A DNA stretch of 64,000 bases, from assembly GCA_903926465.1 (NCBI GenBank), contig CAIYJE010000046.1:1-64000 (forward strand). The letters are read 5' to 3'. Source of the stretch: an uncultured Planctomycetales bacterium. GTDB lineage: Bacteria; Planctomycetota; Planctomycetia; Isosphaerales; Isosphaeraceae. The notes under the pieces were generated by a model that was given only the letters and a program-made list of their open reading frames with translations, was not told the origin of the DNA and ran no database searches. This document shows positions 1 through 64,000 of this stretch, piece by piece. The translations under genes were made by a program, and so were the position numbers. The number at the start of each line of letters is the position of its first letter. Positions within the stretch are counted from its first letter, which is position 1.

Positions 1-1000
1 CACCAAGCCCGGCTTGGCGGTGGTACCCAGGGTAAGCGTCAGGGTTTTGCCGCCGCTGAAGACGTCGGTGGCCGTGCCTGAGAGCGCCAGCACATCTCCC
101 GTGGCGGTGTACTGGGTAGTGGCGGTGGCGTTGAACGTACCGCCAGCCACACTCCAGTTGGTGGCTTTGGCGGTGGCGTTGAGGCTGGTGAACTGGCCAC
201 CGGTGAGTATCAGGCCGGGACTGGTGGTGGTGCCGAGGGTGAGGGTCAGGGTTTTGCCGCCGCTGAAGACGTCAGTGGCCGTGCCTGAGAGCGCCAGCAC
301 ATCGCCCGTGGCGGAGTACTGGGTGTTAGCCGCGGCGTTGAAGGTGCCACCAGCGACGGTCCAGTTAGTGGCGGTAGCGGTGGCGTTGAGGCTGGTGAGC
401 TTACCGCCGGTGAGCACCAGGCCCGGACTGGCGGTGGTGCCCAGGGTGAGCGTCAGGGTTTTGCCGCCGCTGAAGACGTCAGTGGCCGTGCCAGAGAGCG
501 CCAGCACATCGCCCGTGGCGGAGTACTGAGTGTTGGCGGTGGCGTTGAACGTGCCACCAGCTAGCGTCCAGTTGGTGGCGGTGGCGGTGGCATTCAGGCT
601 GGTGAGCTGGCCTCCGGTGAGCACCAGGCCCGGGTTGTCGCTGGTGCCCAGGGTAAGCGCCAGGGTGTTGCCGCCGTTGAAGACGTCGGTGGCAGTTCCC
701 GAAAGCAAGAGTACATCGCCCGTGGCGGTGTACTGAGTATTGGCGGTGGCGTTGAACGTGCCACCGGCCACCGTCCAGTTACTGCCAGTTGCCGTGGCGT
801 TGAGGCTGTTGAGCTGGCCACCGCTGATCACCAGGCCGGGGCTGGCACTGGTGCCCAAGGTCATGGCCAGGGTTTTGCCGCCGCTGAACACATCGGTGGC
901 GGTTCCACTGGCCGTAAAAATGTCCAGCGCACTCGGGGCACTTGCCGCAACATACGTGAGAGTTAGCCCCAGTGCACTAAACTGGCCGCCGGCCACGTTC
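1..1000 (-). repeat. Tandem 207-bp (69-residue) coding repeats
   Basis: A conserved block coding for FSGGKTLTLTLGT recurs at about 45, 252, 459, 667 and 873, a spacing of 206-208 bp. Each unit also carries TNWTVAGGTFNA and SATGDVLALSGTATDV-like segments. Copies are highly similar at DNA level, so the array is young or homogenised. It continues past the left edge. The units resemble the beta-strand repeats of autotransporter-like surface proteins. Confidence 0.85.
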
Positions 1001-4000
1001 CAGTAATTGAGATCGCCCGTCGCCGTATTTCCGCTCGCGGTCAGGCTGACCAAGCTCCCATTCTGGATCAACACTCCAGGGTTGGCCGCATCACCCAGGG
1101 TCAGGTCCAGGCGCTTGCTGTCGATGCCAAAGGTCAGGCTAGAGGGACCGCTAATCATGAACGTATCGGGACTGCTACCAGTGGTACCCGGTAGGTAAGT
1201 CAAGAGGTCATCAGTTGCGCTCAGGATGCCACCAGCCAGGGTGGCGTTCAGGCTGAGGGTGGCATCAAAGCTGGTTACCAGGCCATTCGTGACAATGAGC
1301 CCCTGGGTTGATCCGCCGCCCAGAACCAAGGTCGCTGAACCCAGACCAGCCACTTCCACCGTACTGCTGCCTGTGAATACAAACCTATCCGTGGCGGTTG
1401 TGTAACTCACCATCAGGTCGCTCGTGCTGAACGTCAATGCTCCCAGGTCAAGCATGCCACCGGCTAAAGTCGCGCTCACGCCGGTCAGGCTTGCCCCCGC
1501 AGAACCAATCACCACGTAGTTACTACCGGTGACCGCAATGGTCACCCCGTCCAAATTGATCGTTCCCTGCAGCAAGATCTGAGGATCTGACCCAGAGTGG
1601 TCGAGCACAAGGGATGTCAGCGTGAACGTGGTGCCGGCAACCGTGACGTTCGCGCCTGCAAGGCCGGTAAGCCCCGTATCAATCAGTTCCGTGATGCTGC
1701 TGGTTTCCAGCCCGCCAGTGATCAGCGGGATACTAACATCACCAATGACCGCGCTCACCGTTCCAGTGGCGGCGAGTGACAAGGCCCCGGTATCAATCGT
1801 GACCGTACCATCCAGTTCCAGGATTGGAATGAACGCCGAACCGCCGATTGGAGCATAGCCAACCTGAACGGTGCCAGTAGAGACCTGGATTCCGCCACTC
1901 GTGGCAAACTGACTGCTGGTGATGAACTCCAGGCCGCCCGCAATCACTTCGTTGGGTGTGGTCGTTCCACTCTGGTTCGTGATCGCCAGCACGCCGTTCG
2001 TGAATGTGGTGAATGTGTAATTGGTAGCCTGCAGCGTTCCCAGGTCCGGGATAATGTCATAATTTCCAGGCGTCTGGGCGGTGAGTGCATCTCCCGTAAA
2101 TCCAGGTGCGCCTGTGATACCACTGGTGGCGAGTGTTTCATGATTCGCCAGGCCTTTGAAGCTGACCGTGAAGTCCTTGAAGGTCTGGCCGTTGTAGAGC
2201 ATCGACTTGGAAACGGCGGTCACGGTGAGCGGGGCCGGCGTGATCGTCAACGAACCAGGCCGATATGTGATCGTATAATTGGCAGAGGTCAACCCACTGA
2301 TCGTGACCACATCGGTATAGGCCCCTACCCCGGTTGTGGCTGGCTTGGTGTCAGACACTTTCAAATTGCCGCCGAGCGCACTGGCGGACTCATCATTCAC
2401 AAAACCGCTGTAGGTCAAGCTCGGGATCGGGTCACTCGATCCGTAAGGCCTTGTGATGCTGCCCGGCGTCACCGTCAAAGGCGCGGTGGTGACGGTCAGT
2501 GAGCCGGGCACGTAGGTGATCGCATAATTCGAGCCAGTGAGGCCGTTCGCCGTGATTGCGCCGGGATAGGTTCCTGCCCGCGTATTTGAAGCCGCTTTTG
2601 CGTCTGTAATCGTCAGAGTGCCGTCCAGAATACTGGCCGACTCTCCATTGATAAATCCGGAATAGGTCACGTTCAGGGCGGGATCAGAAACGCCGTAAAC
2701 CCGGGTCACGCTGCTCACGGTGACTGTCAAAGGCGCGGCGGAGACGGTCAATGAGCCGGGCACGTAGCTGATGGTGTAATTGGTCGAACTCAGGCCGCTC
2801 GCCGTGATTGCGCCCGAATAGTTGCCCGTAGCGGTCGTGGTAGCTGAGTAGAGATTTGAAAGGCTCAGACTGCCGCCGAGGTCGTTGGAGCTCTCACCAT
2901 TGACGAAGCCTGAATAGGTCACACCAAAGGTTGGGTCTGCCTGACCGTAAACTCGCGAGACATTATTAACCGAGACTGTGAGCGGGGCAGGCGTGATGGT
3001 GAGCGGAGCCGCCAGATAGATGATGGTGTAATTGCTGGAACTAAGGCCGGTCGCCGTGATTGCGTCGGGGTAAACGCCTGCCAGGCTGGTGGGATCTGAA
3101 ATCAAGTTGCTGACACTGAGAGTGCCATCAAGATTGCTGGATGTCTCACCATTGACGAATCCGGAATAAGTCACATCCAAGGTGGGATCCGCTGCACCGT
3201 AGATTCGCGTTACGCTGTTGGCGCTGATGGTGAGTGGAGCGGGTGAGACCGTGAGGCCACCAGAAACAAAGGTGATGTTGTAGTTTGAGGAGGACAAGCC
3301 GCTGGGGATGATGGAATCGGTATAGTTGCCAACGGGCGTGGTGGGGTCGGCGTTGGAGTCGGTAACGCTCAGAATGCCATTCAGGTTACTCGACGTATCG
3401 CCATTCACGAAGCCGGTATATGTCACAGCAGTCGTGAGGTCAGATGCTCCGTAAACGCGTGTAATATCGTTGGCCGTCACCGCAAGCGCTGCGGGTATGA
3501 CGGTCAGGTCGCCGACTTCATACGTGATCGTATAGTTGGTGGATGTCAGGCCACTGGCTGAAATTACGCCAGGGTAAGTGCCTGCGGGAGTCTTGGGGTC
3601 TGAGTTCGCATTGGCAAGCACGAGTGTGCCACCGAGCACGCTCTCATTATCATTATTGAGGAAACCGGTATAAAAAACGCTCAGGGTTGCATCGGCGGCA
3701 CCGTACACGCGAGAAACCGGGTTAACTGTCACGGTCAGCGGTGCGTTTAGGACCGTAAGCGAACCCGTGGTATAGGTGATGGTATAATTACTTGAGGTCA
3801 GGCCACTGGCCGTGATTGTCCCTGCGTAGGTACCTGCAGGCGTGTTGATGTCTGATCGGGAATCCGTAACGGTCAAGCTTCCATCGAGATCGATGGAGGA
3901 CTCCCCATTGGCAAATCCGGAGTAGGTTACGCCGAGCACTGGATCGGCATGGTTGTAAATGCGAGTGACGTTATTGGCTGTAACCGTGAGATGGGCGGGC

Positions 4001-7000
4001 GTGACGGTGAGTGGCCCTGCCAAGTAACTGATGGCGTAGTTCGGTGAGGCCAAACCACTGGCGGTGATAGCGCCCGCATAGGTGCCCACACTCGTGCTGG
4101 TATCCGACCGAGAGTTGGTCAGGGTGAGCAAGCCACCCAGGACACTGGACGACTCGCTATTAACAAAGCCTGCGTAGGTCACGCCCTGGGTCTGGTCAGG
4201 ACCACCGTACACCCGTGTGGCCGCTTTGGCGGTTACCGTAAGTGGGGCCTGCGTCACCGTCAGGGTGCCGGCCACATAATTGAAGCTGTAGTTTGCGGCC
4301 GTGAGTCCGCTGGCCGTGATTGCACCGGCATAGGTTCCTGCCCCGGTCGTTGGGGCCGACAGGGAATCGGCCAAGCTCAGGGTGCCGCCCAGGACCGTGG
4401 TGGACTCATTGTTCACAAAGCCTGAGTAGTTTACGCCCAGGGCCGGGTCGGTTCCGCCGTAAACTCGCGTAGCATTCTTGGTCGTTACGGTGAGAACGGC
4501 TTTGTTTACCGTGAGTGTGCCAGTGACGTAAGTCACACTGTAGTTCGAACTGTTAAAAGTGCCGCCGGTCAGAGCGTTGGGGGTGATGGTGTAGGTACCG
4601 GCCCCGGCCGTAGTCGTTAAGCCGCCAGTGCTGCTGAGCGTGACAGAGCTGACCGTCTCTCCATTCTTGAGCCCAACTGTGGTGAAGGCTGAGAACCCAA
4701 GCGCAAGCGACGTCCCATACGTGTGGCTCTGGTCGCCGGCGGTGACCGTGAGCGGGGCTGCCGTAACCGCGAGCGAACCGGATACATAACTGATGGTGTA
4801 GTTGGACGACGTGAGTCCACTGGCCGTGATCACACCGGCATAGGTGCCGACATTGGTCGTGGTGGCGGACCTGGCGTTCACCACGCTCAGTGTGCCGCCG
4901 AGTGCGGTGGCGGTCTCATTATTGACCAGGCCCGAGTAGGTCACGCCCAAGGTGGGGTCGGATGCACCATAAGCACGGCTTACGGAATTGGCGGTAATGG
5001 TCAACGGGGCCGCGGTAATGGTCAGCGGGCCTGCCACGTAATTGAACGTGTAGTTCGCGTTGGTGAGGCCGCTTGGTAAAATGACGCCAGAATACGTGCC
5101 TACGCCCGCGTTATTACTCTGGGAGTCAGTGATGGCCAGGGTGCCACCGAGCACGCTGGTGGTCTCGTTATTGACAAAGCCCGAGTAGGTCACGCCCTGG
5201 GTCTGGTCAGACCCGCCATAGACGCGGGTGGCCGTCTTGGCGGTTACGGTGAGCACGGCCGGCGTTACGGTAAGTGTGCCGGCGACGAACGTGATTGCGT
5301 AGTTGGAGCTGGTTAAACCACTTCCCGAAATTACCCCTGAATAGGTGCCGGCACCTGTGGTCAAGGCGCTCTTGGAGTTGGCCAGGGTCAGCGTTCCACC
5401 CAGAACGGTGGTCGTTTCATTATTCACGAAGCCAGAGTAAGTTACCCCGAGCGTGGGATCGGCAGCGCCGTAAACGCGGGTCACGTTATTGGCGGTGACT
5501 GTTAGAGGTGCTCTGGTAACCGTGAGGCCGCTGGCCACATAGTTAATGCTGTAGTTCGAACTCGTCAGACCGCTGGCGGTGATCACACCGGCGTAGGTAC
5601 CAACGGCCGTGGTAGTGGCACTCCTGGAATCGGTAACCACCAGAGTGCCAGCCAGCGCAGAGGCAGTTTCGCCGTTCACCAACCCTGTATAGGTCACCCC
5701 CAGCGCTGGGTCGGCTGATCCATAGACGCGGGAAACCGTATTCGCGGTGATTGTCAGCGGGGCCGCGGTCACGGTAAGCGAACCGGCGACAAAGCTGATC
5801 GCGTAGTTGGAGCTGGTCAGACCGCTGGCGGTGATCACACCGGCGTAGGTACCAACGGCCGTGGTAGTGGCACTCCTGGAATCGGTAACCACCAGAGTGC
5901 CAGCCAGCGCAGAGGCGGTTTCGCCGTTCACCAACCCTGTATAGGTCACCCCCAGCGCTGGGTCGGCTGATCCATAGACGCGGGAAACCGAGTTCGCCGT
6001 AACGGTAAGCGGAGCCGCAGTAACAGTCAGGTTGCCAGCGACGTAAGTGATGTTGTAATTCGAACTCGTCAGGCCGCTGGCCGTGATTGCGCCTGCGTAG
6101 GTTCCCACCACCGTGGTTGTGACGCTCCTGGAGTTCACAATGCTCAGGGTGCCGCCCAGCACACTGGATGTGTCATTATTCACAAAGCCGGAGTAGGTTA
6201 CGCCCAGGGTTGGGTCCGTTGCACCATAAACCCTGGACAACGAGTTTGCCGTGACGGTCAGTGGTGCCGCCGTCATTACCTGGCTCAGGCTATTGGATGT
6301 ACTTGATGAATAGCTTGAATCACCGCCATAAACCGCGGTGATAGTGCGCGTTCCCACGGCCACGGCCGTGGTCGATAATGAGGCGGTGCCGCCCGAGAGT
6401 GTGGCGGTTCCCAAAACCGTGGAACCATCTTTGAAGGTCACGGTACCCGTGGTAGCGGTGGGCGAAACCGAAGCGGTGTAAGTGATTGAGCTGCCGTAAA
6501 CCTTGGAACTCGAACTGGAACTGGTCAGGGTAGTGGTTGATGGATTCACAACCGCAACGGGGGCCGCCATCGTAAAATAAATGGAGTTCACAAAACCAAT
6601 GGCGGTACTGCCCGATGTGCTACTGCCTGTGAACGTGAGAGTGTGGGTACCTGCGGCCAGGGCTGTCGCGGCCGTTGTGATACTGTTGAAACCCCTGATG
6701 CTATTCCAAATCGGGGATGTGTACGTACCTAGATCCGTGCTATCGAAAGATGCATTGACATAAGGAAAAACCGTAGCAGCGTTATAGGTACTATTCTCGA
6801 CTCCGAAGTTAAGGACTGCCGTGGCAGCCGTTGGCAACGTGAAGGTTGTTGAGATTACCCCAGACCCTTTAAAGAACGCGGCCTGACCATAATCGCTGAT
6901 ACCTCCGTCATAATTGCCATCATAATTGACCGCTTGTAAACCCAGGCCATAGGTATTATCCCCACGCGTGCTTAGTCCTGAATTCCCACTGAACGACCAC

Positions 7001-8478
7001 CCTGGAATCGTTGGTGTGTAACTCGCAACACTGAACCCCAGGTTCGGGGCTTCGAAACTATCGTTGATCGGGTAATAATAACTATTCCCGCTCCTGAAGT
7101 TGCCGCTTCCACTGTAATAAGCAGTGATCTTGTGCGATCCCGTGGTCAGGGCCGAAGTTGTCAGGGTTGCCGTTCCGTTGGAAGACAGATTCACTGCGGT
7201 TCCCAGGTTCGAGCCATCCACCTGAAACTGCACCGTTCCACCCGTGGGAGTGACCGTGCACCCATACATGGGCGAGACCGTGGCAGTGAGTGTTACGGAC
7301 TGCCCCGGGGTTATAGAGGAACTTGAAGCCGAGACCGAGGTGTAAGTTTGCTCTTGACCAATGACTACCGCGGTTGCTTGGTTGCTGAGAGCTGTTAATA
7401 AAACTCCATTCCCCTTGTTGGGATAGGATGTGGTGGCAGCAGAAGTAACCTGAGTCTGGGTTAGTGGATAATTCCAGACTGTGAAGTCATGCATCTGGCC
7501 TTGATAATACGGGTCACCGTCCCACGCACTTTTGCCAATGTAGGTGATCGCCCGGCCAACGCCCAATTCTAGTTGTGAACCAAATCCATTGGTGCCCTGA
7601 TTGGTGCCATTCTGAAACCAAGTGGCTTGACCTGAACTGTTGACTGACAAAACAAAGTATTGCCATGTATCGAGAATAATACTGTTATTCCAATTCGCTC
7701 CAGGATAAAAGTTATTATCCGGAGTATTATTTTCGAGCCGGACATTACCAGTATTATTAACGTTTGGCCCGCGCCACATTGTTAATTCATTTTTTGGGTT
7801 CCCTGTACCACTGTCATAATTCGTAAAATCGAAGTACCGAGCGTAAGTTTGCTTTGTGGTGGGGTAGGCCCAGAATCCAATCGAGAAACCGTTAGAGAGT
7901 TCTCCTGCGTTGATTGGATCCAACTGCACATAACTGGTGCTGCTGCCGTCGAAAATTGAAGATTGGCCCGTGCCACTACTACTGCCCGAGTAATTGCCGC
8001 TGCCGCTGTAACTTGCCGAAATATAATGGTTGCCCATGGCCAATGTGGAGGTCGTCAGCGTGGCGGTGCCACTGGTCAGGCTGACCGCGCTGCCAAAATT
8101 CGCGCCATCCACCTGAAACTGAACGGTGCCGCCGCTGGCCGCTGTACCTGTTGAGGAATCCTTGACCGTGGCCGTGAAGGTTTCTGCACTGCTGTAACTG
8201 GCATAAGGGGCAGAGACCGAGACCTGGGTAATGGTCGAGGTCAGCAACTGCCGCCCTTCCAGAGACTCCATGCCCAAGAGCACCGGACGTTTTGTCGGAC
8301 GTTGAAATGCACGCTGGAACCGGGTCGTAAACCGAGACTCCAGATTCTCGAACCAGCTCAGGGCATTCTTCCTGAGTCGGTTGAGCCGGGACATCAAAGA
8401 CTGCTTCACCCGGCGCCGTTTGAGTAACTGGGTGAACAACTTGTGCAGGCGGAGGCGGCGGAGCAGTTTCAAGTACAT
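1..8478 (-). CDS. Giant MBG/Ig-like repeat surface protein (3' end outside window)
   Basis: The minus-strand frame is open from an ATG at 8478 to the left edge: 2826 codons without a stop. The N-terminus is very basic and long, followed near residues 66-72 by LEGRQLL, a variant of the LEPR-XLL motif of large planctomycete surface proteins. In order I see: an Ig-like domain (about 75-170), a LamG/jelly-roll-like domain (about 175-353), a second Ig-like domain (about 377-467), a region like a secreted beta-sandwich (about 467-640), and a third Ig-like domain (about 645-735). Then come about sixteen MBG/YDG-type repeats (about 735-2110) and a Gly/Thr/Ser/Leu-rich region ending in ~69-residue repeats. 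It is probably an exported adhesin or surface-matrix protein; the anchor would lie outside the window. No enzymatic motif is visible. The ribosome-binding site is weak. The reading of repeats and frame is certain; the function is inferred. Confidence 0.9.
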   Translation of the reverse strand, partial: MYLKLLRRLRLHKLFTQLLKRRRVKQSLMSRLNRLRKNALSWFENLESRFTTRFQRAFQRPTKRPVLLGMESLEGRQLLTSTITQVSVSAPYASYSSAETFTATVKDSSTGTAASGGTVQFQVDGANFGSAVSLTSGTATLTTSTLAMGNHYISASYSGSGNYSGSSSGTGQSSIFDGSSTSYVQLDPINAGELSNGFSIGFWAYPTTKQTYARYFDFTNYDSGTGNPKNELTMWRGPNVNNTGNVRLENNTPDNNFYPGANWNNSIILDTWQYFVLSVNSSGQATWFQNGTNQGTNGFGSQLELGVGRAITYIGKSAWDGDPYYQGQMHDFTVWNYPLTQTQVTSAATTSYPNKGNGVLLTALSNQATAVVIGQEQTYTSVSASSSSITPGQSVTLTATVSPMYGCTVTPTGGTVQFQVDGSNLGTAVNLSSNGTATLTTSALTTGSHKITAYYSGSGNFRSGNSYYYPINDSFEAPNLGFSVASYTPTIPGWSFSGNSGLSTRGDNTYGLGLQAVNYDGNYDGGISDYGQAAFFKGSGVISTTFTLPTAATAVLNFGVENSTYNAATVFPYVNASFDSTDLGTYTSPIWNSIRGFNSITTAATALAAGTHTLTFTGSSTSGSTAIGFVNSIYFTMAAPVAVVNPSTTTLTSSSSSSKVYGSSITYTASVSPTATTGTVTFKDGSTVLGTATLSGGTASLSTTAVAVGTRTITAVYGGDSSYSSSTSNSLSQVMTAAPLTVTANSLSRVYGATDPTLGVTYSGFVNNDTSSVLGGTLSIVNSRSVTTTVVGTYAGAITASGLTSSNYNITYVAGNLTVTAAPLTVTANSVSRVYGSADPALGVTYTGLVNGETASALAGTLVVTDSRSATTTAVGTYAGVITASGLTSSNYAISFVAGSLTVTAAPLTITANTVSRVYGSADPALGVTYTGLVNGETASALAGTLVVTDSRSATTTAVGTYAGVITASGLTSSNYSINYVASGLTVTRAPLTVTANNVTRVYGAADPTLGVTYSGFVNNETTTVLGGTLTLANSKSALTTGAGTYSGVISGSGLTSSNYAITFVAGTLTVTPAVLTVTAKTATRVYGGSDQTQGVTYSGFVNNETTSVLGGTLAITDSQSNNAGVGTYSGVILPSGLTNANYTFNYVAGPLTITAAPLTITANSVSRAYGASDPTLGVTYSGLVNNETATALGGTLSVVNARSATTTNVGTYAGVITASGLTSSNYTISYVSGSLAVTAAPLTVTAGDQSHTYGTSLALGFSAFTTVGLKNGETVSSVTLSSTGGLTTTAGAGTYTITPNALTGGTFNSSNYSVTYVTGTLTVNKAVLTVTTKNATRVYGGTDPALGVNYSGFVNNESTTVLGGTLSLADSLSAPTTGAGTYAGAITASGLTAANYSFNYVAGTLTVTQAPLTVTAKAATRVYGGPDQTQGVTYAGFVNSESSSVLGGLLTLTNSRSDTSTSVGTYAGAITASGLASPNYAISYLAGPLTVTPAHLTVTANNVTRIYNHADPVLGVTYSGFANGESSIDLDGSLTVTDSRSDINTPAGTYAGTITASGLTSSNYTITYTTGSLTVLNAPLTVTVNPVSRVYGAADATLSVFYTGFLNNDNESVLGGTLVLANANSDPKTPAGTYPGVISASGLTSTNYTITYEVGDLTVIPAALAVTANDITRVYGASDLTTAVTYTGFVNGDTSSNLNGILSVTDSNADPTTPVGNYTDSIIPSGLSSSNYNITFVSGGLTVSPAPLTISANSVTRIYGAADPTLDVTYSGFVNGETSSNLDGTLSVSNLISDPTSLAGVYPDAITATGLSSSNYTIIYLAAPLTITPAPLTVSVNNVSRVYGQADPTFGVTYSGFVNGESSNDLGGSLSLSNLYSATTTATGNYSGAITASGLSSTNYTISYVPGSLTVSAAPLTVTVSSVTRVYGVSDPALNVTYSGFINGESASILDGTLTITDAKAASNTRAGTYPGAITANGLTGSNYAITYVPGSLTVTTAPLTVTPGSITRPYGSSDPIPSLTYSGFVNDESASALGGNLKVSDTKPATTGVGAYTDVVTISGLTSANYTITYRPGSLTITPAPLTVTAVSKSMLYNGQTFKDFTVSFKGLANHETLATSGITGAPGFTGDALTAQTPGNYDIIPDLGTLQATNYTFTTFTNGVLAITNQSGTTTPNEVIAGGLEFITSSQFATSGGIQVSTGTVQVGYAPIGGSAFIPILELDGTVTIDTGALSLAATGTVSAVIGDVSIPLITGGLETSSITELIDTGLTGLAGANVTVAGTTFTLTSLVLDHSGSDPQILLQGTINLDGVTIAVTGSNYVVIGSAGASLTGVSATLAGGMLDLGALTFSTSDLMVSYTTATDRFVFTGSSTVEVAGLGSATLVLGGGSTQGLIVTNGLVTSFDATLSLNATLAGGILSATDDLLTYLPGTTGSSPDTFMISGPSSLTFGIDSKRLDLTLGDAANPGVLIQNGSLVSLTASGNTATGDLNYWNVAGGQFSALGLTLTYVAASAPSALDIFTASGTATDVFSGGKTLAMTLGTSASPGLVISGGQLNSLNATATGSNWTVAGGTFNATANTQYTATGDVLLLSGTATDVFNGGNTLALTLGTSDNPGLVLTGGQLTSLNATATATNWTLAGGTFNATANTQYSATGDVLALSGTATDVFSGGKTLTLTLGTTASPGLVLTGGKLTSLNATATATNWTVAGGTFNAAANTQYSATGDVLALSGTATDVFSGGKTLTLTLGTTTSPGLILTGGQFTSLNATAKATNWSVAGGTFNATATTQYTATGDVLALSGTATDVFSGGKTLTLTLGTTAKPGLV
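2140..6280 (-). repeat. Array of about sixteen ~252-bp MBG/YDG-type repeats
   Basis: Units of about 84 residues each begin with an (N)SVSRVYGATDPTLGVTYSG-like segment and end with SSNYxIxYVAGxLTVT. The VYG-like codons recur near 2443, 2695, 2945, 3197, 3451, 3698, 3952, 4205, 4456, 4717, 4968, 5215, 5468, 5720, 5970 and 6222. This pattern matches the MBG/YDG family of bacterial surface-protein repeats. Most copies are diverged at DNA level; two neighbours are almost identical (see 5566-5990). Confidence 0.85.
5566..5990 (-). repeat. Two adjacent near-identical MBG repeat copies
   Basis: About 172 bp starting at 5566 recur at 5818, exactly 252 bp (one 84-codon unit) later. The only difference I see within the block is a single base (gaggcagtt versus gaggcggtt). 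Other units of the array are far less alike, which points to a recent unit duplication or gene conversion. Confidence 0.85.
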
Positions 8479-9072
8479 GAGCGTTGGTCCTGGATGCTTT
8501 GGCAAGGAAACGAAAAGTTGTAAGGTGGGCTGCGGCGTATGGGGTGTATGGGCGGTCTGGGGTTCGTGTCGGTGATTTACCGGCCAGTCAAAGTTGAGAA
8601 ATGTCGGCAGAACGCCCTGCTGTCGATTTCTGGTGTCACGCCCGTGGCTCGAATGTGAGAATCAGTCAGAAAATGGCTTATGGCTTGACTGAGCTGGAGC
8701 AATATTGCCGTGGGTCTCGTCTGTCGCTGGCTTGAAAAGGCAATCGTTCTGATCGTCTGAACAGGTTGGATTGCTGCGGCCATGCGTGCGTGCTACTTGC
8801 CCACCTGATTGGCCTCAGTACTACTTCGGGATTTTTGGGCTAACCATAGGTCGAACTTCCTAGAATTTTTTGGTGACTCTTTTTTCGGTCACTCTTTGGT
8901 CTGATCGCTAGTATTGATCCGGCATGGTGGAATTCGTGAGATCGCTGGCAAGCGCTTTCCGTTTTCGATCCCTGCCCGTTCGGACTGCTGATGCAGGTTC
9001 GAATTCTGGACGTCTCAACGTCTCAGCGGATAGAATCACCAGCCACAAGAAACGCAAGAAGCGATTTAGAAG
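8479..9072. other. Divergent intergenic region between giant protein and sigma factor genes
   Basis: This 594-bp gap separates two divergent transcription units and must hold both promoters. I found no convincing coding sequence or consensus sigma-70 promoter. At 8872-8893 there is an imperfect palindromic element, GTGAC and GTCAC arms separated by 10 bases, which is also a loose direct repeat (GGTGACTCTTT / GGTCACTCTTT). It could be a regulator or ECF sigma site, but that is speculative. Confidence 0.4.
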
Positions 9073-9726
9073 ATGAAACTGCCTGACTCTGGGGCGATTG
9101 TGAAACCTCCACACGCCGACCTTGTCGGTACCACTCGGCTCTCACTTCTGATGCGGTTGCGGCAGAGGCCCGGTGATGCCGAGGCTTGGTCGCGGTTTGT
9201 GATGGTCTATGGCACGCAGATGGTGCGTTGGTGTCAGCGGCAAGGTTTACAAGAGGCAGACGCCATCGATGTGACGCAAGAGGCCCTGGTACGGTTCTGG
9301 AAGTCTGCTGATAAGTTTGAGTACGATCCCAAGAAGCGGTTCCGTGGCTATCTGCGAGTGTTAATTCATGCAACCTGGGCCGATTGGGTTGAACAGCGGC
9401 AGGGCGAGCTGACTGGCACGGGCAATTCCGGTATGCAGAAAATCCTCTTGTCGCTACCCGCGCGCGAGGACCTTATGGCTCAACTCCAGACTCTGTTTGA
9501 TCAGGAGGTTGTTGAGATGGCCATGCGTTTGGTTCGCAAACATATCGCTGCCCAAACCTGGCAAGCATTTCAGTTGCTGGCCATTGAGGGACTCTCCGGC
9601 AAGCAGGCGGCCGAGCAACTTGGTATGAAGGTGGGATCGGTGATTGCGGCCCGGTGTGAGGTGCAGCAAAGAATTCAGAAAACGATCCAGCGGATTGAGC
9701 GTGCCGATGCCATTCGCGAAGTCTAG
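9073..9726 (+). CDS. ECF-type RNA polymerase sigma factor
   Basis: This 217-residue protein has the two-domain layout of ECF sigma factors. The sigma2 region (about 30-115) includes DAIDVTQEALVRFWK. The sigma4 region (about 150-210) has the helix-turn-helix GLSGKQAAEQLGMKVGSVIAA. Such proteins redirect RNA polymerase to a small regulon. The gene overlaps the start of the downstream kinase gene by 20 bp, so the two are co-translated and probably act as a pair. Planctomycetes are known to have ECF groups genetically linked to Ser/Thr kinases, and this pair fits that pattern. A paralogue without a kinase partner lies at 34060-34662. The start is the ATG with a purine-rich stretch upstream. The family call is firm; target genes are unknown. 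Confidence 0.9.
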   Translation: MKLPDSGAIVKPPHADLVGTTRLSLLMRLRQRPGDAEAWSRFVMVYGTQMVRWCQRQGLQEADAIDVTQEALVRFWKSADKFEYDPKKRFRGYLRVLIHATWADWVEQRQGELTGTGNSGMQKILLSLPAREDLMAQLQTLFDQEVVEMAMRLVRKHIAAQTWQAFQLLAIEGLSGKQAAEQLGMKVGSVIAARCEVQQRIQKTIQRIERADAIREV

Positions 9727-12421
9727 AACGACCCCTTGCCCAGACCCGGCAATCTGGCAACGGTTGCTGAATGGATCACTTGATGCCAACCAGCAGGCGG
9801 AATTGTTGACGCATCTGGAAAACTGCGAACCTTGTCTTGAACTTTCTGGCAGTCAGACCGGGCGCTGGAGACTGGTGGCGGACGTGGTTCAACGATCGAC
9901 CACGGGACTCAGTCTGAATGTGGTGGCCTCGCTTGGCTCACTGGCTCAGGCGCGTGTCATCCAGAAATCGAACTTTGCAGGAGAGTCGATCAAATCTGCC
10001 GGTCTGGTTGGTCTTGAACCGCCGCAGATCCCCGGCCTGACCGACCTGGTTGAGGTGGGCCAGGGTGGCATGGGGGTTGTGTACCGGGCCCTCGAGGTGG
10101 AGCTTGGCCGGTCCGTGGCTGTGAAGGTGCTGACCGCCGCCGGCCAGCTTAGTCCTAAAGCGCGGGTGCGTGCCCAGCAAGAAGCGGCCACCCTGGCCAG
10201 GCTACGGCACCCCAACGTGGTGCAAATTTTCCGCTCTGGTGAAGTGGCCGGCTTGCCTTACCTTGTCATGGAGTGGATTGCCGGCGGCAACTTGCAGCAA
10301 CAAATTGATCGGTGCCTGCCCAGCCCGTCACAGGCTGCGCAGATCATACGTGACCTGGCGTCGGCCGTATCAGAGTCTCACGCCATCGGAGTGATTCATC
10401 GAGATCTCAAGCCGGCCAACGTGTTGCTGACGGATGCCAGTGAGAAAGAGCATCGGTTTCTACCCAAACTGGCGGATTTTGGCCTGGCCCGGCCCGACAA
10501 GACCGACCACGGGTTAACCGAATCGGGCGTGGTGGTCGGCACGCCCGAGTACATGGCTCCCGAACAAACCGGGCTCAGTTCTGGCCTGGGCCCGGTGGGG
10601 CCAGCCACCGATATCCACGGCCTGGGGGCCATCCTGTACGGTTTGCTCTCTGGCCATGCCCCTTATGAGGGGAGCACGAAATGGGAATCGCTCTTGCTGG
10701 CGGCGGATGGCCGGCACCGACTGCTGGACACCTGGCATAAAAAAATTCCGAGAGACCTGGTGACGATTGTTGAGAAGTGCCTCCAAACGGCCCCCCAGCG
10801 TCGGTATCGCGCGGCGGCGGAGCTGGTGGATGAGCTTGACCGGTTCTTGGCCGGTAAACCGATCTTCGCCCGCTCAATCTCCACTCCCGAACGGCTCTGG
10901 AAGTGGGCTCGCCGGCGTCCGGTGGCGGCGGTCTCAGGCGTGCTGCTTTCCCTGGCCACGGTCTCTGGAATTGCTGGCACGGCCTACCACATCCGATCCA
11001 TGTCGCAGGCCATCACCGAGCTTTCCGAATCCAGAGAGAAAACCCGCGCGGCCCTGGAACTGGCGAACAGTCACAGCCAGCAGTTTCAGCGGTCCCTCGC
11101 CACCTTTGACGACGAGTTGATTCAGCGGTTGGTAGATCGGGGTTCCGCACTCAATGTCAGCGATCGTGTGTTTCTTCAGAAAGTCCGAGATCTTTACCAG
11201 AATGCACCGCTGGAGCCCGACCCGCTAACCGCCTACAAAGATCGGGCCGCCAGACTGGACCGGCTGGGAAAGATCTTTTTTCAGATCAACCAGTATGAAG
11301 ATGCCAGAGTGTGCCAGAGAGCCGCCATGGAGGCCTATTCGCAGGCCCTGATGCTTGATGCCAACGATCTTGGCTTACAAAAGGCATGGGCCACCTCACT
11401 GGTTTCATTGCATAACTCGCTGATGCGTATGAATCGGTTCGACGAAGCGGAACCGGTGGTGCGCTACATGGTCAAACTCTATAGGGATCTCGCCCGGCAA
11501 GAACCGGCACAGCGGATCTATGAGGCCAGTTCTCTGGTCAAACTGGGTGCAACTCTGGACGGTCAGAAGCGGTTCCAGGAAAGTAAGCGGCCGATGTCTC
11601 AGGCACTCCAGATCCTGGATGAGGTTCGTCAAGACTTTGCTGGCAACGAGCAGTTTTGGCTGATTCAGCTTCAATCACTCTTTAACGCCGCGCTTTCATC
11701 CAGAGACGCGGGTCGGTACGACGAGTGCGAAGCTCGACTTGGCACCATGCTCGAACTGAGCGAAATTCCGACCCAGCGATTCCCCGAAAACGCAATGACA
11801 TTTGTCCGGTTACAAGCCCTGGCGCTGACGTGCCGGATCGAACTTTGTCTGGAACAGCATCGGCTCATAGATGCCGATTCATCGGCGCGGCGATTGATGC
11901 AACTTTCGCGGCCTCTGCTTCAGGTCCGGCCGCAAGATGCTCAATCACGTGATTCTTTTTATAATGCCATCGGAACCTATTACGAGGTCTGCAAGGCGCT
12001 GGGCAAACCTCAAGAGGCCGAGGCCGATTTGCTTGTCGCCGTGCAACTGGCGACCGAGGGTCAGAAGGCAGAGCCGGCCATCTATGACCGGAGCCGGGCC
12101 CTGCTCTTTTTACTGGAACAGAACGCTGACCTTTACCAGCGCACTGACCGCCTGGCCGAGGCGCTGATCGAAACCGAACGGCTCCTGGAGTGTGCCCGGC
12201 CCTGGGTGCCAATTGAGGGTTACGCCGCCGAAGTGCGCGGGAATATTCGAGACGCGCTGCAACGACAGATTGCCATTTATTCCGGCCTGGGCAACCATGC
12301 CGAGGCTACCCGATTACTCGAACAGCTTCTGGCTGAGAGTGAGCCTGGTGATCAGCCTCGCGTTCAGGCCCTGCTCCAGATCCAGCAAATGGCAGCCGGA
12401 GCAGGGTCTGAGGTTGATTGA
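9707..12421 (+). CDS. Membrane Ser/Thr protein kinase with ZAS motif and C-terminal TPR-like region
   Basis: The product is about 904 residues. Near the N-terminus H36-x3-C40-x2-C43 (HLENCEPC) matches the zinc-binding anti-sigma (ZAS) motif. A complete Hanks-type kinase domain follows (about 113-395): glycine loop GQGGMGVVY, lysine K140, HRD 231-233 followed by LKPANVLL, DFG 257-259, and GTPEYMAPEQ. A single membrane span follows (about 405-430, VAAVSGVLLSLATVSGIAG), then a long helical, TPR-like region to the end. The ATG at 9707 overlaps the sigma gene; an in-frame GTG at 9701 is also possible. The likely role is to sense through the C-terminal region and to hold, release or phosphorylate the coupled sigma factor. 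That link is inference; the kinase assignment is secure. Confidence 0.93.
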   Translation: MPFAKSRTTPCPDPAIWQRLLNGSLDANQQAELLTHLENCEPCLELSGSQTGRWRLVADVVQRSTTGLSLNVVASLGSLAQARVIQKSNFAGESIKSAGLVGLEPPQIPGLTDLVEVGQGGMGVVYRALEVELGRSVAVKVLTAAGQLSPKARVRAQQEAATLARLRHPNVVQIFRSGEVAGLPYLVMEWIAGGNLQQQIDRCLPSPSQAAQIIRDLASAVSESHAIGVIHRDLKPANVLLTDASEKEHRFLPKLADFGLARPDKTDHGLTESGVVVGTPEYMAPEQTGLSSGLGPVGPATDIHGLGAILYGLLSGHAPYEGSTKWESLLLAADGRHRLLDTWHKKIPRDLVTIVEKCLQTAPQRRYRAAAELVDELDRFLAGKPIFARSISTPERLWKWARRRPVAAVSGVLLSLATVSGIAGTAYHIRSMSQAITELSESREKTRAALELANSHSQQFQRSLATFDDELIQRLVDRGSALNVSDRVFLQKVRDLYQNAPLEPDPLTAYKDRAARLDRLGKIFFQINQYEDARVCQRAAMEAYSQALMLDANDLGLQKAWATSLVSLHNSLMRMNRFDEAEPVVRYMVKLYRDLARQEPAQRIYEASSLVKLGATLDGQKRFQESKRPMSQALQILDEVRQDFAGNEQFWLIQLQSLFNAALSSRDAGRYDECEARLGTMLELSEIPTQRFPENAMTFVRLQALALTCRIELCLEQHRLIDADSSARRLMQLSRPLLQVRPQDAQSRDSFYNAIGTYYEVCKALGKPQEAEADLLVAVQLATEGQKAEPAIYDRSRALLFLLEQNADLYQRTDRLAEALIETERLLECARPWVPIEGYAAEVRGNIRDALQRQIAIYSGLGNHAEATRLLEQLLAESEPGDQPRVQALLQIQQMAAGAGSEVD

Positions 12422-12450
12422 GCTGAGTGATTGTGCAGGGCCTCTGGGGC

Positions 12451-13791
12451 TCAGGCCGGCCAGGGGTAGGTCCAGGGGCCACGATATTCCCGGCTGAGCA
12501 GGGCGTTGGCGTTGGGATCGTCGATGATCTGCTGCTTCGTGGCGTCCCAGCTCACGGCCCGGTCGACCTTGAGCGCAAGCATGCCAAGCAGGGCCATGGT
12601 GGTGGATCGATGCCCAATTTCAATGTCGCACACCGACCGGCGGCCGGTCTTGATGGCGTCCAGAAAATCGACCCAGAGGCCGGCAATGTTCTGGTCGTCG
12701 GGCAGGTTCAACTGGGCATCCATGTGAAGCGGGGCCTTCTTGGGGTCGGCGGGGTAGAAGGTCCAGCCATCCAGCCAGCCCATGTGGAAGGTCCCTTCCG
12801 TGCCGTAGAAATAGCAGCCCACCGCCTGGTCTGGGTGAGTTTTCTCAGCGCTGTTCCCCGCGAATTTGCGGTGCTCCCAGGTGGCGGTGAACCCTTCGAA
12901 CTCAAAGGTGGTCACCTGGTGGTCTGGGGCATCTGAGGTCTGGCGGTTGCCATCGTTGAGAGCCGGGCCGGCGATCGGTCGGCCGCCGGAGGTGAATACC
13001 TTGCGTGGGGCCAGTTCGTCGGTCCACCACAGGATCTGGTCCATCCAGTGGATGCCCCAGTCTCCCAGGGTGCCGTTGGCATAATCCAGGAAGTTGCGGA
13101 ACCCCTTGGGATGGATCTTGGGGTTGAAGGGGCGCAAGGGGCCGGGGCCGCACCAGAGGTTCCAGTCTAACGTCTCAGGCGGGGCCTGGTTGGCTTCCGG
13201 TTCCTCGGGGCCGCCGCCGTAGTGAACGAAGGCACGAACCATGCCAATCTTGCCGGCCTTGCCAGACTTGAGGAACTTCATCCCCTCCATGTTGTGGGGA
13301 GAAACCCGGCGGTGGGTGCCAACCTGAACCACCTTGTTGGTCTGCCGGGCGGCCTGGACCATGGCGCGGCCTTCGTTGATGGTGTGGCCAATCGGCTTCT
13401 CCACGTAAACGTGGGCACCGGCCTTCACCGCGTCAATGGTGATCAGCGGGTGCCAGTGGTCTGGGGTGGCCACAATCGCAATCTCGGGCTTCTGCTGGTC
13501 GAGTAACTCTTTGTAATCGCGGTAGATCTTCGGTTCATCGCGGCCGAGCTTCACGATCTCATCGCGGCAGATCTCGGCCTGCTTCCGATCGACGTCGCAG
13601 ATGGCGGTCACTTTGCAGTGGCCAGAGCGAATGGCCTCTCGCACGATATTCGTGCCCCACCAGCCCGCGCCAATGAGTGCGGTCGAGTAGGCCTCGCTGG
13701 TTTTCCTGGTTGTGCGTATGGCCGGCGCGGCAACCAGGCTGGCTGTGGCCATCGAGCTTTTGAGGAATTCGCGACGATTGGGCGGGGTCAT
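12451..13791 (-). CDS. Gfo/Idh/MocA-family oxidoreductase with Tat signal
   Basis: This 446-residue NAD(P)-dependent oxidoreductase-like protein starts at the ATG at 13791. From there the N-terminus reads MTPPNRREFLKSSMATASL, a twin-arginine export signal; an upstream in-frame extension is low-complexity and non-homologous. The Rossmann motif (ALIGAGWWGTNIV) follows the signal, and VYVEKPIGHTINEG is the family's EKP motif, carrying the catalytic-type lysine. The C-terminal substrate half contains GDWGIHWMDQILWW. Exported members of this family are abundant in planctomycetes and are thought to act on sugars or their derivatives; the substrate here cannot be read. It is convergent with the kinase gene (30-bp gap), with no obvious partner gene. 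Confidence 0.9.
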   Translation of the reverse strand: MTPPNRREFLKSSMATASLVAAPAIRTTRKTSEAYSTALIGAGWWGTNIVREAIRSGHCKVTAICDVDRKQAEICRDEIVKLGRDEPKIYRDYKELLDQQKPEIAIVATPDHWHPLITIDAVKAGAHVYVEKPIGHTINEGRAMVQAARQTNKVVQVGTHRRVSPHNMEGMKFLKSGKAGKIGMVRAFVHYGGGPEEPEANQAPPETLDWNLWCGPGPLRPFNPKIHPKGFRNFLDYANGTLGDWGIHWMDQILWWTDELAPRKVFTSGGRPIAGPALNDGNRQTSDAPDHQVTTFEFEGFTATWEHRKFAGNSAEKTHPDQAVGCYFYGTEGTFHMGWLDGWTFYPADPKKAPLHMDAQLNLPDDQNIAGLWVDFLDAIKTGRRSVCDIEIGHRSTTMALLGMLALKVDRAVSWDATKQQIIDDPNANALLSREYRGPWTYPWPA

Positions 13792-14067
13792 CAGTTGGCT
13801 CCGGCGGGTGTGTGACCCGGGGATGGGCGGGTGGTCAGGTTTTCGGACCTGAGCGAAGCTGAGAGCGTAATGCCACCGGCGATGCCTTGCCAGGCAGTTA
13901 TGGTCTCTCACCGTTTTCTGGAAGTCCGGATTCAGGAACTTCAAGGGCCGGTGACCCGGTTCCGCGCCTGTCTCGCCTTGACCCCGCTGGGGGTTCTGGT
14001 ACAAGCCCTAGCAACAGGATCTGGTTGGTGGAACCAATGTGTGAACGCCAGGAGAGGGAGCCGACCA

Positions 14068-14790
14068 ATGGCCAAGGAAAAGAAGGAACAGAAATCCGAA
14101 AGCTTCATCTATTCGAAGCTGAAAACAATGATCATCGCCTCGCTGATCAGCAGCGGAGTGGGGTATGGCGGCTACCAGTTCAAGGATAACCCGATCATCG
14201 CCGTTTTGATAAACTTGCTCACTGGCAAGACCAGTCTGGGTGACGGAGACCTGGCCAAGACGATCATGGCTGGTGTTGGTGACATGGAGAAGAAGTCCCG
14301 CGACTTTTCGGAAGAAGGGTCGTTTGATGTCACCCTGACCGAAATCTCGCTCGACCCAGCCACCCTGGCAGGCGAAAAGTCTCCGGAAATTCGCGCGGTG
14401 GTGGTGCGGTATGATGACAACGGCGACCGTCAGGTGATGTGGCAGAGTAAGAACGCCAAGGTGCATCGACCCAATGGTGAGACCGGGGCCGTGCTTGCGA
14501 GCTTTGAAGCCACGCCGTTTGAGCTTCGGTGGCGGCCCGGAGATCGACTGGTGGTTGAGGTCTGGACCCGCAAGATGCTTCGGGGCGTGAAGCTGTTTGA
14601 ACGAGCCGATGCTTCCAAAGACACCTTCCCGCTGGCGCCCGGTGACTACCCGCTCAAGCTGGTGGCCAACGGTGTGAAAAGCGAATCGCCCCGTCTGAAC
14701 AATCTGACCGTGGATGCCAAGCGCAAGGGGCTTGAAGATGCTCCACCGCGACGGGTGGCGCGAAATGACACAGCGGGAATCTCGGAATAA
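14068..14790 (+). CDS. Membrane-anchored protein of unknown function
   Basis: A 240-residue protein beginning MAKEKKEQKSESFIYSKLK, with one probable membrane span (about 22-42) and a soluble C-terminal part. That part includes FDVTLTEISLDPATLAGEKSPEIRAVVVRYDD and FELRWRPGDRLVVEVW, which looks like a C2- or beta-sandwich-type fold. The start is set by a good ribosome-binding site (AGGAGAGGG, 14050-14058) nine bases before the ATG at 14068; a longer upstream frame is not needed. A strong terminator follows. I do not recognise a named family and assign no function. Confidence 0.75.
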   Translation: MAKEKKEQKSESFIYSKLKTMIIASLISSGVGYGGYQFKDNPIIAVLINLLTGKTSLGDGDLAKTIMAGVGDMEKKSRDFSEEGSFDVTLTEISLDPATLAGEKSPEIRAVVVRYDDNGDRQVMWQSKNAKVHRPNGETGAVLASFEATPFELRWRPGDRLVVEVWTRKMLRGVKLFERADASKDTFPLAPGDYPLKLVANGVKSESPRLNNLTVDAKRKGLEDAPPRRVARNDTAGISE

Positions 14791-14878
14791 GTTGCCAATC
14801 AGCCAGGACAGCCTGGAAGCAAGCCACTACGTGGCTGACATCTTGGCTGTTACTGGCGTTGAGCCAAGAACCATGGAA

Positions 14879-14912
14879 AGACAGCCGCCCAGTGGGGCGG
14901 CTGTCTTTTTTT
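14879..14912 (+). terminator. Rho-independent terminator
   Basis: A 12-bp stem (AGACAGCCGCCC / GGGCGGCTGTCT) with a 4-base loop is followed by a run of T residues. It lies 88 bp after the stop of the 14068-14790 gene and just before the convergent 14943-15617 gene. Confidence 0.9.
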
Positions 14913-14942
14913 GCTGGACTCTAGATTTTGTTGGGCTCTGGA

Positions 14943-15617
14943 TCAGGCCTGCCCCTGCTCTTCGTTCTTTTTATCGAGCGCGGCCCGATTCCGCCAGTAA
15001 GGGACCGGACAAAGCAGAAGTTTGCCGGTTCCTTCGTAGACTCTCGCGAATTTTTCGCCCGACCAGTAGTGATGCATGCGCCGAACGGTGGGCCGGCGGA
15101 TTTTCAAAGAGATCCCGGCTGTTCGTGCCAGGACGACCTTGTTTTCATCGACCAGTTTCCCATTGTCGAGAATGACTTCTTGCACATCGCCGGGCGATGC
15201 AATGATGACCTTGCCCTGCCCCTTGACCTCGGTCTGGAAGAAGAAGAGCCCTTCGCCGGCCCAGTAGGAGGTCCAGAACCCCTCACGCTTGATCGAGAGA
15301 TCCACATTCCCTTCCGAGGCCCAGAAGCCGCCCGGTGCAATGATCCAGGGTTCGCCCTTGGTCACGTCAAGGATATGGAAACCGCCCAGCGACGGTTCCA
15401 GAAACACCGTACCGGAGCCTGTGTACTTGGGCCGGATGAATTTTTCGCCAGAGAGCATGCCGGTCAGGATTCCGCGTGGACCTGGCAGCGGGGCATCGAT
15501 CCGGATGGGACCAATGGTGTAGTAAAGGGCACCACTCTCGGCCCTGATCATCTCATTTTCGAGCTGGGCCTCAATCATGTGGACCCCCTCGGTGTGGGTG
15601 ATCTTGAATGTCGCCAT
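14943..15617 (-). CDS. AIM24 / TIGR00266-family protein
   Basis: A 224-residue protein matching the bacterial AIM24-like family in length and motifs. It has an N-terminal EMIRAESGALYY segment, glycine-rich turns (GEKFIRPKYTGSGTVFLEP), GGFWASEGNVDLSI and GEGLFFFQTEVKGQGKVII, the repeated beta-prism pattern of the family. No signal peptide or membrane span is seen. Family members are distant relatives of the mitochondrial protein Aim24; the bacterial role is unknown. It lies 96 bp downstream of the DUF4239 gene on the same strand, so co-transcription is likely. Confidence 0.85.
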   Translation of the reverse strand: MATFKITHTEGVHMIEAQLENEMIRAESGALYYTIGPIRIDAPLPGPRGILTGMLSGEKFIRPKYTGSGTVFLEPSLGGFHILDVTKGEPWIIAPGGFWASEGNVDLSIKREGFWTSYWAGEGLFFFQTEVKGQGKVIIASPGDVQEVILDNGKLVDENKVVLARTAGISLKIRRPTVRRMHHYWSGEKFARVYEGTGKLLLCPVPYWRNRAALDKKNEEQGQA

Positions 15618-15713
15618 TAGGATCTATCTCTCTCGGGCTTACCGCTGAGGCGCGGGCGGCTGTTCAGCCATTGGAACGATGTTCAGACGGACGCTCGCCA
15701 GAGTTTGTTTCGA

Positions 15714-16610
15714 TCAGGAACCGGCTGGAAACACAGGGACCGGCAGAGTGACCGCCGGCTGGGTCTCCGAAGGTTCCTTGCCGGTTTGCTGCGGCGGAGT
15801 GCTCGGTCCTGGTGTCTTGTTAGCGTCCGGCTTCATGATCGATTGATAGACCTGCTCGAAGACCTCGGGCGTCACGCTGAACTGGCCCCGGAACGGGTAG
15901 TCCATGGCGGCGATCATGGCGATGACCGTTGAGACAAAGAAGGAGAGCATGCCACCCAGGATGATCTGACCCATAATCCGCATGTCAAACGACCAGACCA
16001 GCAGGATGTTCAGAACCGCGCCCAAGATCACCACGTACCAAAGAATCGGCGGAATCCCTTTGCTCACACTCAGCAGCCGGGTTCGACGCAATTCAACTAG
16101 CTTGATGAACTGAGAAATTGCCTCGCCATGCAAAATCTCTTCCCGGGGTGTTTCTGGCTCAAAGGAGTAGAGGAGTTTCTGGAACTCGCTCGTTTTTGCC
16201 GTGCCGGCTTTGGGGATAATCCCTTTGCGCTGTTCTGGCCAGGCTTCGTCAATGAGCCAGCGGGTGTAATCTCGGATCGAGGTTTGCAGTTGGGTACCGA
16301 TAGGGTCTGGATAGGCAGATACCAGGCGGTACATGCTGGCAAGGACGACGCTTTCTTCCTCGGTGTTATTTTCAACCTTGGAGTATCGGTCATACGCCGC
16401 AACCGATAAAAGGCCGAGCAAGATGCCGTAAAACACGCCGTGGCTGCCCAGAATGTAGCCAACCAGTTCGTTGATCCCGGGTCGAGAGCCCAGGAAGATT
16501 CTGAGCAAGGGGCGAATGAACAACAGTCCGAGCCAGGTGATACCGACGAACACCGCGGCGAACAGGCCAACGAGTGAAGCGGTCGAAATATCGTAGATCC
16601 AGAAAAGCAT
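15714..16610 (-). CDS. DUF4239 (bestrophin-like) membrane protein
   Basis: This 298-residue protein has two N-terminal hydrophobic segments (about 10-32 and 50-72, the latter including GSHGVFYGILLGLLSVAAY). Two more lie near residues 185-240 (PPILWYVVILGAVLNILLVW and IILGGMLSFFVSTVIAMIAA), and the tail is proline-rich. This four-segment layout and the NNTEEESVVLASMYRLV helix after the second span match DUF4239, also called bestrophin-like. A role as an anion channel is suggested by the family name but not shown by sequence. It is probably in an operon with the AIM24 gene. Confidence 0.8.
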   Translation of the reverse strand: MLFWIYDISTASLVGLFAAVFVGITWLGLLFIRPLLRIFLGSRPGINELVGYILGSHGVFYGILLGLLSVAAYDRYSKVENNTEEESVVLASMYRLVSAYPDPIGTQLQTSIRDYTRWLIDEAWPEQRKGIIPKAGTAKTSEFQKLLYSFEPETPREEILHGEAISQFIKLVELRRTRLLSVSKGIPPILWYVVILGAVLNILLVWSFDMRIMGQIILGGMLSFFVSTVIAMIAAMDYPFRGQFSVTPEVFEQVYQSIMKPDANKTPGPSTPPQQTGKEPSETQPAVTLPVPVFPAGS

Positions 16611-16845
16611 GGTGCTCCCCGGCAGGATGCGTCAAAAAAAACGAGGCCAAAACTCAAATCCGTGTTGGCCGGTTGGGCTGCTTCCACGTGAATCAACCGA
16701 GTTGAGTCCGGCTATCATGGACAACCAACCCAATCGCATCAAGTGTAGCATGCGGAACAATCTTACAGCACGGCAAGCCTCTTCGACAATGCTTGAGCTG
16801 CTTGTGGATCTGTTCGGGTTCTCGCTGAAACGGAACGCCTGCAAC

Positions 16846-17250
16846 CTAGCCGATTAGGCTCTCCCCAACCAGCGCCAGAGCCTCTTCGGTTCGGGGTGTC
16901 GATAAGGCCACCACGCCCCAGCCCTCGGCACGGCGAACAATCCGAACGCTCAACAAGGGGATATCGGCTTCATAAAACCGTCTGGCCAGGGCGGCCAGTG
17001 CACCCGGGTGGTCTTCCACCCTTACCAGCAACGCATCTTCGCCCACTGCAGAAAAACCGGCCGCAGTCAGGGCCCGGATGGCGTCGTTATAGCGATCAAC
17101 CGTGAGCAGGGCCACCACGGTCCCGCCCAGCGTGTCTGAATCGAGCGTCTCAATATTGATGTGGTGGCCGGCCAGGGTTTCAACCAGCTCGGTGATGAAC
17201 CCGGGAGAAGCCTCGCCAACCACACTGATTTGCTTCCAGGGGGTGCTCAT
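16846..17250 (-). CDS. Tandem ACT-domain protein
   Basis: The 134-residue protein consists of two ACT domains (about 5-68 and 72-132). The first reads ISVVGEASPGFITELVETLAGHHINIETLD; the second reads LLVRVEDHPGALAALARRFYEADIPLLSVRI. ACT domains bind amino acids and give allosteric control. Its ATG overlaps the stop of the upstream histidine decarboxylase gene (ATGA overlap, 17247-17250), so the two are translationally coupled. A role as a ligand-sensing partner of the decarboxylase, or in histidine metabolism, is a reasonable inference. No catalytic or DNA-binding segment is present. Confidence 0.85.
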   Translation of the reverse strand: MSTPWKQISVVGEASPGFITELVETLAGHHINIETLDSDTLGGTVVALLTVDRYNDAIRALTAAGFSAVGEDALLVRVEDHPGALAALARRFYEADIPLLSVRIVRRAEGWGVVALSTPRTEEALALVGESLIG

Positions 17251-18401
17251 GAGTGGGCCTCCACCGGCTCGAGCGCAGCAAGGTCGGCCGTGAGCCGGTC
17301 AATGTGGTTACGCGTGACATGGGGCATGGTAATCACGTGGCCGATCTGATCATGGATGGCAATCTGCCACTTGCTGGTGATTGAGGCGGGCGGCCGATCA
17401 AATACAACAATGGGCGAGTTTTCATGCCGCCAGGGGTTGCGCCCCACCGCTTCAAGCTGGTCGATGGCATAGTCGGCCATCTCCAGGCAGTTTGCCACCC
17501 GTTCCCGGAACCCAGCCCGGCCAATCGACCGCAGCGCATACCACAAAAACAGAGCCGCCAGCCCAGACCGTGAGCCTGAGAGGGTGGTATCGAGTGAGCC
17601 AATGTAGTCTATACCGCGTGCAATCCGATCGACGTGGGTCTTTTTGGCCAGGGCAATTCCACAAGGGAACGGGGCCCCGATGAACTTGTGACCGCTGATG
17701 GCCAGGCTGTCGATGCCGGCGGCGAAGTTCCAGGGTTGGGGGCGATCGACCCAGGGCAAGATCATGCCGTGGAGCGCAGCATCGGCATGGATGTAATGCC
17801 GGCTAATCGCCAGGTCGGAGAGAATCTGACGGATGCCGGCGAGATCGTCGATGGCGCCGGTCATGGTGGTGCCGATGTTGGCGAACAGGATCGGCGGCAC
17901 GTCTCGATGAATCCGCAAGGTTTCCCGCAGGTCATCCAGGTCCATTGAGCCATCGGGCCGGCTCTTGATCATGATGTTCCGGACATGCAGGCAACGAAGG
18001 ATTTTGTTGACCGAGTAATGGGTATCTTCTGAGTAATAGACCATCCCATCCGGCAGCGTTTCTCGCGCCAGGAACAAGCCGTACAGGTTCCCTTCGGTGC
18101 CGCCGTTGGTGACGTAACCCCAAGACGCGTGTGGTGGAGCGGCCGTGAGGTCCATGAACTGAGCCAGAACCTCACGCTCAAAGTCGTGGGTGTTCAGGTG
18201 GTAATTGCTCTCCACAAACGGGTCGCCAACATTGTTGGTAGAGAACTCCAGGAACCGATACAGCGGCGAGTAATCAAAGTTGGCCGTGCACGGGTAGCCG
18301 ATGAACCCTTCCCGTTCCGCCGTTAACCGCTCGTAAAGCGCATCCAAACGCCCTTGGTCATTCACCGAGAGCCCGTGAAAGTCTTGTTCAAAACCACCCA
18401 T
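17247..18401 (-). CDS. hdc: PLP-dependent histidine decarboxylase
   Basis: A 384-residue group II decarboxylase most like the bacterial PLP-dependent histidine decarboxylases in length and motifs. GFIGYPCTANFDYSPLYRFL lies near the N-terminus, then SWGYVTNGGTEGNLYGLFLA (about 93-112), HADAAL (205-210) with the PLP-contacting Asp207, and SGHKFIG with Lys239 as the predicted Schiff-base lysine. It would convert histidine to histamine and CO2; activity on a related amino acid cannot be excluded. The ATG at 18401 is chosen over one six codons upstream because GGAGGA (18408-18413) lies six bases before it. The ACT-domain gene overlaps its stop codon. Confidence 0.87.
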   Translation of the reverse strand: MGGFEQDFHGLSVNDQGRLDALYERLTAEREGFIGYPCTANFDYSPLYRFLEFSTNNVGDPFVESNYHLNTHDFEREVLAQFMDLTAAPPHASWGYVTNGGTEGNLYGLFLARETLPDGMVYYSEDTHYSVNKILRCLHVRNIMIKSRPDGSMDLDDLRETLRIHRDVPPILFANIGTTMTGAIDDLAGIRQILSDLAISRHYIHADAALHGMILPWVDRPQPWNFAAGIDSLAISGHKFIGAPFPCGIALAKKTHVDRIARGIDYIGSLDTTLSGSRSGLAALFLWYALRSIGRAGFRERVANCLEMADYAIDQLEAVGRNPWRHENSPIVVFDRPPASITSKWQIAIHDQIGHVITMPHVTRNHIDRLTADLAALEPVEAHS

Positions 18402-18583
18402 GACACATCCTCCGTTCAAGAGGATCAGAGCCAGGCCGGAAGATCGATTACCACCAACTTCACAATACGAAGCAGGTTGGGGGTGTGGGACAGATTTTAC
18501 CTGAAAATCTTGATCCGCGGTTCACTTATGGCAGGGATAAACTGCTTCAGCTTCAGTCTATCCCTGCCACAAGGTGATCCGGT

Positions 18584-20488
18584 TCACATTCGCTCAACCG
18601 TGTTAATACCGAGCAGGCCGAGGCCGTTCTTGAGCACACGCGCCGTTAGGTCGGCCAGGGCCAGGCGGCTGAGCTTGGTCGCTTCGGACTCGGCCTTCAG
18701 CACGGGGCAGTTTTCAAAGAAAGCGCTGAAGGCGTTGGCCAGCGTGAACAGGTAATCGGTAAGGATGTTGGGCTTGAGTTCCGACCCGGCCAGGGCCACG
18801 GCCTCTGGCCAGCGCAGGATCTGGAGCCCGAGCGCTCGCTCGGCGGGATGGTCGAGCGCGATGGAAACACCCGTGGTGCGGAACGTCTCGGGGGCAAGCT
18901 CTCCCTTACGGAAGATGCTGCGGATGCGGGCGTAAGCATACTGGATGTAGGTGGCCGTGTTGCCATTCAGGGCCAGCATCTTATCCCAGTCGAACACGTA
19001 GTCGCTCAGGCGGTTCTGGGAAAGGTCGGCATACTTGAGTGCCCCCATCCCCACGATTTCGGCCACCTGGGCCCGCTCGGCCTCATCGAGTTCTGGGCTG
19101 TTCTCATCGACCACCTTGCGGGCCCGGGCCACGGCCTCGTCTAGCAACGATTCCAGGCCAACCGTATCCCCGGCGCGGGTTTTGAACGGCTTGCGATCGT
19201 TCCCCAGAATGGTGCCGAACGCCACGTGATCATACCGGGGGTGGGTGTATCCCCAGCGGCCAGCCACATCGAACAAGGCCTTGAAGTGGTCCCCCTGGCG
19301 ATGGTCGACCACGTACAGAATGTGGTCGGGGTTCCATTCCTGGACCCGGTAGCGAATGGTGGCCAGGTCGGTGGTGGCGTAGTTGTAGGCACCATCGCGT
19401 TTCCGCACGATGAACGGGGCCTTCATCCCTTCGGTGAAAACGACGGTGGCCCCTTCGCTCTGGGTGGCCAGCCCCCTGCTCTCCAGGTCGGTCACCACGT
19501 CTGCCAGCATCGGGTCATAAAAGCTTTCGCCAAGCGCCACGTCAAAGGTCACACCGAGCCGCAGGTAGACCCCCTCAAGCGCACTCAGGCAGAACGGCAT
19601 GAACTGATCCCACAGGGCCCGGTTCTCTGGGTCGCCGGCGTGCAGCTTGACGGTTTCCAGGCGTGCGGCCTCTTCAACCTGCTTGGCGGCAGCCTCGGCC
19701 GTTGTAAGTTCGGCCAGACTGGTCTGGAAACGAGTTTCCAGCTCGGAAAATCGAGGGTCATCGGCTCCACTGATTGGCTGGCCTGTTTCGGCGGCATATT
19801 TCTGGACCGCCTCGCCATGCTTCCCTTTCTTTTCCAGGGCCAAGGCATCGCCCAGTTGCTCGCGGAGTTTACCGGGTGCGCCAATTTTCGACTGAACCAG
19901 GCGGTAGAGCGACGACAGGTGGCTCACCGGATCGGCGGCGTAAGCCTGATCGTCTCTCAGGTTTTTCCAGCCGTAAAGGATCATGCCGAACTGGGCGCCC
20001 CAGTCACCCAGGTGATTGTCTTTGATCACGCGATGCCCGAGCGCGTGCAGGATGCGGGCCAGGCTATCGCCGATGACGGTTGAACGCACGTGCCCAACAT
20101 GCATTGGCTTGGCGACGTTGGGCGAGGAAAAGTCGATGACCACGGTCTGCGGGGCCACGGCGAGGGGCAGGCCCAGGGTTTCGTCGGTCTGGAGCGAGTT
20201 CAGCACGCTGGCCAGCCAGGCATCTTTGAGCCGAACGTTGAGAAAGCCGGGGCCGGCAATCTCGGGTGTGTCGGCCATGGGGTCCAGGTTCACACGGCCT
20301 GCAACCTCTTGAGCCAGAGCGCGAGGGTTCGCTCCAGCGGCCTTGGCCACGCCCATGCACCCGTTGGCTTGGTAATCACCGAACTTCGTGTCGGTGCTGG
20401 GTCGAACGGCCGCGGCAAAGGTTACAGGGTCGCTTCCGGCCGGGGCAGCCTGGGCAAACCGATCCCGGAGCGCATCGAGAATGTTCAT
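18584..20488 (-). CDS. argS: Arginine--tRNA ligase
   Basis: A complete 634-residue class I arginyl-tRNA synthetase. The N-terminal tRNA-binding domain (about 1-100) is followed by the HIGH-type signature in SSPNVAKPMHVGHVRSTVIG and GHRVIKDNHLGDWGAQFGM. Further motifs are HFKALFDVAGRWGY and the KMSK-region equivalent FGTILGNDRKPFKTRAGD. The C-terminal DALR anticodon-binding domain ends LLGINTVERM, typical of ArgS. The start is the ATG at 20488 (MNILDALRDRF); the upstream extension in the same frame is not homologous. It is essential for charging tRNA-Arg. There is no close operon partner. Confidence 0.97.
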   Translation of the reverse strand: MNILDALRDRFAQAAPAGSDPVTFAAAVRPSTDTKFGDYQANGCMGVAKAAGANPRALAQEVAGRVNLDPMADTPEIAGPGFLNVRLKDAWLASVLNSLQTDETLGLPLAVAPQTVVIDFSSPNVAKPMHVGHVRSTVIGDSLARILHALGHRVIKDNHLGDWGAQFGMILYGWKNLRDDQAYAADPVSHLSSLYRLVQSKIGAPGKLREQLGDALALEKKGKHGEAVQKYAAETGQPISGADDPRFSELETRFQTSLAELTTAEAAAKQVEEAARLETVKLHAGDPENRALWDQFMPFCLSALEGVYLRLGVTFDVALGESFYDPMLADVVTDLESRGLATQSEGATVVFTEGMKAPFIVRKRDGAYNYATTDLATIRYRVQEWNPDHILYVVDHRQGDHFKALFDVAGRWGYTHPRYDHVAFGTILGNDRKPFKTRAGDTVGLESLLDEAVARARKVVDENSPELDEAERAQVAEIVGMGALKYADLSQNRLSDYVFDWDKMLALNGNTATYIQYAYARIRSIFRKGELAPETFRTTGVSIALDHPAERALGLQILRWPEAVALAGSELKPNILTDYLFTLANAFSAFFENCPVLKAESEATKLSRLALADLTARVLKNGLGLLGINTVERM

Positions 20489-20658
20489 GGTGGCGTGCTT
20501 GCTTGGTCTTGTCTTGATTTGTGTTCTGGGGATCAACAACCCGAGCACCGGGCGTGAAAGAGCCAGATTCTATCAATTTGACGGAGATTCGGAAATTCCA
20601 CCGCTGAATGGTGGGAGCAATTCGTCTATCAAAGACTCAGGAGCAGTACCGCTGTCTT

Positions 20659-21117
20659 TCAGCTCCGTTTCTTACCGCGTTTGATCGCGTGAAGGGTTTC
20701 GTCTAGCTTGGCCAGAAACCGCGAGCGATCCTCCTTGGCAAACGCCGCTGGACCACCGGTGAAGGTTCCCCCTTGGCGAAGCATTTCCATCAAAGCCCGG
20801 GTTGCTAGCGCGTTACCAATATCGTCTTCCGTGAACGCTTTTCCCTTGGGGCCAAGCACACGGGCCCCTTTTTCAAGACAGCGCCCGGCCAGTGGAATGT
20901 CGGTTGTGATCGCCAGGTCGCTGTCACCAATGCGTTCCACAATCCAGTCATCGGCCGCGTCGAACCCGCCGCGCACCACTACCAATTCAATCAATTCCTC
21001 GGTCGGCACACGCATTGTGGCATTGGCAACCACAAATACCTTCACCACATGCCGGCGCGCAACGCGATACACCTCTTCCTTGACCGGGCAAGCATCACCA
21101 TCCACGTAAATTGGCAC
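20659..21117 (-). CDS. YaiI/YqxD-family (DUF188) protein
   Basis: A 152-residue protein opening with PIYVDGDACPVKEEVYRVARRH, the signature of the UPF0178/DUF188 family, followed by VFVVANATMRVP and DWIVERIGDSDLAITTDIPLA. These conserved aspartates give it a PIN-like nuclease look, but the family's activity is not established. The start codon is GTG at 21117. Length matches the family. It lies 170 bp from argS on the same strand. Confidence 0.9.
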   Translation of the reverse strand: MPIYVDGDACPVKEEVYRVARRHVVKVFVVANATMRVPTEELIELVVVRGGFDAADDWIVERIGDSDLAITTDIPLAGRCLEKGARVLGPKGKAFTEDDIGNALATRALMEMLRQGGTFTGGPAAFAKEDRSRFLAKLDETLHAIKRGKKRS

Positions 21118-21254
21118 GGGCGGGGTCTCTTGGAAGGCCTATTGTCTCAGGCGGTTTGGAGAAAACGTGTCAGATAAGATTGCCAGCTCGCACAGGGCGT
21201 TGCTTGGTCGGTGTCACGATATTCAAAACACGGCAATCGAAGCCAAGAACTGTG

Positions 21255-22016
21255 TCACGGCGCAACCTGGTCGAGCGGCACATCCTTGAGAATCATCAGC
21301 AACGACAGCACCACGCTTCTAGGCGTGGGGCTTTGGGGAGTTGTGACCACGTAGGCCAGATCTCCTGGACGGACGAACCGGAACGAGCCGGCGGTGGTCA
21401 CTTCCGTCATCGACATGCCGGCCGGCACCGGGACAACCGTGACAAAGTTGTTGCCGCCCACGCCAAGCTGGAGTGGGTTCAAATTCAGCGGCTGAGCCAC
21501 CACGTGGATCCGCCTGGGCATTTGCATTTCCTGGGGGCTCATCAGGTTGTAGGGGTTCACGCCAAGCAGGTTTTGCCGCTGGATGTCGAACAGCGTGAGC
21601 ACGCGGTTGAAGCCGAACAGGTGCTGAATGGTGGGCGTGACCAGGTTCCGTGCGGCCCCTCGGTAAACATCGGCGTGATCGGCCCCCACACGGTTCGAGC
21701 CCAGGTCTAGCCCGGTAATCTCGACCAGGCATGCCTCATCCAGTCGATCGACGCTGGTTGGCCAGCGCATGGCGAAGGTGCCCACGGCATCGGCCGAGAC
21801 CGGGAACTGTTGGCCCCGCTCATTCTCAAGCACCAGCCAGCGGTCGGTGACCGTGAGTACCTGAAGCCATTCCCCCTGCGCAGGCATCTGGGGTGGTGCC
21901 ATCAGACCCACCGGTTGCTGCATCACCTGAGCCTGTGCCGGTGGCTGGCTGAGCGTCAGTAGCCCGAGTACGGCCGGAGCCAGGACAATGATCAAGTTGC
22001 TCGAAGGTCGAGTCAT
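21255..22016 (-). CDS. Secreted protein of unknown function
   Basis: A 253-residue protein with a typical signal peptide (hydrophobic core LIIVLAPAVLGLLTLSQ, cleavage probably after AQA near residue 29). The mature part is beta-rich (WLQVLTVTDRWLVLENERGQQFPV) with a Met/Pro/Gln-rich N-terminal segment. No family is recognised. The start is the ATG at 22016, with a GGGAG about ten bases upstream. It probably resides in the periplasm or the cell-envelope space. Confidence 0.75.
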   Translation of the reverse strand: MTRPSSNLIIVLAPAVLGLLTLSQPPAQAQVMQQPVGLMAPPQMPAQGEWLQVLTVTDRWLVLENERGQQFPVSADAVGTFAMRWPTSVDRLDEACLVEITGLDLGSNRVGADHADVYRGAARNLVTPTIQHLFGFNRVLTLFDIQRQNLLGVNPYNLMSPQEMQMPRRIHVVAQPLNLNPLQLGVGGNNFVTVVPVPAGMSMTEVTTAGSFRFVRPGDLAYVVTTPQSPTPRSVVLSLLMILKDVPLDQVAP

Positions 22017-22367
22017 GGACGGCCGCTCCCTTTGCCGTTGCGGTCGGCTAGGTTTGAAGTGAGTGCCTTGGCAGAGTGTATTTTATACCCTGGCTCGCAA
22101 AGAAGCGATGCGGAGGGGTGAGATCCGGCCGAGCGTGCCGGGCCGTTTCATGGCGTCTGCCCGAGGGCCTGTTTCAAAACCAGATCCTCAGGCATGCTCT
22201 TTGGCCAAACGAACCGATTCGGTAGGATAGACTCTCAGTGGCTGGATTCCGATCTCGCAAATCCGCTTCAGAGAGATCACTGTTCACATCGACCGTCTTG
22301 GCTGGCCAGGATTGTTGCACGTGATCGGTTTGTGAAGTCTGTCCACGGTTTCCGGGAGCTGTGTGCG
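22017..22367. other. Divergent intergenic region
   Basis: This 351-bp gap separates a minus-strand secreted-protein gene from the plus-strand FHA-phosphatase gene. Its plus-strand frame is open upstream of 22368 but the peptide looks random and lacks a ribosome-binding site. No terminator, repeat or RNA gene is seen. Confidence 0.4.
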
Positions 22368-24092
22368 ATGGCAGTCCTTTTTATCCAGGATGGGAATTCC
22401 CCAGGTCGCAAGCACCCGCTGACGAAACCGAACACGCTCATCGGTCGTCGGACCGAGTGCGACCTGGTGTTTGATCTCAATGGCATTAGCCGAGAGCATG
22501 CCAGGATTCAGAGGGACGGTGCGCGGTATTCGCTGGTCGATCTGAATTCGCGAAACCGGACCAAGCTCAATGAGTCGTTCATTGCGCCTGACCAGCCGAT
22601 ACCCCTCAAGTCTGGCGACCGGATCAACATCTGCGACGTGGAGATGGTCTTTTACGCCGAAGATCCGCCGGCCAAGGTCGATCCGTTTGAGTACGGCGGC
22701 GAGGACGGCGGTTCCACCATCCAGATGCTGGACGCTTCACGAAGCGACGTACTGGCCAGCATTCTGAAGCCGGAAGTCAAGCTCAAGGCCATTCTGGAGA
22801 TCTCTCGCAAGCTCTCGCATAGCTTTGAGTTGCCCAAGATTGCGGAGGGGATTCTGGAGTCCCTGATGGATCTGTACCCCCAGGCCGAGCGAGCGCTGCT
22901 GGTGTTGCTCAAGCATGAGGGGCCTGGGAAGTGGTCAATTGAAAAGGACCGGTTCTTTCACCGGGTTCGGCCCCGCAAGTCGGGCTCTCGATTTGCGCAA
23001 TCGTCAGACCCGTCGGATGAACCGGTGATCCGGATTTCCCGAACGCTTATCAATGAAGTGGTCGAGGGGCGGCAGTCGGTTCGGCGGTACTACCCCGGCG
23101 AAGGGCAAAACGTCTCCACGAGTGCCTCAATTGCCGACCTGCGAATTCGCTCTGTGCTTTGCGTGCCGCTGTTGAGTTCAGACGGGGGTGATTCCTCAAA
23201 CGGGAACGTGCTCGGGATTTTGCAACTGGATACCAGTGACCTGAAGCAGTTCGAGTCTGACGATCTGGATGTGCTGGATGCCGTGGCCCGTCAGGCAGCC
23301 ATGGCGCTTCAGAATGTAACGCTGCACGAAACGATTTTGCGGAACATGGAGATCAACCGCGATATCGAGCTCGCCGAGTCGATTCAGCGGCAGTTCTTGC
23401 CTAGCACGGTTCCCCAGGTGCCCGGCTTTGATTTTTTTGCGAGGTACAAGCCGGCCCGCAAGGTCGGCGGAGATTATTACGATTTTGTGCCGCTTGGTAG
23501 CGACCGGCTGGCGATTGCCCTGGGAGACGTTTCCGGCAAGGGGGTTGCGGCGGCACTTTTGATGGCCAAGTTCTCTGGCGAGACTCGGGCCAGCATTCTG
23601 ATCGACAAAGAGCCTGGACCGGCGCTCACGCGAACCAATAATCTGATGTGCGACGCCGGCATTGATGACAAGTTTATCACCCTTTCCCTGTGTAACCTGG
23701 ACTTCAGCGAGCGACGGCTGACCTATGCCTCGGCCGGGCATGAGCCGGTACTAATCCGGCGTGCGGGCGGCCAAATTGAAGAGCTGGGCGAGCTGGTCCG
23801 AAAGTTCCCGCTGGGCGTGGATGATTCTCTGGTTTACAGCCAGGCGGAAACCATTCTGGCACCGGGTGACGTGGTGGTGATTTATTCAGATGGTGTGACC
23901 GATGCGCAGAATCCGGCCGGAGAACGGTATGATCTGATTGGGAACCGTCGGCTGCGGGCTCGGCTGGCTGGGCTTTCGGGCAGCCCTTCGCTAGTTGGCG
24001 AGGGGATTTTGCAAGAACTCCGGGAGTTTTGCAGAGACCAGTCCCAGGCCGACGATATCACGCTGGTTTGTTTTGGACCAACCGCTCGGTAA
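22368..24092 (+). CDS. FHA-GAF-PP2C (RsbU/SpoIIE-type) phosphatase
   Basis: A 574-residue, three-domain signalling protein. The N-terminal FHA domain (about 20-95) has GRRTECDLVFD, GISREHARI and LNSRNRTKLN, the residues that bind phosphothreonine. A GAF-like domain lies at about 150-325 (with IRSVLCVPLL and DVLDAVARQAAMALQN). The C-terminal SpoIIE/RsbU-type PP2C domain (about 345-570) has QFLPSTVPQVPGFDFFARY, GGDYYDFVPL, GDVSGKGVAAALLMA and YSDGVTDAQN. It probably dephosphorylates a Ser/Thr-phosphorylated partner such as an anti-sigma-factor antagonist, gated by the GAF and FHA inputs. The start is the ATG at 22368, at the beginning of FHA homology. The partner is unknown. Confidence 0.92.
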   Translation: MAVLFIQDGNSPGRKHPLTKPNTLIGRRTECDLVFDLNGISREHARIQRDGARYSLVDLNSRNRTKLNESFIAPDQPIPLKSGDRINICDVEMVFYAEDPPAKVDPFEYGGEDGGSTIQMLDASRSDVLASILKPEVKLKAILEISRKLSHSFELPKIAEGILESLMDLYPQAERALLVLLKHEGPGKWSIEKDRFFHRVRPRKSGSRFAQSSDPSDEPVIRISRTLINEVVEGRQSVRRYYPGEGQNVSTSASIADLRIRSVLCVPLLSSDGGDSSNGNVLGILQLDTSDLKQFESDDLDVLDAVARQAAMALQNVTLHETILRNMEINRDIELAESIQRQFLPSTVPQVPGFDFFARYKPARKVGGDYYDFVPLGSDRLAIALGDVSGKGVAAALLMAKFSGETRASILIDKEPGPALTRTNNLMCDAGIDDKFITLSLCNLDFSERRLTYASAGHEPVLIRRAGGQIEELGELVRKFPLGVDDSLVYSQAETILAPGDVVVIYSDGVTDAQNPAGERYDLIGNRRLRARLAGLSGSPSLVGEGILQELREFCRDQSQADDITLVCFGPTAR

Positions 24093-24210
24093 AGGCACAG
24101 CCGTTTCTGTTGCCTGATCACGTTCTGGGATGGAAGCCCAGGGCGTGCGAACCGTCTTGAGCCTTATCGGACAGATGATTGCAGTCTGAGTCGTCTGAAT
24201 AGAGCATTGC

Positions 24211-25824
24211 ATGGCACTGAAAGTCTCGAATCTGAAACTGGGCCTGGATGAATCCGAAGCCGCGTTGGTGGGTAAGCTGGCAAGCCGGCTTTCCGTGCCC
24301 ACAGACGCCATTGCCGGCTGGAGAATCTTACGCAAGAGCCTGGACGCACGACGTCACGATGAGATTCACTTCGTGTATTCGGCGGAGGTGTCTCTGGCCG
24401 ACCCCGAGCGTGAGCGAGAGCTAATGGCCACGTCTCGCATGCCGGGGCTGAACCTGCATACCCCAGACCAGCTTGACTGGCCAGAGCCAGGCGTAGAGCC
24501 GCTCCCAGGCCGGCCGGTGGTCATTGGTTCCGGGCCTGCCGGATTGTTTGCTGCCTACTTTCTGGCGCGGGCCGGCTATGCGCCGCTGGTGCTAGAGCGT
24601 GGCAAGCCGGTGAAGGAGCGGGTGGCGGATGTGCGTGGGTTTGACGCCGGCGGTGAGTTTGAACCAGAGAGCAATTACCTGTTCGGTGAGGGGGGGGCCG
24701 GTACCTTCTCAGACGGTAAGTTAACCAGCCGCGCGGGTGGCCCAGACGTGCAGGCGGTTCTGGAACTGATTGCCGATTGCCACGGCAAGCCAGGGGTCCT
24801 TTACGAGCAACGGCCACACCTGGGTTCCAACCGGCTCCCGCTGGTGGTCCGAACCTTGCGCCGGCGGGTTGAAGAGCTTGGTGCCGAGGTCCGCTTTTCG
24901 TGCCGTGTGGAAGACCTGGACCTTCGTGATGGCCGCTTGGTGGGGCTGTACACCAGTAGCGGGTACATTGCCACCCCGCTCGCCATTCTGGCCATGGGCC
25001 ACAGTGCGCGAGACACGTACACGATGCTGTTGCGTCGAGAGGTTCCGCTTGAGTTCAAGCCGTTCCAGTTCGGCGTCCGGATCGAGCAGCCCCAGGAGAA
25101 TATCAATCAGGTTCGCTATGGCGCGTTCTCGGACCATCCGGCCCTGGGCGCGGCCGATTATGAGCTGGTGACCAATACTGGTGGTCGAGATCTGTTCACG
25201 TTTTGCATGTGTGCCGGTGGTTACGTCATGCCGAGCGTGAGCGAGCCTGGATATTTCTGCACCAACGGCATGAGCGAAAGCCGGCATGACTCTCCGTTTG
25301 CCAACAGCGGGCTGGTGGTCACGGTCACGGCGGCTGATACCGGCAGCAATCATCCACTGGCGGGAATCCATTTCCAGCAGCGAGCCGAACGGCTGGCGTA
25401 CATGGTGGGCGGCCGAGAGTACAAGGCTCCCATCCAGCGCGTCTCAGACTGGGCCCGGGGTCGGGGCAGCCGGGGCGATGTGCCATCCAGCTACACCCAG
25501 TATTCCAGGGGTGTGGTACCAACCGACCTGGCCATGATCATTCCGCCCACGGTCCTATCCGCGTTGGAGCGGGGCCTACCGGCGCTCGATCGCAAGTTCC
25601 GGGGCAAGTTCTTGAAAGACGCCACCCTGACTGGCCCGGAATCGCGTGGGAGCTCGCCGGTTCGCGTCCTCCGGAATACGCAAACCCGAGAAAGCACCGG
25701 CGTGCAAGGTCTCTTTCCCTGCGGCGAGGGGGCCGGCTATGCGGGCGGAATCGTCAGTGCGGCCGTAGACGGGCTTCGGACCGCGCGGGCCTTGGTGGGT
25801 CGATTCGCCAGGCCGAGCGCCTGA
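24211..25824 (+). CDS. FAD-dependent oxidoreductase (COG2509-type)
   Basis: A 537-residue flavoprotein. A roughly 90-residue N-terminal module (MALKVSNLKLGLDESEAAL...) precedes the FAD-binding VVIGSGPAGLFAAYFLARAG (about 106-125). GGAGTFSDGKL (about 161-171) and the C-terminal GLFPCGEGAGYAGGIVSAAVDG, the second FAD contact, complete the signature of the uncharacterised FAD-dependent dehydrogenases of COG2509. The reaction and substrate are unknown. It follows the phosphatase gene by 118 bp on the same strand, but no functional link is evident. Confidence 0.9.
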   Translation: MALKVSNLKLGLDESEAALVGKLASRLSVPTDAIAGWRILRKSLDARRHDEIHFVYSAEVSLADPERERELMATSRMPGLNLHTPDQLDWPEPGVEPLPGRPVVIGSGPAGLFAAYFLARAGYAPLVLERGKPVKERVADVRGFDAGGEFEPESNYLFGEGGAGTFSDGKLTSRAGGPDVQAVLELIADCHGKPGVLYEQRPHLGSNRLPLVVRTLRRRVEELGAEVRFSCRVEDLDLRDGRLVGLYTSSGYIATPLAILAMGHSARDTYTMLLRREVPLEFKPFQFGVRIEQPQENINQVRYGAFSDHPALGAADYELVTNTGGRDLFTFCMCAGGYVMPSVSEPGYFCTNGMSESRHDSPFANSGLVVTVTAADTGSNHPLAGIHFQQRAERLAYMVGGREYKAPIQRVSDWARGRGSRGDVPSSYTQYSRGVVPTDLAMIIPPTVLSALERGLPALDRKFRGKFLKDATLTGPESRGSSPVRVLRNTQTRESTGVQGLFPCGEGAGYAGGIVSAAVDGLRTARALVGRFARPSA

Positions 25825-25864
25825 GCCCTGAGGGGCCAGGACGAGCCTGGCCTTGAAACCCGAT

Positions 25865-26584
25865 TCACGCAGACTTCGCGAGCAGCGAGGTGCCGGCGTG
25901 TTCCCCCGTGAGATGCGGGGCCGGGATCGGGGAACTGGCCGGGGCAATGGCCTCAGTCAGCAGAAAGGGGGCGGCTCCCCTGTGAATTTTCTGAGTCACG
26001 GTCTCAAAGCCGGCCTGCTGGCAGAGTTCGCGCAACCGCTTGCGCGAGCAGTGGTGGACGTTCCCTTCCACGGTGGCCACGCAAACGTCGTAAATGAACC
26101 AGCCCCAGGGGGCGTCTCGGTAACCGTCAACCAGCAGCAGGCTACCGCCCGGCTTCAAAACCCGGCACATCTCGGCCACGGCTCGATCTTGGTGCGGGTA
26201 ATGGTGAAAGCTATTGGAGCAGGTGACGACATCGAACTGACCGGCCGCAAACGGCAGGCGTTCACTGTCTCCCTGAATCGGCTGGACCCGGCCAGCATGT
26301 GCGGCCCAGCGTTCAGCCCCTTTTTCCAGCATGCCGCTCACCAGGTCGATACCCCAGATCCGGGCCTCGGGCAGGGCTTCACGCATTCGGTGAGCGAAGA
26401 CCCCGGTCCCGCATCCGATATCGAGTAAGTTCAAGCGGTTCGAGCCAAATCGACCACGGATACGACCAATGATGGCCCGGTGAGAAGGACCGAAGAGGAG
26501 TTTCTGGAGAATCGAGCGGTCATAGCTCTTGCTCCAGCGTGTGAATTCCTCGGTTGCCTGATGCTTGTCGTACCGCAATGGCAT
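25865..26584 (-). CDS. Class I SAM-dependent methyltransferase
   Basis: About 239 residues. The SAM-binding core reads LLDIGCGTGVFAHRMREALP (motif I, about 47-66), then RIWGIDLVSGMLEKG and GQFDVVTCSNSFHHYPHQDRAVAEMCRVLKPGGSLLLVDGYRD. This is the UbiE/Methyltransf_11 type. The substrate is not evident. The start is uncertain: the ATG at 26584 has GGAGG directly abutting it, too close to be ideal, so an in-frame GTG at 26596 is an alternative. It is divergent from rplM. Confidence 0.87.
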   Translation of the reverse strand: MPLRYDKHQATEEFTRWSKSYDRSILQKLLFGPSHRAIIGRIRGRFGSNRLNLLDIGCGTGVFAHRMREALPEARIWGIDLVSGMLEKGAERWAAHAGRVQPIQGDSERLPFAAGQFDVVTCSNSFHHYPHQDRAVAEMCRVLKPGGSLLLVDGYRDAPWGWFIYDVCVATVEGNVHHCSRKRLRELCQQAGFETVTQKIHRGAAPFLLTEAIAPASSPIPAPHLTGEHAGTSLLAKSA

Positions 26585-26747
26585 CCTCCGTGTCACGAAC
26601 CTACCCGCCAACCACTCCGTTAACGCGTTAACTACCAATGTTATATGGGATTGGGGCGGGCCGAACAAGCCGAATTGAGCCGGTGAGGGGGTGATCGACC
26701 TCCCTTGGGGTCGCTCCCCCGCGCATGGGATTCCGGGGGAATTCGGC

Positions 26748-26775
26748 TTGACTGCTCCTCAGGAATCGCTATAAA
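26748..26775 (+). promoter_or_regulatory. Sigma-70-type promoter of rplM-rpsI
   Basis: TTGACT (26748-26753) and TATAAA (26770-26775) with a 16-bp spacer lie about 95 bp before rplM. The leader then contains an inverted repeat, GTCCCG and CGGGAC, around 26818-26842, a possible small leader hairpin. Confidence 0.7.
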
Positions 26776-26868
26776 TAGAACTTTCGCCTCAAAACCCAGG
26801 GGCGAGACCGAGCAACCCGTCCCGCAGGGATTTTCACGGGACATTCTCCCGCACAGGTTTTTTCGGCG

Positions 26869-27456
26869 ATGAACTGTTTTCAAGCAAAAGCGGGGCAAGT
26901 TGCACCGCAGTGGTATGTGATCGACGCGGCCGATCAGGTCGTGGGGCGTCTGGCTGCACAGATTGCACCAATTCTGATGGGCAAGCACCGCCCCACCTAC
27001 ACCCCGCACATCGACACGGGCGACTACGTGATTGTGGTGAACGCCGATAAGGTCGTTTTCACTGGCAACAAGTGGCGTCAGAAAAGCTACCAGCGGTATA
27101 GCGGCTATCCCGGTGGTCAGCGTGAAGAAGCTGCCTTTAAGTTGTTTGAGCGACACCCCGAGCGGATTCTGGAACTCGCCATCAAGCGGATGATGCCGAA
27201 GAACAAGATCGGCCGGCACATGATGGACAAGTTGAAGCTGTTCAACGGTCCTCAGCATGATCATCAGGCCCAGCAGCCAATCGCCCTGCCTCCCAAGGCT
27301 GGTCGGCCCTCTGCTTCCGGAATCATTATTGCTCCGATTCCGGTCGTGAATCCTCCCCGCTACCTGGTGAAGAAGCTGGCAGCTCAGGTTGCCAAGGCCT
27401 CGGCCTCGGCCGTTGCCCATGAAGGTCATGATCACGCTGGTTCTGAAAACGCCTGA
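26869..27456 (+). CDS. rplM: Large ribosomal subunit protein L13, with C-terminal extension
   Basis: A 195-residue L13. The core (about 12-139) has WYVIDAADQVVGRLAAQIA, MGKHRPTYTPHIDTGDYVIV, YSGYPGG, MMPKNKIGRHMMDKLKLF and the usual end-of-family HDHQAQQP. The standard bacterial protein stops near residue 142. Here about 55 more residues follow: a Pro/Ala-rich stretch, a basic YLVKKLAAQVAKA segment and a His-rich end (AHEGHDHAG). It binds 23S rRNA early in 50S assembly. It is co-transcribed with rpsI, 104 bp downstream, the canonical order. The role of the tail is unknown. Confidence 0.96.
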   Translation: MNCFQAKAGQVAPQWYVIDAADQVVGRLAAQIAPILMGKHRPTYTPHIDTGDYVIVVNADKVVFTGNKWRQKSYQRYSGYPGGQREEAAFKLFERHPERILELAIKRMMPKNKIGRHMMDKLKLFNGPQHDHQAQQPIALPPKAGRPSASGIIIAPIPVVNPPRYLVKKLAAQVAKASASAVAHEGHDHAGSENA

Positions 27457-27560
27457 ACTGGCTCACCTGCAAGGTGAACCCGTTCGCGTTTGGAACGGAA
27501 CCCCGGCTACTCTCAACGGACATTTTTCGCTTCTGGCCCGATCACGGAACCTGATTTCCC

Positions 27561-27962
27561 ATGGCAACGGCTCAATCTAATTACATCTGGGGAACCGGTC
27601 GTCGCAAGACGGCGGTTGCTCGTGTTCGTATTCGTGAAGGCACTGGTCAGTTCTTCGTGAACAACCTGCCTATCGAAAATTACTTCGTTGAAGTGACTCA
27701 CGCCACCGACGCCAAGTCCCCGTTGACCCTCACCGACATGGGCGGCCGTGTGGATGTGTTCGTCAACGTCAAGGGCAGTGGCAAAAGCAGCCAAAGTGGC
27801 GCTGTGGTCATGGGTTTGGCACGAGCTCTGAAAGAGTTTCGTCCCGACCTTGACGAAGCGTTGCGTGCTAGTGGCTTCTTGACTCGCGACCCACGTATGG
27901 TCGAGCGTAAGAAGTATGGTCACAAGAAAGCCCGTAAGAGCTTCCAGTTCTCCAAGCGTTGA
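27561..27962 (+). CDS. rpsI: Small ribosomal subunit protein S9
   Basis: A 133-residue S9 of normal length: WGTGRRKTAVARVRIREGTG at the N-terminus, VKGSGKSSQSGAVVMGLARAL in the middle, and the conserved basic tail RKKYGHKKARKSFQFSKR that reaches into the ribosomal P site. It is the second gene of the rplM-rpsI operon and is followed directly by a strong terminator. Confidence 0.97.
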   Translation: MATAQSNYIWGTGRRKTAVARVRIREGTGQFFVNNLPIENYFVEVTHATDAKSPLTLTDMGGRVDVFVNVKGSGKSSQSGAVVMGLARALKEFRPDLDEALRASGFLTRDPRMVERKKYGHKKARKSFQFSKR

Positions 27963-27997
27963 TTGCCAACGCCTGGCGACACTTGGTCCGCAAATTC

Positions 27998-28044
27998 AAG
28001 ACCAGCCGAGAACGGGTTTTCCCGCTCTCTGGCTGGTCTTTTTG
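27998..28044 (+). terminator. Rho-independent terminator of rplM-rpsI
   Basis: A long imperfect stem (AGACCAGCCGAGAACGGG with CCCGCTCTCTGGCTGGTCT) is followed by TTTTT. It begins 36 bp after the rpsI stop codon. Confidence 0.9.
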
Positions 28045-28396
28045 CATTCCCTCAGCGTGAGTTTTTATCCATGACCGACAAGCTTGATTCTTGGCCTGCG
28101 ATTGCTGGTAATTGACGAATTCATCGTCAAACCAACCTGAGACCTCGAATCTCAGGAGAGGAATGGGGGCGATGGACTGAGTGATAACCAGTCGTCTGCC
28201 GGCCGGCGCTTGCTCTAGTCAATCCTGTCCAGTTCAGTCCATTCTTCACACCCGCTGGTCCTAATCGTGGGTTCAGTCTGCTCGTATTTCAGCAGCGGTT
28301 CACGAATGGGTTGCAGAGAGAAACTACCCCCGGAGATCGCCGGGGGCGGCTGTCCTACACGCGCAAGCAAATCGTGAATCGCAATTGAGAGTTGTT
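28045..28396. other. Intergenic region with three small inverted repeats
   Basis: No gene is supported here. Three inverted repeats stand out: TTGACGA / TCGTCAA (28112-28130, 5-base loop), CCTGAGA / TCTCAGG (28136-28156, 7-base loop) and CCCCCGG / CCGGGGG (28327-28346, 6-base loop). The last lies just downstream of the minus-strand 28397-31549 gene and may be part of its transcript end, although its U-tract is poor. Confidence 0.5.
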
Positions 28397-31300
28397 TCAA
28401 GGACCAAGCTGATTGATGGTTCCATCCAGCTTGTTGGAGATCGGTTGTCCCTCAGCGTTCTTGAGGTCATAGCCCAGTTCGTAGCACCAGGTGGGGGCCA
28501 GGTCGGGGATCTCCAAGGTCACTATTTTGCCGTTGGGGCTCAGCCTAGCGGCCTTGATTTCAAGGGTATGCTCGTTGACGTGGTCCGAGCCGTAATTCTG
28601 GCTCCGCTTGAGACTCCAGACGGTGAACTTGTAGCGGCTAACGTCGCCGGCCGTGGCCGGGTCGAGTGAATCACTAAAGGTCAGGGTCAGCGTTCCTGGG
28701 CGGGCCTGAAGGCCGGTGGGCACATCCACCGGCCCGCCGTTGTACCGGACCCGGTACAGGCCGCCGGCCTTGGTCTGGTTGCCGGCCCAGGCGAACATCC
28801 CGCAGGTATAAAGCTGGCCATCGCTTGCGTTGAATCGACCACGGATCAGGCCGGTGGGAAGTTGAGGGATCGGTAAGGCGACCATCCCGCCCTGCATGTT
28901 CTCACCAACCTTCTCATGAGGTACGGCGAAGATCTTGCCGTAACCGTAAGAGAAGTTCAGCAGCGAACCTTTGAGCGGCTTCCAGGCATCGCTGGTGACC
29001 CACAGCGGTTCGGCCGGCGAGCGATCGAAACTGTTCGTGATCCAGCAGATGGGGGGAGCCATGGCGGAGTCTGAAGTATCGGTGACATTGGTATATCCCC
29101 AGATATTGCCGTGGAAGCTGCCAGGCTTCACCCAGTTGATCCGGTTTTTGGGCAACCAGAACCCTTCCTGGTCGGTCACCATGAAGGTGCCATCAGCATT
29201 CAGGCAAACGCCGTTAGGCGCACGAAAGCCGGTGGCCATGATCTCGGTCGTTTTCCCATCGGCCGAAACCCGCAACACGGTCCCGTGCTGGGGAACCGTG
29301 GCCTTCAGGCCGTGACAGGCCGCCTTGGAGTAATAGAGCCGGCCCTGATCGTCCACCTGAAGCCCCATGGCGAACTCATGGAAATGGGCGGTCACCTGAT
29401 GATCGTTGTTGAAGTTCTCATAGAAGTCAGTGAAGCCGTCGCCATTCAGGTCTCGCAAAATCACGATCTGGTCGCGGCAGGTCACAAAGATCTGGCCGCC
29501 AATCACCTTCACACCCAGCGGCTGAAACAGCCCAGACGCAATCCTTCGCCAGGTGAGCGAGCCCGAATTGCCGTTGAGGCCCTCAACCGTCCAGACATCG
29601 CCATCCCAGGTAGAAACCGCCAGCTTTGCTCCGTTCTCCAGGAAGTCAAACCCGGTCGGCCGCACCAGCGCAAGCCAGGGATTGGTCTCCGGCACCGTAA
29701 ACTCATCAACGGCAAAGGGCTTGCTCGTACCGCCAGAAACGTAAGGCGTGTTGACCGGCTCAGGGAACAGTGGAAGCCCGCCATGGAGCAACGGTTCCAG
29801 ATTCTCGGGCTCGGCGGGCTTGGTATTCTGGGCGTTGGATGCAGCGTCGGTGGCAATCAGCACTGCCAGATTCAGGGGCGTGGCGTTTGCCGGAATCTCC
29901 AGGATCTGGAAGCCATCTTCAGAGACAAGACGTGTGTTCTGTCCTCCCAAAACCTGGGCAGAGATTGGTTCCTTGGCCACCCGCATCCGTAAGGGGGTGG
30001 AAGATCGGCCGATATTCAGTGTTCTTCGCACCAGGGGTTGGGCGTTGGTGTTCCCATCGACGGTTTCCAGGCTCAGTGAGTCCAGAACAGACGCATCCCC
30101 CACGGTGTACCCAAGGATGGCCCGGTTCCCGTTCTGGTACCGGCCCAAGAAATGGGTCCATTCGGCAGGAAGCGGGCCGGTTGGGCGGTTGTCTCGCCCC
30201 AGGATGCGTGGATCGTTAAACTTCCCGGTGGCGGGGTTTGCCCAGCCTGGGCCGGTGGGTGTGGCGGCAATCGGTTGACCGATCGTGTGGGGATGGGTGC
30301 CGTGTGAGCCGTTGAAGTGGATACAGTTCCAGTCAATAAACCCTTCGCCAGCCCAGAGCCCCGCCATTCGCATGGTGTCGTGATCAAACATCCCCCAGAC
30401 GTGCCCTCGGGAGATGCCGCCTGCCCCTGGGTCGAGACGCGTTGCAATGGCCTTGAAGGCGAAGTTGGCGTCGTCCGATCCCATCTGGAGGGTCGCCGAG
30501 ACGGTCGGACCGTAGTCCATGGCCACCCAGGGGTCAACCGAGGCCGGTTCTGGGCCGAGGTTGGTACCTTGGGGCAGTCTGGCGAGGTACGCTTGGTCTG
30601 GGCTGGAGTACTGGCCAAACTTTGACGGTTTCAGATACGTTTCACGCACGTAGTGGATGACGTCATACTTCTGACGGGGCACAAGCCAGTTCTGGTTGGG
30701 CATCTGGCCGTAGCCGTGCGTGAGTGTTTGGTACATCCGGTAAGGGTCGGCCCCGTTTTTGAGCGATTGTTCCCAGAACTTCAGGGATGTAGGCAGCGAG
30801 CCGGGCCGATCGGGCGTGCCGTGGCAGTTGATGCAAACTCGCGCATAAATGGCAGCCCCGCGTTCGAGACTGGCGTGATCGAGCGAGCCGATGAGCGCCG
30901 AGTGATCGAGGTCGAGTTCGTAGGCGGGTAGTTTGGGCTGAAGTTCCGCGGGCGACGGTTGCAGGGCGGCGGCTTTGGCTGGGCCGCCTTCGTTGATCGC
31001 AATCAGGTAACTGGCCAGATCGAGAAACTCCCGGCGATCGGCCAGGGCGTTGGCCAGTCCGGCCGGCATGATCGAGGGTCCACCTACCAAGATCTCCTCA
31101 ATTTCCTCAGCAGAAATCGTGAGGTTACCGTCTGGTTTCTGGGGATCTCGGACTGTGACCTGGCCCGGATCGCGGGCCACCAGCCGCGCGGTGATCAGGC
31201 GACCGTCTTTGGTGGCAACGGTGGCCGTTTCGTACCCGGTACGAATCCTGGCCGATGGCTCCAGAATCGACTCGACAATGCGATCGGCCGTGAGTCCGTC

Positions 31301-31549
31301 GGCCGCTTGGGTCAGTTCGGGCCCAACCTCGCCCCCCTGCCCGGCCACGGCATGGCAGGTGGTACAGGCGAGTGAGGGCCTGTGAAACAATACGGCACCC
31401 CGTTTGGGGTCACCCTGTTCACGGGCTATTCGGGCGAGGGCGGTGCTTCCTTCGCGGGCCAGCGCAGCGGTAAGCCCCGTGGCGTTAGCCTGTTCCTGAG
31501 GTGTGTAGAGCGCCGGCATGAGGGCTAGGATGATGAGACAGGAGGTCAT
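28397..31549 (-). CDS. Secreted di-cytochrome c / DUF6797 / beta-propeller protein
   Basis: A 1050-residue exported protein with a short signal peptide (about 1-22). Two c-type haem sites are present, C62-T-T-C-H66 (HRPSLACTTCHAVAGQGG) and C239-I-N-C-H243 (ARVCINCHGTPDRPG). A DUF6797-like region follows (about 340-520: DPWVAMDYGP, ISRGHVWGMFDHDTMRMAGLW). Next comes a sorbosone-dehydrogenase-like beta-propeller (about 590-920, with NGVCLNADGTFMVTDQEGFW) and a beta-rich C-terminal domain. Such multi-domain proteins are typical of the PVC group and are thought to oxidise carbohydrates with electron transfer through the haems; the substrate is not known. The gene stands alone, without an evident operon. 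Confidence 0.87.
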   Translation of the reverse strand: MTSCLIILALMPALYTPQEQANATGLTAALAREGSTALARIAREQGDPKRGAVLFHRPSLACTTCHAVAGQGGEVGPELTQAADGLTADRIVESILEPSARIRTGYETATVATKDGRLITARLVARDPGQVTVRDPQKPDGNLTISAEEIEEILVGGPSIMPAGLANALADRREFLDLASYLIAINEGGPAKAAALQPSPAELQPKLPAYELDLDHSALIGSLDHASLERGAAIYARVCINCHGTPDRPGSLPTSLKFWEQSLKNGADPYRMYQTLTHGYGQMPNQNWLVPRQKYDVIHYVRETYLKPSKFGQYSSPDQAYLARLPQGTNLGPEPASVDPWVAMDYGPTVSATLQMGSDDANFAFKAIATRLDPGAGGISRGHVWGMFDHDTMRMAGLWAGEGFIDWNCIHFNGSHGTHPHTIGQPIAATPTGPGWANPATGKFNDPRILGRDNRPTGPLPAEWTHFLGRYQNGNRAILGYTVGDASVLDSLSLETVDGNTNAQPLVRRTLNIGRSSTPLRMRVAKEPISAQVLGGQNTRLVSEDGFQILEIPANATPLNLAVLIATDAASNAQNTKPAEPENLEPLLHGGLPLFPEPVNTPYVSGGTSKPFAVDEFTVPETNPWLALVRPTGFDFLENGAKLAVSTWDGDVWTVEGLNGNSGSLTWRRIASGLFQPLGVKVIGGQIFVTCRDQIVILRDLNGDGFTDFYENFNNDHQVTAHFHEFAMGLQVDDQGRLYYSKAACHGLKATVPQHGTVLRVSADGKTTEIMATGFRAPNGVCLNADGTFMVTDQEGFWLPKNRINWVKPGSFHGNIWGYTNVTDTSDSAMAPPICWITNSFDRSPAEPLWVTSDAWKPLKGSLLNFSYGYGKIFAVPHEKVGENMQGGMVALPIPQLPTGLIRGRFNASDGQLYTCGMFAWAGNQTKAGGLYRVRYNGGPVDVPTGLQARPGTLTLTFSDSLDPATAGDVSRYKFTVWSLKRSQNYGSDHVNEHTLEIKAARLSPNGKIVTLEIPDLAPTWCYELGYDLKNAEGQPISNKLDGTINQLGP

Positions 31550-31997
31550 GTTGCTTCGAACCTCTTCGGGCCGTACGGTTCAGGCGGGCGTGGTTGGGCA
31601 AGCTACTATCCTAATCCAAGAACCGGCGCGGGGTCACCTGCCTGTGTCCCTGGCCGCAGTTCACACAGGTCACAAACGCTCAGGCTGGGGCGCAATTGGC
31701 CGTACATGCTGAAACAGCACATCTTATCAAGGGCCCAGACGAAACCGACCACAAGTGGCAGTGACAATGCCACTCCAACCAATTCGGCTAGGATAAACGA
31801 TCCCAGTCGTTGGATTGCTGGCGATTGGGTCTTGGGTACCGCTCACGGTGTCGTTACGCCTGGGGCTTGGATTTTGGCTCAACCGCTGGGCCAAGTCGTT
31901 TGTAACGCAAAGCTAAACCACTATAAGATAGCTCCACTACGCTCACCTGAGTCCCGTTCAGAGCGATCGCCAAGAAAAGAATCGACGAGGGTTTTCA
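31550..31997. other. Divergent intergenic region
   Basis: This 448-bp gap separates the cytochrome/propeller gene and the esterase gene. Apart from the candidate plus-strand promoter at 31900-31927 I see no RNA gene, repeat or supported coding sequence; open frames here have no ribosome-binding site and no recognisable motif. Confidence 0.4.
31900..31927 (+). promoter_or_regulatory. Candidate sigma-70 promoter of the esterase gene
   Basis: TTGTAA (31900-31905) and TATAAG (31922-31927) with a 16-bp spacer lie about 70 bp before the esterase ATG. Both boxes deviate from consensus, so this is a candidate only. Confidence 0.4.
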
Positions 31998-33098
31998 ATG
32001 ATCAAGCCAGGTTTTGTCCTTTTCATCACAGCTCTCGCATGCACCAATGTGGTGGCCGCGCAGTCCGTGCGTAACTTTGATGATCCGGGTTCTCCGCCTT
32101 TCAAGGTCCTGAAAACCGGTGAGAACCCACCGCTCGGTGAAGATGGCAATTTCGTGATCGGGCCAGAGTACGTACCGGCCCCGGAACGTAAGCCTGTTGA
32201 AGGGGTTCCGCAGGGGAAGGTGCAGCAGTTCGATATCGATTCCAAGGAGACCAAGCTCCTGAATCCTGGTATTGCCCGCAAAGAGTTCGGAAAGGTGGAT
32301 CCGACCAATCCGAAAACCTTGATTGTTGAGACTCATAACATTGACTACACACGCAAGATCACGGTCTACATTCCCGCGCAATACCAATCAGGTACGGAAG
32401 CGCCGTTCATGGTGACCCACGACGGTCCCTCGGGAAAACCCGGTCTGGAACTGCCGAACATCCTCGACAATCTGATCGCCCAGAAGCGTATTCCCCCAAT
32501 CATTCTGATCATGATCGCCAACGGTGGGGGCGATGCTCAGGGGCACGAACGCGGCAAAGAATATGACACGATGTCTGGCGTGTTCGCGGAATATATCGAG
32601 ACCGAGGTCCTGCCGCGCGTTGAGAAAAACTTCGACGTCAAGCTGACCAAAAATCCAGACGGTCGTGCGGCCATGGGCAATAGTTCCGGTGGTTCGGCTG
32701 CGCTCATCATGGCCTGGTTTCGCCCTGATCTTTATCATCGCGTGCTGACCACATCTGGCACCTTTGTGAACCAGCAGTGGCCGTTCGATCCCAACATGCC
32801 CGATGGTGCCTGGGGTTTTCATGAAACGCTCATTCCCAGCTGTCCCCCAAAACCGATTCGACTCTTCATCTCTGTCGGTGACCGGGACCTGCTGAATCCC
32901 AACGTCATGCGTGACGGAATGCACGACTGGGTGGAAGCCAATCACCGCATGGCCAAGGTGCTGAAGGCCAAAGGCTATGACTATCAGTACCTCTTCTGTC
33001 GTGGTGCCGGCCACAGCGTAGGCAATGCCCAGGCGCAGTTTCTTCCGCACGCCATCGAATGGGTTTGGAAGGGGTATGGACAGAGTCTGGGCAAGTAG
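31998..33098 (+). CDS. Secreted alpha/beta-hydrolase esterase (esterase D / Fes type)
   Basis: A 366-residue protein with a signal peptide (about 1-21, cleavage near VAA-QS). After a ~90-residue N-terminal part comes a hydrolase domain of the putative esterase/enterochelin-esterase type: YTRKITVYIPAQYQ, MVTHDGPSG, then the nucleophile elbow GNSSGG with Ser229, and a late histidine in RGAGHSVGNA. It probably cleaves an ester outside the cytoplasm; the substrate is unknown. The start is the ATG at 31998. It stands alone and is followed by a strong inverted repeat. Confidence 0.87.
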   Translation: MIKPGFVLFITALACTNVVAAQSVRNFDDPGSPPFKVLKTGENPPLGEDGNFVIGPEYVPAPERKPVEGVPQGKVQQFDIDSKETKLLNPGIARKEFGKVDPTNPKTLIVETHNIDYTRKITVYIPAQYQSGTEAPFMVTHDGPSGKPGLELPNILDNLIAQKRIPPIILIMIANGGGDAQGHERGKEYDTMSGVFAEYIETEVLPRVEKNFDVKLTKNPDGRAAMGNSSGGSAALIMAWFRPDLYHRVLTTSGTFVNQQWPFDPNMPDGAWGFHETLIPSCPPKPIRLFISVGDRDLLNPNVMRDGMHDWVEANHRMAKVLKAKGYDYQYLFCRGAGHSVGNAQAQFLPHAIEWVWKGYGQSLGK

Positions 33099-34059
33099 TC
33101 ACGGTGGCTGAAATCTTTGCTCCAAGCCAGCGCCGATCACCGCCAGTCGGTTTTTCCATGGCGATGGCCGCGCTGGCTTGGTGCACCCCCAGCCCAAGGC
33201 TATCTGCCTAAAAACGGTGGACTTGAACTCGATAAAGGTTTGCCCAAGTTCTTGAATGGCCTTAATTTCACCAGTTCGTTCAGCCTGAAAATTGGTTTCA
33301 TCGGTCGCTTATCCCTGATATTACCCAGGGAACTGCGGCTTTGCTCAAGAGAACCAGGGCGTATGGTAAACGGCTTCGTATGAATCAAGTGGCGATATGG
33401 TCAAAATCTGGATGCGTTTGAATTGCTCGGCCAATTTCCAAACCGACCACCATGGGCACCATCAACAGCCCCGGAATTTTATGCCTGTAAGGTGGGTGCT
33501 TCGGCTTTTGGCAATTGGATCCAGGCCAACTGTAACTCATTGTTGAGACACGAGTTACTGGTCTGATGTCGTCTTGAAGGGGCGTCGAGCTGGCCGGGTT
33601 CGTAAGCTCCTCGTTCGCGCAGCTCAGGCGTGATACGTCTGGACTAATGATCAGGTACTAGGTATATTCAAAAGTACACCAAATGGTGGCCCTGGCTGGG
33701 CTCTCAAATGGGAGCACTCACTCCATCCGGGTCTTGATCACGCCGGTAACATTCGATGCAAATAACCGACGGAGGTCGAACAATGGATTGCCTATGTTTC
33801 CTATCTTGTTTAAATTGCCAAATATTGAGCGGGATACGTGGTTGCGGGAGGGCTCGTTTGAAGGAGCTCTGATTCCCCTTGGCGTTTCTTGGCTTTCACG
33901 GGGAGCTGTTGCGGCTGACCAAGTGTTGGTTCGTGTGGGGCGCCGTGAGACGGAAGTGTTGCAGGGACTGGAAGCCTGATTCGATGCGCCAGGGGGTGGA
34001 CCTACCATCGTCTGGGAGTTTGACTTCTTCGCTGCCTTCTTTGCAGGAACCGTGATTTT
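33099..34059. other. Long intergenic region without a supported gene
   Basis: About 960 bp. Short open frames around 33683-34008 exist on both strands but neither has a motif, a ribosome-binding site or a convincing composition. Base composition is lower in GC than the neighbours. Besides the hairpin at 33122-33181 I found no RNA gene or mobile element. It could hold a decayed gene or small RNAs. Confidence 0.4.
33122..33181. repeat. Long inverted repeat after the esterase gene
   Basis: CCAAGCCAGCGC (33122-33133) is perfectly complementary to GCGCTGGCTTGG (33170-33181), with further partial pairing inside (CACCGCC with GGCGATGG). It starts 24 bp past the esterase stop codon. There is no following T-run, so it is not a classical terminator; it could protect the transcript end or form a small RNA. 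Confidence 0.6.
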
Positions 34060-34662
34060 ATGCTTTCTTTAGGCACGGAAAACTTCACTCTTCAGAGTCA
34101 TCTAAGCCGGCGGCAGGATTCCGCGTTGTGGGCCCGTTTCGTGGCCTTGTATGGCCGGCATGTGGTTCAATGGTGCGTAAGTCATGGGTTACGTGCTTCA
34201 GAAGCGCGTGATGTGGCCGATGATTTGTTAATGCGGTTTTGGCGGTACTCTGATCGGTTTACCTATGATTCCACCAAGCCGTTTCGGATCCATCTCAGAG
34301 AGATTACTCGCCTCGCCTGGACCGACTGGCTGGCGCGTTACAAACCGAAACAGAGTGGGGCAGAGTTTCGTTCGGCCTTGAAACTTCTGCGTGAGGTTTC
34401 GGCCCGGAACGATCTCTGGGCCAGGCTAGAGCGAGCCTTTGATTCCGAGCTATTTCAGGTGGCCATGCGTCAGGTCAAGCCCCGCATAGAGCCGCTGGCC
34501 TGGGAGGCATTCCGGCTTCTGGCGTTGGAGCACCGGACGGGTCTGGAAACGGCCGAACTTCTGGGAATGCAGGAGCATACGGCAATTTGCGATCGAAATA
34601 AGATCCAGCACCTGATTCGCGAGACGGTGAAACAAATTGAAGAGCGTGGCCCTAATTCCTGA
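34060..34662 (+). CDS. ECF-type sigma factor without a linked kinase
   Basis: A 200-residue paralogue of the 9073-9726 sigma factor. It shares the ALWARFVALYGRHVVQWC-like opening, then EARDVADDLLMRFWRYSDRF in sigma2, LAWTDWL, and a sigma4 helix-turn-helix (about 150-190, GLETAELLGMQEHTAICDRN). The sequence DVADDLL replaces the more usual DVTQEAL of region 2. Unlike its paralogue it is followed by a terminator rather than a kinase. It may be controlled by a distant kinase or anti-sigma factor. The upstream gap is long and without a recognisable promoter. Confidence 0.88.
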   Translation: MLSLGTENFTLQSHLSRRQDSALWARFVALYGRHVVQWCVSHGLRASEARDVADDLLMRFWRYSDRFTYDSTKPFRIHLREITRLAWTDWLARYKPKQSGAEFRSALKLLREVSARNDLWARLERAFDSELFQVAMRQVKPRIEPLAWEAFRLLALEHRTGLETAELLGMQEHTAICDRNKIQHLIRETVKQIEERGPNS

Positions 34663-34708
34663 GCACACCGCTAATCGTCCGGGTCATGGCTGTGGGCTGA
34701 ATTGAAAC

Positions 34709-34744
34709 CAAAAAAGCCCCAGCCGAGTTGGCTGGGGCTTTATA
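34709..34744. terminator. Bidirectional Rho-independent terminator
   Basis: The stem AGCCCCAGCC / GGCTGGGGCT with a 5-base loop is flanked by A residues on the left and TTTATA on the right. It lies between the convergent sigma factor gene and the 34785-36533 gene and could serve both. Confidence 0.85.
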
Positions 34745-34784
34745 TTTGGACCTGAGTGCGTGGCTGGACCGTTGAACTACCGTT

Positions 34785-36533
34785 TTACTGGTTCACCTGG
34801 CCCTGAATTCCCTGAACGATTGGTACGAGTCCTTTTTCAAGAACCGGTCCAACCGCACTGGGGAGCACGAAATCGAGACGGTAACCGCTGGGATGGGTCG
34901 CCAGCGAGCCGCCGAAGAGGGCCATTTCGGTGGGCATATCGGCAGGCGGGGCGATGGGATCTCCACCGGCCACGGTGCCCAGAATCTGTCCGATGAAGCG
35001 TACCAACCGCTGGGCGTTCACGGCGAACAGGGCATTGGTTTCTTTGGGGAGCCTGCTCATGAGAGCCTGGTAACCGGGTTTTGTTCCAATTCCGGCCTTC
35101 TCATCTGAGAGTTGGTCGATTTTCTGATGCGCCTCTTCCAGCGACTTGGCCGTGGCCGAGACCAGTTGCTTGCCATCGGAACCGAAATAGGTGGTGGTGG
35201 CACCGTCTTCGCCAACCATAGCCTTGACCATTCCGGCGGCCATGGGGTTGCCAGCTTGGTCACCAAGCATCTTTTCGAAGTCGAATCGCATCGAGGCCTT
35301 GTTGAGGACGAACCCCTTGTAGGTATCGACCTTCTCCTCAAGCGTGGCTTCCTTGATGGCAGGCGATTGAGCCATTGTCTTCATCAATTCAACCATGGCG
35401 CTGGTAGTCTGCTCAACATTCTCGGGAATGGTCAGGGCCAGTACCTCCACGCCACCACCGTAGGTCATGGCGGTGAGGCTTTCTTGCCGACCGAGTTCCA
35501 TCATCGAGTCCAGATATTTCTGGGCTGCGGGGCTGCCGCTGGCGCCGCCAGGGAACGTCGAGCTGGCATTCATTTTCATGAGTCCCTGCATCGACTTGGG
35601 GTCGGTATTCATGTAGCCGTAAACGAGGTAGCCGGGCGGCAACTTGGCGAGCCCATCGGAGTTACCGGTTTTGGCGTTTTTGAGTGAGGCGAGCGCAGGG
35701 GAGTCGGTCTTGAGGGTCAGGAAGGCGCTGAGGTCAAAGGCGGCCTTGTCGAAATCAAAATTGAGGGCCAAGCTTTCAGCCTCTTTGGCGGCGTCAAATA
35801 GTGCACCATAAAGCTGCTTGGCCGCGTTCATCTGGCCCTGCTGCTGCATCTGGTCGCCGGCCTGATCCAGGGCGGCCATGAACTGGGCACGCATGGCCTC
35901 GATCTGGTCACCGTAACGGGCCTGAATGGCGGCCACGTTGATGTAAAAGCCAAGGTCGCCACCAAGAAGCGCCTCACGGAGTTCGGTGGAGAGCTTGCTT
36001 CCCAAGGTGGCTGCGGGCTTGGCGGCAATCCGCTTGACCATGGCGTCGGATTCTTGAGCGAACGCAATGAATCCCTCGCCGTCATAGGCGTAAATGGTAT
36101 CGCCGGTCTTGTTCGTAAACTTCTCAACACCACCACCCACCGCTTCAAGCTTGGGTGCTTCCACGGTTCCCGCCAGACTTTTCAAGACCGATCGGTAATC
36201 TTCGATGGGAATCAGCACCGCAAAGGCCGGCAGCTCGCCATCGGCCTTTGGTAAATCCATCGCAACGGTGAACGGAGATCGGGTGGCTTCGGTCCCAAAT
36301 TGGGCCGTCATCTGGCCGATACTGAGCCTGAGCATCGGGCCAGCCTGGCCGCCCCAGGTGGGGCTCATGGCCGTGAGCATGCCCTCCAGGTCGGCCTGAA
36401 CCTTATCGATACCCCGTAAACTTACAACCACGGCCGCGTCAGCCGGTATCTTTTCAAGCAAGACGGCGCGAGGCTCGGTGGGGGTCTGAGCGACGAGCGC
36501 CGAGAGAATCCACGCACTGACGCATGAAAGCAT
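34785..36533 (-). CDS. Secreted protein of unknown function
   Basis: A 582-residue protein with a signal peptide (MLSCVSAWILSALVAQTP). It is mostly alpha/beta with repeated short motifs such as LEKIPADAAVVVSLRGIDK near the N-terminus and YLVYGYMNTDPKSMQGLMKM in the middle, a style common in planctomycete periplasmic proteins of unknown role. No catalytic motif is seen. The ATG at 36533 is chosen because AGGAG lies about seven bases upstream and the signal peptide begins there; a 37-residue upstream extension is rejected. I assign no function. Confidence 0.8.
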   Translation of the reverse strand: MLSCVSAWILSALVAQTPTEPRAVLLEKIPADAAVVVSLRGIDKVQADLEGMLTAMSPTWGGQAGPMLRLSIGQMTAQFGTEATRSPFTVAMDLPKADGELPAFAVLIPIEDYRSVLKSLAGTVEAPKLEAVGGGVEKFTNKTGDTIYAYDGEGFIAFAQESDAMVKRIAAKPAATLGSKLSTELREALLGGDLGFYINVAAIQARYGDQIEAMRAQFMAALDQAGDQMQQQGQMNAAKQLYGALFDAAKEAESLALNFDFDKAAFDLSAFLTLKTDSPALASLKNAKTGNSDGLAKLPPGYLVYGYMNTDPKSMQGLMKMNASSTFPGGASGSPAAQKYLDSMMELGRQESLTAMTYGGGVEVLALTIPENVEQTTSAMVELMKTMAQSPAIKEATLEEKVDTYKGFVLNKASMRFDFEKMLGDQAGNPMAAGMVKAMVGEDGATTTYFGSDGKQLVSATAKSLEEAHQKIDQLSDEKAGIGTKPGYQALMSRLPKETNALFAVNAQRLVRFIGQILGTVAGGDPIAPPADMPTEMALFGGSLATHPSGYRLDFVLPSAVGPVLEKGLVPIVQGIQGQVNQ

Positions 36534-36927
36534 CTGAAATCTCCTGGTGATTGAGCAAACGGTTGGTGCACGGTTCCAGGCAAGGAACCTGGGCATCCTT
36601 GCGGGCAATACCAACAAGCTAAAGGAGTTGGACAGATGCCACAAGGGAGCCTGGGGGCAGATTCCTTGACGACTTGCATTGGACTTTTCTAGAACGATCG
36701 CAAATTGATTCGGAATGAAGTCGAATTTGGACTCAGGTTAGATCCATTCATTTCACAAAAAAACGAAAAATCAGATCTGATACCAAAGATCGGCACGTGG
36801 AGAAATGCCGAGATCTCGTGATGAGTTTAAATTGCAAGCGAGCAGTATTGAGCGCCCTGGCGAAAGCCTCGACGGCGGTTCAAAAGACGGGACCAACTCG
36901 GTCGGCCCAGGGATTTTTTTTGACGGA
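36534..36927. other. Intergenic region
   Basis: About 390 bp of relatively AT-rich sequence between two minus-strand genes; it must hold the promoter of the 34785-36533 gene. No gene, RNA or clear hairpin is recognised. Confidence 0.35.
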
Positions 36928-37236
36928 TCAGTGGTTACTAGTTGCAAGCTCTGCTTGCGGCTGCCAGCGGGTTCTACCACGGCTATTCCTCACCAGTTCC
37001 AAGCCAAGCAAATTGCCAGCCTGTTCAGAAAGGGTGACAAGGATCCGGTCTGGGTACTCACGCACCTGAATCCAACCTGCAATATCCATAATTGCCAGAT
37101 CGTCCTTCACGGATTCTGGATCTCTGGTAAGGAGTGAGGCCAGATCCTCGGGTTGATGCCAGGCTCTGGTACTGGTTGCAATCGCCCGAATGAGCGAGTC
37201 CTGGTTTGCCGGGAGTGGTTCCAGCGAACGATGCAT
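36928..37236 (-). CDS. Small winged-helix-like protein
   Basis: A 102-residue protein. The segment PEDLASLLTRDPESVKDDLAIMD followed by GWIQVREYPDRILVTLSEQAG resembles a winged helix-turn-helix: recognition-helix region, then a two-strand wing. Its end is basic (NSRGRTRWQ). An ATG at 37236 is preceded by GAGG about nine bases upstream. It may be a small DNA-binding regulator. No close family is named with confidence; codon usage and the regular helical pattern are the reasons to keep it. Confidence 0.55.
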   Translation of the reverse strand: MHRSLEPLPANQDSLIRAIATSTRAWHQPEDLASLLTRDPESVKDDLAIMDIAGWIQVREYPDRILVTLSEQAGNLLGLELVRNSRGRTRWQPQAELATSNH

Positions 37237-38088
37237 AGGGAATCCTCAAATGACCTGACAATCTTGAGTTGTCTATCTCAGAAATCCATGAATGGGGCGT
37301 GAACCGACTTACGGACAATTTGCGGTCAAGTCCTACCGGCCGCCGTCACTTCCAACACGCAAGCCGCCAACTGTTTCTCAAGCAATCTGGAGAGTGACGT
37401 TAACTTAACGATTTTCGGATCGGCACTGGGAGTCCCCATACTGGACGTTTTTTGAATTCTTTCAAAAATAAAGACGAAATCTGATTTTTTTTGAACTACG
37501 GCAACTGGAATCCAAGGCTTGGAGTCTGGACCGCCCGCCCCCTACCGTTTTGTACGAGCGCCCAGCCCTGCTCGATCCTGAAAACGGATCACCGCTCATG
37601 GAACTGTTCGAGGTTGGGTGTTCAATTCTTGCAGATGGCGTGCCTATTCCTGGGAAAGGGATCTCGAACGCCTGGTTCCGTGGGTTTCCACACCATCGAA
37701 TCGTGAACCAATTATCCTCCGGCGCTGTCTGGGGGAATAGGTGATCGCGCAAGGCGGTGCCCTGAACCGGGAACCAAGTCGCGTGCATGAGACCGAGCAA
37801 AGCGAATGGAACCTCAAGTTTGCCAGCGGGGGCCCAGGCTTTGGGCGTCCCCAGGCTTTTTCCTTTTTCCTGTGAGAACGCAGTCGAACGATGGTCAAAT
37901 CGGTGGCCTGAGAGTACACTTCATTAAGAGAAGAGCGACCTCGACTTTGGCCGCGGGCCCGTGACCGTGAGTCTTGCAACGGGGCTGCTTTGTGGCCAAA
38001 CGCCTGCCAGCGTCTTGAATCTGTTCGGTCTCTCAGGTCCCAGATCGATTCGTCCAACGACTCAAAAGAAGAGTGGACACCCAAGCCG
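37237..38088. other. Long intergenic region
   Basis: About 850 bp. Several overlapping open frames exist but none has a recognisable motif or a proper start. It includes an AT-rich patch (about 37440-37500). No RNA gene, repeat or mobile element is recognised. The rsfS promoter should lie in its right part. Confidence 0.35.
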
Positions 38089-38682
38089 ATGCCCGAATCG
38101 CACATGTCGCCCGCTAATGGTCTTACAACGGAATCAAGCGAGATCCTGAGTGGGCAAGAGCCCTCGCCCACCGGATTACCCAAGCGTGCCAACCGGTCTC
38201 GCATTTCTCAAGACGACTATGTTCCCACCGCAGTGGGTCGAAAATCTCCCCATCGGCTTGAGAAGGCCCGAGAACTGGCAATTGCCTGTGCTCGCATTGG
38301 TGACGATAACCGTGGCCGGGATATTTTGGTTCTGGACCTTCGCTCGGCCACGTCGCTGGTAGATTATTTCGTCATCGTAACCACCAGTTCAAGGCGGCAG
38401 AGCGTGGCGATTGCGTCAGAGATTGACGCGGAGATGAAGCGGCAGGGCGAGGTCAAGCTTGGCCGTGAGGGGACCGAAGAAGGCCGCTGGGTCCTGGTCG
38501 ACTACGGTGACTTTGTGGTGCATGTGTTTTCCGAGGACGCACGTACTTACTATTCCCTGGAAAACATCTGGGGAGATGCTCCCCGAGTTGACTGGGTCGA
38601 CCCCAATCGCCCGCAACCCCGTGCTCCACTCCAGACGGAACTCGCCCTTGAGGAAGAAGCCGACGAGGAAGAGACCGACTAA
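38089..38682 (+). CDS. rsfS: Ribosome silencing factor RsfS
   Basis: The RsfS/Iojap domain spans about residues 60-165: LEKARELAIACARIGDDNRGRDILVLDL, SLVDYFVIVTTSSRRQSVAIA, EEGRWVLVDYGDFVVHVF and YYSLENIWGDAP. RsfS binds L14 on the 50S subunit and blocks subunit joining when nutrients are scarce. About 60 residues precede the domain and an acidic tail (EEEADEEETD) follows, so it is longer than the usual ~110-residue protein. The ATG at 38089 is preferred because of AAGAAGAGTGG upstream; 38104 is an alternative. Confidence 0.9.
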   Translation: MPESHMSPANGLTTESSEILSGQEPSPTGLPKRANRSRISQDDYVPTAVGRKSPHRLEKARELAIACARIGDDNRGRDILVLDLRSATSLVDYFVIVTTSSRRQSVAIASEIDAEMKRQGEVKLGREGTEEGRWVLVDYGDFVVHVFSEDARTYYSLENIWGDAPRVDWVDPNRPQPRAPLQTELALEEEADEEETD

Positions 38683-39227
38683 CGGGTGTGGGCCCTCGCG
38701 TCTGAGGGTGGACAAGGTTCCACCCCCAGCCGGCGAGTTTTGAAATTGCGCTGCTTGGGGTTTTGGTAGGCAACACGCTGGAAATATGAGCCCAATACGT
38801 GAGCTTTGAAGTTGCGATTCTGGAACAGGAGTTCACAAAATTGCAACGGACGCTGCTGGACATGGTTTAGCGTTGCGTTCTGTATGGCCTGGCCAAGTGG
38901 TTGAGCGGAAAACAAGCCCGCAGCGCTGGCGAGTGGCGTTCTGATGGAATGACCAGCTCGTAACGAATTCAGCCTTGTTTGCCGCAGCGCCTTTCTTGAG
39001 GAAGTCCAACAGATCCACTTGCTTGCGCTGCGGGCTCGTATCAGAAGCAGAATGCCTCACTTACGCATCGGTCTAACAGGAGCAGCGGGTCCGTTGCGAG
39101 TTTGCGGGTTTTGGCCCCAAAATCGAAACCTGAAAACGTGTGCTTCGAGCTGGGATTCGGATGAACTGCCCGGCCAAGACGTGAGCGATAAGCATAAGAA
39201 CCGGGCTGCATGGTGAATAAGAGCGGT
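38683..39227. other. Intergenic region
   Basis: About 545 bp between convergent rsfS and the 39228-40892 gene. A small hairpin (CCCTC / GAGGG, about 38693-38708) follows rsfS but lacks a T-run. No coding sequence or RNA is supported; a D-arm-like string at about 38880-38905 lacks the rest of a tRNA. Confidence 0.35.
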
Positions 39228-40892
39228 TTAATCGTCGTCGCTTTTTTTCATCTCTTTCTTTTCGGCGTCACCCTTCTCCTTGGCCATTTCACCCTTCTCG
39301 TCGATCGCTCCACCCTGGTCTTTGTAGAGGGGGAGGTATCGGTAATAGACTTCGAGAGTCAGTAGTGAGAGCGAGGTGGTGAAAAGTCGGCCAGCCTGGC
39401 CACCCCACTGGTCTTTGGTGGGGGCTTCAGGATCCCAGCTTCCACGGTCACAGCCGTTTCCTTTGACCTGGAGCGAGATCATATTCTCTCGCATCTTCAT
39501 GTTCCACGCGGGCCAGTTCTTGTCCTTCATGTTGTGAAGTAACTGGGTGGCGTAGTACCAGTAGTAAATGTTGCGGTCCTGGGCCGATTCCAGGTTTGCG
39601 GAAATGAAGTCCACCCCCTTGATCAAGGGGTCAAATTCTCGTTCCCAGCCCAGAAGCTGACGGCAAACCAGGGCCTCGGCTGTCATGGTCACGCTGGTAC
39701 CAGACCCAGGCTGATAACCATATTGAGACTTGGGCGGTTCCGCCGCCGAGGCGGCTGCGTCCAGGTATCGCGAAGCCCCCTTGAGGGCCGATCTGGGAAT
39801 GGCGATCCCCGCAATATTCGCACTTCTGAGGGCGAATATTGCCCACCCGAAGACGCAGGTATCTCCCTCTTCCATGGGTCTGTACCGCCAGCCGCCACCC
39901 GCGTGTTGCGCTCGAAGAATAAAACCCACGGCCATTTCGGCCGGCAGCCGCAGGCTTTTGTCGCGGGTCAGGGCGTATGATTCGCAAAGCACAATGGTGG
40001 CAATGCAATGGCTGTACATCATGGCGTTCCCTTCGCCACCGGTGAACAGCATCCCATCTGACTGCTGAGACTCCAGCAGCCAGGCCAAGCCCCTGCGAAC
40101 CGTGATCTGGTACCGGCCTTTTTGGGTGTGGGTATTGCCTGCCCCCAGCATGGGGAGCAACGCTAAACCCGTAGCTGCCACATCAGAGTGCATGGCGGGC
40201 CGCTTGGGGCAGCCGGGTGGGGTGGTGCAGGCCTCATTGGTGTCCAGGCTCCAGCCGCCATCTTCGCGCTGGTGGCGGGCAATGAAATCCAGGCCTCGTT
40301 CCACGGCACGCTCAGATTCAACCGAGCCGCCCTCTCGCCTTACCAGCTTCGCGCGTTCTGCGCCACTGCGGCCCAGCATCGGAGCGGTCATGGTGGGACC
40401 GCTCCCTCGCCCGGTACCCGAGGCCGTTGCCAGGCTTGACCCGGTGTCTGCGACTGCGCCCTGGAGTTCGCCAGGCTCAACCGAAGGGCTGAGGTTCAAT
40501 TCAGGGCCAAGTTGGACACCGTCCGGCATCTCGGCCACGGCGGTCACGGTCTCGTCGATCTTGGTCAGATCCTTGGGCATCGACGGCGGTTCATCGGCCG
40601 CAATGGTGGTGAATGAATCACCGGCTTGGTCGGAATCGTGGGCCGAGGTCACATCTTCCTGAAGCTGGCCAATAACCGGGTCAAAGCTGGGCGGCTTTTT
40701 GGTATCGCCCTCGTTGACAAAGCGGATCGCCACAGCCATCAGGAAAAGTCCAATGGCATGGACCAGTAAGCTGCTGCCCCAAGGTAGGCTGCTGCTTAGC
40801 CAGGCAGGCAACTGGCGTTCGACCGTGCGCCAGAGCCATCGGGCCCGGATGCGCAAACTCGACGCAAGGCTGCGACCATGCTTCGTTGCCAT
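39228..40892 (-). CDS. Squalene-cyclase/prenyltransferase-repeat membrane protein
   Basis: A 554-residue protein. A basic N-terminus precedes a membrane span (about 38-60, WGSSLLVHAIGLFLMAVAI), an acidic Ser/Asp-rich linker, then terpenoid-cyclase-like alpha/alpha repeats (about 200-510). The QW-like repeats include LDFIARHQREDGGWSL, LAWLLESQQSDGMLF and ILRAQHAGGGWRYRP. The tail is a run of Lys/Glu/Asp. Such proteins are common in planctomycetes, and the repeats alone do not imply cyclase activity; no DXDD motif is seen. It is probably anchored in the cytoplasmic membrane with an external repeat domain. The function is unknown. Confidence 0.85.
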   Translation of the reverse strand: MATKHGRSLASSLRIRARWLWRTVERQLPAWLSSSLPWGSSLLVHAIGLFLMAVAIRFVNEGDTKKPPSFDPVIGQLQEDVTSAHDSDQAGDSFTTIAADEPPSMPKDLTKIDETVTAVAEMPDGVQLGPELNLSPSVEPGELQGAVADTGSSLATASGTGRGSGPTMTAPMLGRSGAERAKLVRREGGSVESERAVERGLDFIARHQREDGGWSLDTNEACTTPPGCPKRPAMHSDVAATGLALLPMLGAGNTHTQKGRYQITVRRGLAWLLESQQSDGMLFTGGEGNAMMYSHCIATIVLCESYALTRDKSLRLPAEMAVGFILRAQHAGGGWRYRPMEEGDTCVFGWAIFALRSANIAGIAIPRSALKGASRYLDAAASAAEPPKSQYGYQPGSGTSVTMTAEALVCRQLLGWEREFDPLIKGVDFISANLESAQDRNIYYWYYATQLLHNMKDKNWPAWNMKMRENMISLQVKGNGCDRGSWDPEAPTKDQWGGQAGRLFTTSLSLLTLEVYYRYLPLYKDQGGAIDEKGEMAKEKGDAEKKEMKKSDDD

Positions 40893-41316
40893 GTGGGTAG
40901 CCGTCCAGGAGATTTGACGGGGGTTGACCCGGAATCGGGTTGCCCAGCCAGGTCAAGTGATTCCAGTTCCGACCAGATCTGTAAACCACTATGTATCATA
41001 CAGGGTGTCACCGTAAGAGGCTGGGATAATTTTCCGTAAGCCTTATGGATAGACTCATGGTGTTGAATTCCGCAGTCTCTCGCAACTCCCTTCACAGGCG
41101 TTCCACGACGGGGAGTTCTTCGTCAACCGTTTGCGAGCGAGCCATCCAGCCTCGTTCTCTCGATCGGCACACAGGCCAGGCAAAACCAGCAGGGAACCAG
41201 AACCACTGGTCCTGGAGGAACTCTTCAAGAGTTCCTCCAGGACACCAGGAAACCTGTTCTGAAAGCCCTGGCAATCGCCTTGGCGCAGACTGCAAGCCTG
41301 GCCATTGGCGAAGGTG
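40893..41316. other. Intergenic region containing a long palindrome
   Basis: About 420 bp between two minus-strand genes. It holds the near-perfect palindrome at 41210-41242 and the promoter region of the 39228-40892 gene. No coding sequence is supported. Confidence 0.4.
41210..41242. repeat. 33-bp near-perfect palindrome
   Basis: TCCTGGAGGAACTCTT (41210-41225), a single C, then its exact reverse complement AAGAGTTCCTCCAGGA (41227-41242). It lies 75 bp downstream of the minus-strand M16 peptidase stop. No U-tract follows on either strand. It may be a transcript-end stem-loop or a protein-binding site. Confidence 0.85.
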
Positions 41317-44016
41317 CTAGCTTTGAGCGGCCAGGCGGAGCACGGGACCCCAGCCAAGTGCTTCCAGAGGCGCTGTCACCATGTCGGCGTCTGCCACAAC
41401 CACAACGGCCATGGCGTCTGGGTGGACATGTTTGTGGGCTGCGAGGCACGCCTGCTCGGTTGTGATGGCGTTCAGTCGTTCCGCCAGCCGAGCATGATGG
41501 TCGGGCGGGAACCCGTACAGGAACAGGCCGCCATACCGCACGACCAGGTCAGAAGGCGATTCGAACTGGCGAGCTTGCCCCTCGATGAGTGCGCGTCGGG
41601 CGTCTTGGAGTTCAGCGTCCGTGGGTGGTCGATCCCCCAGGAGGGCGCACACCTCGCCGCGGATATCGACCAGGGCTTCCGCAATCCGATCGGCCTGGAG
41701 CGAGGAGCCGATGTAGAACGGCCCTGCCCCTTGCCGGGCGTCGAACTGGCTACGGATCCCGTAGGTGAACCCTTTCTCTTCACGGAGCTTGGCATTCAGG
41801 CGCGACGTGAACTGCCCGCCCAGGATCTGATTCCAGAGCATGAGTGCGTCATAGTCGGGATGTTTGCGAGAAACTCCCACATGCCCCACTCGCACCACGG
41901 CCTGAGGGGCACCCGGTCGATGCACCACAATGAGCTTGGACTTTTCAAGCGCGGGCGGGGCCTGCGGTGCAGGCTCAACCTCGGTTGCCGAGGCATCACT
42001 GGTCCAGCTCTGCAGCCTGGCTTCCAGCAACGCTTTGGCGGCCTCCAGGGTAATGTCTCCCGCGACAATCCAGGCGGTTTTACGTGGCCAGGTCCGGGCA
42101 TGGAACGCCATCAGGTCTGATCGTTCCAGGGCCTCCACCGATTCCACGGTCCCGTCGGTGGGAACGCGGTAAGGGTGATCGGCTCCATACAGCGCCGATA
42201 AAAGTGCACGATGGGCCTGGGTTTCCGCGCTATCGACCTCGGCCTTGAGTGAAGCCAGGGTCTGGGCCTTGATGCGTGACCAGTCGGCCTCGGGGAAGGA
42301 AGGATTGCGGAGGACGTCGATTGCCAGATCCACGCTTTTGGAGGCGTGCTGAGAGAGGCACTGGAAACCGATGTAAGAGCCATCCCAGCCGGAGCTGGTT
42401 GAGAGAATTGTTCCCAGGCTCTCGGCTTCGCGAGCGAGTTGTTCGGAAGAACGGGTGGAGGTTCCTTCGTCGAGCATGGACGCGGTCAGGTAAGCCAAGC
42501 CGCCCTGGGCTGGCGTGTGGGAGGATGCGCCGGCGGCGGCCACCAGCGTGGCGGCCACGATCGGCAGCCCAGGCCGCTGAATAAGCCACAATTCCGAGCC
42601 GTTTGAGAGTTTGGCCGGTTCCGGCACGGGTGCTCGATAGGGGACGGCCGGCTTGGAGACGGGTGGCACTTTGCGGTCGAGCGTAGGGAGTGCCGTGGTG
42701 TGTGACCGGCCCAGGACATCCAACGAAACGCACGGTCGGTCCGCCAGATAGGCGGCCGCCACCTGCTTGAGTCCTTCGGGGGTGGCGGCCAGGAATCGAG
42801 AGAGATCGGTTTGGACGCGACCGGGGTCGCCCAGGTAGGTGTTGTAGGCATTGAGTCGGTCGGCCACGCCGCCAAACCCGCCCAGGCCGTCGAGGCTGTA
42901 GACGAATCCAGAGATGCGTTGGTTTTTGACCCGCTGGAACTCTTCGGGGGTGGGCCCGTTTTGGGCAAGGTCTCGGATCTCGGCATCAACGAGTTCCTGG
43001 GCTTGCTTCAACTCGTGTCCCGGTCGGACCGTGACCACCACTCCAAACGTTCCGCCGAGTTCACGGCCGCCCTGATAGGCCGTAACATCCTGAGCCACCC
43101 GTTGCCGGACCACCAGGTTTTGGTACAGGCGGCTAGATTTACCGCGAGCCAGGACGTCGGCAATCAGCGTGAGTTCGGCATCGTCCTGGGCAAATTGGGG
43201 CACGGTGTGCCAGAGCCGGTACGAGCGGTCGAGTTCAACCCGGTCTCTGAAGGTGAGGTGGACGGGGTTGGTCAGGGTCTGGCGGCTGACGCGTGGCGGA
43301 ATCGACTTCACGCCGCCGGCAATTCCGCCGAAGTATTTGGCGGCCAGGTCGAAGGCTTCATTTTCGTCGAGGTCGCCGGCCAGGCACAGGCTGGCGTTGC
43401 CAGGGACGTAGAAGCGTTTGAAGAACGATTCGACGTCATCTCGGCTGGCGGCTTCCACTTCCTCCATGACCCCAATGGTCATCCAACTATAAGGATGCTC
43501 GGGCGGGTACATGGCCTCGGAGAGGATGCTCCAAACCTGTCCGTAGGGGCGATTGGCATAATTCTGGCGGTACTCGTTTTTGACCACATCTTTCTGAACG
43601 CGCAAGGTGTGGTCGGTGAGGGCGGGCAGAAAATGCCCCATCCGATCCGACTCCATGGCCACGGCCACTTCGAGGTGTGCCGAGGGGAGGTCGATGAAGT
43701 AGTTGGTCCGATCACTGGAAGTTGAACCGTTGATGGAGGCCCCAAGCCGTTGCAGAGGCTTGAAGAAGTCGCCCGGATAATGTTCGGAGCCTTCGAACAT
43801 CAGGTGTTCAAAAAGGTGGGCAAAGCCCCGTTGCCGGCGTTCTTCGTTCTTGGAACCTACGTGGTACCAAAGGTTGACCGCGACCATGGGCAGGTCCGGT
43901 TTCCGGTGAACGATCACATCGAGTCCGTTCGGCAGCGTTCGTTTGGTAAATCCAATGGTTGGAAGCTGAAAGCCGGAATGTTCAGAAGCCAACGAACCAG
44001 ATGGAGAAGGTTGCAC
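41317..44016 (-). CDS. M16-family zinc peptidase, two-domain chain
   Basis: An 899-residue protein with two M16 (pitrilysin) halves. The first half has the inverted zinc motif H67-L-F-E-H71 (RGFAHLFEHLMFEG) and the downstream Glu region KNEYRQNYANRPYG. The second half (about 440-890) keeps the fold with TASMLDEGTSTRSSEQLA but lacks the zinc motif, like the non-catalytic partner half; FTSRLNAKLREEKGFTYGIRS is the usual substrate-binding R/Y segment. It is a peptidase that cuts peptides inside a closed chamber. No signal peptide is seen. The start is a GTG at 44016. Confidence 0.92.
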   Translation of the reverse strand: MQPSPSGSLASEHSGFQLPTIGFTKRTLPNGLDVIVHRKPDLPMVAVNLWYHVGSKNEERRQRGFAHLFEHLMFEGSEHYPGDFFKPLQRLGASINGSTSSDRTNYFIDLPSAHLEVAVAMESDRMGHFLPALTDHTLRVQKDVVKNEYRQNYANRPYGQVWSILSEAMYPPEHPYSWMTIGVMEEVEAASRDDVESFFKRFYVPGNASLCLAGDLDENEAFDLAAKYFGGIAGGVKSIPPRVSRQTLTNPVHLTFRDRVELDRSYRLWHTVPQFAQDDAELTLIADVLARGKSSRLYQNLVVRQRVAQDVTAYQGGRELGGTFGVVVTVRPGHELKQAQELVDAEIRDLAQNGPTPEEFQRVKNQRISGFVYSLDGLGGFGGVADRLNAYNTYLGDPGRVQTDLSRFLAATPEGLKQVAAAYLADRPCVSLDVLGRSHTTALPTLDRKVPPVSKPAVPYRAPVPEPAKLSNGSELWLIQRPGLPIVAATLVAAAGASSHTPAQGGLAYLTASMLDEGTSTRSSEQLAREAESLGTILSTSSGWDGSYIGFQCLSQHASKSVDLAIDVLRNPSFPEADWSRIKAQTLASLKAEVDSAETQAHRALLSALYGADHPYRVPTDGTVESVEALERSDLMAFHARTWPRKTAWIVAGDITLEAAKALLEARLQSWTSDASATEVEPAPQAPPALEKSKLIVVHRPGAPQAVVRVGHVGVSRKHPDYDALMLWNQILGGQFTSRLNAKLREEKGFTYGIRSQFDARQGAGPFYIGSSLQADRIAEALVDIRGEVCALLGDRPPTDAELQDARRALIEGQARQFESPSDLVVRYGGLFLYGFPPDHHARLAERLNAITTEQACLAAHKHVHPDAMAVVVVADADMVTAPLEALGWGPVLRLAAQS

Positions 44017-44536
44017 GTCCAGTAGTTTCCCAGGATCCGGAGAATTTTAAGAGCGGGTTTCAAACCGTGGCAGGGCGTCATGCGGAGAGACAGCCAGTCC
44101 CGGCTTGAAATCAGCGTGTTGAGATTTGAGCGGCCCGGTTCGGCCCGAGCCAGATCACTTTAGGATAACCCATGGAATGGAAATTCGGCTATTGAGACTG
44201 CGGCCCGAGCCCTGGTTGCTCAAAATTCTTTTCAAAAACGCGGGCGGTCTGGTGTCACGAAGCGTCTGATCACGCGTAACGCTGGATAGAGCCGGGTTGC
44301 GTAGGCATTGGCACTGGTAACGGAACCTGGGTCGCCTGGATGCTGACGTTCGTTCCAGAGTTTGTCGATGGTTTGACAAGGCCGAGCACCAGTGTCGATA
44401 ATCTCGCCTGGACTTTTGCGGCTGTGGCAATTGTGGTCTTTCGTTTCACAACTCAAAGAAACCGACGAAAATTGGCTTTCTACAGCGGTCTATCTAACTT
44501 CCGCAATGTGGCCAGACGTCGAGGCGGACTCCTCTC
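44017..44536. other. Divergent intergenic region
   Basis: This 520-bp gap separates the divergent M16 peptidase and PP2C genes. A repeated CGGCCCGAGCC occurs at about 44140-44153 and 44201-44211. No RNA gene or further coding sequence is supported. Confidence 0.35.
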
Positions 44537-45682
44537 GTGAACTGGGAAGATGTGATCATCGAGGCGGCCGCAACGGATACCGGAATGCGGCGGGCGAACA
44601 ACCAGGATTCACTGGCAATTGTACGCGCGTCCACGCCGGATCTTTTTAAATCTCGGGGCCACCTGTTCATGGTGGCCGACGGCATGGGGGCGCATGCGGC
44701 AGGCGAGCTGGCTAGCAAGCTCGCCTGCGACAACATTCCCCACACCTACCACAAGAAAAAGAGTCTCCCACCTGGTGAGGCACTTTCCGAAGCCTTTCTG
44801 GATGTGGGGGGTGAAATTTTCCGGAAGGCGGCATCGAGCCCGGAATTTCATCGCATGGGTACCACCTGTACCTCGCTGGTGTTGCACCCTTCCGGGCTGG
44901 TCATGGCCCACGTGGGTGATTCCCGGGCCTACCGGATCCGGGCCGGTCGTATTGATCAGCTTTCCTTTGATCATAGCCTGGTCTGGGAGCTGGTTCGAAA
45001 AGGGCACATGAAGCTTGAGCAGGTAGAAAAGGCCTATCCACGCAACGTGATTACCCGGTGTCTGGGCCCGGAACTTCAAGTTGAGATTGATGTTGAGGGG
45101 CCGTTACCCATTGAGATGGGAGACGTTTACCTGCTTTGTTCCGATGGTCTTTCTGGACCGGTGACGGATCCCGAGATTGGTGTCTTCGCGTCGTCGTTTC
45201 ATCCGGCCGATGCCTCCCGTTACCTGATGCATCTGGCGAATTTGCGGGGCGGGTCGGATAACGTCACCGTGGTGATTGTGCGGGTGGGGCCTTGGGTTGT
45301 GCCGGGGACCGAGCCGGCCGTGGAGAATCCAGGGGCCAAGAAGTCGCGTGGAAATTTTCTCGGCGGTTTCTTGAACAACCTCAAGAACAAGAAAAATGCC
45401 ACGGTTGATGACTTTGAGCCGCACCAGACGGCGGAATGCCGGCTCGATCGCCCGTTTGTCAAGCGGATGGAAGAGCTGGTGAATAGCTCCCAGGCAAGCG
45501 CGGTGGAGCTGGGGTGGTCTGTGGAATGGGCACCGTTGGCCACGTATCGAGCCCAGGCGGAAGAGCAGCTCAAGGCGGGCAAATTCCGGGACGCCCTGGA
45601 GTCTTTGTCTGAGGCAATCTCGCTTCTTGGCGAGGCGGGACGGCTGCACCGCCAAAACGTTCTGGAGCAGGGTCGGGCCTGA
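44537..45682 (+). CDS. PP2C-family Ser/Thr protein phosphatase
   Basis: A 381-residue protein. The PP2C domain (about 8-250) carries the metal-binding motifs: TDTGMRRANNQDS, FMVADGMGAHAAGE, MGTTCTSLVL, AHVGDSRAYRIR, LLCSDGLSGPV and GGSDNVTVVIV. A ~130-residue C-terminal part follows, with a basic NNLKNKKNA segment and a helical, TPR-like end. It would dephosphorylate targets of the Hanks-type kinases abundant in this phylum. The start is a GTG at 44537. No membrane span is seen, so it is probably cytoplasmic. Confidence 0.93.
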   Translation: MNWEDVIIEAAATDTGMRRANNQDSLAIVRASTPDLFKSRGHLFMVADGMGAHAAGELASKLACDNIPHTYHKKKSLPPGEALSEAFLDVGGEIFRKAASSPEFHRMGTTCTSLVLHPSGLVMAHVGDSRAYRIRAGRIDQLSFDHSLVWELVRKGHMKLEQVEKAYPRNVITRCLGPELQVEIDVEGPLPIEMGDVYLLCSDGLSGPVTDPEIGVFASSFHPADASRYLMHLANLRGGSDNVTVVIVRVGPWVVPGTEPAVENPGAKKSRGNFLGGFLNNLKNKKNATVDDFEPHQTAECRLDRPFVKRMEELVNSSQASAVELGWSVEWAPLATYRAQAEEQLKAGKFRDALESLSEAISLLGEAGRLHRQNVLEQGRA

Positions 45683-45759
45683 GCTGGACCGGAGCCGTTC
45701 ACCTGCCTTTCCTGCCGAGACCGCTCGGCCCTTGTTCTTTTTGTGGAACGGAGCGAACT

Positions 45760-46965
45760 GTGCCTTCCCGTTTAACTGAACCGGATCGCCCGAACCTCCA
45801 CGCAGAAACCGCGCTGGCTCGGCACGATGCGGCGTTGTCCGTCTCGACCCAACCGATGGTTCCCCCGCTCGAACTCAGTGCGGTGTTTCAGGTACCGTCG
45901 CTCGACGTCGTGGACGCTATTTACGAAGGGCGTGAATCGGGCTTCATTTACGCCCGAGATGGACACCCCAACCTGGTCCAACTTGCGGCCAAGCTTGCCG
46001 CCATGGAAGGGGCCGAGGCCGGCTGGGTGGGTGCCTCCGGTATGGCGGTTGAGTCGGCCCTGATGCTGGCGGTGCTCGCTCAGGGTGCGCATGTGGCGCT
46101 GGCCAACGGAGTTTATGGAAAAACCAACCGGCTGACCAATGAACTGGTCCGTTATGGCGTTTCCGTGAGTCGGTTTGAGGCCACCGATCCGGAAAGCCTC
46201 CGTGGAGCCCTGACTGCCCAAACGCGATTGGTGTTTGTGGAAACCCTCTCCAACCCATTGCTCAGGGTTGCCGATCTTGCGGGTCTTGCCAGGGTCTGTC
46301 GCGAGGCTGGTACGCTTCTGGCCGTCGACCATACCTTTGCCCCCCTGCTCTGCAAGCCAATTGAGCTGGGGGCCAACATCGTGCTGCACTCGGTGACCAA
46401 GCTGATTGGCGGTCATAGCGATGTCACCCTGGGGGCGATTGTGGGGCCTCGTGAGTTGATCGGCCAGATTGCCGCTACCGGCTCCACATTTGGGCTTACC
46501 GGTAACCCATTTGATTGCTGGCTGGCTGCGCGTGGGCTTGTGACCTTGGCGGTTCGATCTCGCCAGGCGGTTCAGTCTGCGCTGGTGCTGGCTCAGAGGC
46601 TGGAAACCGATCCCAGGGTGAAACGGGTCCATTATCCGGGCCTGGCGTCGCATCCAGACCACAAGCTCGCCACGGTGTTGCTAGGTGGTGGCTGCGGCAC
46701 AATTGTGACGATTGACCTGGGAGATCGGCACCGTGCCAATGCGCTTATTCAGGCGATTGCCGGCCAGATTCCGTTCGCCCCCAGCCTGGGAGACGTGGCC
46801 ACCACGCTCAGTCATCCGGCGACAACCAGCCACCGGGGGCAATCACCCGAGCAGTGGGCCGCCCAGGGGATCACCGAGGGGTTGATCCGGCTCTCGATTG
46901 GCCTCGAACACCCCGACGATCTTTGGTCGGAATTTCAGGCGGCGCTGGGCCAAATTTCGGCGTAA
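45760..46965 (+). CDS. Trans-sulfuration PLP enzyme (cystathionine gamma-lyase-like)
   Basis: A 401-residue Cys/Met-metabolism PLP-dependent enzyme: YARDGHPNLVQLAAKLAAMEGAEAG, the FVETLSNPLLRV loop, AVDHTFAPLL, and the PLP lysine in LHSVTKLIGGHSDVTLGAIVG. The end SLGDVATTLSHPATTSHRG and GLIRLSIGLEHPDDL are family-typical. Whether it is cystathionine gamma-lyase, cystathionine gamma-synthase or methionine gamma-lyase cannot be settled by sight. The start is a GTG at 45760. It lies 77 bp after the phosphatase gene. Confidence 0.9.
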   Translation: MPSRLTEPDRPNLHAETALARHDAALSVSTQPMVPPLELSAVFQVPSLDVVDAIYEGRESGFIYARDGHPNLVQLAAKLAAMEGAEAGWVGASGMAVESALMLAVLAQGAHVALANGVYGKTNRLTNELVRYGVSVSRFEATDPESLRGALTAQTRLVFVETLSNPLLRVADLAGLARVCREAGTLLAVDHTFAPLLCKPIELGANIVLHSVTKLIGGHSDVTLGAIVGPRELIGQIAATGSTFGLTGNPFDCWLAARGLVTLAVRSRQAVQSALVLAQRLETDPRVKRVHYPGLASHPDHKLATVLLGGGCGTIVTIDLGDRHRANALIQAIAGQIPFAPSLGDVATTLSHPATTSHRGQSPEQWAAQGITEGLIRLSIGLEHPDDLWSEFQAALGQISA

Positions 46966-47049
46966 CCGGTATTTTGGAACTGTGAGCGGCCCTAAGTTTC
47001 CGGGATACCTGCGTCCCGGTTCCGCGTGAAGCACCACCCCCCATGAAAT

Positions 47050-47304
47050 TCAGGGTGGGTCGTATCCGCCCGGGTGCCAGGGGTGGCATTTCAGCACGCG
47101 TTTTGCCCCTTTGGAGAGTCCGCTCAGCAGTCCGTACTTCTTGAGCGCAAGAATGGTGTATTCACTGCAACTGGGATAGAAGCGGCACCGCGGGCCGAGG
47201 CATCGAGAGAGCGTTTGCTGGTAAACGCGAATGAACCCGATCACGGCCAGAGAGAGAGCACTGGCCGGCAGGCTGAACCACCATGCAAGCCACCTGGCCT
47301 TCAC
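47050..47304 (-). CDS. yidD: Membrane protein insertion efficiency factor YidD
   Basis: An 84-residue protein with an N-terminal amphipathic/hydrophobic helix and the conserved core FIRVYQQTLSRCLGPRCRFYPSCSEYT and KCHPWHPGGYDPP. YidD helps insertion of membrane proteins by YidC. The GTG start at 47304 overlaps the rnpA stop codon by four bases (GTGA), the usual rnpA-yidD coupling. Confidence 0.95.
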   Translation of the reverse strand: MKARWLAWWFSLPASALSLAVIGFIRVYQQTLSRCLGPRCRFYPSCSEYTILALKKYGLLSGLSKGAKRVLKCHPWHPGGYDPP

Positions 47305-47750
47305 GGTGTTGGGTCCTTGGCGGCCGGAGGGGTGCGCAACGTTTCTTTGCTGGCGCGGCGGACGGCATCTGGAGCCAGTGACCTGAGCGAACTGACCACC
47401 GCCACGGCCGAAAGATCGGACCGGCGTGGGACCACGATCAAATCGAACCCGATCGGAATCTCACCTTTGTGAATCCGGAACGCCTCCCTGACCAGCCGTT
47501 TGAGCCGGTTCCGCACCACGGCATGACGGGTAACCCTGCGCGGCACCGAGATCCCCAGTCTTGCACAGCTCAGGCCGTTACTGAGCGCGTGTACCACCAG
47601 TGTCGAGTCTGACACGGCGCGTCGCTGTGCGAAGACCTGCTGGAAAATCTGCCGGGCTCGCACATGTTCATGAGGGCGAAATCGGGCCCGTAGACGCAAG
47701 ATTCCATCCTGGTCAGTCGGGTTTACGGGCTCGCTTGGATCAGAGTTCAT
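47301..47750 (-). CDS. rnpA: Ribonuclease P protein component
   Basis: A 149-residue RnpA: RLRARFRPHEHVRARQIFQQVF, then RLGISVPRRVTRHAVVRN and the conserved RNRLKRLVREAFR, followed by GFDLIVVPRRSD. It binds RNase P RNA for 5' maturation of tRNAs. The ATG at 47750 starts just before homology; a further 82-residue upstream extension is non-homologous. No rpmH (L34) is visible upstream, unlike the common rpmH-rnpA-yidD order. Confidence 0.94.
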   Translation of the reverse strand: MNSDPSEPVNPTDQDGILRLRARFRPHEHVRARQIFQQVFAQRRAVSDSTLVVHALSNGLSCARLGISVPRRVTRHAVVRNRLKRLVREAFRIHKGEIPIGFDLIVVPRRSDLSAVAVVSSLRSLAPDAVRRASKETLRTPPAAKDPTP

Positions 47751-47979
47751 TGCATCCTTTGCGTACCGGTTCAACGGGCGTCCCTGGCCGTCAGGCAACC
47801 GCCAAATGTATTGGGATAAACCCCGGGAGTTTTGTGATGAACCCGCGAGGAATTCCATGGGCCGGACTGGCTTCTGGCTTCCCTCTTTTAGAGAGCGTGG
47901 CACCCTGGCGGCAACGCAGGTGCGCGCGTCGGCCAGCCAACGGAACCGCCTGCGCTGTTGCCTATATGAGCAGGTGGGA

Positions 47980-48993
47980 TTACCAGAGTTCGTCACGAGG
48001 GGACAGCGGGTTCCGTTCGTCGTATTGCTTGATCAGTTTCTGGCTCTCTTCGTCACTGGCTCGTGGAACAACGATTTTGGTCACGACGAACAGGTCCCCG
48101 GCTTCAACCTTGCCGTGCGCGGGTACGCCCTGGCCTCTGAGCCGCAACTTCTTGCCGCTGGAAGTTCCCGCGGGGATCGGCACGGTTTTCAGTCCGCTGA
48201 GCGTGGGAACTTCGATCCGTGCGCCAAGAATGGCCTCTGCAATCGAGATAGGAACCTCGATCTGGAGGTCTTGGTCTTCACGCGTGAAGTGGGGATGGGG
48301 CTGGACCTGAATTTCGATGATCAGGTCGCCGGCCGGTTGGCCGCCCTGACCGGCTTCGCCGCGTCCACGGAGTCTGAGCTTGGCCCCGGATTTGACTCCT
48401 GCCGGAACCTTGACGTTGAGGGTTTCGGCCTTGCCGCCGCCCCTTGCAAGTTCGATGGTGGTTTCGCCACCTTGGACGGCGGTCAGGAACGGGATGGTGA
48501 GTGAGGCCTGAACTTCCCGGCCGCGCTGAGGGGGGGCTTGGCGACTTGTGCCGCCTCGGCCGGTTCTCAGCTTGGAAAAGATTTCGTCAAACATCCCCCG
48601 TCCACCATCTGCTCCGCCGGCCGAAGCTCCGCCGGGGCCGAAATTCATGCCCCCTTCTTGGCCGAAGATGTCACCGAAATCCACGAAGTCTGCCCCGGCG
48701 CCGGCCCCGGATGGGCCGCCGGGCCCAGGCCCCCAGTTTGGACCGCGTGGGCCAGTGGAACCACCAGACTCAAATGCCGCATGGCCAACCTGATCATAGA
48801 GCTTGCGTTTTTCGGGCTCGCTCAATATGTCATAGGCCTGCTGGGCTTCTTTGAATTTCTTTTCGGCTTCCTTGTCTCCCGGTTTGACATCGGGATGGTG
48901 TTTCCTAGCAAGCGAACGGTACGCCTTCTTGATCTGCTCGGGCGTGGCGCCCCGAGATACTCCAAGAACCTCGTAATAATCTCGTCCAGGCAT
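47980..48993 (-). CDS. DnaJ-family co-chaperone without zinc fingers (CbpA type)
   Basis: A 337-residue protein. The J-domain (1-70) begins [20 protein letters not shown] and includes HPD in [13 protein letters not shown] Gly/Phe-rich linker follows (about 75-150). The C-terminal substrate-binding domains have [40 protein letters not shown] and [18 protein letters not shown]. The cysteine repeats of classical DnaJ are absent, so this is the CbpA/class B type. It stimulates DnaK. Confidence 0.94.
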
Positions 48994-49317
48994 ATCAATT
49001 CAATCTGTTGACACGATGAGGGTGCGGATCGCTGCCAGCATGGCCGGCCGAGTCACTTGCGAAAAGCTATGAAGTATTTTAGCCGGTGTATAGCAGGGGC
49101 TTCAAGCGACGCCGGTCAACGTCGTTCCCTGATCCGCTCCTGCTGTCGGCCTTGACGGGCTTCACGCGGCTGATGGATGATGGGCGTAGATCATCCCTGT
49201 TCGTTAAGGAATCGGCCTGCTCCAGGCCGGTTGTTGAACGAAGTTTATCACAAGGCCGCCCCAGGCTTTTTGAGATGTTGTGGCGGGAATCGCCTGGACC
49301 CAGGTGGAGTTTGTGTT
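48994..49317. other. Divergent intergenic region / terC leader
   Basis: This 324-bp gap separates the divergent dnaJ-like and terC-like genes. It contains the stem-loop at 49201-49243 and no supported coding sequence. I looked for a manganese (yybP-ykoY) riboswitch before terC and did not find its core sequence. Confidence 0.4.
49201..49243 (+). promoter_or_regulatory. Stem-loop in the terC leader
   Basis: CGGCCTG (49214-49220) pairs with CAGGCCG (49224-49230) across a 3-base loop. TTCGTT (49201-49206) pairs with AACGAA (49238-49243) across a symmetric 7/7 internal loop. It ends 75 bp before the start codon and may be a structured leader. Confidence 0.4.
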
Positions 49318-50223
49318 ATGGCTGGCCTGTCCTGGAGCGATTTTCCGGCCATCTGTCTTGCCCTTTCCACCCTGGTGCTGCTTGAAGGGCTGCTGAGCGC
49401 AGATAATGCGCTGGTGCTGGCCGTGATGGTGCGGCACCTCCCCAAGTTTGAACAGAAGAAAGCGCTTCGGTACGGAATCTGGGGCGCGTTTATCTTCCGT
49501 GCCATTGCCGTGGTATTTGCGTACCAGCTGAGTCAGTTCTGGCAACTCAAGTTGCTGGGTGGCCTGTACTTGTTCTACTTGGCAGCAAAGCACTTCATTC
49601 TGGGAGATGGGTCTGAAGGGGGCGATGGCGAGTCTGGGCCCTCGAAACGCTTTGGTGATGGATTCTGGGCCACTGTGATCAGCGTGGAACTTGCGGATAT
49701 CGCCTTTTCGATTGATTCGATTCTGGCGGCCGTGGCCATGGTTGAAGGATTGCCGGAGCAGCTCCAGCAAAACAAGGTCGTGGCCCTGACGATCATCTAC
49801 ATTGGCGGCGTGCTGGGCATCATCATGATGCGGTTGGTCGCTGGCGTGTTCCTGGTCCTGTTAAATCGCTATGCTGGCCTCGCCAGTGGTGCGTACTTGC
49901 TTGTGGCCTGGATCGGCCTCAAGTTGATTGGGAGCGGGATTCATAGCGGATTCAATACGGATGCTCACTCCTTTCCGAAGGGCCTTGGCGGTCAGGTGGC
50001 GGATGCTGCCCCCGTTGCCACCTGGCGAGATTCATTTCCAGACTGGATCCGCAATTTCACCTGGGAGATGCCAGACTGGTTCTTCTGGGCTGGGATGGCG
50101 GCCATTGTGATTGGGAGCCTGATGTACCGGCCCCGCTCGACCACCGGCCATGGACATTCTGCCCATGCTCCTCAACCCGACCCTGCGCACGGTGGCGATG
50201 CCGACCGTACTGCACAGGCCTGA
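49318..50223 (+). CDS. TerC-family integral membrane protein
   Basis: A 301-residue protein with seven or more hydrophobic segments. Family motifs are LLEGLLSADNALVLAVMVRHLP and ELADIAFSIDSILAAVAMV, whose acidic residues lie inside the membrane. TerC proteins are implicated in metal-ion (manganese, calcium) handling and tellurite resistance. The C-terminus is His/Pro-rich (HGHSAHAPQPDPAHGG), a plausible metal-binding tail. The start is the ATG at 49318, after a GTGGAG. Confidence 0.92.
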   Translation: MAGLSWSDFPAICLALSTLVLLEGLLSADNALVLAVMVRHLPKFEQKKALRYGIWGAFIFRAIAVVFAYQLSQFWQLKLLGGLYLFYLAAKHFILGDGSEGGDGESGPSKRFGDGFWATVISVELADIAFSIDSILAAVAMVEGLPEQLQQNKVVALTIIYIGGVLGIIMMRLVAGVFLVLLNRYAGLASGAYLLVAWIGLKLIGSGIHSGFNTDAHSFPKGLGGQVADAAPVATWRDSFPDWIRNFTWEMPDWFFWAGMAAIVIGSLMYRPRSTTGHGHSAHAPQPDPAHGGDADRTAQA

Positions 50224-50296
50224 GCGGTTGGGGTTCCTGGTCAGTCCGCTCGCTTGAAGTCGAGCGTATCCGGCTCGTCTACGAGAAATTACTGGC

Positions 50297-50935
50297 ATGG
50301 CACGATCCCGTGCGGGCAAATTTTGGGCGGAAGCCGAAGCTCATCTGAAGCAGATTGATGAACGCTGGAAAGCGCGGGTGGACCGCATTGGTCCTTGCCA
50401 GCTTCAGCCGATGGATGATCATTTTGGCACATTGATCCGGTCGATCATCAGCCAGCAGATCTCGACCCAGGCGGCCAAAACCATTGAATCTCGGCTGCGG
50501 CTTCTTACAGGTGGCTCTTATGAGCCTGAGCGAATCCTGACGATTCCGGTTGAAGAGATCCGAACGGCGGGTCTTTCCAGAGCCAAGGCTGATTACGTCC
50601 AGAACCTCGCAACCGCCGTGGCCTCTGGCCGGTTGAGCTTGGAGGGGGTTGCCAAGCGCTCGGATACGGAACTGATTGAGCAGTTGACCGAGGTGAAGGG
50701 GATCGGCCGCTGGACCGCCGAGATGTTTCTCATCTTTTCCTTGAACCGGCCGGACGTGCTGCCGGTTGGCGACCTGGGCGTGCGGGCCGGCATCCAGTCA
50801 CATTATGAACTGGAGAAGGTTCCCACTCCCACGGAATGCCAACGGCTGGCCGAGCCCTGGCGACCGTACCGCTCGGTGGCAAGTTGGTACCTTTGGCGAG
50901 ACTCGGAACACCGCGCCAACGTCAAAAATCTCTAA
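50297..50935 (+). CDS. DNA-3-methyladenine glycosylase II (AlkA-like)
   Basis: A 212-residue HhH-GPD protein: MDDHFGTLIRSIISQQISTQAA, then LTEVKGIGRWTAEMFLIFSL (helix-hairpin-helix) and the catalytic Asp159 in VLPVGDLGVRAG. It removes alkylated bases from DNA. It lacks the N-terminal domain of E. coli AlkA and so is the short form. It follows terC by 73 bp. Confidence 0.92.
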   Translation: MARSRAGKFWAEAEAHLKQIDERWKARVDRIGPCQLQPMDDHFGTLIRSIISQQISTQAAKTIESRLRLLTGGSYEPERILTIPVEEIRTAGLSRAKADYVQNLATAVASGRLSLEGVAKRSDTELIEQLTEVKGIGRWTAEMFLIFSLNRPDVLPVGDLGVRAGIQSHYELEKVPTPTECQRLAEPWRPYRSVASWYLWRDSEHRANVKNL

Positions 50936-51174
50936 AGCTGGAGTCTGACAACAGCCCTTTCCCCCAAAGATTCCCTGGTCCAGAGGAACAAGTGGTATCG
51001 CTGTAGGTCATCTTTTGGTGAGATTATGGCCGTTCGGACGACTCTGGCTGGGGTTCATGGTTGGGTCTGGGGCGTCCAGACCTGTTGAGCGATTGGTTCC
51101 AACCTGGTCCAAGCACCGCGCAGGCCGAAGTCCAGTGCAGGTCTTGGAACCTCGTCTAAAAAGGGAGTTTTGTC

Positions 51175-52734
51175 GTGTTTGACCTTTTGATCCAGGGTGG
51201 CTGGGTGATCGACGGCACGGGCGCTGCTCCCTATCTGGCGGATGTAGGAGTGACCGGCGGGTCGATCTCGGCCGTGGGCCGGTTGATTGGTGCGCAAGCA
51301 CGTACGGTCTTGCCCGCGGCTGGCCTGCATGTGGTTCCCGGCTTCATTGATGCCCATGTGCACGGCGATCTGGCATTGCTGGCCGACCCGGTTCACCTGC
51401 CTGGCCTGCTGCAAGGGATTACAACGTACATCATTGGCCAGGATGGGAGCGCATTTGCGCCTGGCTCTGCCGCCACGGTCGAGTATATGCGGCGGTACAC
51501 CGCTGGGTTCAATGGCCTGTTTCCCGAGGTGGCCACCACCTGGACCGACATTCCTGGATATCTGTCAAGGTTCGAGCGGACCACCGCACTGAACGTGGCG
51601 TACCTGGTACCGAACGGGAACCTGAGACTCGAAGTGATTGGCCACGACCCACGTCCCGCCACGCCTGCTGAAATCAAGGCGATGCAACGGATGGTCGAGC
51701 AAGCGCTGGATGCCGGGGCCGTGGGTCTTTCGAGCGGCCTGGACTATATTCCGAGTAAGTACGCCGACGTTGCAGAGCTGGCCGCGCTCTGTGAGCCAAT
51801 GGTGGCCGCCAACGGCGTCTATGTAACACACATGCGGGGCTACGGCCGTCTTGCCCCGATTGGCATGGCCGAGGTTTGTGAGATTTCCAGACGCACAGGG
51901 GTAGCGTCTCACATCTCGCACTACAACGGCGCGGCCGAGATTATGTTGCCACTGGTTGATCATGGGCGGGCCGAGGGACTCGACCTGACCTTTGACACGT
52001 ATCCCTACATGGCGGGCAGCACCATTCTGGGGATGGTGGCCCTGCCGGAATGGATCCAGGAAGGCGGGATTGAAGCAACTTTGGAACGGTTGGCCGAGAA
52101 GCCGAACCGCGAGCGATTGAACCGCGATTGGTTCAGCAAGCCGCTCACGCACCCGCTGGAAGGGTTCAACCTGGCGATGGCTGCCAATCCAGACTGGCGC
52201 TGGGTTGAAGGGCTGAAGGTGGAAGATGCGGCAAAGCAGAGCGGCCGTTCGGTCTGTGACTTCATCTGTGACATCTTGCTGGCGTGTGACCTGGCGGTAG
52301 GCGTGGTGGCCCATCGCGGGTCCGATCGCACCGAGGCCGATGTGACCGCCATCCTGCGTCACCCGGCGCACATGGCCGGTTCAGACGGAATCTTCACTGG
52401 CAGCAAACCACACCCGCGTGGCTATGGTGCCTTTGCCCGATACCTGGGTTACCACACCCGTGAGCGTGGTGATTACACCTGGGGCGAGGCGGCGGTTCAC
52501 CTCTCTTCGCACGCCGCAAGACGGTACCGGTTGCTGGATCGCGGTATGCTCAGGCCGGGGATGGCGGCCGACATCGCGATTTATGATCCCAAGACGATTG
52601 GTGACACATCAACCTACGAAAACGGGAAATCGCCGGCCGTGGGAATGCGGCACGTGATCGTCAACGGTACCGCAGCCCTGCTGGACGGCAAGCCAACCGG
52701 CGCCACGCCCGGCCGGGCCCTGAAACGCGGTTGA
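51175..52734 (+). CDS. D-aminoacylase / N-acyl-D-amino-acid deacylase-family amidohydrolase
   Basis: A 519-residue amidohydrolase: FDLLIQGGWVIDGTGAAPYLA, metal-binding HxH in VPGFIDAHVHGDLALL, GAVGLSSGLDYIPSKYADVAE, VTHMRGYG, FDTYPYMAGSTILGM and SDGIFTG (metal Asp). The C-terminal beta-sandwich returns with LRPGMAADIAIYDP. It would release an acyl group from N-acyl-D-amino acids; the exact substrate is not readable. The start is a GTG at 51175 with AAGGGAG upstream. There is no signal peptide. Confidence 0.9.
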   Translation: MFDLLIQGGWVIDGTGAAPYLADVGVTGGSISAVGRLIGAQARTVLPAAGLHVVPGFIDAHVHGDLALLADPVHLPGLLQGITTYIIGQDGSAFAPGSAATVEYMRRYTAGFNGLFPEVATTWTDIPGYLSRFERTTALNVAYLVPNGNLRLEVIGHDPRPATPAEIKAMQRMVEQALDAGAVGLSSGLDYIPSKYADVAELAALCEPMVAANGVYVTHMRGYGRLAPIGMAEVCEISRRTGVASHISHYNGAAEIMLPLVDHGRAEGLDLTFDTYPYMAGSTILGMVALPEWIQEGGIEATLERLAEKPNRERLNRDWFSKPLTHPLEGFNLAMAANPDWRWVEGLKVEDAAKQSGRSVCDFICDILLACDLAVGVVAHRGSDRTEADVTAILRHPAHMAGSDGIFTGSKPHPRGYGAFARYLGYHTRERGDYTWGEAAVHLSSHAARRYRLLDRGMLRPGMAADIAIYDPKTIGDTSTYENGKSPAVGMRHVIVNGTAALLDGKPTGATPGRALKRG

Positions 52735-52758
52735 AATGACCTTGGAAGTGATTCGCCC

Positions 52759-52796
52759 CGAGTGAGGATGAGCCGAGTTCAGCTCATCTTCACTCG
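52759..52796. terminator. Stem-loop between convergent genes
   Basis: CGAGTGAGGATGAGC pairs with GCTCATCTTCACTCG (14 of 15 positions; 8-base loop). It lies between convergent 51175-52734 and 52823-53986 with no T-run on either side, so it may be a terminator or a transcript-end stabiliser. Confidence 0.65.
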
Positions 52797-52822
52797 TGAG
52801 AATTGCTTACCGTCTGCCCAGT

Positions 52823-53986
52823 TCATTGCAAGATTTCAAGCTTGGGCATCTTGGGCATTTTGATGTTCTGGATGCTGATCTGGGCGGCCAGTTGTTCCAC
52901 AACCTTGAGCAAGTAAGGTCTGGAGGGGTTATCGGCCTGGAAGACCTGACCGAGCCGCCCTTCGTCGCCCCGTTCACGGAGCAGGATATTCAAGGGCACC
53001 TCGCCCAGGAACGGAACACCGAGATTTTCCGCCTTCCGGCGTGCTCCGCCTTTGCCGAACAGGTAAACCCGCTCAGCGCCTGGGTACGCAAAGAAAGACC
53101 CGGACTTCAGCAAGCTCTGCGCCTCTGGGCCGGCGTTCTCTCTGAGGTAAGCAGAGACATCAAAGAAGCTCATGTTCTCTACCATGCCGAGTAGTGGCAC
53201 CTTCAGTTGCTGGAACATGGTGATGGCGCGGGCGGCATCGAGCAGGGCCACTTCCTGGGGTGTGCAAACCACCACGGCGCCGGTCAGGGGCAGGCTTTGG
53301 GCCAGCGTCAGGGGCACGTCTCCCGTGCCTGGCGGCAGGTCGATCACCAGGTAGTCCAGTTCGCCCCACTCCACCTGGTGCAAGAACTGCCCAATGATGC
53401 CATGGAGCATGGGGCCACGCATGACCACGGCCCGATCTGGCTCAAGCAAGAAGCCCATCGACATCAGTTTCAGGCCGGATGCCACAATGGGTTCCAGGCG
53501 GTTCCCGAGCGTGGTCGGTCGGCCGGCGGCCCCAACCAGGTGGGGGATCGATGGACCGTAAATGTCGGCATCGAGCAGGCCAACTTTTGCCCCAAAGCTC
53601 TGGAGCCCAAAGGCGATGCTGGCGGCCATGGTGGATTTACCCACGCCCCCCTTGCCCGACCCAACCGCGATCACGTTCTTGACGCCCGGAATATCGCCTT
53701 TTTCCTTGATTCCCTTGCCACGAACCTCGGCCGTCAACTTGATATCGTAGCGAAGCTGAGTGCCCAGCCGCGATTCCAGAGCCGTACGCACGTCACGCTC
53801 AATCTGTGCCTTCATTGGGCAGGCCGGCGTGGTCAGGTTCACCGTAAGCGCCACGTAACCGGGGCCGGTTAGCACGTCCTTGATCATCCCAAGGTCAACC
53901 AGATCGCGATTCAGGTCTGGGTCCTTGACTCCCTTCAAGGCCGTCAGCACATCACGTTCACTCAGGGAGGTCGGGGTTCCAGACAT
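52823..53986 (-). CDS. Mrp/NBP35-type P-loop ATPase (Fe-S carrier family)
   Basis: A 387-residue protein. The N-terminal MIP18-like domain (about 8-92) has DPDLNRDLVDLGMIKDV and TPACPMK. The ATPase domain has the deviant Walker A GSGKGGVGKS (109-118), LLDADIYGPSIPHL and YLVIDLPPGTGDVPLTLAQ. Family members load or carry Fe-S clusters through a C-terminal CPxC just after the NMS(F/Y)F segment. Here that segment reads NMSFFDVSAYLRENAG, with no cysteine pair and about 25 extra residues before LFGKGGARRKAENLGVPFLG. The start is the ATG at 53986. Confidence 0.93.
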   Translation of the reverse strand: MSGTPTSLSERDVLTALKGVKDPDLNRDLVDLGMIKDVLTGPGYVALTVNLTTPACPMKAQIERDVRTALESRLGTQLRYDIKLTAEVRGKGIKEKGDIPGVKNVIAVGSGKGGVGKSTMAASIAFGLQSFGAKVGLLDADIYGPSIPHLVGAAGRPTTLGNRLEPIVASGLKLMSMGFLLEPDRAVVMRGPMLHGIIGQFLHQVEWGELDYLVIDLPPGTGDVPLTLAQSLPLTGAVVVCTPQEVALLDAARAITMFQQLKVPLLGMVENMSFFDVSAYLRENAGPEAQSLLKSGSFFAYPGAERVYLFGKGGARRKAENLGVPFLGEVPLNILLRERGDEGRLGQVFQADNPSRPYLLKVVEQLAAQISIQNIKMPKMPKLEILQ

Positions 53987-54109
53987 CAGGGCAGTCTCCA
54001 GATCGGTTAATTGTAAAGAGTGTGGCAGTGGGGTTGGGGTTTAAGAGCATACCCGGATTGGCAACTGGAATTCATTCATCACCTGACGGGTGATGGAACG
54101 GCAGAGATT

Positions 54110-54550
54110 TCATCCCTGCAACGCGGCAAGATCACCAGAGGTCTGGGGTTGGAACCAGCCGCTGGCGTTAATCCTTTGCTGAGCCAGCAAGGCCCATTGT
54201 TCAAGCAGCCGGACAATGTCTGGTGGGCTCACAAATCCGGATCGGACCAAGGTGACCCCCAGTTCCTGCGCCAGAGTGGCGGCAGCAGGGTTCTGGTCGG
54301 GGTCAAGCACCAGGGTCAGGGTATCAGCGAGCTGTTCTCGGTTCTGGTTCAGGTCTGCCAGCATTTCCGCAGGGCCAGACCGGAGATCAACTACCACCAG
54401 AGCGAACCGATCTTGCTGAACGGCCAGCGCCAGATCGGCGGCCGATCGGGTTTCTCGAACCTTGAGGGTGGGTGAAATCATCCGGGGCCGGAGCTGCCGA
54501 GCCCAGTTTCCTAGCCGCTCATGGATAATTAATGTAATGCGGCTCTGCAA
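54110..54550 (-). CDS. Small protein of unknown function (receiver-like)
   Basis: About 146 residues. ITLIIHERLGNWARQLRPRM is followed by DRFALVVVDLRSGPAEMLADL, LTLVLDPDQ and ELGVTLVRSGFVSPPDIVRLLEQWA, an alternating beta/alpha pattern like a response-regulator receiver, though the phosphorylation-site geometry is not convincing. No ATG fits the homology-like start. TTG at 54550, with AAGGAA upstream, is the best guess; a GTG ten codons upstream is possible. No function is assigned. Confidence 0.6.
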   Translation of the reverse strand: MQSRITLIIHERLGNWARQLRPRMISPTLKVRETRSAADLALAVQQDRFALVVVDLRSGPAEMLADLNQNREQLADTLTLVLDPDQNPAAATLAQELGVTLVRSGFVSPPDIVRLLEQWALLAQQRINASGWFQPQTSGDLAALQG

Positions 54551-54794
54551 AGACCGGATTCCTTGACCCTTGGGGTTCACGCAATGCAAAAAGGAAAGGG
54601 CTGGGTATTGTATAGTCAAATCCAGGCTGTCGGGGAGTGAGGTCAGGCAGATGCTGGTCCAGATCCCTTGGCGCCGGTCTGGCGAGCGGTTGCCGGCTCG
54701 GGTAACCTTTGGCGTAGATGCTGGGGCCGTTGCCGGACAGGATCTGCTGAGTTGTATTGAATTGACGGTTTTGCGTACGTCGGGGAGTCCGACG

Positions 54795-54956
54795 ATGTCT
54801 CGAATTCGGATATTTCGCGGCCGGGGCCGGGGTTCCTACCAGGCGTCTGAACTTGTCTCGCTTTTCATTCTGAGCCTGATGGGTGGAATGTTCGTGTGCT
54901 GTGTTTGGTATGCGCTTGATTTCTTGCTGAGCAAGGTTTTGCACGTGACCAATTAG
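54795..54956 (+). CDS. Small single-span membrane protein
   Basis: A 53-residue protein: MSRIRIFRGRGRGSYQAS, then a hydrophobic span (about 20-45, LVSLFILSLMGGMFVCCVW), then LLSKVLHVTN. The ATG at 54795 has GGGGAG eight bases upstream; the frame is open further upstream but without homology. It lies 53 bp before the vWA-protein gene on the same strand and may be co-transcribed with it. Confidence 0.6.
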   Translation: MSRIRIFRGRGRGSYQASELVSLFILSLMGGMFVCCVWYALDFLLSKVLHVTN

Positions 54957-55009
54957 TGAACCCGTGTGCCCTGCCCTCCAGCCGGGAGAGGACCTGAAGG
55001 AACACGACC

Positions 55010-55720
55010 ATGCTTCGATTTGCGTCGGTTAAAGCTGGTGCAGTTGGTCTTCTGATTGGTCTGGGACTGGCTGCAAGCACGGCTGCCATGGGGCAAGACG
55101 TAGTGATTGAGTCTGAGACCAAGGCCCGGCAGCGGGGTGGCTCGGCTTTTCTCAATCCGCTCGGGCAGGAGTCTGGCTATTCCGATCCGATCGACTGGCG
55201 AAGCGTACCCCCGTCTCGGCAAACCTCGTTTTTTGGAATGCGTGCCAAAGGGACGTTCTTTGTGTTCGTGGTCGATTGCTCAGGCAGCATGGGCGAAGAA
55301 CGCTGGGGGCGGGTTCAGACGGAGCTGAAGAAGACGTTGCTCGGACTCCAGTTTCCGCAACGTTACCTGGTGATCTTCTACAACGATCGGGTTTTGCCCA
55401 TGCCTGGCGGGCTCCCGCAATCGGCTGAAAAGGGGTCGGCCATGCGCACACTGAACTGGGCCTCGTTGCTGGTTCCCGATGGCGCAACCGAACCGGAAGC
55501 CGCCATGAAGATGGCCATTGGGCTCAGGCCAGATGCCGTGTTCCTGCTCTCGGATGGTGAGTACCCGGAAGGGGCGGCCGACCGGATCATTGCCAACAAC
55601 AAGGGCCCGAGCCCGGTTCTGGTAAATAGCATCGATCTATCGGGCGGAGCTGGCGGTACCGACCTCAAGCGAATTGCTGAACGATCGGGCGGCCAGTACG
55701 CCACGCGATCTTCGCAGTGA
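55010..55720 (+). CDS. Secreted von Willebrand factor A-domain protein
   Basis: A 236-residue protein with a signal peptide (about 1-28) and one vWA domain. GTFFVFVVDCSGSMG carries the MIDAS metal site D89-x-S91-x-S93, and AVFLLSDGEYPEGAADRI the later Asp. vWA domains bind protein partners through a divalent metal. It is convergent with the two coiled-coil membrane protein genes (80-bp gap), which suggests a shared envelope task. A membrane span is absent beyond the signal peptide. Confidence 0.9.
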   Translation: MLRFASVKAGAVGLLIGLGLAASTAAMGQDVVIESETKARQRGGSAFLNPLGQESGYSDPIDWRSVPPSRQTSFFGMRAKGTFFVFVVDCSGSMGEERWGRVQTELKKTLLGLQFPQRYLVIFYNDRVLPMPGGLPQSAEKGSAMRTLNWASLLVPDGATEPEAAMKMAIGLRPDAVFLLSDGEYPEGAADRIIANNKGPSPVLVNSIDLSGGAGGTDLKRIAERSGGQYATRSSQ

Positions 55721-55800
55721 AGCTATGCCACGCACAGGCAACGCTGCTGTCGAACGCAGCGCCAGAGCGGATTTGGCTGGGCGTTGCCCGGCGGCCTGAC

Positions 55801-56925
55801 TTATTGTGCCGCCGAGATTGAGCCGGACGGGCTCCCGCGAATCAGCATGTCTTCCGGTAGCGGACGGGCGGAAATGAGGAACCCACGCTGGTGCAAGATA
55901 TCGCGCAAAACGCGATAAAGTTCGAAGCCATCGGGGTAAATCCACATCGTGATGGCGTCTCGCTGCGGGTTGAGCCGACCCGTGGCCTGGGCAAAATCTG
56001 AGGCGGGTGAAATCGCCTGTTCATAAGACTCTCCGCGCAGATTTTGGGTTGGCACAATTTCCCAGCTATTGAGTTCATATGAGGTGTTCAGGCTTGAAGA
56101 GCGGGGTCCGCCGTCACCCATACTTAGTCCCGCAGGAACCATTTCGTATCGGATGGAGAAGGCACCAACCGGCCCAACCGTTCCAGTGATCGGCCGCGGT
56201 GAACCCATGAGCCGGAGCTGCACGCGAGCATCGGTCTTGAGGCGGTCAAGCAAGCCATCGATATCGAGATAGCTGACACGGTTGCCCCGGATTTCAAAGT
56301 GAGTCTCTGCGCCGGCTGGTGGCCGGGCGACCGGCGTTTTATCCAGCAAGGGTTTCCCCTTGGGCCTGGGTGATTTTTCGATAGCTGCCAGTTCGGTTTT
56401 CAGCTTGGCAACATCGGCCATCACCTGCTTCATCCGGCCCTGAGCCCGTTCGATCCGAGCCGACGGGTCACGGAGTTGCTTGACCAGGTTTCGGTAGGTC
56501 GCCATTTCCTGGCTCAAGGCAAGCTGGGCGTTGGTCAGGTCGCTCGCAGTTTCCTTCGCACGATCGTCGGCACGCTTGCGATCTCTGGTCGCGGAATCGA
56601 GGGCCTGCTGGGCCAGGGCAATCGCCTCATGGTCCAGTTCAGGAGGGGCCGGTGCCGGTGCCTGCGCCGGTGGTACGGGTGAAGGTTCAGGTTCGGTTTT
56701 CGCCAGTTCGACGGCTTCCGGTGGGTGGGGTGGTAGTTCAGGCGGGGCTTCTAATACCGAAAGGCTTGCTTCCGGCTGCACTGGTTCGGGATTCCTGAAA
56801 CCAAACACAGCGACCAACCCCAGCGCCAGCAATAACCCCAGTGCGCTCAAGAGCGGGCCCTTCAGCGACGCGGCCTGAGTAGTTTTGGCAATCAACGGTT
56901 CTTGCTCTGTCTCTTGCAGGCTCAT
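55801..56925 (-). CDS. Membrane-anchored coiled-coil protein with novel C-terminal domain
   Basis: A 374-residue protein. One membrane span (about 24-43, PLLSALGLLLALGLVAVFGF) is followed by a Pro/Glu/Ala-rich linker (about 46-98), a coiled coil (about 100-185) and a C-terminal domain (about 205-365). The last contains FEIRGNRVSYLDIDGLLDRL and ITMWIYPDGFELYRVLRDIL. The same architecture and a related domain occur in the upstream overlapping gene. Its ATG overlaps the upstream stop codon by four bases (ATGA). The function is unknown; the layout recalls TolA/ExbD-like envelope proteins, but no such motif is present. Confidence 0.8.
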   Translation of the reverse strand: MSLQETEQEPLIAKTTQAASLKGPLLSALGLLLALGLVAVFGFRNPEPVQPEASLSVLEAPPELPPHPPEAVELAKTEPEPSPVPPAQAPAPAPPELDHEAIALAQQALDSATRDRKRADDRAKETASDLTNAQLALSQEMATYRNLVKQLRDPSARIERAQGRMKQVMADVAKLKTELAAIEKSPRPKGKPLLDKTPVARPPAGAETHFEIRGNRVSYLDIDGLLDRLKTDARVQLRLMGSPRPITGTVGPVGAFSIRYEMVPAGLSMGDGGPRSSSLNTSYELNSWEIVPTQNLRGESYEQAISPASDFAQATGRLNPQRDAITMWIYPDGFELYRVLRDILHQRGFLISARPLPEDMLIRGSPSGSISAAQ

Positions 56926-59537
56926 CGGGGTGGCTCCTCCAGTAACCAGCGGTCCCAGGAGATCGAATCGGTGAGCTGGATGGTGGCCGGCCAGTCCATG
57001 CCAATGAAGCTGCTCTGGCGTCTGGCCAGCCAGAACGCATCTTGGCCGCCTGCCTCCACCACATAACGCAGCCTCGGCCGCCGGATTCGTCCCCGGTCAT
57101 CGCGAGCGTGCCGGTTGGCAATCGCTTTCAGTCGGTCATTCAAAAGCGTGGCCGATTCCAGCTTTTCCAAGGTCAGCCGATAGCCGCCTGGCTGAATCGT
57201 TACACCGTGCGCCTGGCAAGCGATCACAATGTCCAGCCACTCTTCAGAGACCTTGGGCGGTAACCCGTCTGAAGCACCACTGGGTGTGGAGAGCCAGCTT
57301 GATTCACCCTGGCCACCGCTTCCGCCTGCCAGCGGGCTGCCACTGCCACTACTGCTCGATGATCCCTGGGCAGACTGGGAGCCTGAGCTACCGCTTCCCC
57401 CCGAGGAGCCTTGAGCAGATTGAGAGCCTGAGCTACCGCTTCCCCCCGAGGAGCCTTGAGCAGACTGGGAGCCTGAGCTACCACTGCCGGCGTTGGTGCT
57501 TAATGCTCCAGCCGAACTGCCGGGCGAGCCCGGCCCGTTTGAATGAGCTGGATTCCCGGTCGATCCCGGTGCCGGGCTTCCACCGGACATGGAGCCGGGC
57601 GTTGCCGGGCTCGCGTTTGAGTTTTGACCGCCGCCGTCTTGGCTTTGCCCCGGTTGTGAGCCAGGTGACATTCCTGATTGGCCGGCCGTAGAACCGGGTG
57701 CCCCGCCCTGTCCCGCCTGAATCGGATTTCCTGGGATTCCACCGGCCCGGTTCATCCCTGGGGAGTCGGAGCCCTGCAAGCCCGAGCCTGTACCCAGCAA
57801 ACTGTCCGCAACCTGGCCCAGGCGGTTGACCGTGCCTGTGGCTCCCTGGCCCTGCGCGGGCTGACCGGGCGAGTATACCCCGGAAGGTCTGCCTGTCCCT
57901 GAGCCTGGCTGAGCGGTTCCCTGGGGCAATGGCCCAGCAGGTGCCAGGCCGCCGCCAGTCAAGCCGCTGCCGCCAGGAGTTTGCGTCCCTTGCGTGCCCG
58001 CTTGCTGGTAACCGCCGGCAGACGCCACGAGTTCAGATGTGCCGCTGGAGCCGGTTCGGGGCGCGAATGGGCTAGCGGATGTTCCAGGCGCGGGAGCGCG
58101 GCCTGCGGTTGAGGTGCCGGCTTGCGTCCCCCCTGTGGGTATCGGTGGCTCTGCAACCAGACTTCCAGGCTGGCCGGTCGATCCCGGCTGGCTGGGTTTG
58201 ATGATGGCCGGGATATTGTTCCGACCGGTGCCACCGTTCCCCGGGCCTGCATTTCTCCACTGACCGGGAATGATTTCGGTTCCGTCTGGATCAGGCCCGC
58301 TCGGTCTGCGGGGGTCGGGAACCTTGCGCATCGGGGGCTCAAGCAAATCGCCAGGACCCATCGTATCGGAGCGATCCTGATCACTCAGCCCAGAAATGAT
58401 TCTTCCGCCCTGCCCGTCAGGCAGTTCAAGAGGCTGGCCAGATTGCGCGGGGCCGTCTGCCCCCTTGAGTGTATTGTTGGGCCAGACGTACAGATCGTCG
58501 GGGTCTTCGGCGGCCGGCACGCCGGCAGATCCCCGGCCTGTTCCACCTTGAGGTTTGACCCGGGCCCGTGCCGAGGCTCGCTCATCACGAGCCTTGGCGC
58601 GGGTGGTTTCTGGCACGTCAATCACCCAGTCTTGGCCGACGAGTTCATAACCGAACGCAATTCGGGTCGATTCCAGCAGGGTGCGGGCCTGATAGTAGTG
58701 GCGAATTCCATCGGGCCGCACGACGAATAAAATATAAGGGACGCCGGGTGCCCCATCTGGTGAGATCTCGTCTTGCAGTTCGGCGGCCTTCTTGCGGACC
58801 TCATACACGAGCGAGATCGCCCGGGCGTTGGGAATGGGTCCGAGTTCGGCCGATCCGTGGATCTTGCCATCTGGCAGGACCCGGACGGAATCACCCGAGC
58901 AGTCCACCACAATCGGCCGTCGCCACGTACCGGAGGGGCCTTTGTACGGGCTCACGGAATAGGTCTCGCCCCGTTTGGCGTTGGCCTCAACCAGATCTTT
59001 CATCTTCTCATCACGCACCCGAGCGAGGCTGGCTTTTTGTTGCTCGGCGGTGGGCAGAGATTTTTCCAGGTCGCCAACCAACTTATCAAGCTGACGCGAC
59101 CGGCCTTTGACCAGCGTCTTGCGCTGGCTCCACTTTTGTTTCTCGGCCCTGAGCCGTTCGGTTTCCTGAAGCTGCTGCTGGACCTGCGCATCGGAAGCCA
59201 GCGCCGCCGATTTTTGCTGCTCGGCCCGTGTGGCCAGTCGCTCAAGTTCGGGAGCCGTGGGATCTGCGGCAGGCTCTGGGGCAGGTGCCGGATCAGGCTC
59301 TGGGGCGGGTGCTACTTCAGCAACCTCAACCGGCGGCTCAGGCTCAGCTTCTGGCTCTGGGGATGTTTCCGCTTTCACCTTGAGTGGAGGCGTGACCGGT
59401 CTGGCCGCCATCGGTTGTGCCGGGGGCGCAATGTCATACGCCTTCTTGACCAGCCCAAAGGTGGTCAAGAGACTCAACAGCACCAGGAGCACGACTGTGA
59501 GCTCGGCTCCGATGTGACGGACCTGGCCTGGCATCAT
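56922..59537 (-). CDS. Membrane-anchored coiled-coil protein with two domain copies and low-complexity linker
   Basis: An 871-residue protein. One membrane span (about 13-30, LTVVLLVLLSLLTTFGLV), a Pro/Glu/Ala linker (about 50-95), a coiled coil (about 96-190), then a first globular domain (about 207-309, RPIVVDCSGDSVRVLPDGK and PYILFVVRPDGIRHYYQAR). A very long Gly/Ser/Pro/Gln-rich region follows (about 320-765), containing 45-bp tandem repeats. A second domain copy closes the protein (about 767-871, WLDIVIACQAHGVTIQPGGY and LRYVVEAGGQDAFWLARRQ). Start ATG 59537 or 59534, after GGAGG. It is translationally coupled to the next gene. Function is unknown; an envelope role is inferred. Confidence 0.82.
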   Translation of the reverse strand: MMPGQVRHIGAELTVVLLVLLSLLTTFGLVKKAYDIAPPAQPMAARPVTPPLKVKAETSPEPEAEPEPPVEVAEVAPAPEPDPAPAPEPAADPTAPELERLATRAEQQKSAALASDAQVQQQLQETERLRAEKQKWSQRKTLVKGRSRQLDKLVGDLEKSLPTAEQQKASLARVRDEKMKDLVEANAKRGETYSVSPYKGPSGTWRRPIVVDCSGDSVRVLPDGKIHGSAELGPIPNARAISLVYEVRKKAAELQDEISPDGAPGVPYILFVVRPDGIRHYYQARTLLESTRIAFGYELVGQDWVIDVPETTRAKARDERASARARVKPQGGTGRGSAGVPAAEDPDDLYVWPNNTLKGADGPAQSGQPLELPDGQGGRIISGLSDQDRSDTMGPGDLLEPPMRKVPDPRRPSGPDPDGTEIIPGQWRNAGPGNGGTGRNNIPAIIKPSQPGSTGQPGSLVAEPPIPTGGTQAGTSTAGRAPAPGTSASPFAPRTGSSGTSELVASAGGYQQAGTQGTQTPGGSGLTGGGLAPAGPLPQGTAQPGSGTGRPSGVYSPGQPAQGQGATGTVNRLGQVADSLLGTGSGLQGSDSPGMNRAGGIPGNPIQAGQGGAPGSTAGQSGMSPGSQPGQSQDGGGQNSNASPATPGSMSGGSPAPGSTGNPAHSNGPGSPGSSAGALSTNAGSGSSGSQSAQGSSGGSGSSGSQSAQGSSGGSGSSGSQSAQGSSSSSGSGSPLAGGSGGQGESSWLSTPSGASDGLPPKVSEEWLDIVIACQAHGVTIQPGGYRLTLEKLESATLLNDRLKAIANRHARDDRGRIRRPRLRYVVEAGGQDAFWLARRQSSFIGMDWPATIQLTDSISWDRWLLEEPPR
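57371..57505 (-). repeat. 45-bp tandem repeats in a Gly/Ser-rich linker
   Basis: Units beginning CAGACTGGGAGCCTGAG (plus strand) start at 57371, 57416 and 57461, the third partial. Two are identical over most of their length. Each encodes a 15-residue GSSGGSGSSGSQSAQ-like unit of the linker. In-frame copy number could vary between strains. Confidence 0.85.
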
Positions 59538-62475
<2,938 letters not shown>

Positions 62476-62790
62476 TCGTAGGCCTGACGGCTTCGAGGGC
62501 CACCGATAAGGTCGCGAAAAAGTGTCATATCAAAGCCGGTTCCGGCGAGCGGCGTAGCGCCCCGCGGGACCAGTTCGTTCGCTGCTTCACCTCCCTGGCT
62601 CTGGCAGTGTCACCACGCCCGTGGTGCCCGAGTCTGCGGTGTGAATGCGGCAGTAAATTTCTGTTGCAGCCAAAGGGATGAAGGGGTAAGTTTCGTGCCT
62701 CAGCTGCCGATGTGCCTTGAAATCCAAGGGAAGCCGACACCCGTTCAACCCAACGACGACCTCATTTTCTGCGAACCTTGAACGAAGCCT
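62476..62790. other. Intergenic region after katG
   Basis: About 315 bp with no terminator of the usual type after katG. A minus-strand open frame (62587-62829, no ATG start, overlapping the next gene) gives a plausible-looking peptide (ENEVVVGLNGCRLPLDFK...), but I cannot tie it to a family. It may be a degraded gene. Confidence 0.3.
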
Positions 62791-64000
62791 ATGGACGCTG
62801 TCAAAGCCAAGGGCCGGATCACAGGTCAAGTCGTATCACTGGATGGAACCCCCATTGACGGGGCCTCGGTCTGCTTCTGTCCAGAAGATGCACCCTACAA
62901 TGCGGTCGATCAATCTCAGATGCCCAGAACGGCCACCGACCGTAGGGGATGTTTCATTTTGGAACCGACCGCGTATTACCGGCTGGGTTACCGTTTATTG
63001 GTCGAGGAACGTGGCTCGGCACGCAGCAGCATTCCGCTACCGATTGTATTCCCCAATCAGACCCTCGAACTGAGAACCATTGTCTTATCGCCTGGGCAGG
63101 TCTATCACGGTCGCGTGACCGATCTGGCTGGTCAGCCAATCCGTGATGCGCAAATTCAGATCAGCCTGGCCGTCTATCGGACGGGGCATTGTGTCGACAA
63201 TGTGGGCCCGGGCCTGCAAATTCGGACCGACTCGGAGGGGTGTTTTGTGACGCCGCCCCTGATGTTAGCGGCAGCGACCTTGCTACAATTTACGCATTCT
63301 GGGTTTGCCGGCCATATCCAAAGGATTCAGGTTGATCGTGTCTCGCAACCGAAGGCGCTGGGCAAGATTGTCCTTGAGCCAGAGGTTCTTTGTCGAATGC
63401 ACTTTGTGAATGCTTTGGGTGAACCCATTCCAGGAGTGCGCGTGATTGGAGCCGGTGATGGCGCGGCGGAAGAACCGCTCAGTGATGATGGTGGGATTGC
63501 CCTGATTCGAGGTTTGAAAGCCCAGGAAAGACGCTGGTTTCGTGCTGTCAAGGATGGTTACATCAGTTATCAAGACCACTTTGCAGATTGGGAAACATCA
63601 ACTCCAATCCGAGTCGTGCTTGATCGTCAGGGTATGATCTCTGGAGTAGTCGTTGATGCAGAAACCGGTGAGGCTGTGAATATTGATCAAATACGGATGT
63701 GCAACATCGATCGTGTGTCAGCCACGGAATTTCAATACTCAAGCTGCGTTCTCTCGGATTTCCGCCAGCCAAGGCGGGGCTTCTTTGAGATAGACTATAG
63801 TTCTTCGGGAGAAAAACATCTAGAAGTTATAGCCGAAGGCTATCAAGTTGGCGAGGCGATCACTTCTTCACTTGCAGCGATGGAAAATCAAACGGATATT
63901 TGCATCCAAGTTTGCAAAGCCGAGGAAGCTGCACAAGTCGATTCCAGGAAGCACTTCATCCGAGGTCGTGTAACCTATCGGGGTGAACCTGTCACGCACG
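62791..64000 (+). CDS. Carboxypeptidase-regulatory-like-domain protein (3' end outside window)
   Basis: The first 403 codons of a longer protein; the frame is open to the right edge. It is built of beta-sandwich units of the carboxypeptidase regulatory-like type: ITGQVVSLDGTPIDGASVCF, YHGRVTDLAGQPIRDAQIQI, MISGVVVDAETGEAVN and a further FIRGRVTYRGEPV at the edge. There is no signal peptide in the first 20 residues, and an in-frame stop lies 12 bases before the ATG, so this start is likely true. No catalytic motif is visible so far. It may be part of a large cell-surface or periplasmic protein. Confidence 0.75.
   Translation, partial: MDAVKAKGRITGQVVSLDGTPIDGASVCFCPEDAPYNAVDQSQMPRTATDRRGCFILEPTAYYRLGYRLLVEERGSARSSIPLPIVFPNQTLELRTIVLSPGQVYHGRVTDLAGQPIRDAQIQISLAVYRTGHCVDNVGPGLQIRTDSEGCFVTPPLMLAAATLLQFTHSGFAGHIQRIQVDRVSQPKALGKIVLEPEVLCRMHFVNALGEPIPGVRVIGAGDGAAEEPLSDDGGIALIRGLKAQERRWFRAVKDGYISYQDHFADWETSTPIRVVLDRQGMISGVVVDAETGEAVNIDQIRMCNIDRVSATEFQYSSCVLSDFRQPRRGFFEIDYSSSGEKHLEVIAEGYQVGEAITSSLAAMENQTDICIQVCKAEEAAQVDSRKHFIRGRVTYRGEPVTH

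Follow-up and report, generated by a model that had tools for sequence, protein, structure and literature searches.

The window, by which we mean the whole stretch of 64,000 nucleotides analysed here, belongs to a genome of 6.9 Mb (G000), in which the genes under study lie on contig C46. Two genes on the reverse strand form a close pair, a putative amino acid decarboxylase whose reading frame starts with ATG at position 18401 and, directly downstream, a gene for a small protein. A preliminary description of the locus had noted the ATGA overlap of the two genes and a second gene made of two ACT domains only; both details proved exact when compared with the open reading frames, the profile matches and the structure model. 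The upstream neighbour is argS, at a distance of 182 bases from the enzyme gene. All features are compiled in Table 1.

Table 1. Features of the decarboxylase-ACT locus (window coordinates) and of the general ACT-pair protein at two other loci
Feature	Position	Strand	Basis or remark
PLP-dependent group II amino acid decarboxylase, HDC/serine decarboxylase family	17247..18401	(-)	384 aa; profile matches
Two-ACT-domain protein, proposed regulatory subunit	16846..17250	(-)	134 aa; profile matches, model, fold search
ATGA overlap: enzyme stop TGA and ACT start ATG	17247..17250	(-)	4 bases
argS (arginyl-tRNA synthetase), upstream neighbour	18584..20548	(-)	same strand as pair
ACT domain 1 (ACT1), aa 6-70	17041..17235	(-)	secondary structure of model
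ACT domain 2 (ACT2), aa 73-131	16858..17034	(-)	secondary structure of model
D80-H-P-G83 loop of ACT2, putative ligand loop	17002..17013	(-)	conservation
C38 (GYPC), aligned with AtSerDC Tyr111 / CsAlaDC Phe106	18288..18290	(-)	published specificity position, by alignment
PLP-binding lysine K239, SGHK motif	17685..17687	(-)	invariant in alignment; corresponds to AtSerDC Lys314 by alignment
General ACT-pair protein, planctomycete genomes	L023 1450-1911; L104 1468-1938		

The small protein matches the ACT model PF01842 in two stretches (37.9 bits, cut-off 27), which identifies it as an ACT protein, and also matches PF13740 (28.2 bits, cut-off 23). On ACT_8, the 'ACT domain pair' model (PF19571), it reaches 18.5 bits and stays below the cut-off of 23.5, which L081 (42.3 bits) and L084 (24.0 bits) exceed; with the AHAS ACT model it scores 17.7 bits, below the cut-off of 27. 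The AlphaFold2 model (pLDDT 90.9, pTM 0.79) contains two consecutive beta-alpha-beta-beta-alpha-beta units. A sequence search of the PDB with this protein delivered chance-level matches only. In the fold search, the stand-alone ACT pairs BT0572 (2f06) and YdjB (9vp8) came out best (Foldseek 8e-9 and 2e-7), followed by the regulatory subunits of aspartate kinase and AHAS. Both ACT pairs superimpose on the window protein with VIA Z values of 11.8 and 13.0 and an rmsd near 10, which probably reflects a different placement of the two halves. We know of no decarboxylase partner for BT0572 or YdjB.

Within ACT2, the residues D80, P82 and G83 are invariant at all 24 unfused loci described below. The corresponding loop of ACT1 is degenerate in L004, the nearest relative, as well as in the fusions, so that ACT2 is the more likely ligand site. 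Both genes are under purifying selection, with dN/dS values of 0.025-0.18 for the ACT gene in six comparisons and of 0.024-0.11 for the enzyme gene; in the comparison of the window with L004, synonymous sites are near saturation.

The preliminary description had suggested looking for the pair across planctomycetes and would have given up the idea of a functional link had the pair been found only here. It recurs at 24 distinct unfused loci including the window and in fused form at ten others, eight of them cyanobacterial. In the family of the window genome, the enzyme was found in 2 of 45 genomes; the second one (G004, locus L004) shares 76% identity in the enzyme and 64% in the ACT protein, the order argS-enzyme-ACT and the 4-base overlap. 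An even sample of the phylum (392 genomes) gave three enzyme matches, namely the own genome and two distant proteins of 33-34% identity, and the pair is therefore uncommon. In the named genome collection, 12 loci with 61-68% identity were detected, of which 11 are planctomycete and one, from Petrachloros mirabilis, is cyanobacterial; at 11 of the 12 the ACT pair follows the enzyme. At the remaining one, L032, only 14 bases lie between the enzyme gene and the contig end, and the genome has the ACT gene near the start of another contig.

A further sample was drawn from the class to which G439 belongs and comprised 396 genomes, with an enzyme threshold of E 1e-60. Here 22 genomes were positive for the enzyme: 16 with a separate adjoining ACT gene, two with a fused gene and four, with the loci L076, L077, L082 and L083, in which no ACT gene was found. 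The 16 genomes account for 17 places, as G437 has two pairs (L027/L063 and L084), whose enzymes are 67% and 59% identical to that of the window. Each place was counted once, and L062-L064, L066, L067 and L053 were dropped as repeats of the same genomes. At all 24 unfused loci the ACT gene lies directly downstream on the same strand, and 19 of the junctions show exactly the 4-base overlap. The others are spaced at -23 (L028), +15 (L027, L031) and +130 bases (L033), and at L071 the nearest start is 60 bases downstream. The spacer of about 130 bases at L033 (5683-5815) between the enzyme and ACT genes contains repeated GTTCAATGTTCAAGG-like text; in L032, a close relative of L033, the contig ends just as this stretch begins.

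No ACT match was detected in the examined stretches of L076, L077, L082 and L083, of the cyanobacterial loci L054-L061, of the distant L025 and L026 and of the plasmid references L085-L088. For L076, L077 and L082, with enzymes 50-61% identical to that of the window, an ACT gene is absent within about 1.5 kb, so the enzyme can exist without an ACT partner. Just downstream of the enzyme gene, L076 and L082 carry a gene on the opposite strand that resembles a GDSL esterase, as judged from the translation. The idea that a further conserved gene might reveal the pathway was rejected: none is shared across the loci compared, although a small gene could be missed, as gene calls were mechanical and some reading frames are wrong. 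The argS gene is shared by the window and L004 only and is no general part of the pair; neighbouring genes are not common to the loci beyond close relatives.

At ten loci (L038, L074, L075 and L118-L124) the enzyme and both ACT domains are encoded in one gene in the order enzyme-ACT-ACT. Eight of these belong to a single cyanobacterial order and two (L074, L075) to genomes of planctomycete class. The first example, L038, is a frame of 588 amino acids in which the enzyme continues into the ACT pair. In the order of this cyanobacterium, the enzyme is present in 8 of 29 genomes, and all eight have the end of the enzyme and the ACT sequence in one reading frame; the genes of L122 and L123 begin where their contigs do, and those of L118 and L124 contain a break in frame at another point. 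That the two parts are separate elsewhere and fused here is good evidence that enzyme and ACT pair work together. The structure model of the L038 fusion is of low confidence (pLDDT 65.3, pTM 0.58), was computed from an alignment of enzyme rows only and shows nothing on contact.

The same 396 genomes were searched with a profile built from 17 ACT rows. All 17 ACT places that scored 161-207 bits adjoin the enzyme, and their 16 genomes are all among the 22 enzyme-positive ones. None of the 374 enzyme-negative genomes contains an ACT protein of this upper group (Fisher p 6e-24, a value that is indicative only, since genomes of one class are related). The stronger point is the clean score gap, as the next match below the 161-bit group reaches 67.9 bits. 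The two fused ACT tails of this sample score low on the 17-row profile, and of their genomes only that of L075 is listed (53 bits). Taking the 396 genomes and the fused loci together, this ACT subfamily occurs linked to the enzyme, adjoining or fused, and was not found without it. Two members of the lower-scoring group were inspected (L023, L104): each is a general ACT pair beside a TrmL-like methyltransferase gene, as judged from the translation. The planctomycete genomes with this second ACT pair and its TrmL-like neighbour include that of the window, in which a general ACT pair on C67 (26% identity) is unlinked to the enzyme.

Distance matrices of enzyme and ACT protein are correlated (Mantel r 0.836 for 27 pairs, 24 unfused and three fused; 0.853 for 17 unfused pairs after near copies were dropped). 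The observed r was reached in 0 of 5000 permutations, which do not remove the effect of shared ancestry. In an enzyme tree of 49 rows, the three histidine decarboxylase (HDC) references cluster in a starred group (100/99) that does not include the pair enzymes. The latter do not form a single clade, and the ACT label changes five times, with L032 scored as lacking ACT though it is cut by its contig. Repeated gain or loss of the ACT part would explain this, as would poor resolution of the tree, in which 14 forks are open.

The larger protein of the pair is a group II PLP decarboxylase according to PF00282 (79.2 bits, cut-off 27). Its PLP lysine K239 and Y266, aligned with the catalytic Tyr341 of AtSerDC, are invariant in all 14 aligned enzymes. 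Since both residues are retained, a decarboxylase reaction is likely, and the enzyme looks active on an alpha-amino acid. The group II HDCs of Photobacterium phosphoreum (7erv), Vibrio anguillarum (pJM1) and a Klebsiella plasmid belong to the same family over the full length (45-47% identity) and share both the lysine and the tyrosine. Unlike the window, their plasmid loci L085 and L086 have no ACT partner within 3 kb. The plant enzymes AtSerDC (8jg7) and CsAlaDC (8jik) are members of the family as well, with 39-40% identity to the window enzyme. GDP and WQxA motifs are common to these serine and alanine decarboxylases and the window enzyme and are absent from HDCs; the aligned regions of the plant enzymes hold no ACT domain. 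The published account of the plant enzymes (PMC11407765) describes a zinc finger in them and places the specificity residue at Tyr111 of AtSerDC and Phe106 of CsAlaDC.

The preliminary description took the enzyme for a true HDC that forms histamine from histidine, in which case the ACT pair would sense one of these two compounds. We consider this unlikely, although several observations speak for it: the score on the 'histidine decarboxylase' model NF002748 (468.9 bits, cut-off 305), the HDC 7erv as nearest solved structure, the higher identity to the HDC references than to the plant decarboxylases and the 36 columns diagnostic for HDC versus plant enzymes, of which the pair clade shares 18 with HDC, eight with the plant enzymes and ten with neither group. 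However, the aligned part of the Arabidopsis enzyme AtSerDC reaches 462.9 bits on NF002748, so the model does not separate substrates, and the references from Photobacterium and the Klebsiella plasmid (592.5 and 606.5 bits) score about 125-140 bits above the window enzyme. At the specificity position the 27 pair enzymes have Cys (20), Val (3), Thr (3) or Gly (1), whereas all three HDC references have Glu. The HDC-typical YPE and GDW appear in the window as YPC and GDP, Glu38 or Trp61 was found in the three HDC references and in none of the 27 pair enzymes, and the Trp at 61 and His at 345 of HDC are replaced by Pro and Trp in 27 of 27. Taken as a whole, the pair clade is closer to HDC, yet this does not hold at the residue of known importance. 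A serine decarboxylase as in plants, with Tyr at the position of AtSerDC 111, is not indicated either, as the window enzyme has Cys. Moreover, plant proteins labelled as HDC turned out to be serine decarboxylases (PMC4177580). In our data the name 'histidine decarboxylase' is not supported beyond an annotation label, and histidine is one candidate substrate.

In the six cyanobacterial HDC-like proteins L054-L059 the PLP lysine is not preceded by His (the motif is ISGK or ISAK rather than ISGHK), and the specificity position reads YPY, like that of the plant serine decarboxylase; an ACT partner is absent within 1.5 kb of their genes. NF002748 accepts such YPY proteins, as well as the serine-specific plant enzyme, far above its cut-off. 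We rejected, as a role of the enzyme in general, a phosphatidylethanolamine bypass in which serine would be converted to ethanolamine in place of phosphatidylserine decarboxylase. The window genome and G004 are without PF02666, but enzyme-positive genomes have this domain in 18 of 27 cases and enzyme-negative ones in 10 of 28 (Fisher p 0.03), opposite to what a bypass would predict.

The explanation that appears probable to us is that the ACT pair serves the neighbouring PLP amino acid decarboxylase as a dedicated subunit for allosteric regulation. The idea of a dedicated sensor in the preliminary description has gained support from the conservation of the pair, the usual 4-base overlap, the fusions and the exclusivity of the ACT subfamily. 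Overlap and fusion fit a chaperone or stabilising role as well, since they suit any stoichiometric partner equally. A structural or assembly partner that has lost ligand binding could also account for the degenerate ACT1 loop, in the fusions and in L004; the invariant D80, P82 and G83 of ACT2, in turn, are expected of a ligand loop and need not be kept by a scaffold, and we rate such a role as somewhat less probable still than histidine decarboxylation. The notion that both genes are neighbours by chance or through shared transcription, with no joint function, we reject as very improbable. The order argS-enzyme-ACT does resemble a housekeeping neighbourhood, and a general ACT pair exists unlinked in the window genome. 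Against this stand the retention of the pair while its surroundings change, the ten fusions and the restriction of all 17 ACT places to the enzyme.

For the regulatory subunit we propose the following course of events. Coupled translation would provide matched amounts of both chains, which may then assemble into a complex; in several relatives both parts are joined in a single chain from the outset. The ACT domains, and within them most likely the conserved DxPG loop of ACT2, would then bind an amino acid that is the substrate or the end product of the pathway. The bound amino acid would alter the activity or the assembly of the decarboxylase. The combined evidence suggests that amino acid sensing by the ACT partner switches the decarboxylase.

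Comparable arrangements are found in other enzyme classes. The regulatory subunit of aspartate kinase (2zho, 2dt9) is a separate small chain of two ACT domains that controls a larger amino-acid enzyme and resembles the window ACT protein with a Foldseek E of about 1e-6 at 18% identity. It is an analogy in the way of working, as aspartate kinase is a kinase and shares no enzyme ancestry with the decarboxylase. The small subunit of AHAS (IlvH/IlvN type; 6vz8, 2f1f), likewise a fold match, is based on ACT domains, is encoded beside the catalytic subunit and acts in trans; AHAS, unlike the PLP decarboxylase, is a thiamine enzyme. Among PLP amino acid decarboxylases of the HDC/serine decarboxylase family, none with a dedicated ligand-sensing subunit is known to us. 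The parts are known, but a report on the combination of decarboxylase and ACT pair was not found in the literature searched, which left most subscription journals outside; the fused architecture may be recorded in domain databases.

More tentatively, and with less than even confidence, we suggest that the pair enzymes of Planctomycetota and one cyanobacterial order may represent a new class of allosteric bacterial amino acid decarboxylases. Amino acid sensing would fall to the two-ACT subunit or the fused tail, and the substrate would be neither histidine nor serine but an amino acid that fits the conserved Cys at the specificity position. For annotation, our results are a warning that many 'histidine decarboxylase' entries rest on a model blind to substrate differences. 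The natural fused and unfused forms can be used for biochemistry. If the proposed role is true, a separable ACT pair controlling decarboxylation would extend ACT-based feedback to a further class of enzymes.

Follow-up and report, generated by a model that had tools for sequence, protein, structure and literature searches.

Towards the end of the window (the whole stretch of DNA analysed, 64,000 nucleotides from an uncultured member of the Isosphaeraceae), two genes lie on the minus strand, with the stop of the first, gene B, overlapping the start of the second, gene A, by 4 bp (56922-56925). Both products run from an N-terminal membrane span through a Pro/Glu linker into a coiled coil; A then ends in a C-terminal domain, and B continues with a domain D1, a Gly/Ser/Pro-rich linker of ~440 residues and a domain D2 (Table 1). 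The two ORFs, the 4-bp overlap and the succession of membrane span, Pro/Glu linker, coiled coil and globular domain had been given in a preliminary description of this DNA and were confirmed. Searches of A and B against Pfam, NCBIfam and PADLOC returned no family covering either protein, only coiled-coil noise; coiled-coil matches to SMC, ATG16 and similar proteins were put down to composition only and rejected. The C-terminal tail of A is kept across families and looks like a putative binding tail.

Table 1. Genes and features of the A-B locus, in window coordinates.
Feature	Position	Strand	Basis
Small single-span membrane ORF before vWA gene	54795..54956	(+)	Relatives in two other family members
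vWA protein, secreted-looking, MIDAS-type motif (DCSGSM, GATEP, LLSDGE)	55010..55720	(+)	ORF; weak vWA matches
Gene A, 374 aa	55801..56925	(-)	ORF and translation
A C-terminal tail, conserved, GSPxGSxSxxQ-COOH type	55804..55845	(-)	Terminal Gln in 55/60
A C-terminal domain, ~residues 204-364	55834..56316	(-)	AlphaFold pLDDT 90.9, pTM 0.85
A membrane span, residues 22-42, without Asp	56800..56862	(-)	Compared with relatives
Gene B, 871 aa	56922..59537	(-)	ORF and translation; homologs adjoin A
B domain D2, ~residues 764-861, ExbD/TolR-like predicted fold	56955..57248	(-)	Homology to D1; VIA-align of relative's D2
B domain D1, ~residues 194-311	58605..58958	(-)	Alignment; b-b-a-b-a-b in relative's model
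B membrane span, residues 11-30, Glu at its start	59448..59507	(-)	Span homologous to A's in other families

A vWA gene, preceded by a small membrane ORF, runs convergent with A and stops 80 bp short of it, both as previously described. Its product gave weak vWA matches to Pfam and NCBIfam, below the cut-off. Among 21 Isosphaeraceae loci, a vWA gene convergent to A was located within 250 bp in nine and farther off in five more, with the MIDAS-type motif mostly kept among the family loci, and no vWA gene was present at any of the 39 A loci outside the family. The preliminary description had joined the vWA protein with A and B in one complex; across the loci compared the gene is not a constant partner of the pair, although relatives of the window's vWA protein were found elsewhere in vWA-x-ExbB-ExbD-ExbD operons (L214-L217), in which x is an unnamed protein of 350-375 aa. 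Among other neighbours, an ADP-heptose synthase gene (HldE-like; PfkB + cytidylyltransferase) was located upstream of B in nine family loci outside the window (L061, L062, L065, L067, L069, L070, L075, L077 and L078) and hints at the envelope. A gene for an Mrp/NUBPL-type Fe-S carrier (52823-53986), which in L063 and L079 likewise lies within reach of A, and katG (60301-62475) flank the region.

Domain duplication and predicted folds

The preliminary description read the globular domains of A and B as one domain in three copies, arisen by gene duplication. Within B this reading held. D1 and D2 aligned in hhalign at 98.4% (P 8.7e-15), with a score of 80.5 where 60 column shuffles gave no more than 15.6, and by their sequences they represent a true duplication within the protein. 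The A domain aligned with D2 at 24.8% (P 8e-4), beating 60 of 60 shuffles over an aligned part formed by the last strand-helix-strand of A, and with D1 at 1.8%, which was equalled by 3 of 60 shuffles, so that a third copy in A is at most plausible. Gene duplication is thus supported by the D1-D2 homology, and a second homology, absent from the preliminary description, was found between the membrane segments at the N-termini of the two proteins in other families (hhalign 95.1%, P 3.2e-8; the score of 35.8 compares with a maximum of 19.0 among 60 shuffles), so that A and B are paralogous in this part if in no other.

AlphaFold predicted the window's A domain as b-b-a-[b-b-b]-a-b-a-b (pLDDT 90.9). 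Both D1 and D2 were predicted as b-b-a-b-a-b in a compact B relative (L052), whose protein was modelled in place of the window's own B. The predicted A and B domains have a common core order, to which A adds a three-strand insertion. In VIA-align of the relative's B model, the top four of 989 chains were TolR and three ExbD entries, all over D2 (TolR 5by4, Z 8.1, 2.9 A over 80; ExbD 8p9r, Z 7.6, 2.1 A over 70; ExbD 8vgd and 8pek), and Foldseek placed TolR at rank 2 for the same model (E 0.056). With Z values of 7-8 this match is moderate in strength, and the relative's D2 is predicted to have the b-b-a-b-a-b periplasmic fold of ExbD/TolR, as is D1 through its homology to D2. In the preliminary description, coverage of all three domains by a well-described family, with ExbD/TolR as the example, had been named as something that would overturn its reading; the predicted fold of D2 bears this out in part.

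The fold search with the A domain against solved structures gave no good match (Z at most 4.7) and listed no ExbD or TolR, a result still compatible with kinship. At the sequence level, A, B and their relatives did not match PF02472 at E values up to 1-5, and hhalign of the A and B domains against planctomycete ExbD periplasmic-domain alignments reached at most 1.3%. The sole match of the A1 profile to PDB sequences (E 0.42) was disregarded.

Linkage to a channel gene

Planctomycete genomes were searched in depth. Relatives of A were found in 235 of 297 genomes of the class, nearly always in single copy, as counted with first-look filters by which copies may be missed. In other families, a PF01618 (MotA/TolQ/ExbB) gene heads the operon ahead of B and A (E 1.8e-11 to 3.7e-14), a linkage absent from the preliminary description. 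Outside Isosphaeraceae this channel gene was in A's cluster at 30 of 36 informative loci, 28 with channel-B-A on one strand, compared to none of 21 Isosphaeraceae loci within the locus sequence examined; these and the other per-locus counts are not independent events. The N-terminal membrane segments of the other families are of the type DSFLDIVANIVGILIILV in A and SLFPFLAVLVCTMGALI in B. The membrane Asp motif was present in all A proteins outside Isosphaeraceae (39/39) compared to none within the family (0/21). At the B position matching A's Asp, the proteins of other families mostly have Ala (Asp in 4/35, Glu in 1/35). In Isosphaeraceae, the membrane span of B has a Glu at its start in every protein checked (19/19); this residue is absent in other families and could be a retained ion path. 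Neither ExbD/TolR trait, a membrane Asp or an adjoining MotA/TolQ/ExbB channel gene, is present in the window's A-B pair.

A channel together with a single-span axle partner is the layout of the ExbB-ExbD, TolQ-TolR and MotA-MotB motors, and the cassette has it in common with them, here with two different axle proteins. This motor layout is also covered in PMC9389320. A search of the phylum with the A domain yielded further cassettes of channel, B-type and A-type genes, some of them paralogous sets within the same genomes and others from different families of the phylum, with B-type proteins of ~270 aa, A-type proteins of ~370 aa and a channel that often has an N-terminal zinc ribbon. The loci L203-L213 and L220-L228 hold further channel-B-A cassettes, many of them with a zinc ribbon starting the channel protein. 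No family in Pfam, NCBIfam or PADLOC covers the A- and B-types of these cassettes, and in the literature we found no paper naming the channel-B-A cassette. The preliminary description gave no matching named system; this stands as far as Pfam, NCBIfam and PADLOC families for A and B are concerned, but the channel cassette and the predicted D2 fold allow the type of system to be recognised.

Origin and present role of the pair

By ancestry, A and B are very probably axle-type subunits in the role of ExbD, TolR or MotB. We counted for this, and for the fuller reading given next, the channel linkage (30/36 compared to 0/21), the membrane Asp (39/39 compared to 0/21), the homology of the A membrane segment to that of B and of D1 to D2, the ranking of TolR/ExbD and the paralogous cassettes; the lack of a match to PF02472 and of an hhalign match to ExbD, the moderate Z of 7-8 and the A domain lacking a good solved match were counted against it.

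We further consider it rather likely that A-B is the diverged axle pair of a 5:2-type motor cassette, orphaned in Isosphaeraceae and probably repurposed there as a tether or scaffold. In the ancestral cassette, a pentameric channel of the MotA/TolQ/ExbB type would have a single helix each from A and B in its pore. The membrane Asp of A would be the ion-binding site in families that keep the channel, and motion would be passed via the coiled coils to periplasmic domains of the ExbD/TolR fold. Now that the operon has lost the channel gene and A the Asp, the A-B pair of Isosphaeraceae would no longer carry ions and has most likely been kept as a heterodimer that is anchored in the inner membrane and serves as a tether or scaffold in the periplasm. 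Its ExbD/TolR-type domains are proposed to bind peptidoglycan or partner peptides, and it possibly works with the secreted vWA protein. An envelope role for the pair, as first suggested in the preliminary description, is supported.

Two findings were counted against repurposing, the invariant Glu of B and the retention in 43 of 45 family genomes of P0005, an unlinked channel from the wider group to which the operon channels belong. Both are drawn on by the main rival of repurposing, in which A-B would go on working as the axle of a motor in this family, powered by P0005 or a different ExbB, and the Glu of B would stand in for the Asp of A. P0005 (L107:7271-8929, contig C35; genome G000) was the best match in the window's genome to an operon channel profile built without it (E 1.7e-28; next 2e-6), and it retains the GTV and FDST pore motifs. 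An AU test did not reject a grouping of P0005 with the operon channels (p 0.233), but the best tree sets it among the channels of other cassettes with 98-99% support. P0005 also has a nearby partner of its own, P0006 (L107:10712-11449, contig C35), a 250-aa membrane protein encoded near it in 9 of 10 loci, with full-length relatives found only in Isosphaeraceae and an invariant membrane segment containing Lys in 19/19. This Lys matches an invariant Glu in the third membrane helix of P0005 (all 36 rows), where the operon channels of other families have a hydrophobic residue or His. The Glu of P0005 and the Lys of P0006 look like a co-evolved pair, which points to P0006 rather than A-B as the probable occupant of the P0005 pore. 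A still-working axle is a reading we hold to be unlikely. The simpler candidate, that P0005 is the operon channel relocated, was set aside on its place in the tree, with the AU value still allowing it.

That A and B serve the envelope as plain structural components, convergent with ExbD/TolR and only incidentally beside a channel gene, appears improbable: it fits the lack of a sequence-level ExbD match and of a clear solved match to the A domain, but not the channel-B-A order recurring across many families and paralogous cassettes, the membrane Asp in 39/39 or the first places of TolR/ExbD for D2. In favour of a Zorya-like defence module with a motor of the ZorA-ZorB type, the operon channels match ZorA models weakly (E 2e-7) and one B-type paralog touches a ZorB model (E 0.006). 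This reading was rejected as very improbable, since neither A nor B gave a match to any Zor model and A is conserved, nearly always in single copy, across the class.

In those 5:2 motors that have been studied well, the axle is a homodimer and has two Asp residues. The channel-B-A cassette gives fixed pairs of candidate heterodimeric axle proteins, mostly with one Asp, that are conserved through a class with unusual envelopes. Tentatively, and as a possibility somewhat short of even, we propose that planctomycetes have a broad family of motors with heterodimeric axles, mostly with one Asp per axle, and that the Isosphaeraceae pair has turned into a passive envelope element. If this is true, Isosphaeraceae present a natural experiment in an axle pair losing its channel and Asp; with the axle kept after channel loss, what each Asp and the periplasmic domains do becomes directly testable.

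Comparison with known systems

The cassette resembles ExbB-ExbD and TolQ-TolR (PF01618 + PF02472) in its PF01618 channel gene and, outside Isosphaeraceae, in a single-span partner with a membrane Asp; the predicted b-b-a-b-a-b periplasmic domain of B is also closest to TolR and ExbD. It differs from these systems in having two dissimilar large coiled-coil axle proteins with the Asp mostly in A only, in the two domains of B and the b-b-b insertion of A, and in that PF02472 fails to recognise A and B. The Isosphaeraceae pair differs further in being without a channel gene and without the Asp. Zorya ZorA-ZorB has a channel of the same superfamily with a long coiled-coil tail, and a single-span partner, but A and B have no ZorB match and the cassette is broad across the class compared to the patchy spread of Zorya.

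The nearest published text to the channel-B-A cassette is PMC12204202, in which PVC vWA force transducers adjoin tolQ and a pair of tolR genes. This tolQ/tolR/vWA set looks different from channel-B-A and appears to correspond to the operons at L214-L217, which hold relatives of the window's vWA protein. The window's own vWA gene is unlike the described ones in being convergent with A-B and in lacking a nearby channel gene; its product has a signal-peptide-like start, compared to the described membrane helix motif, and the SHLS motif is absent from its sequence.

The Myxococcus gliding motor AglR-AglQ-AglS likewise combines a single channel with two proteins of the axle type. According to PMC9389320 an Asp is carried by AglQ as well as by AglS, unlike the mostly single Asp of the A-B pair, and A and B are longer than AglQ and AglS and have other domain content. 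The formation of an AglQ/AglS heterodimer is stated as unknown in PMC9389320, a question on which the fixed A-B pairs bear. The axle reading also offers an identity for genes outside every family model.
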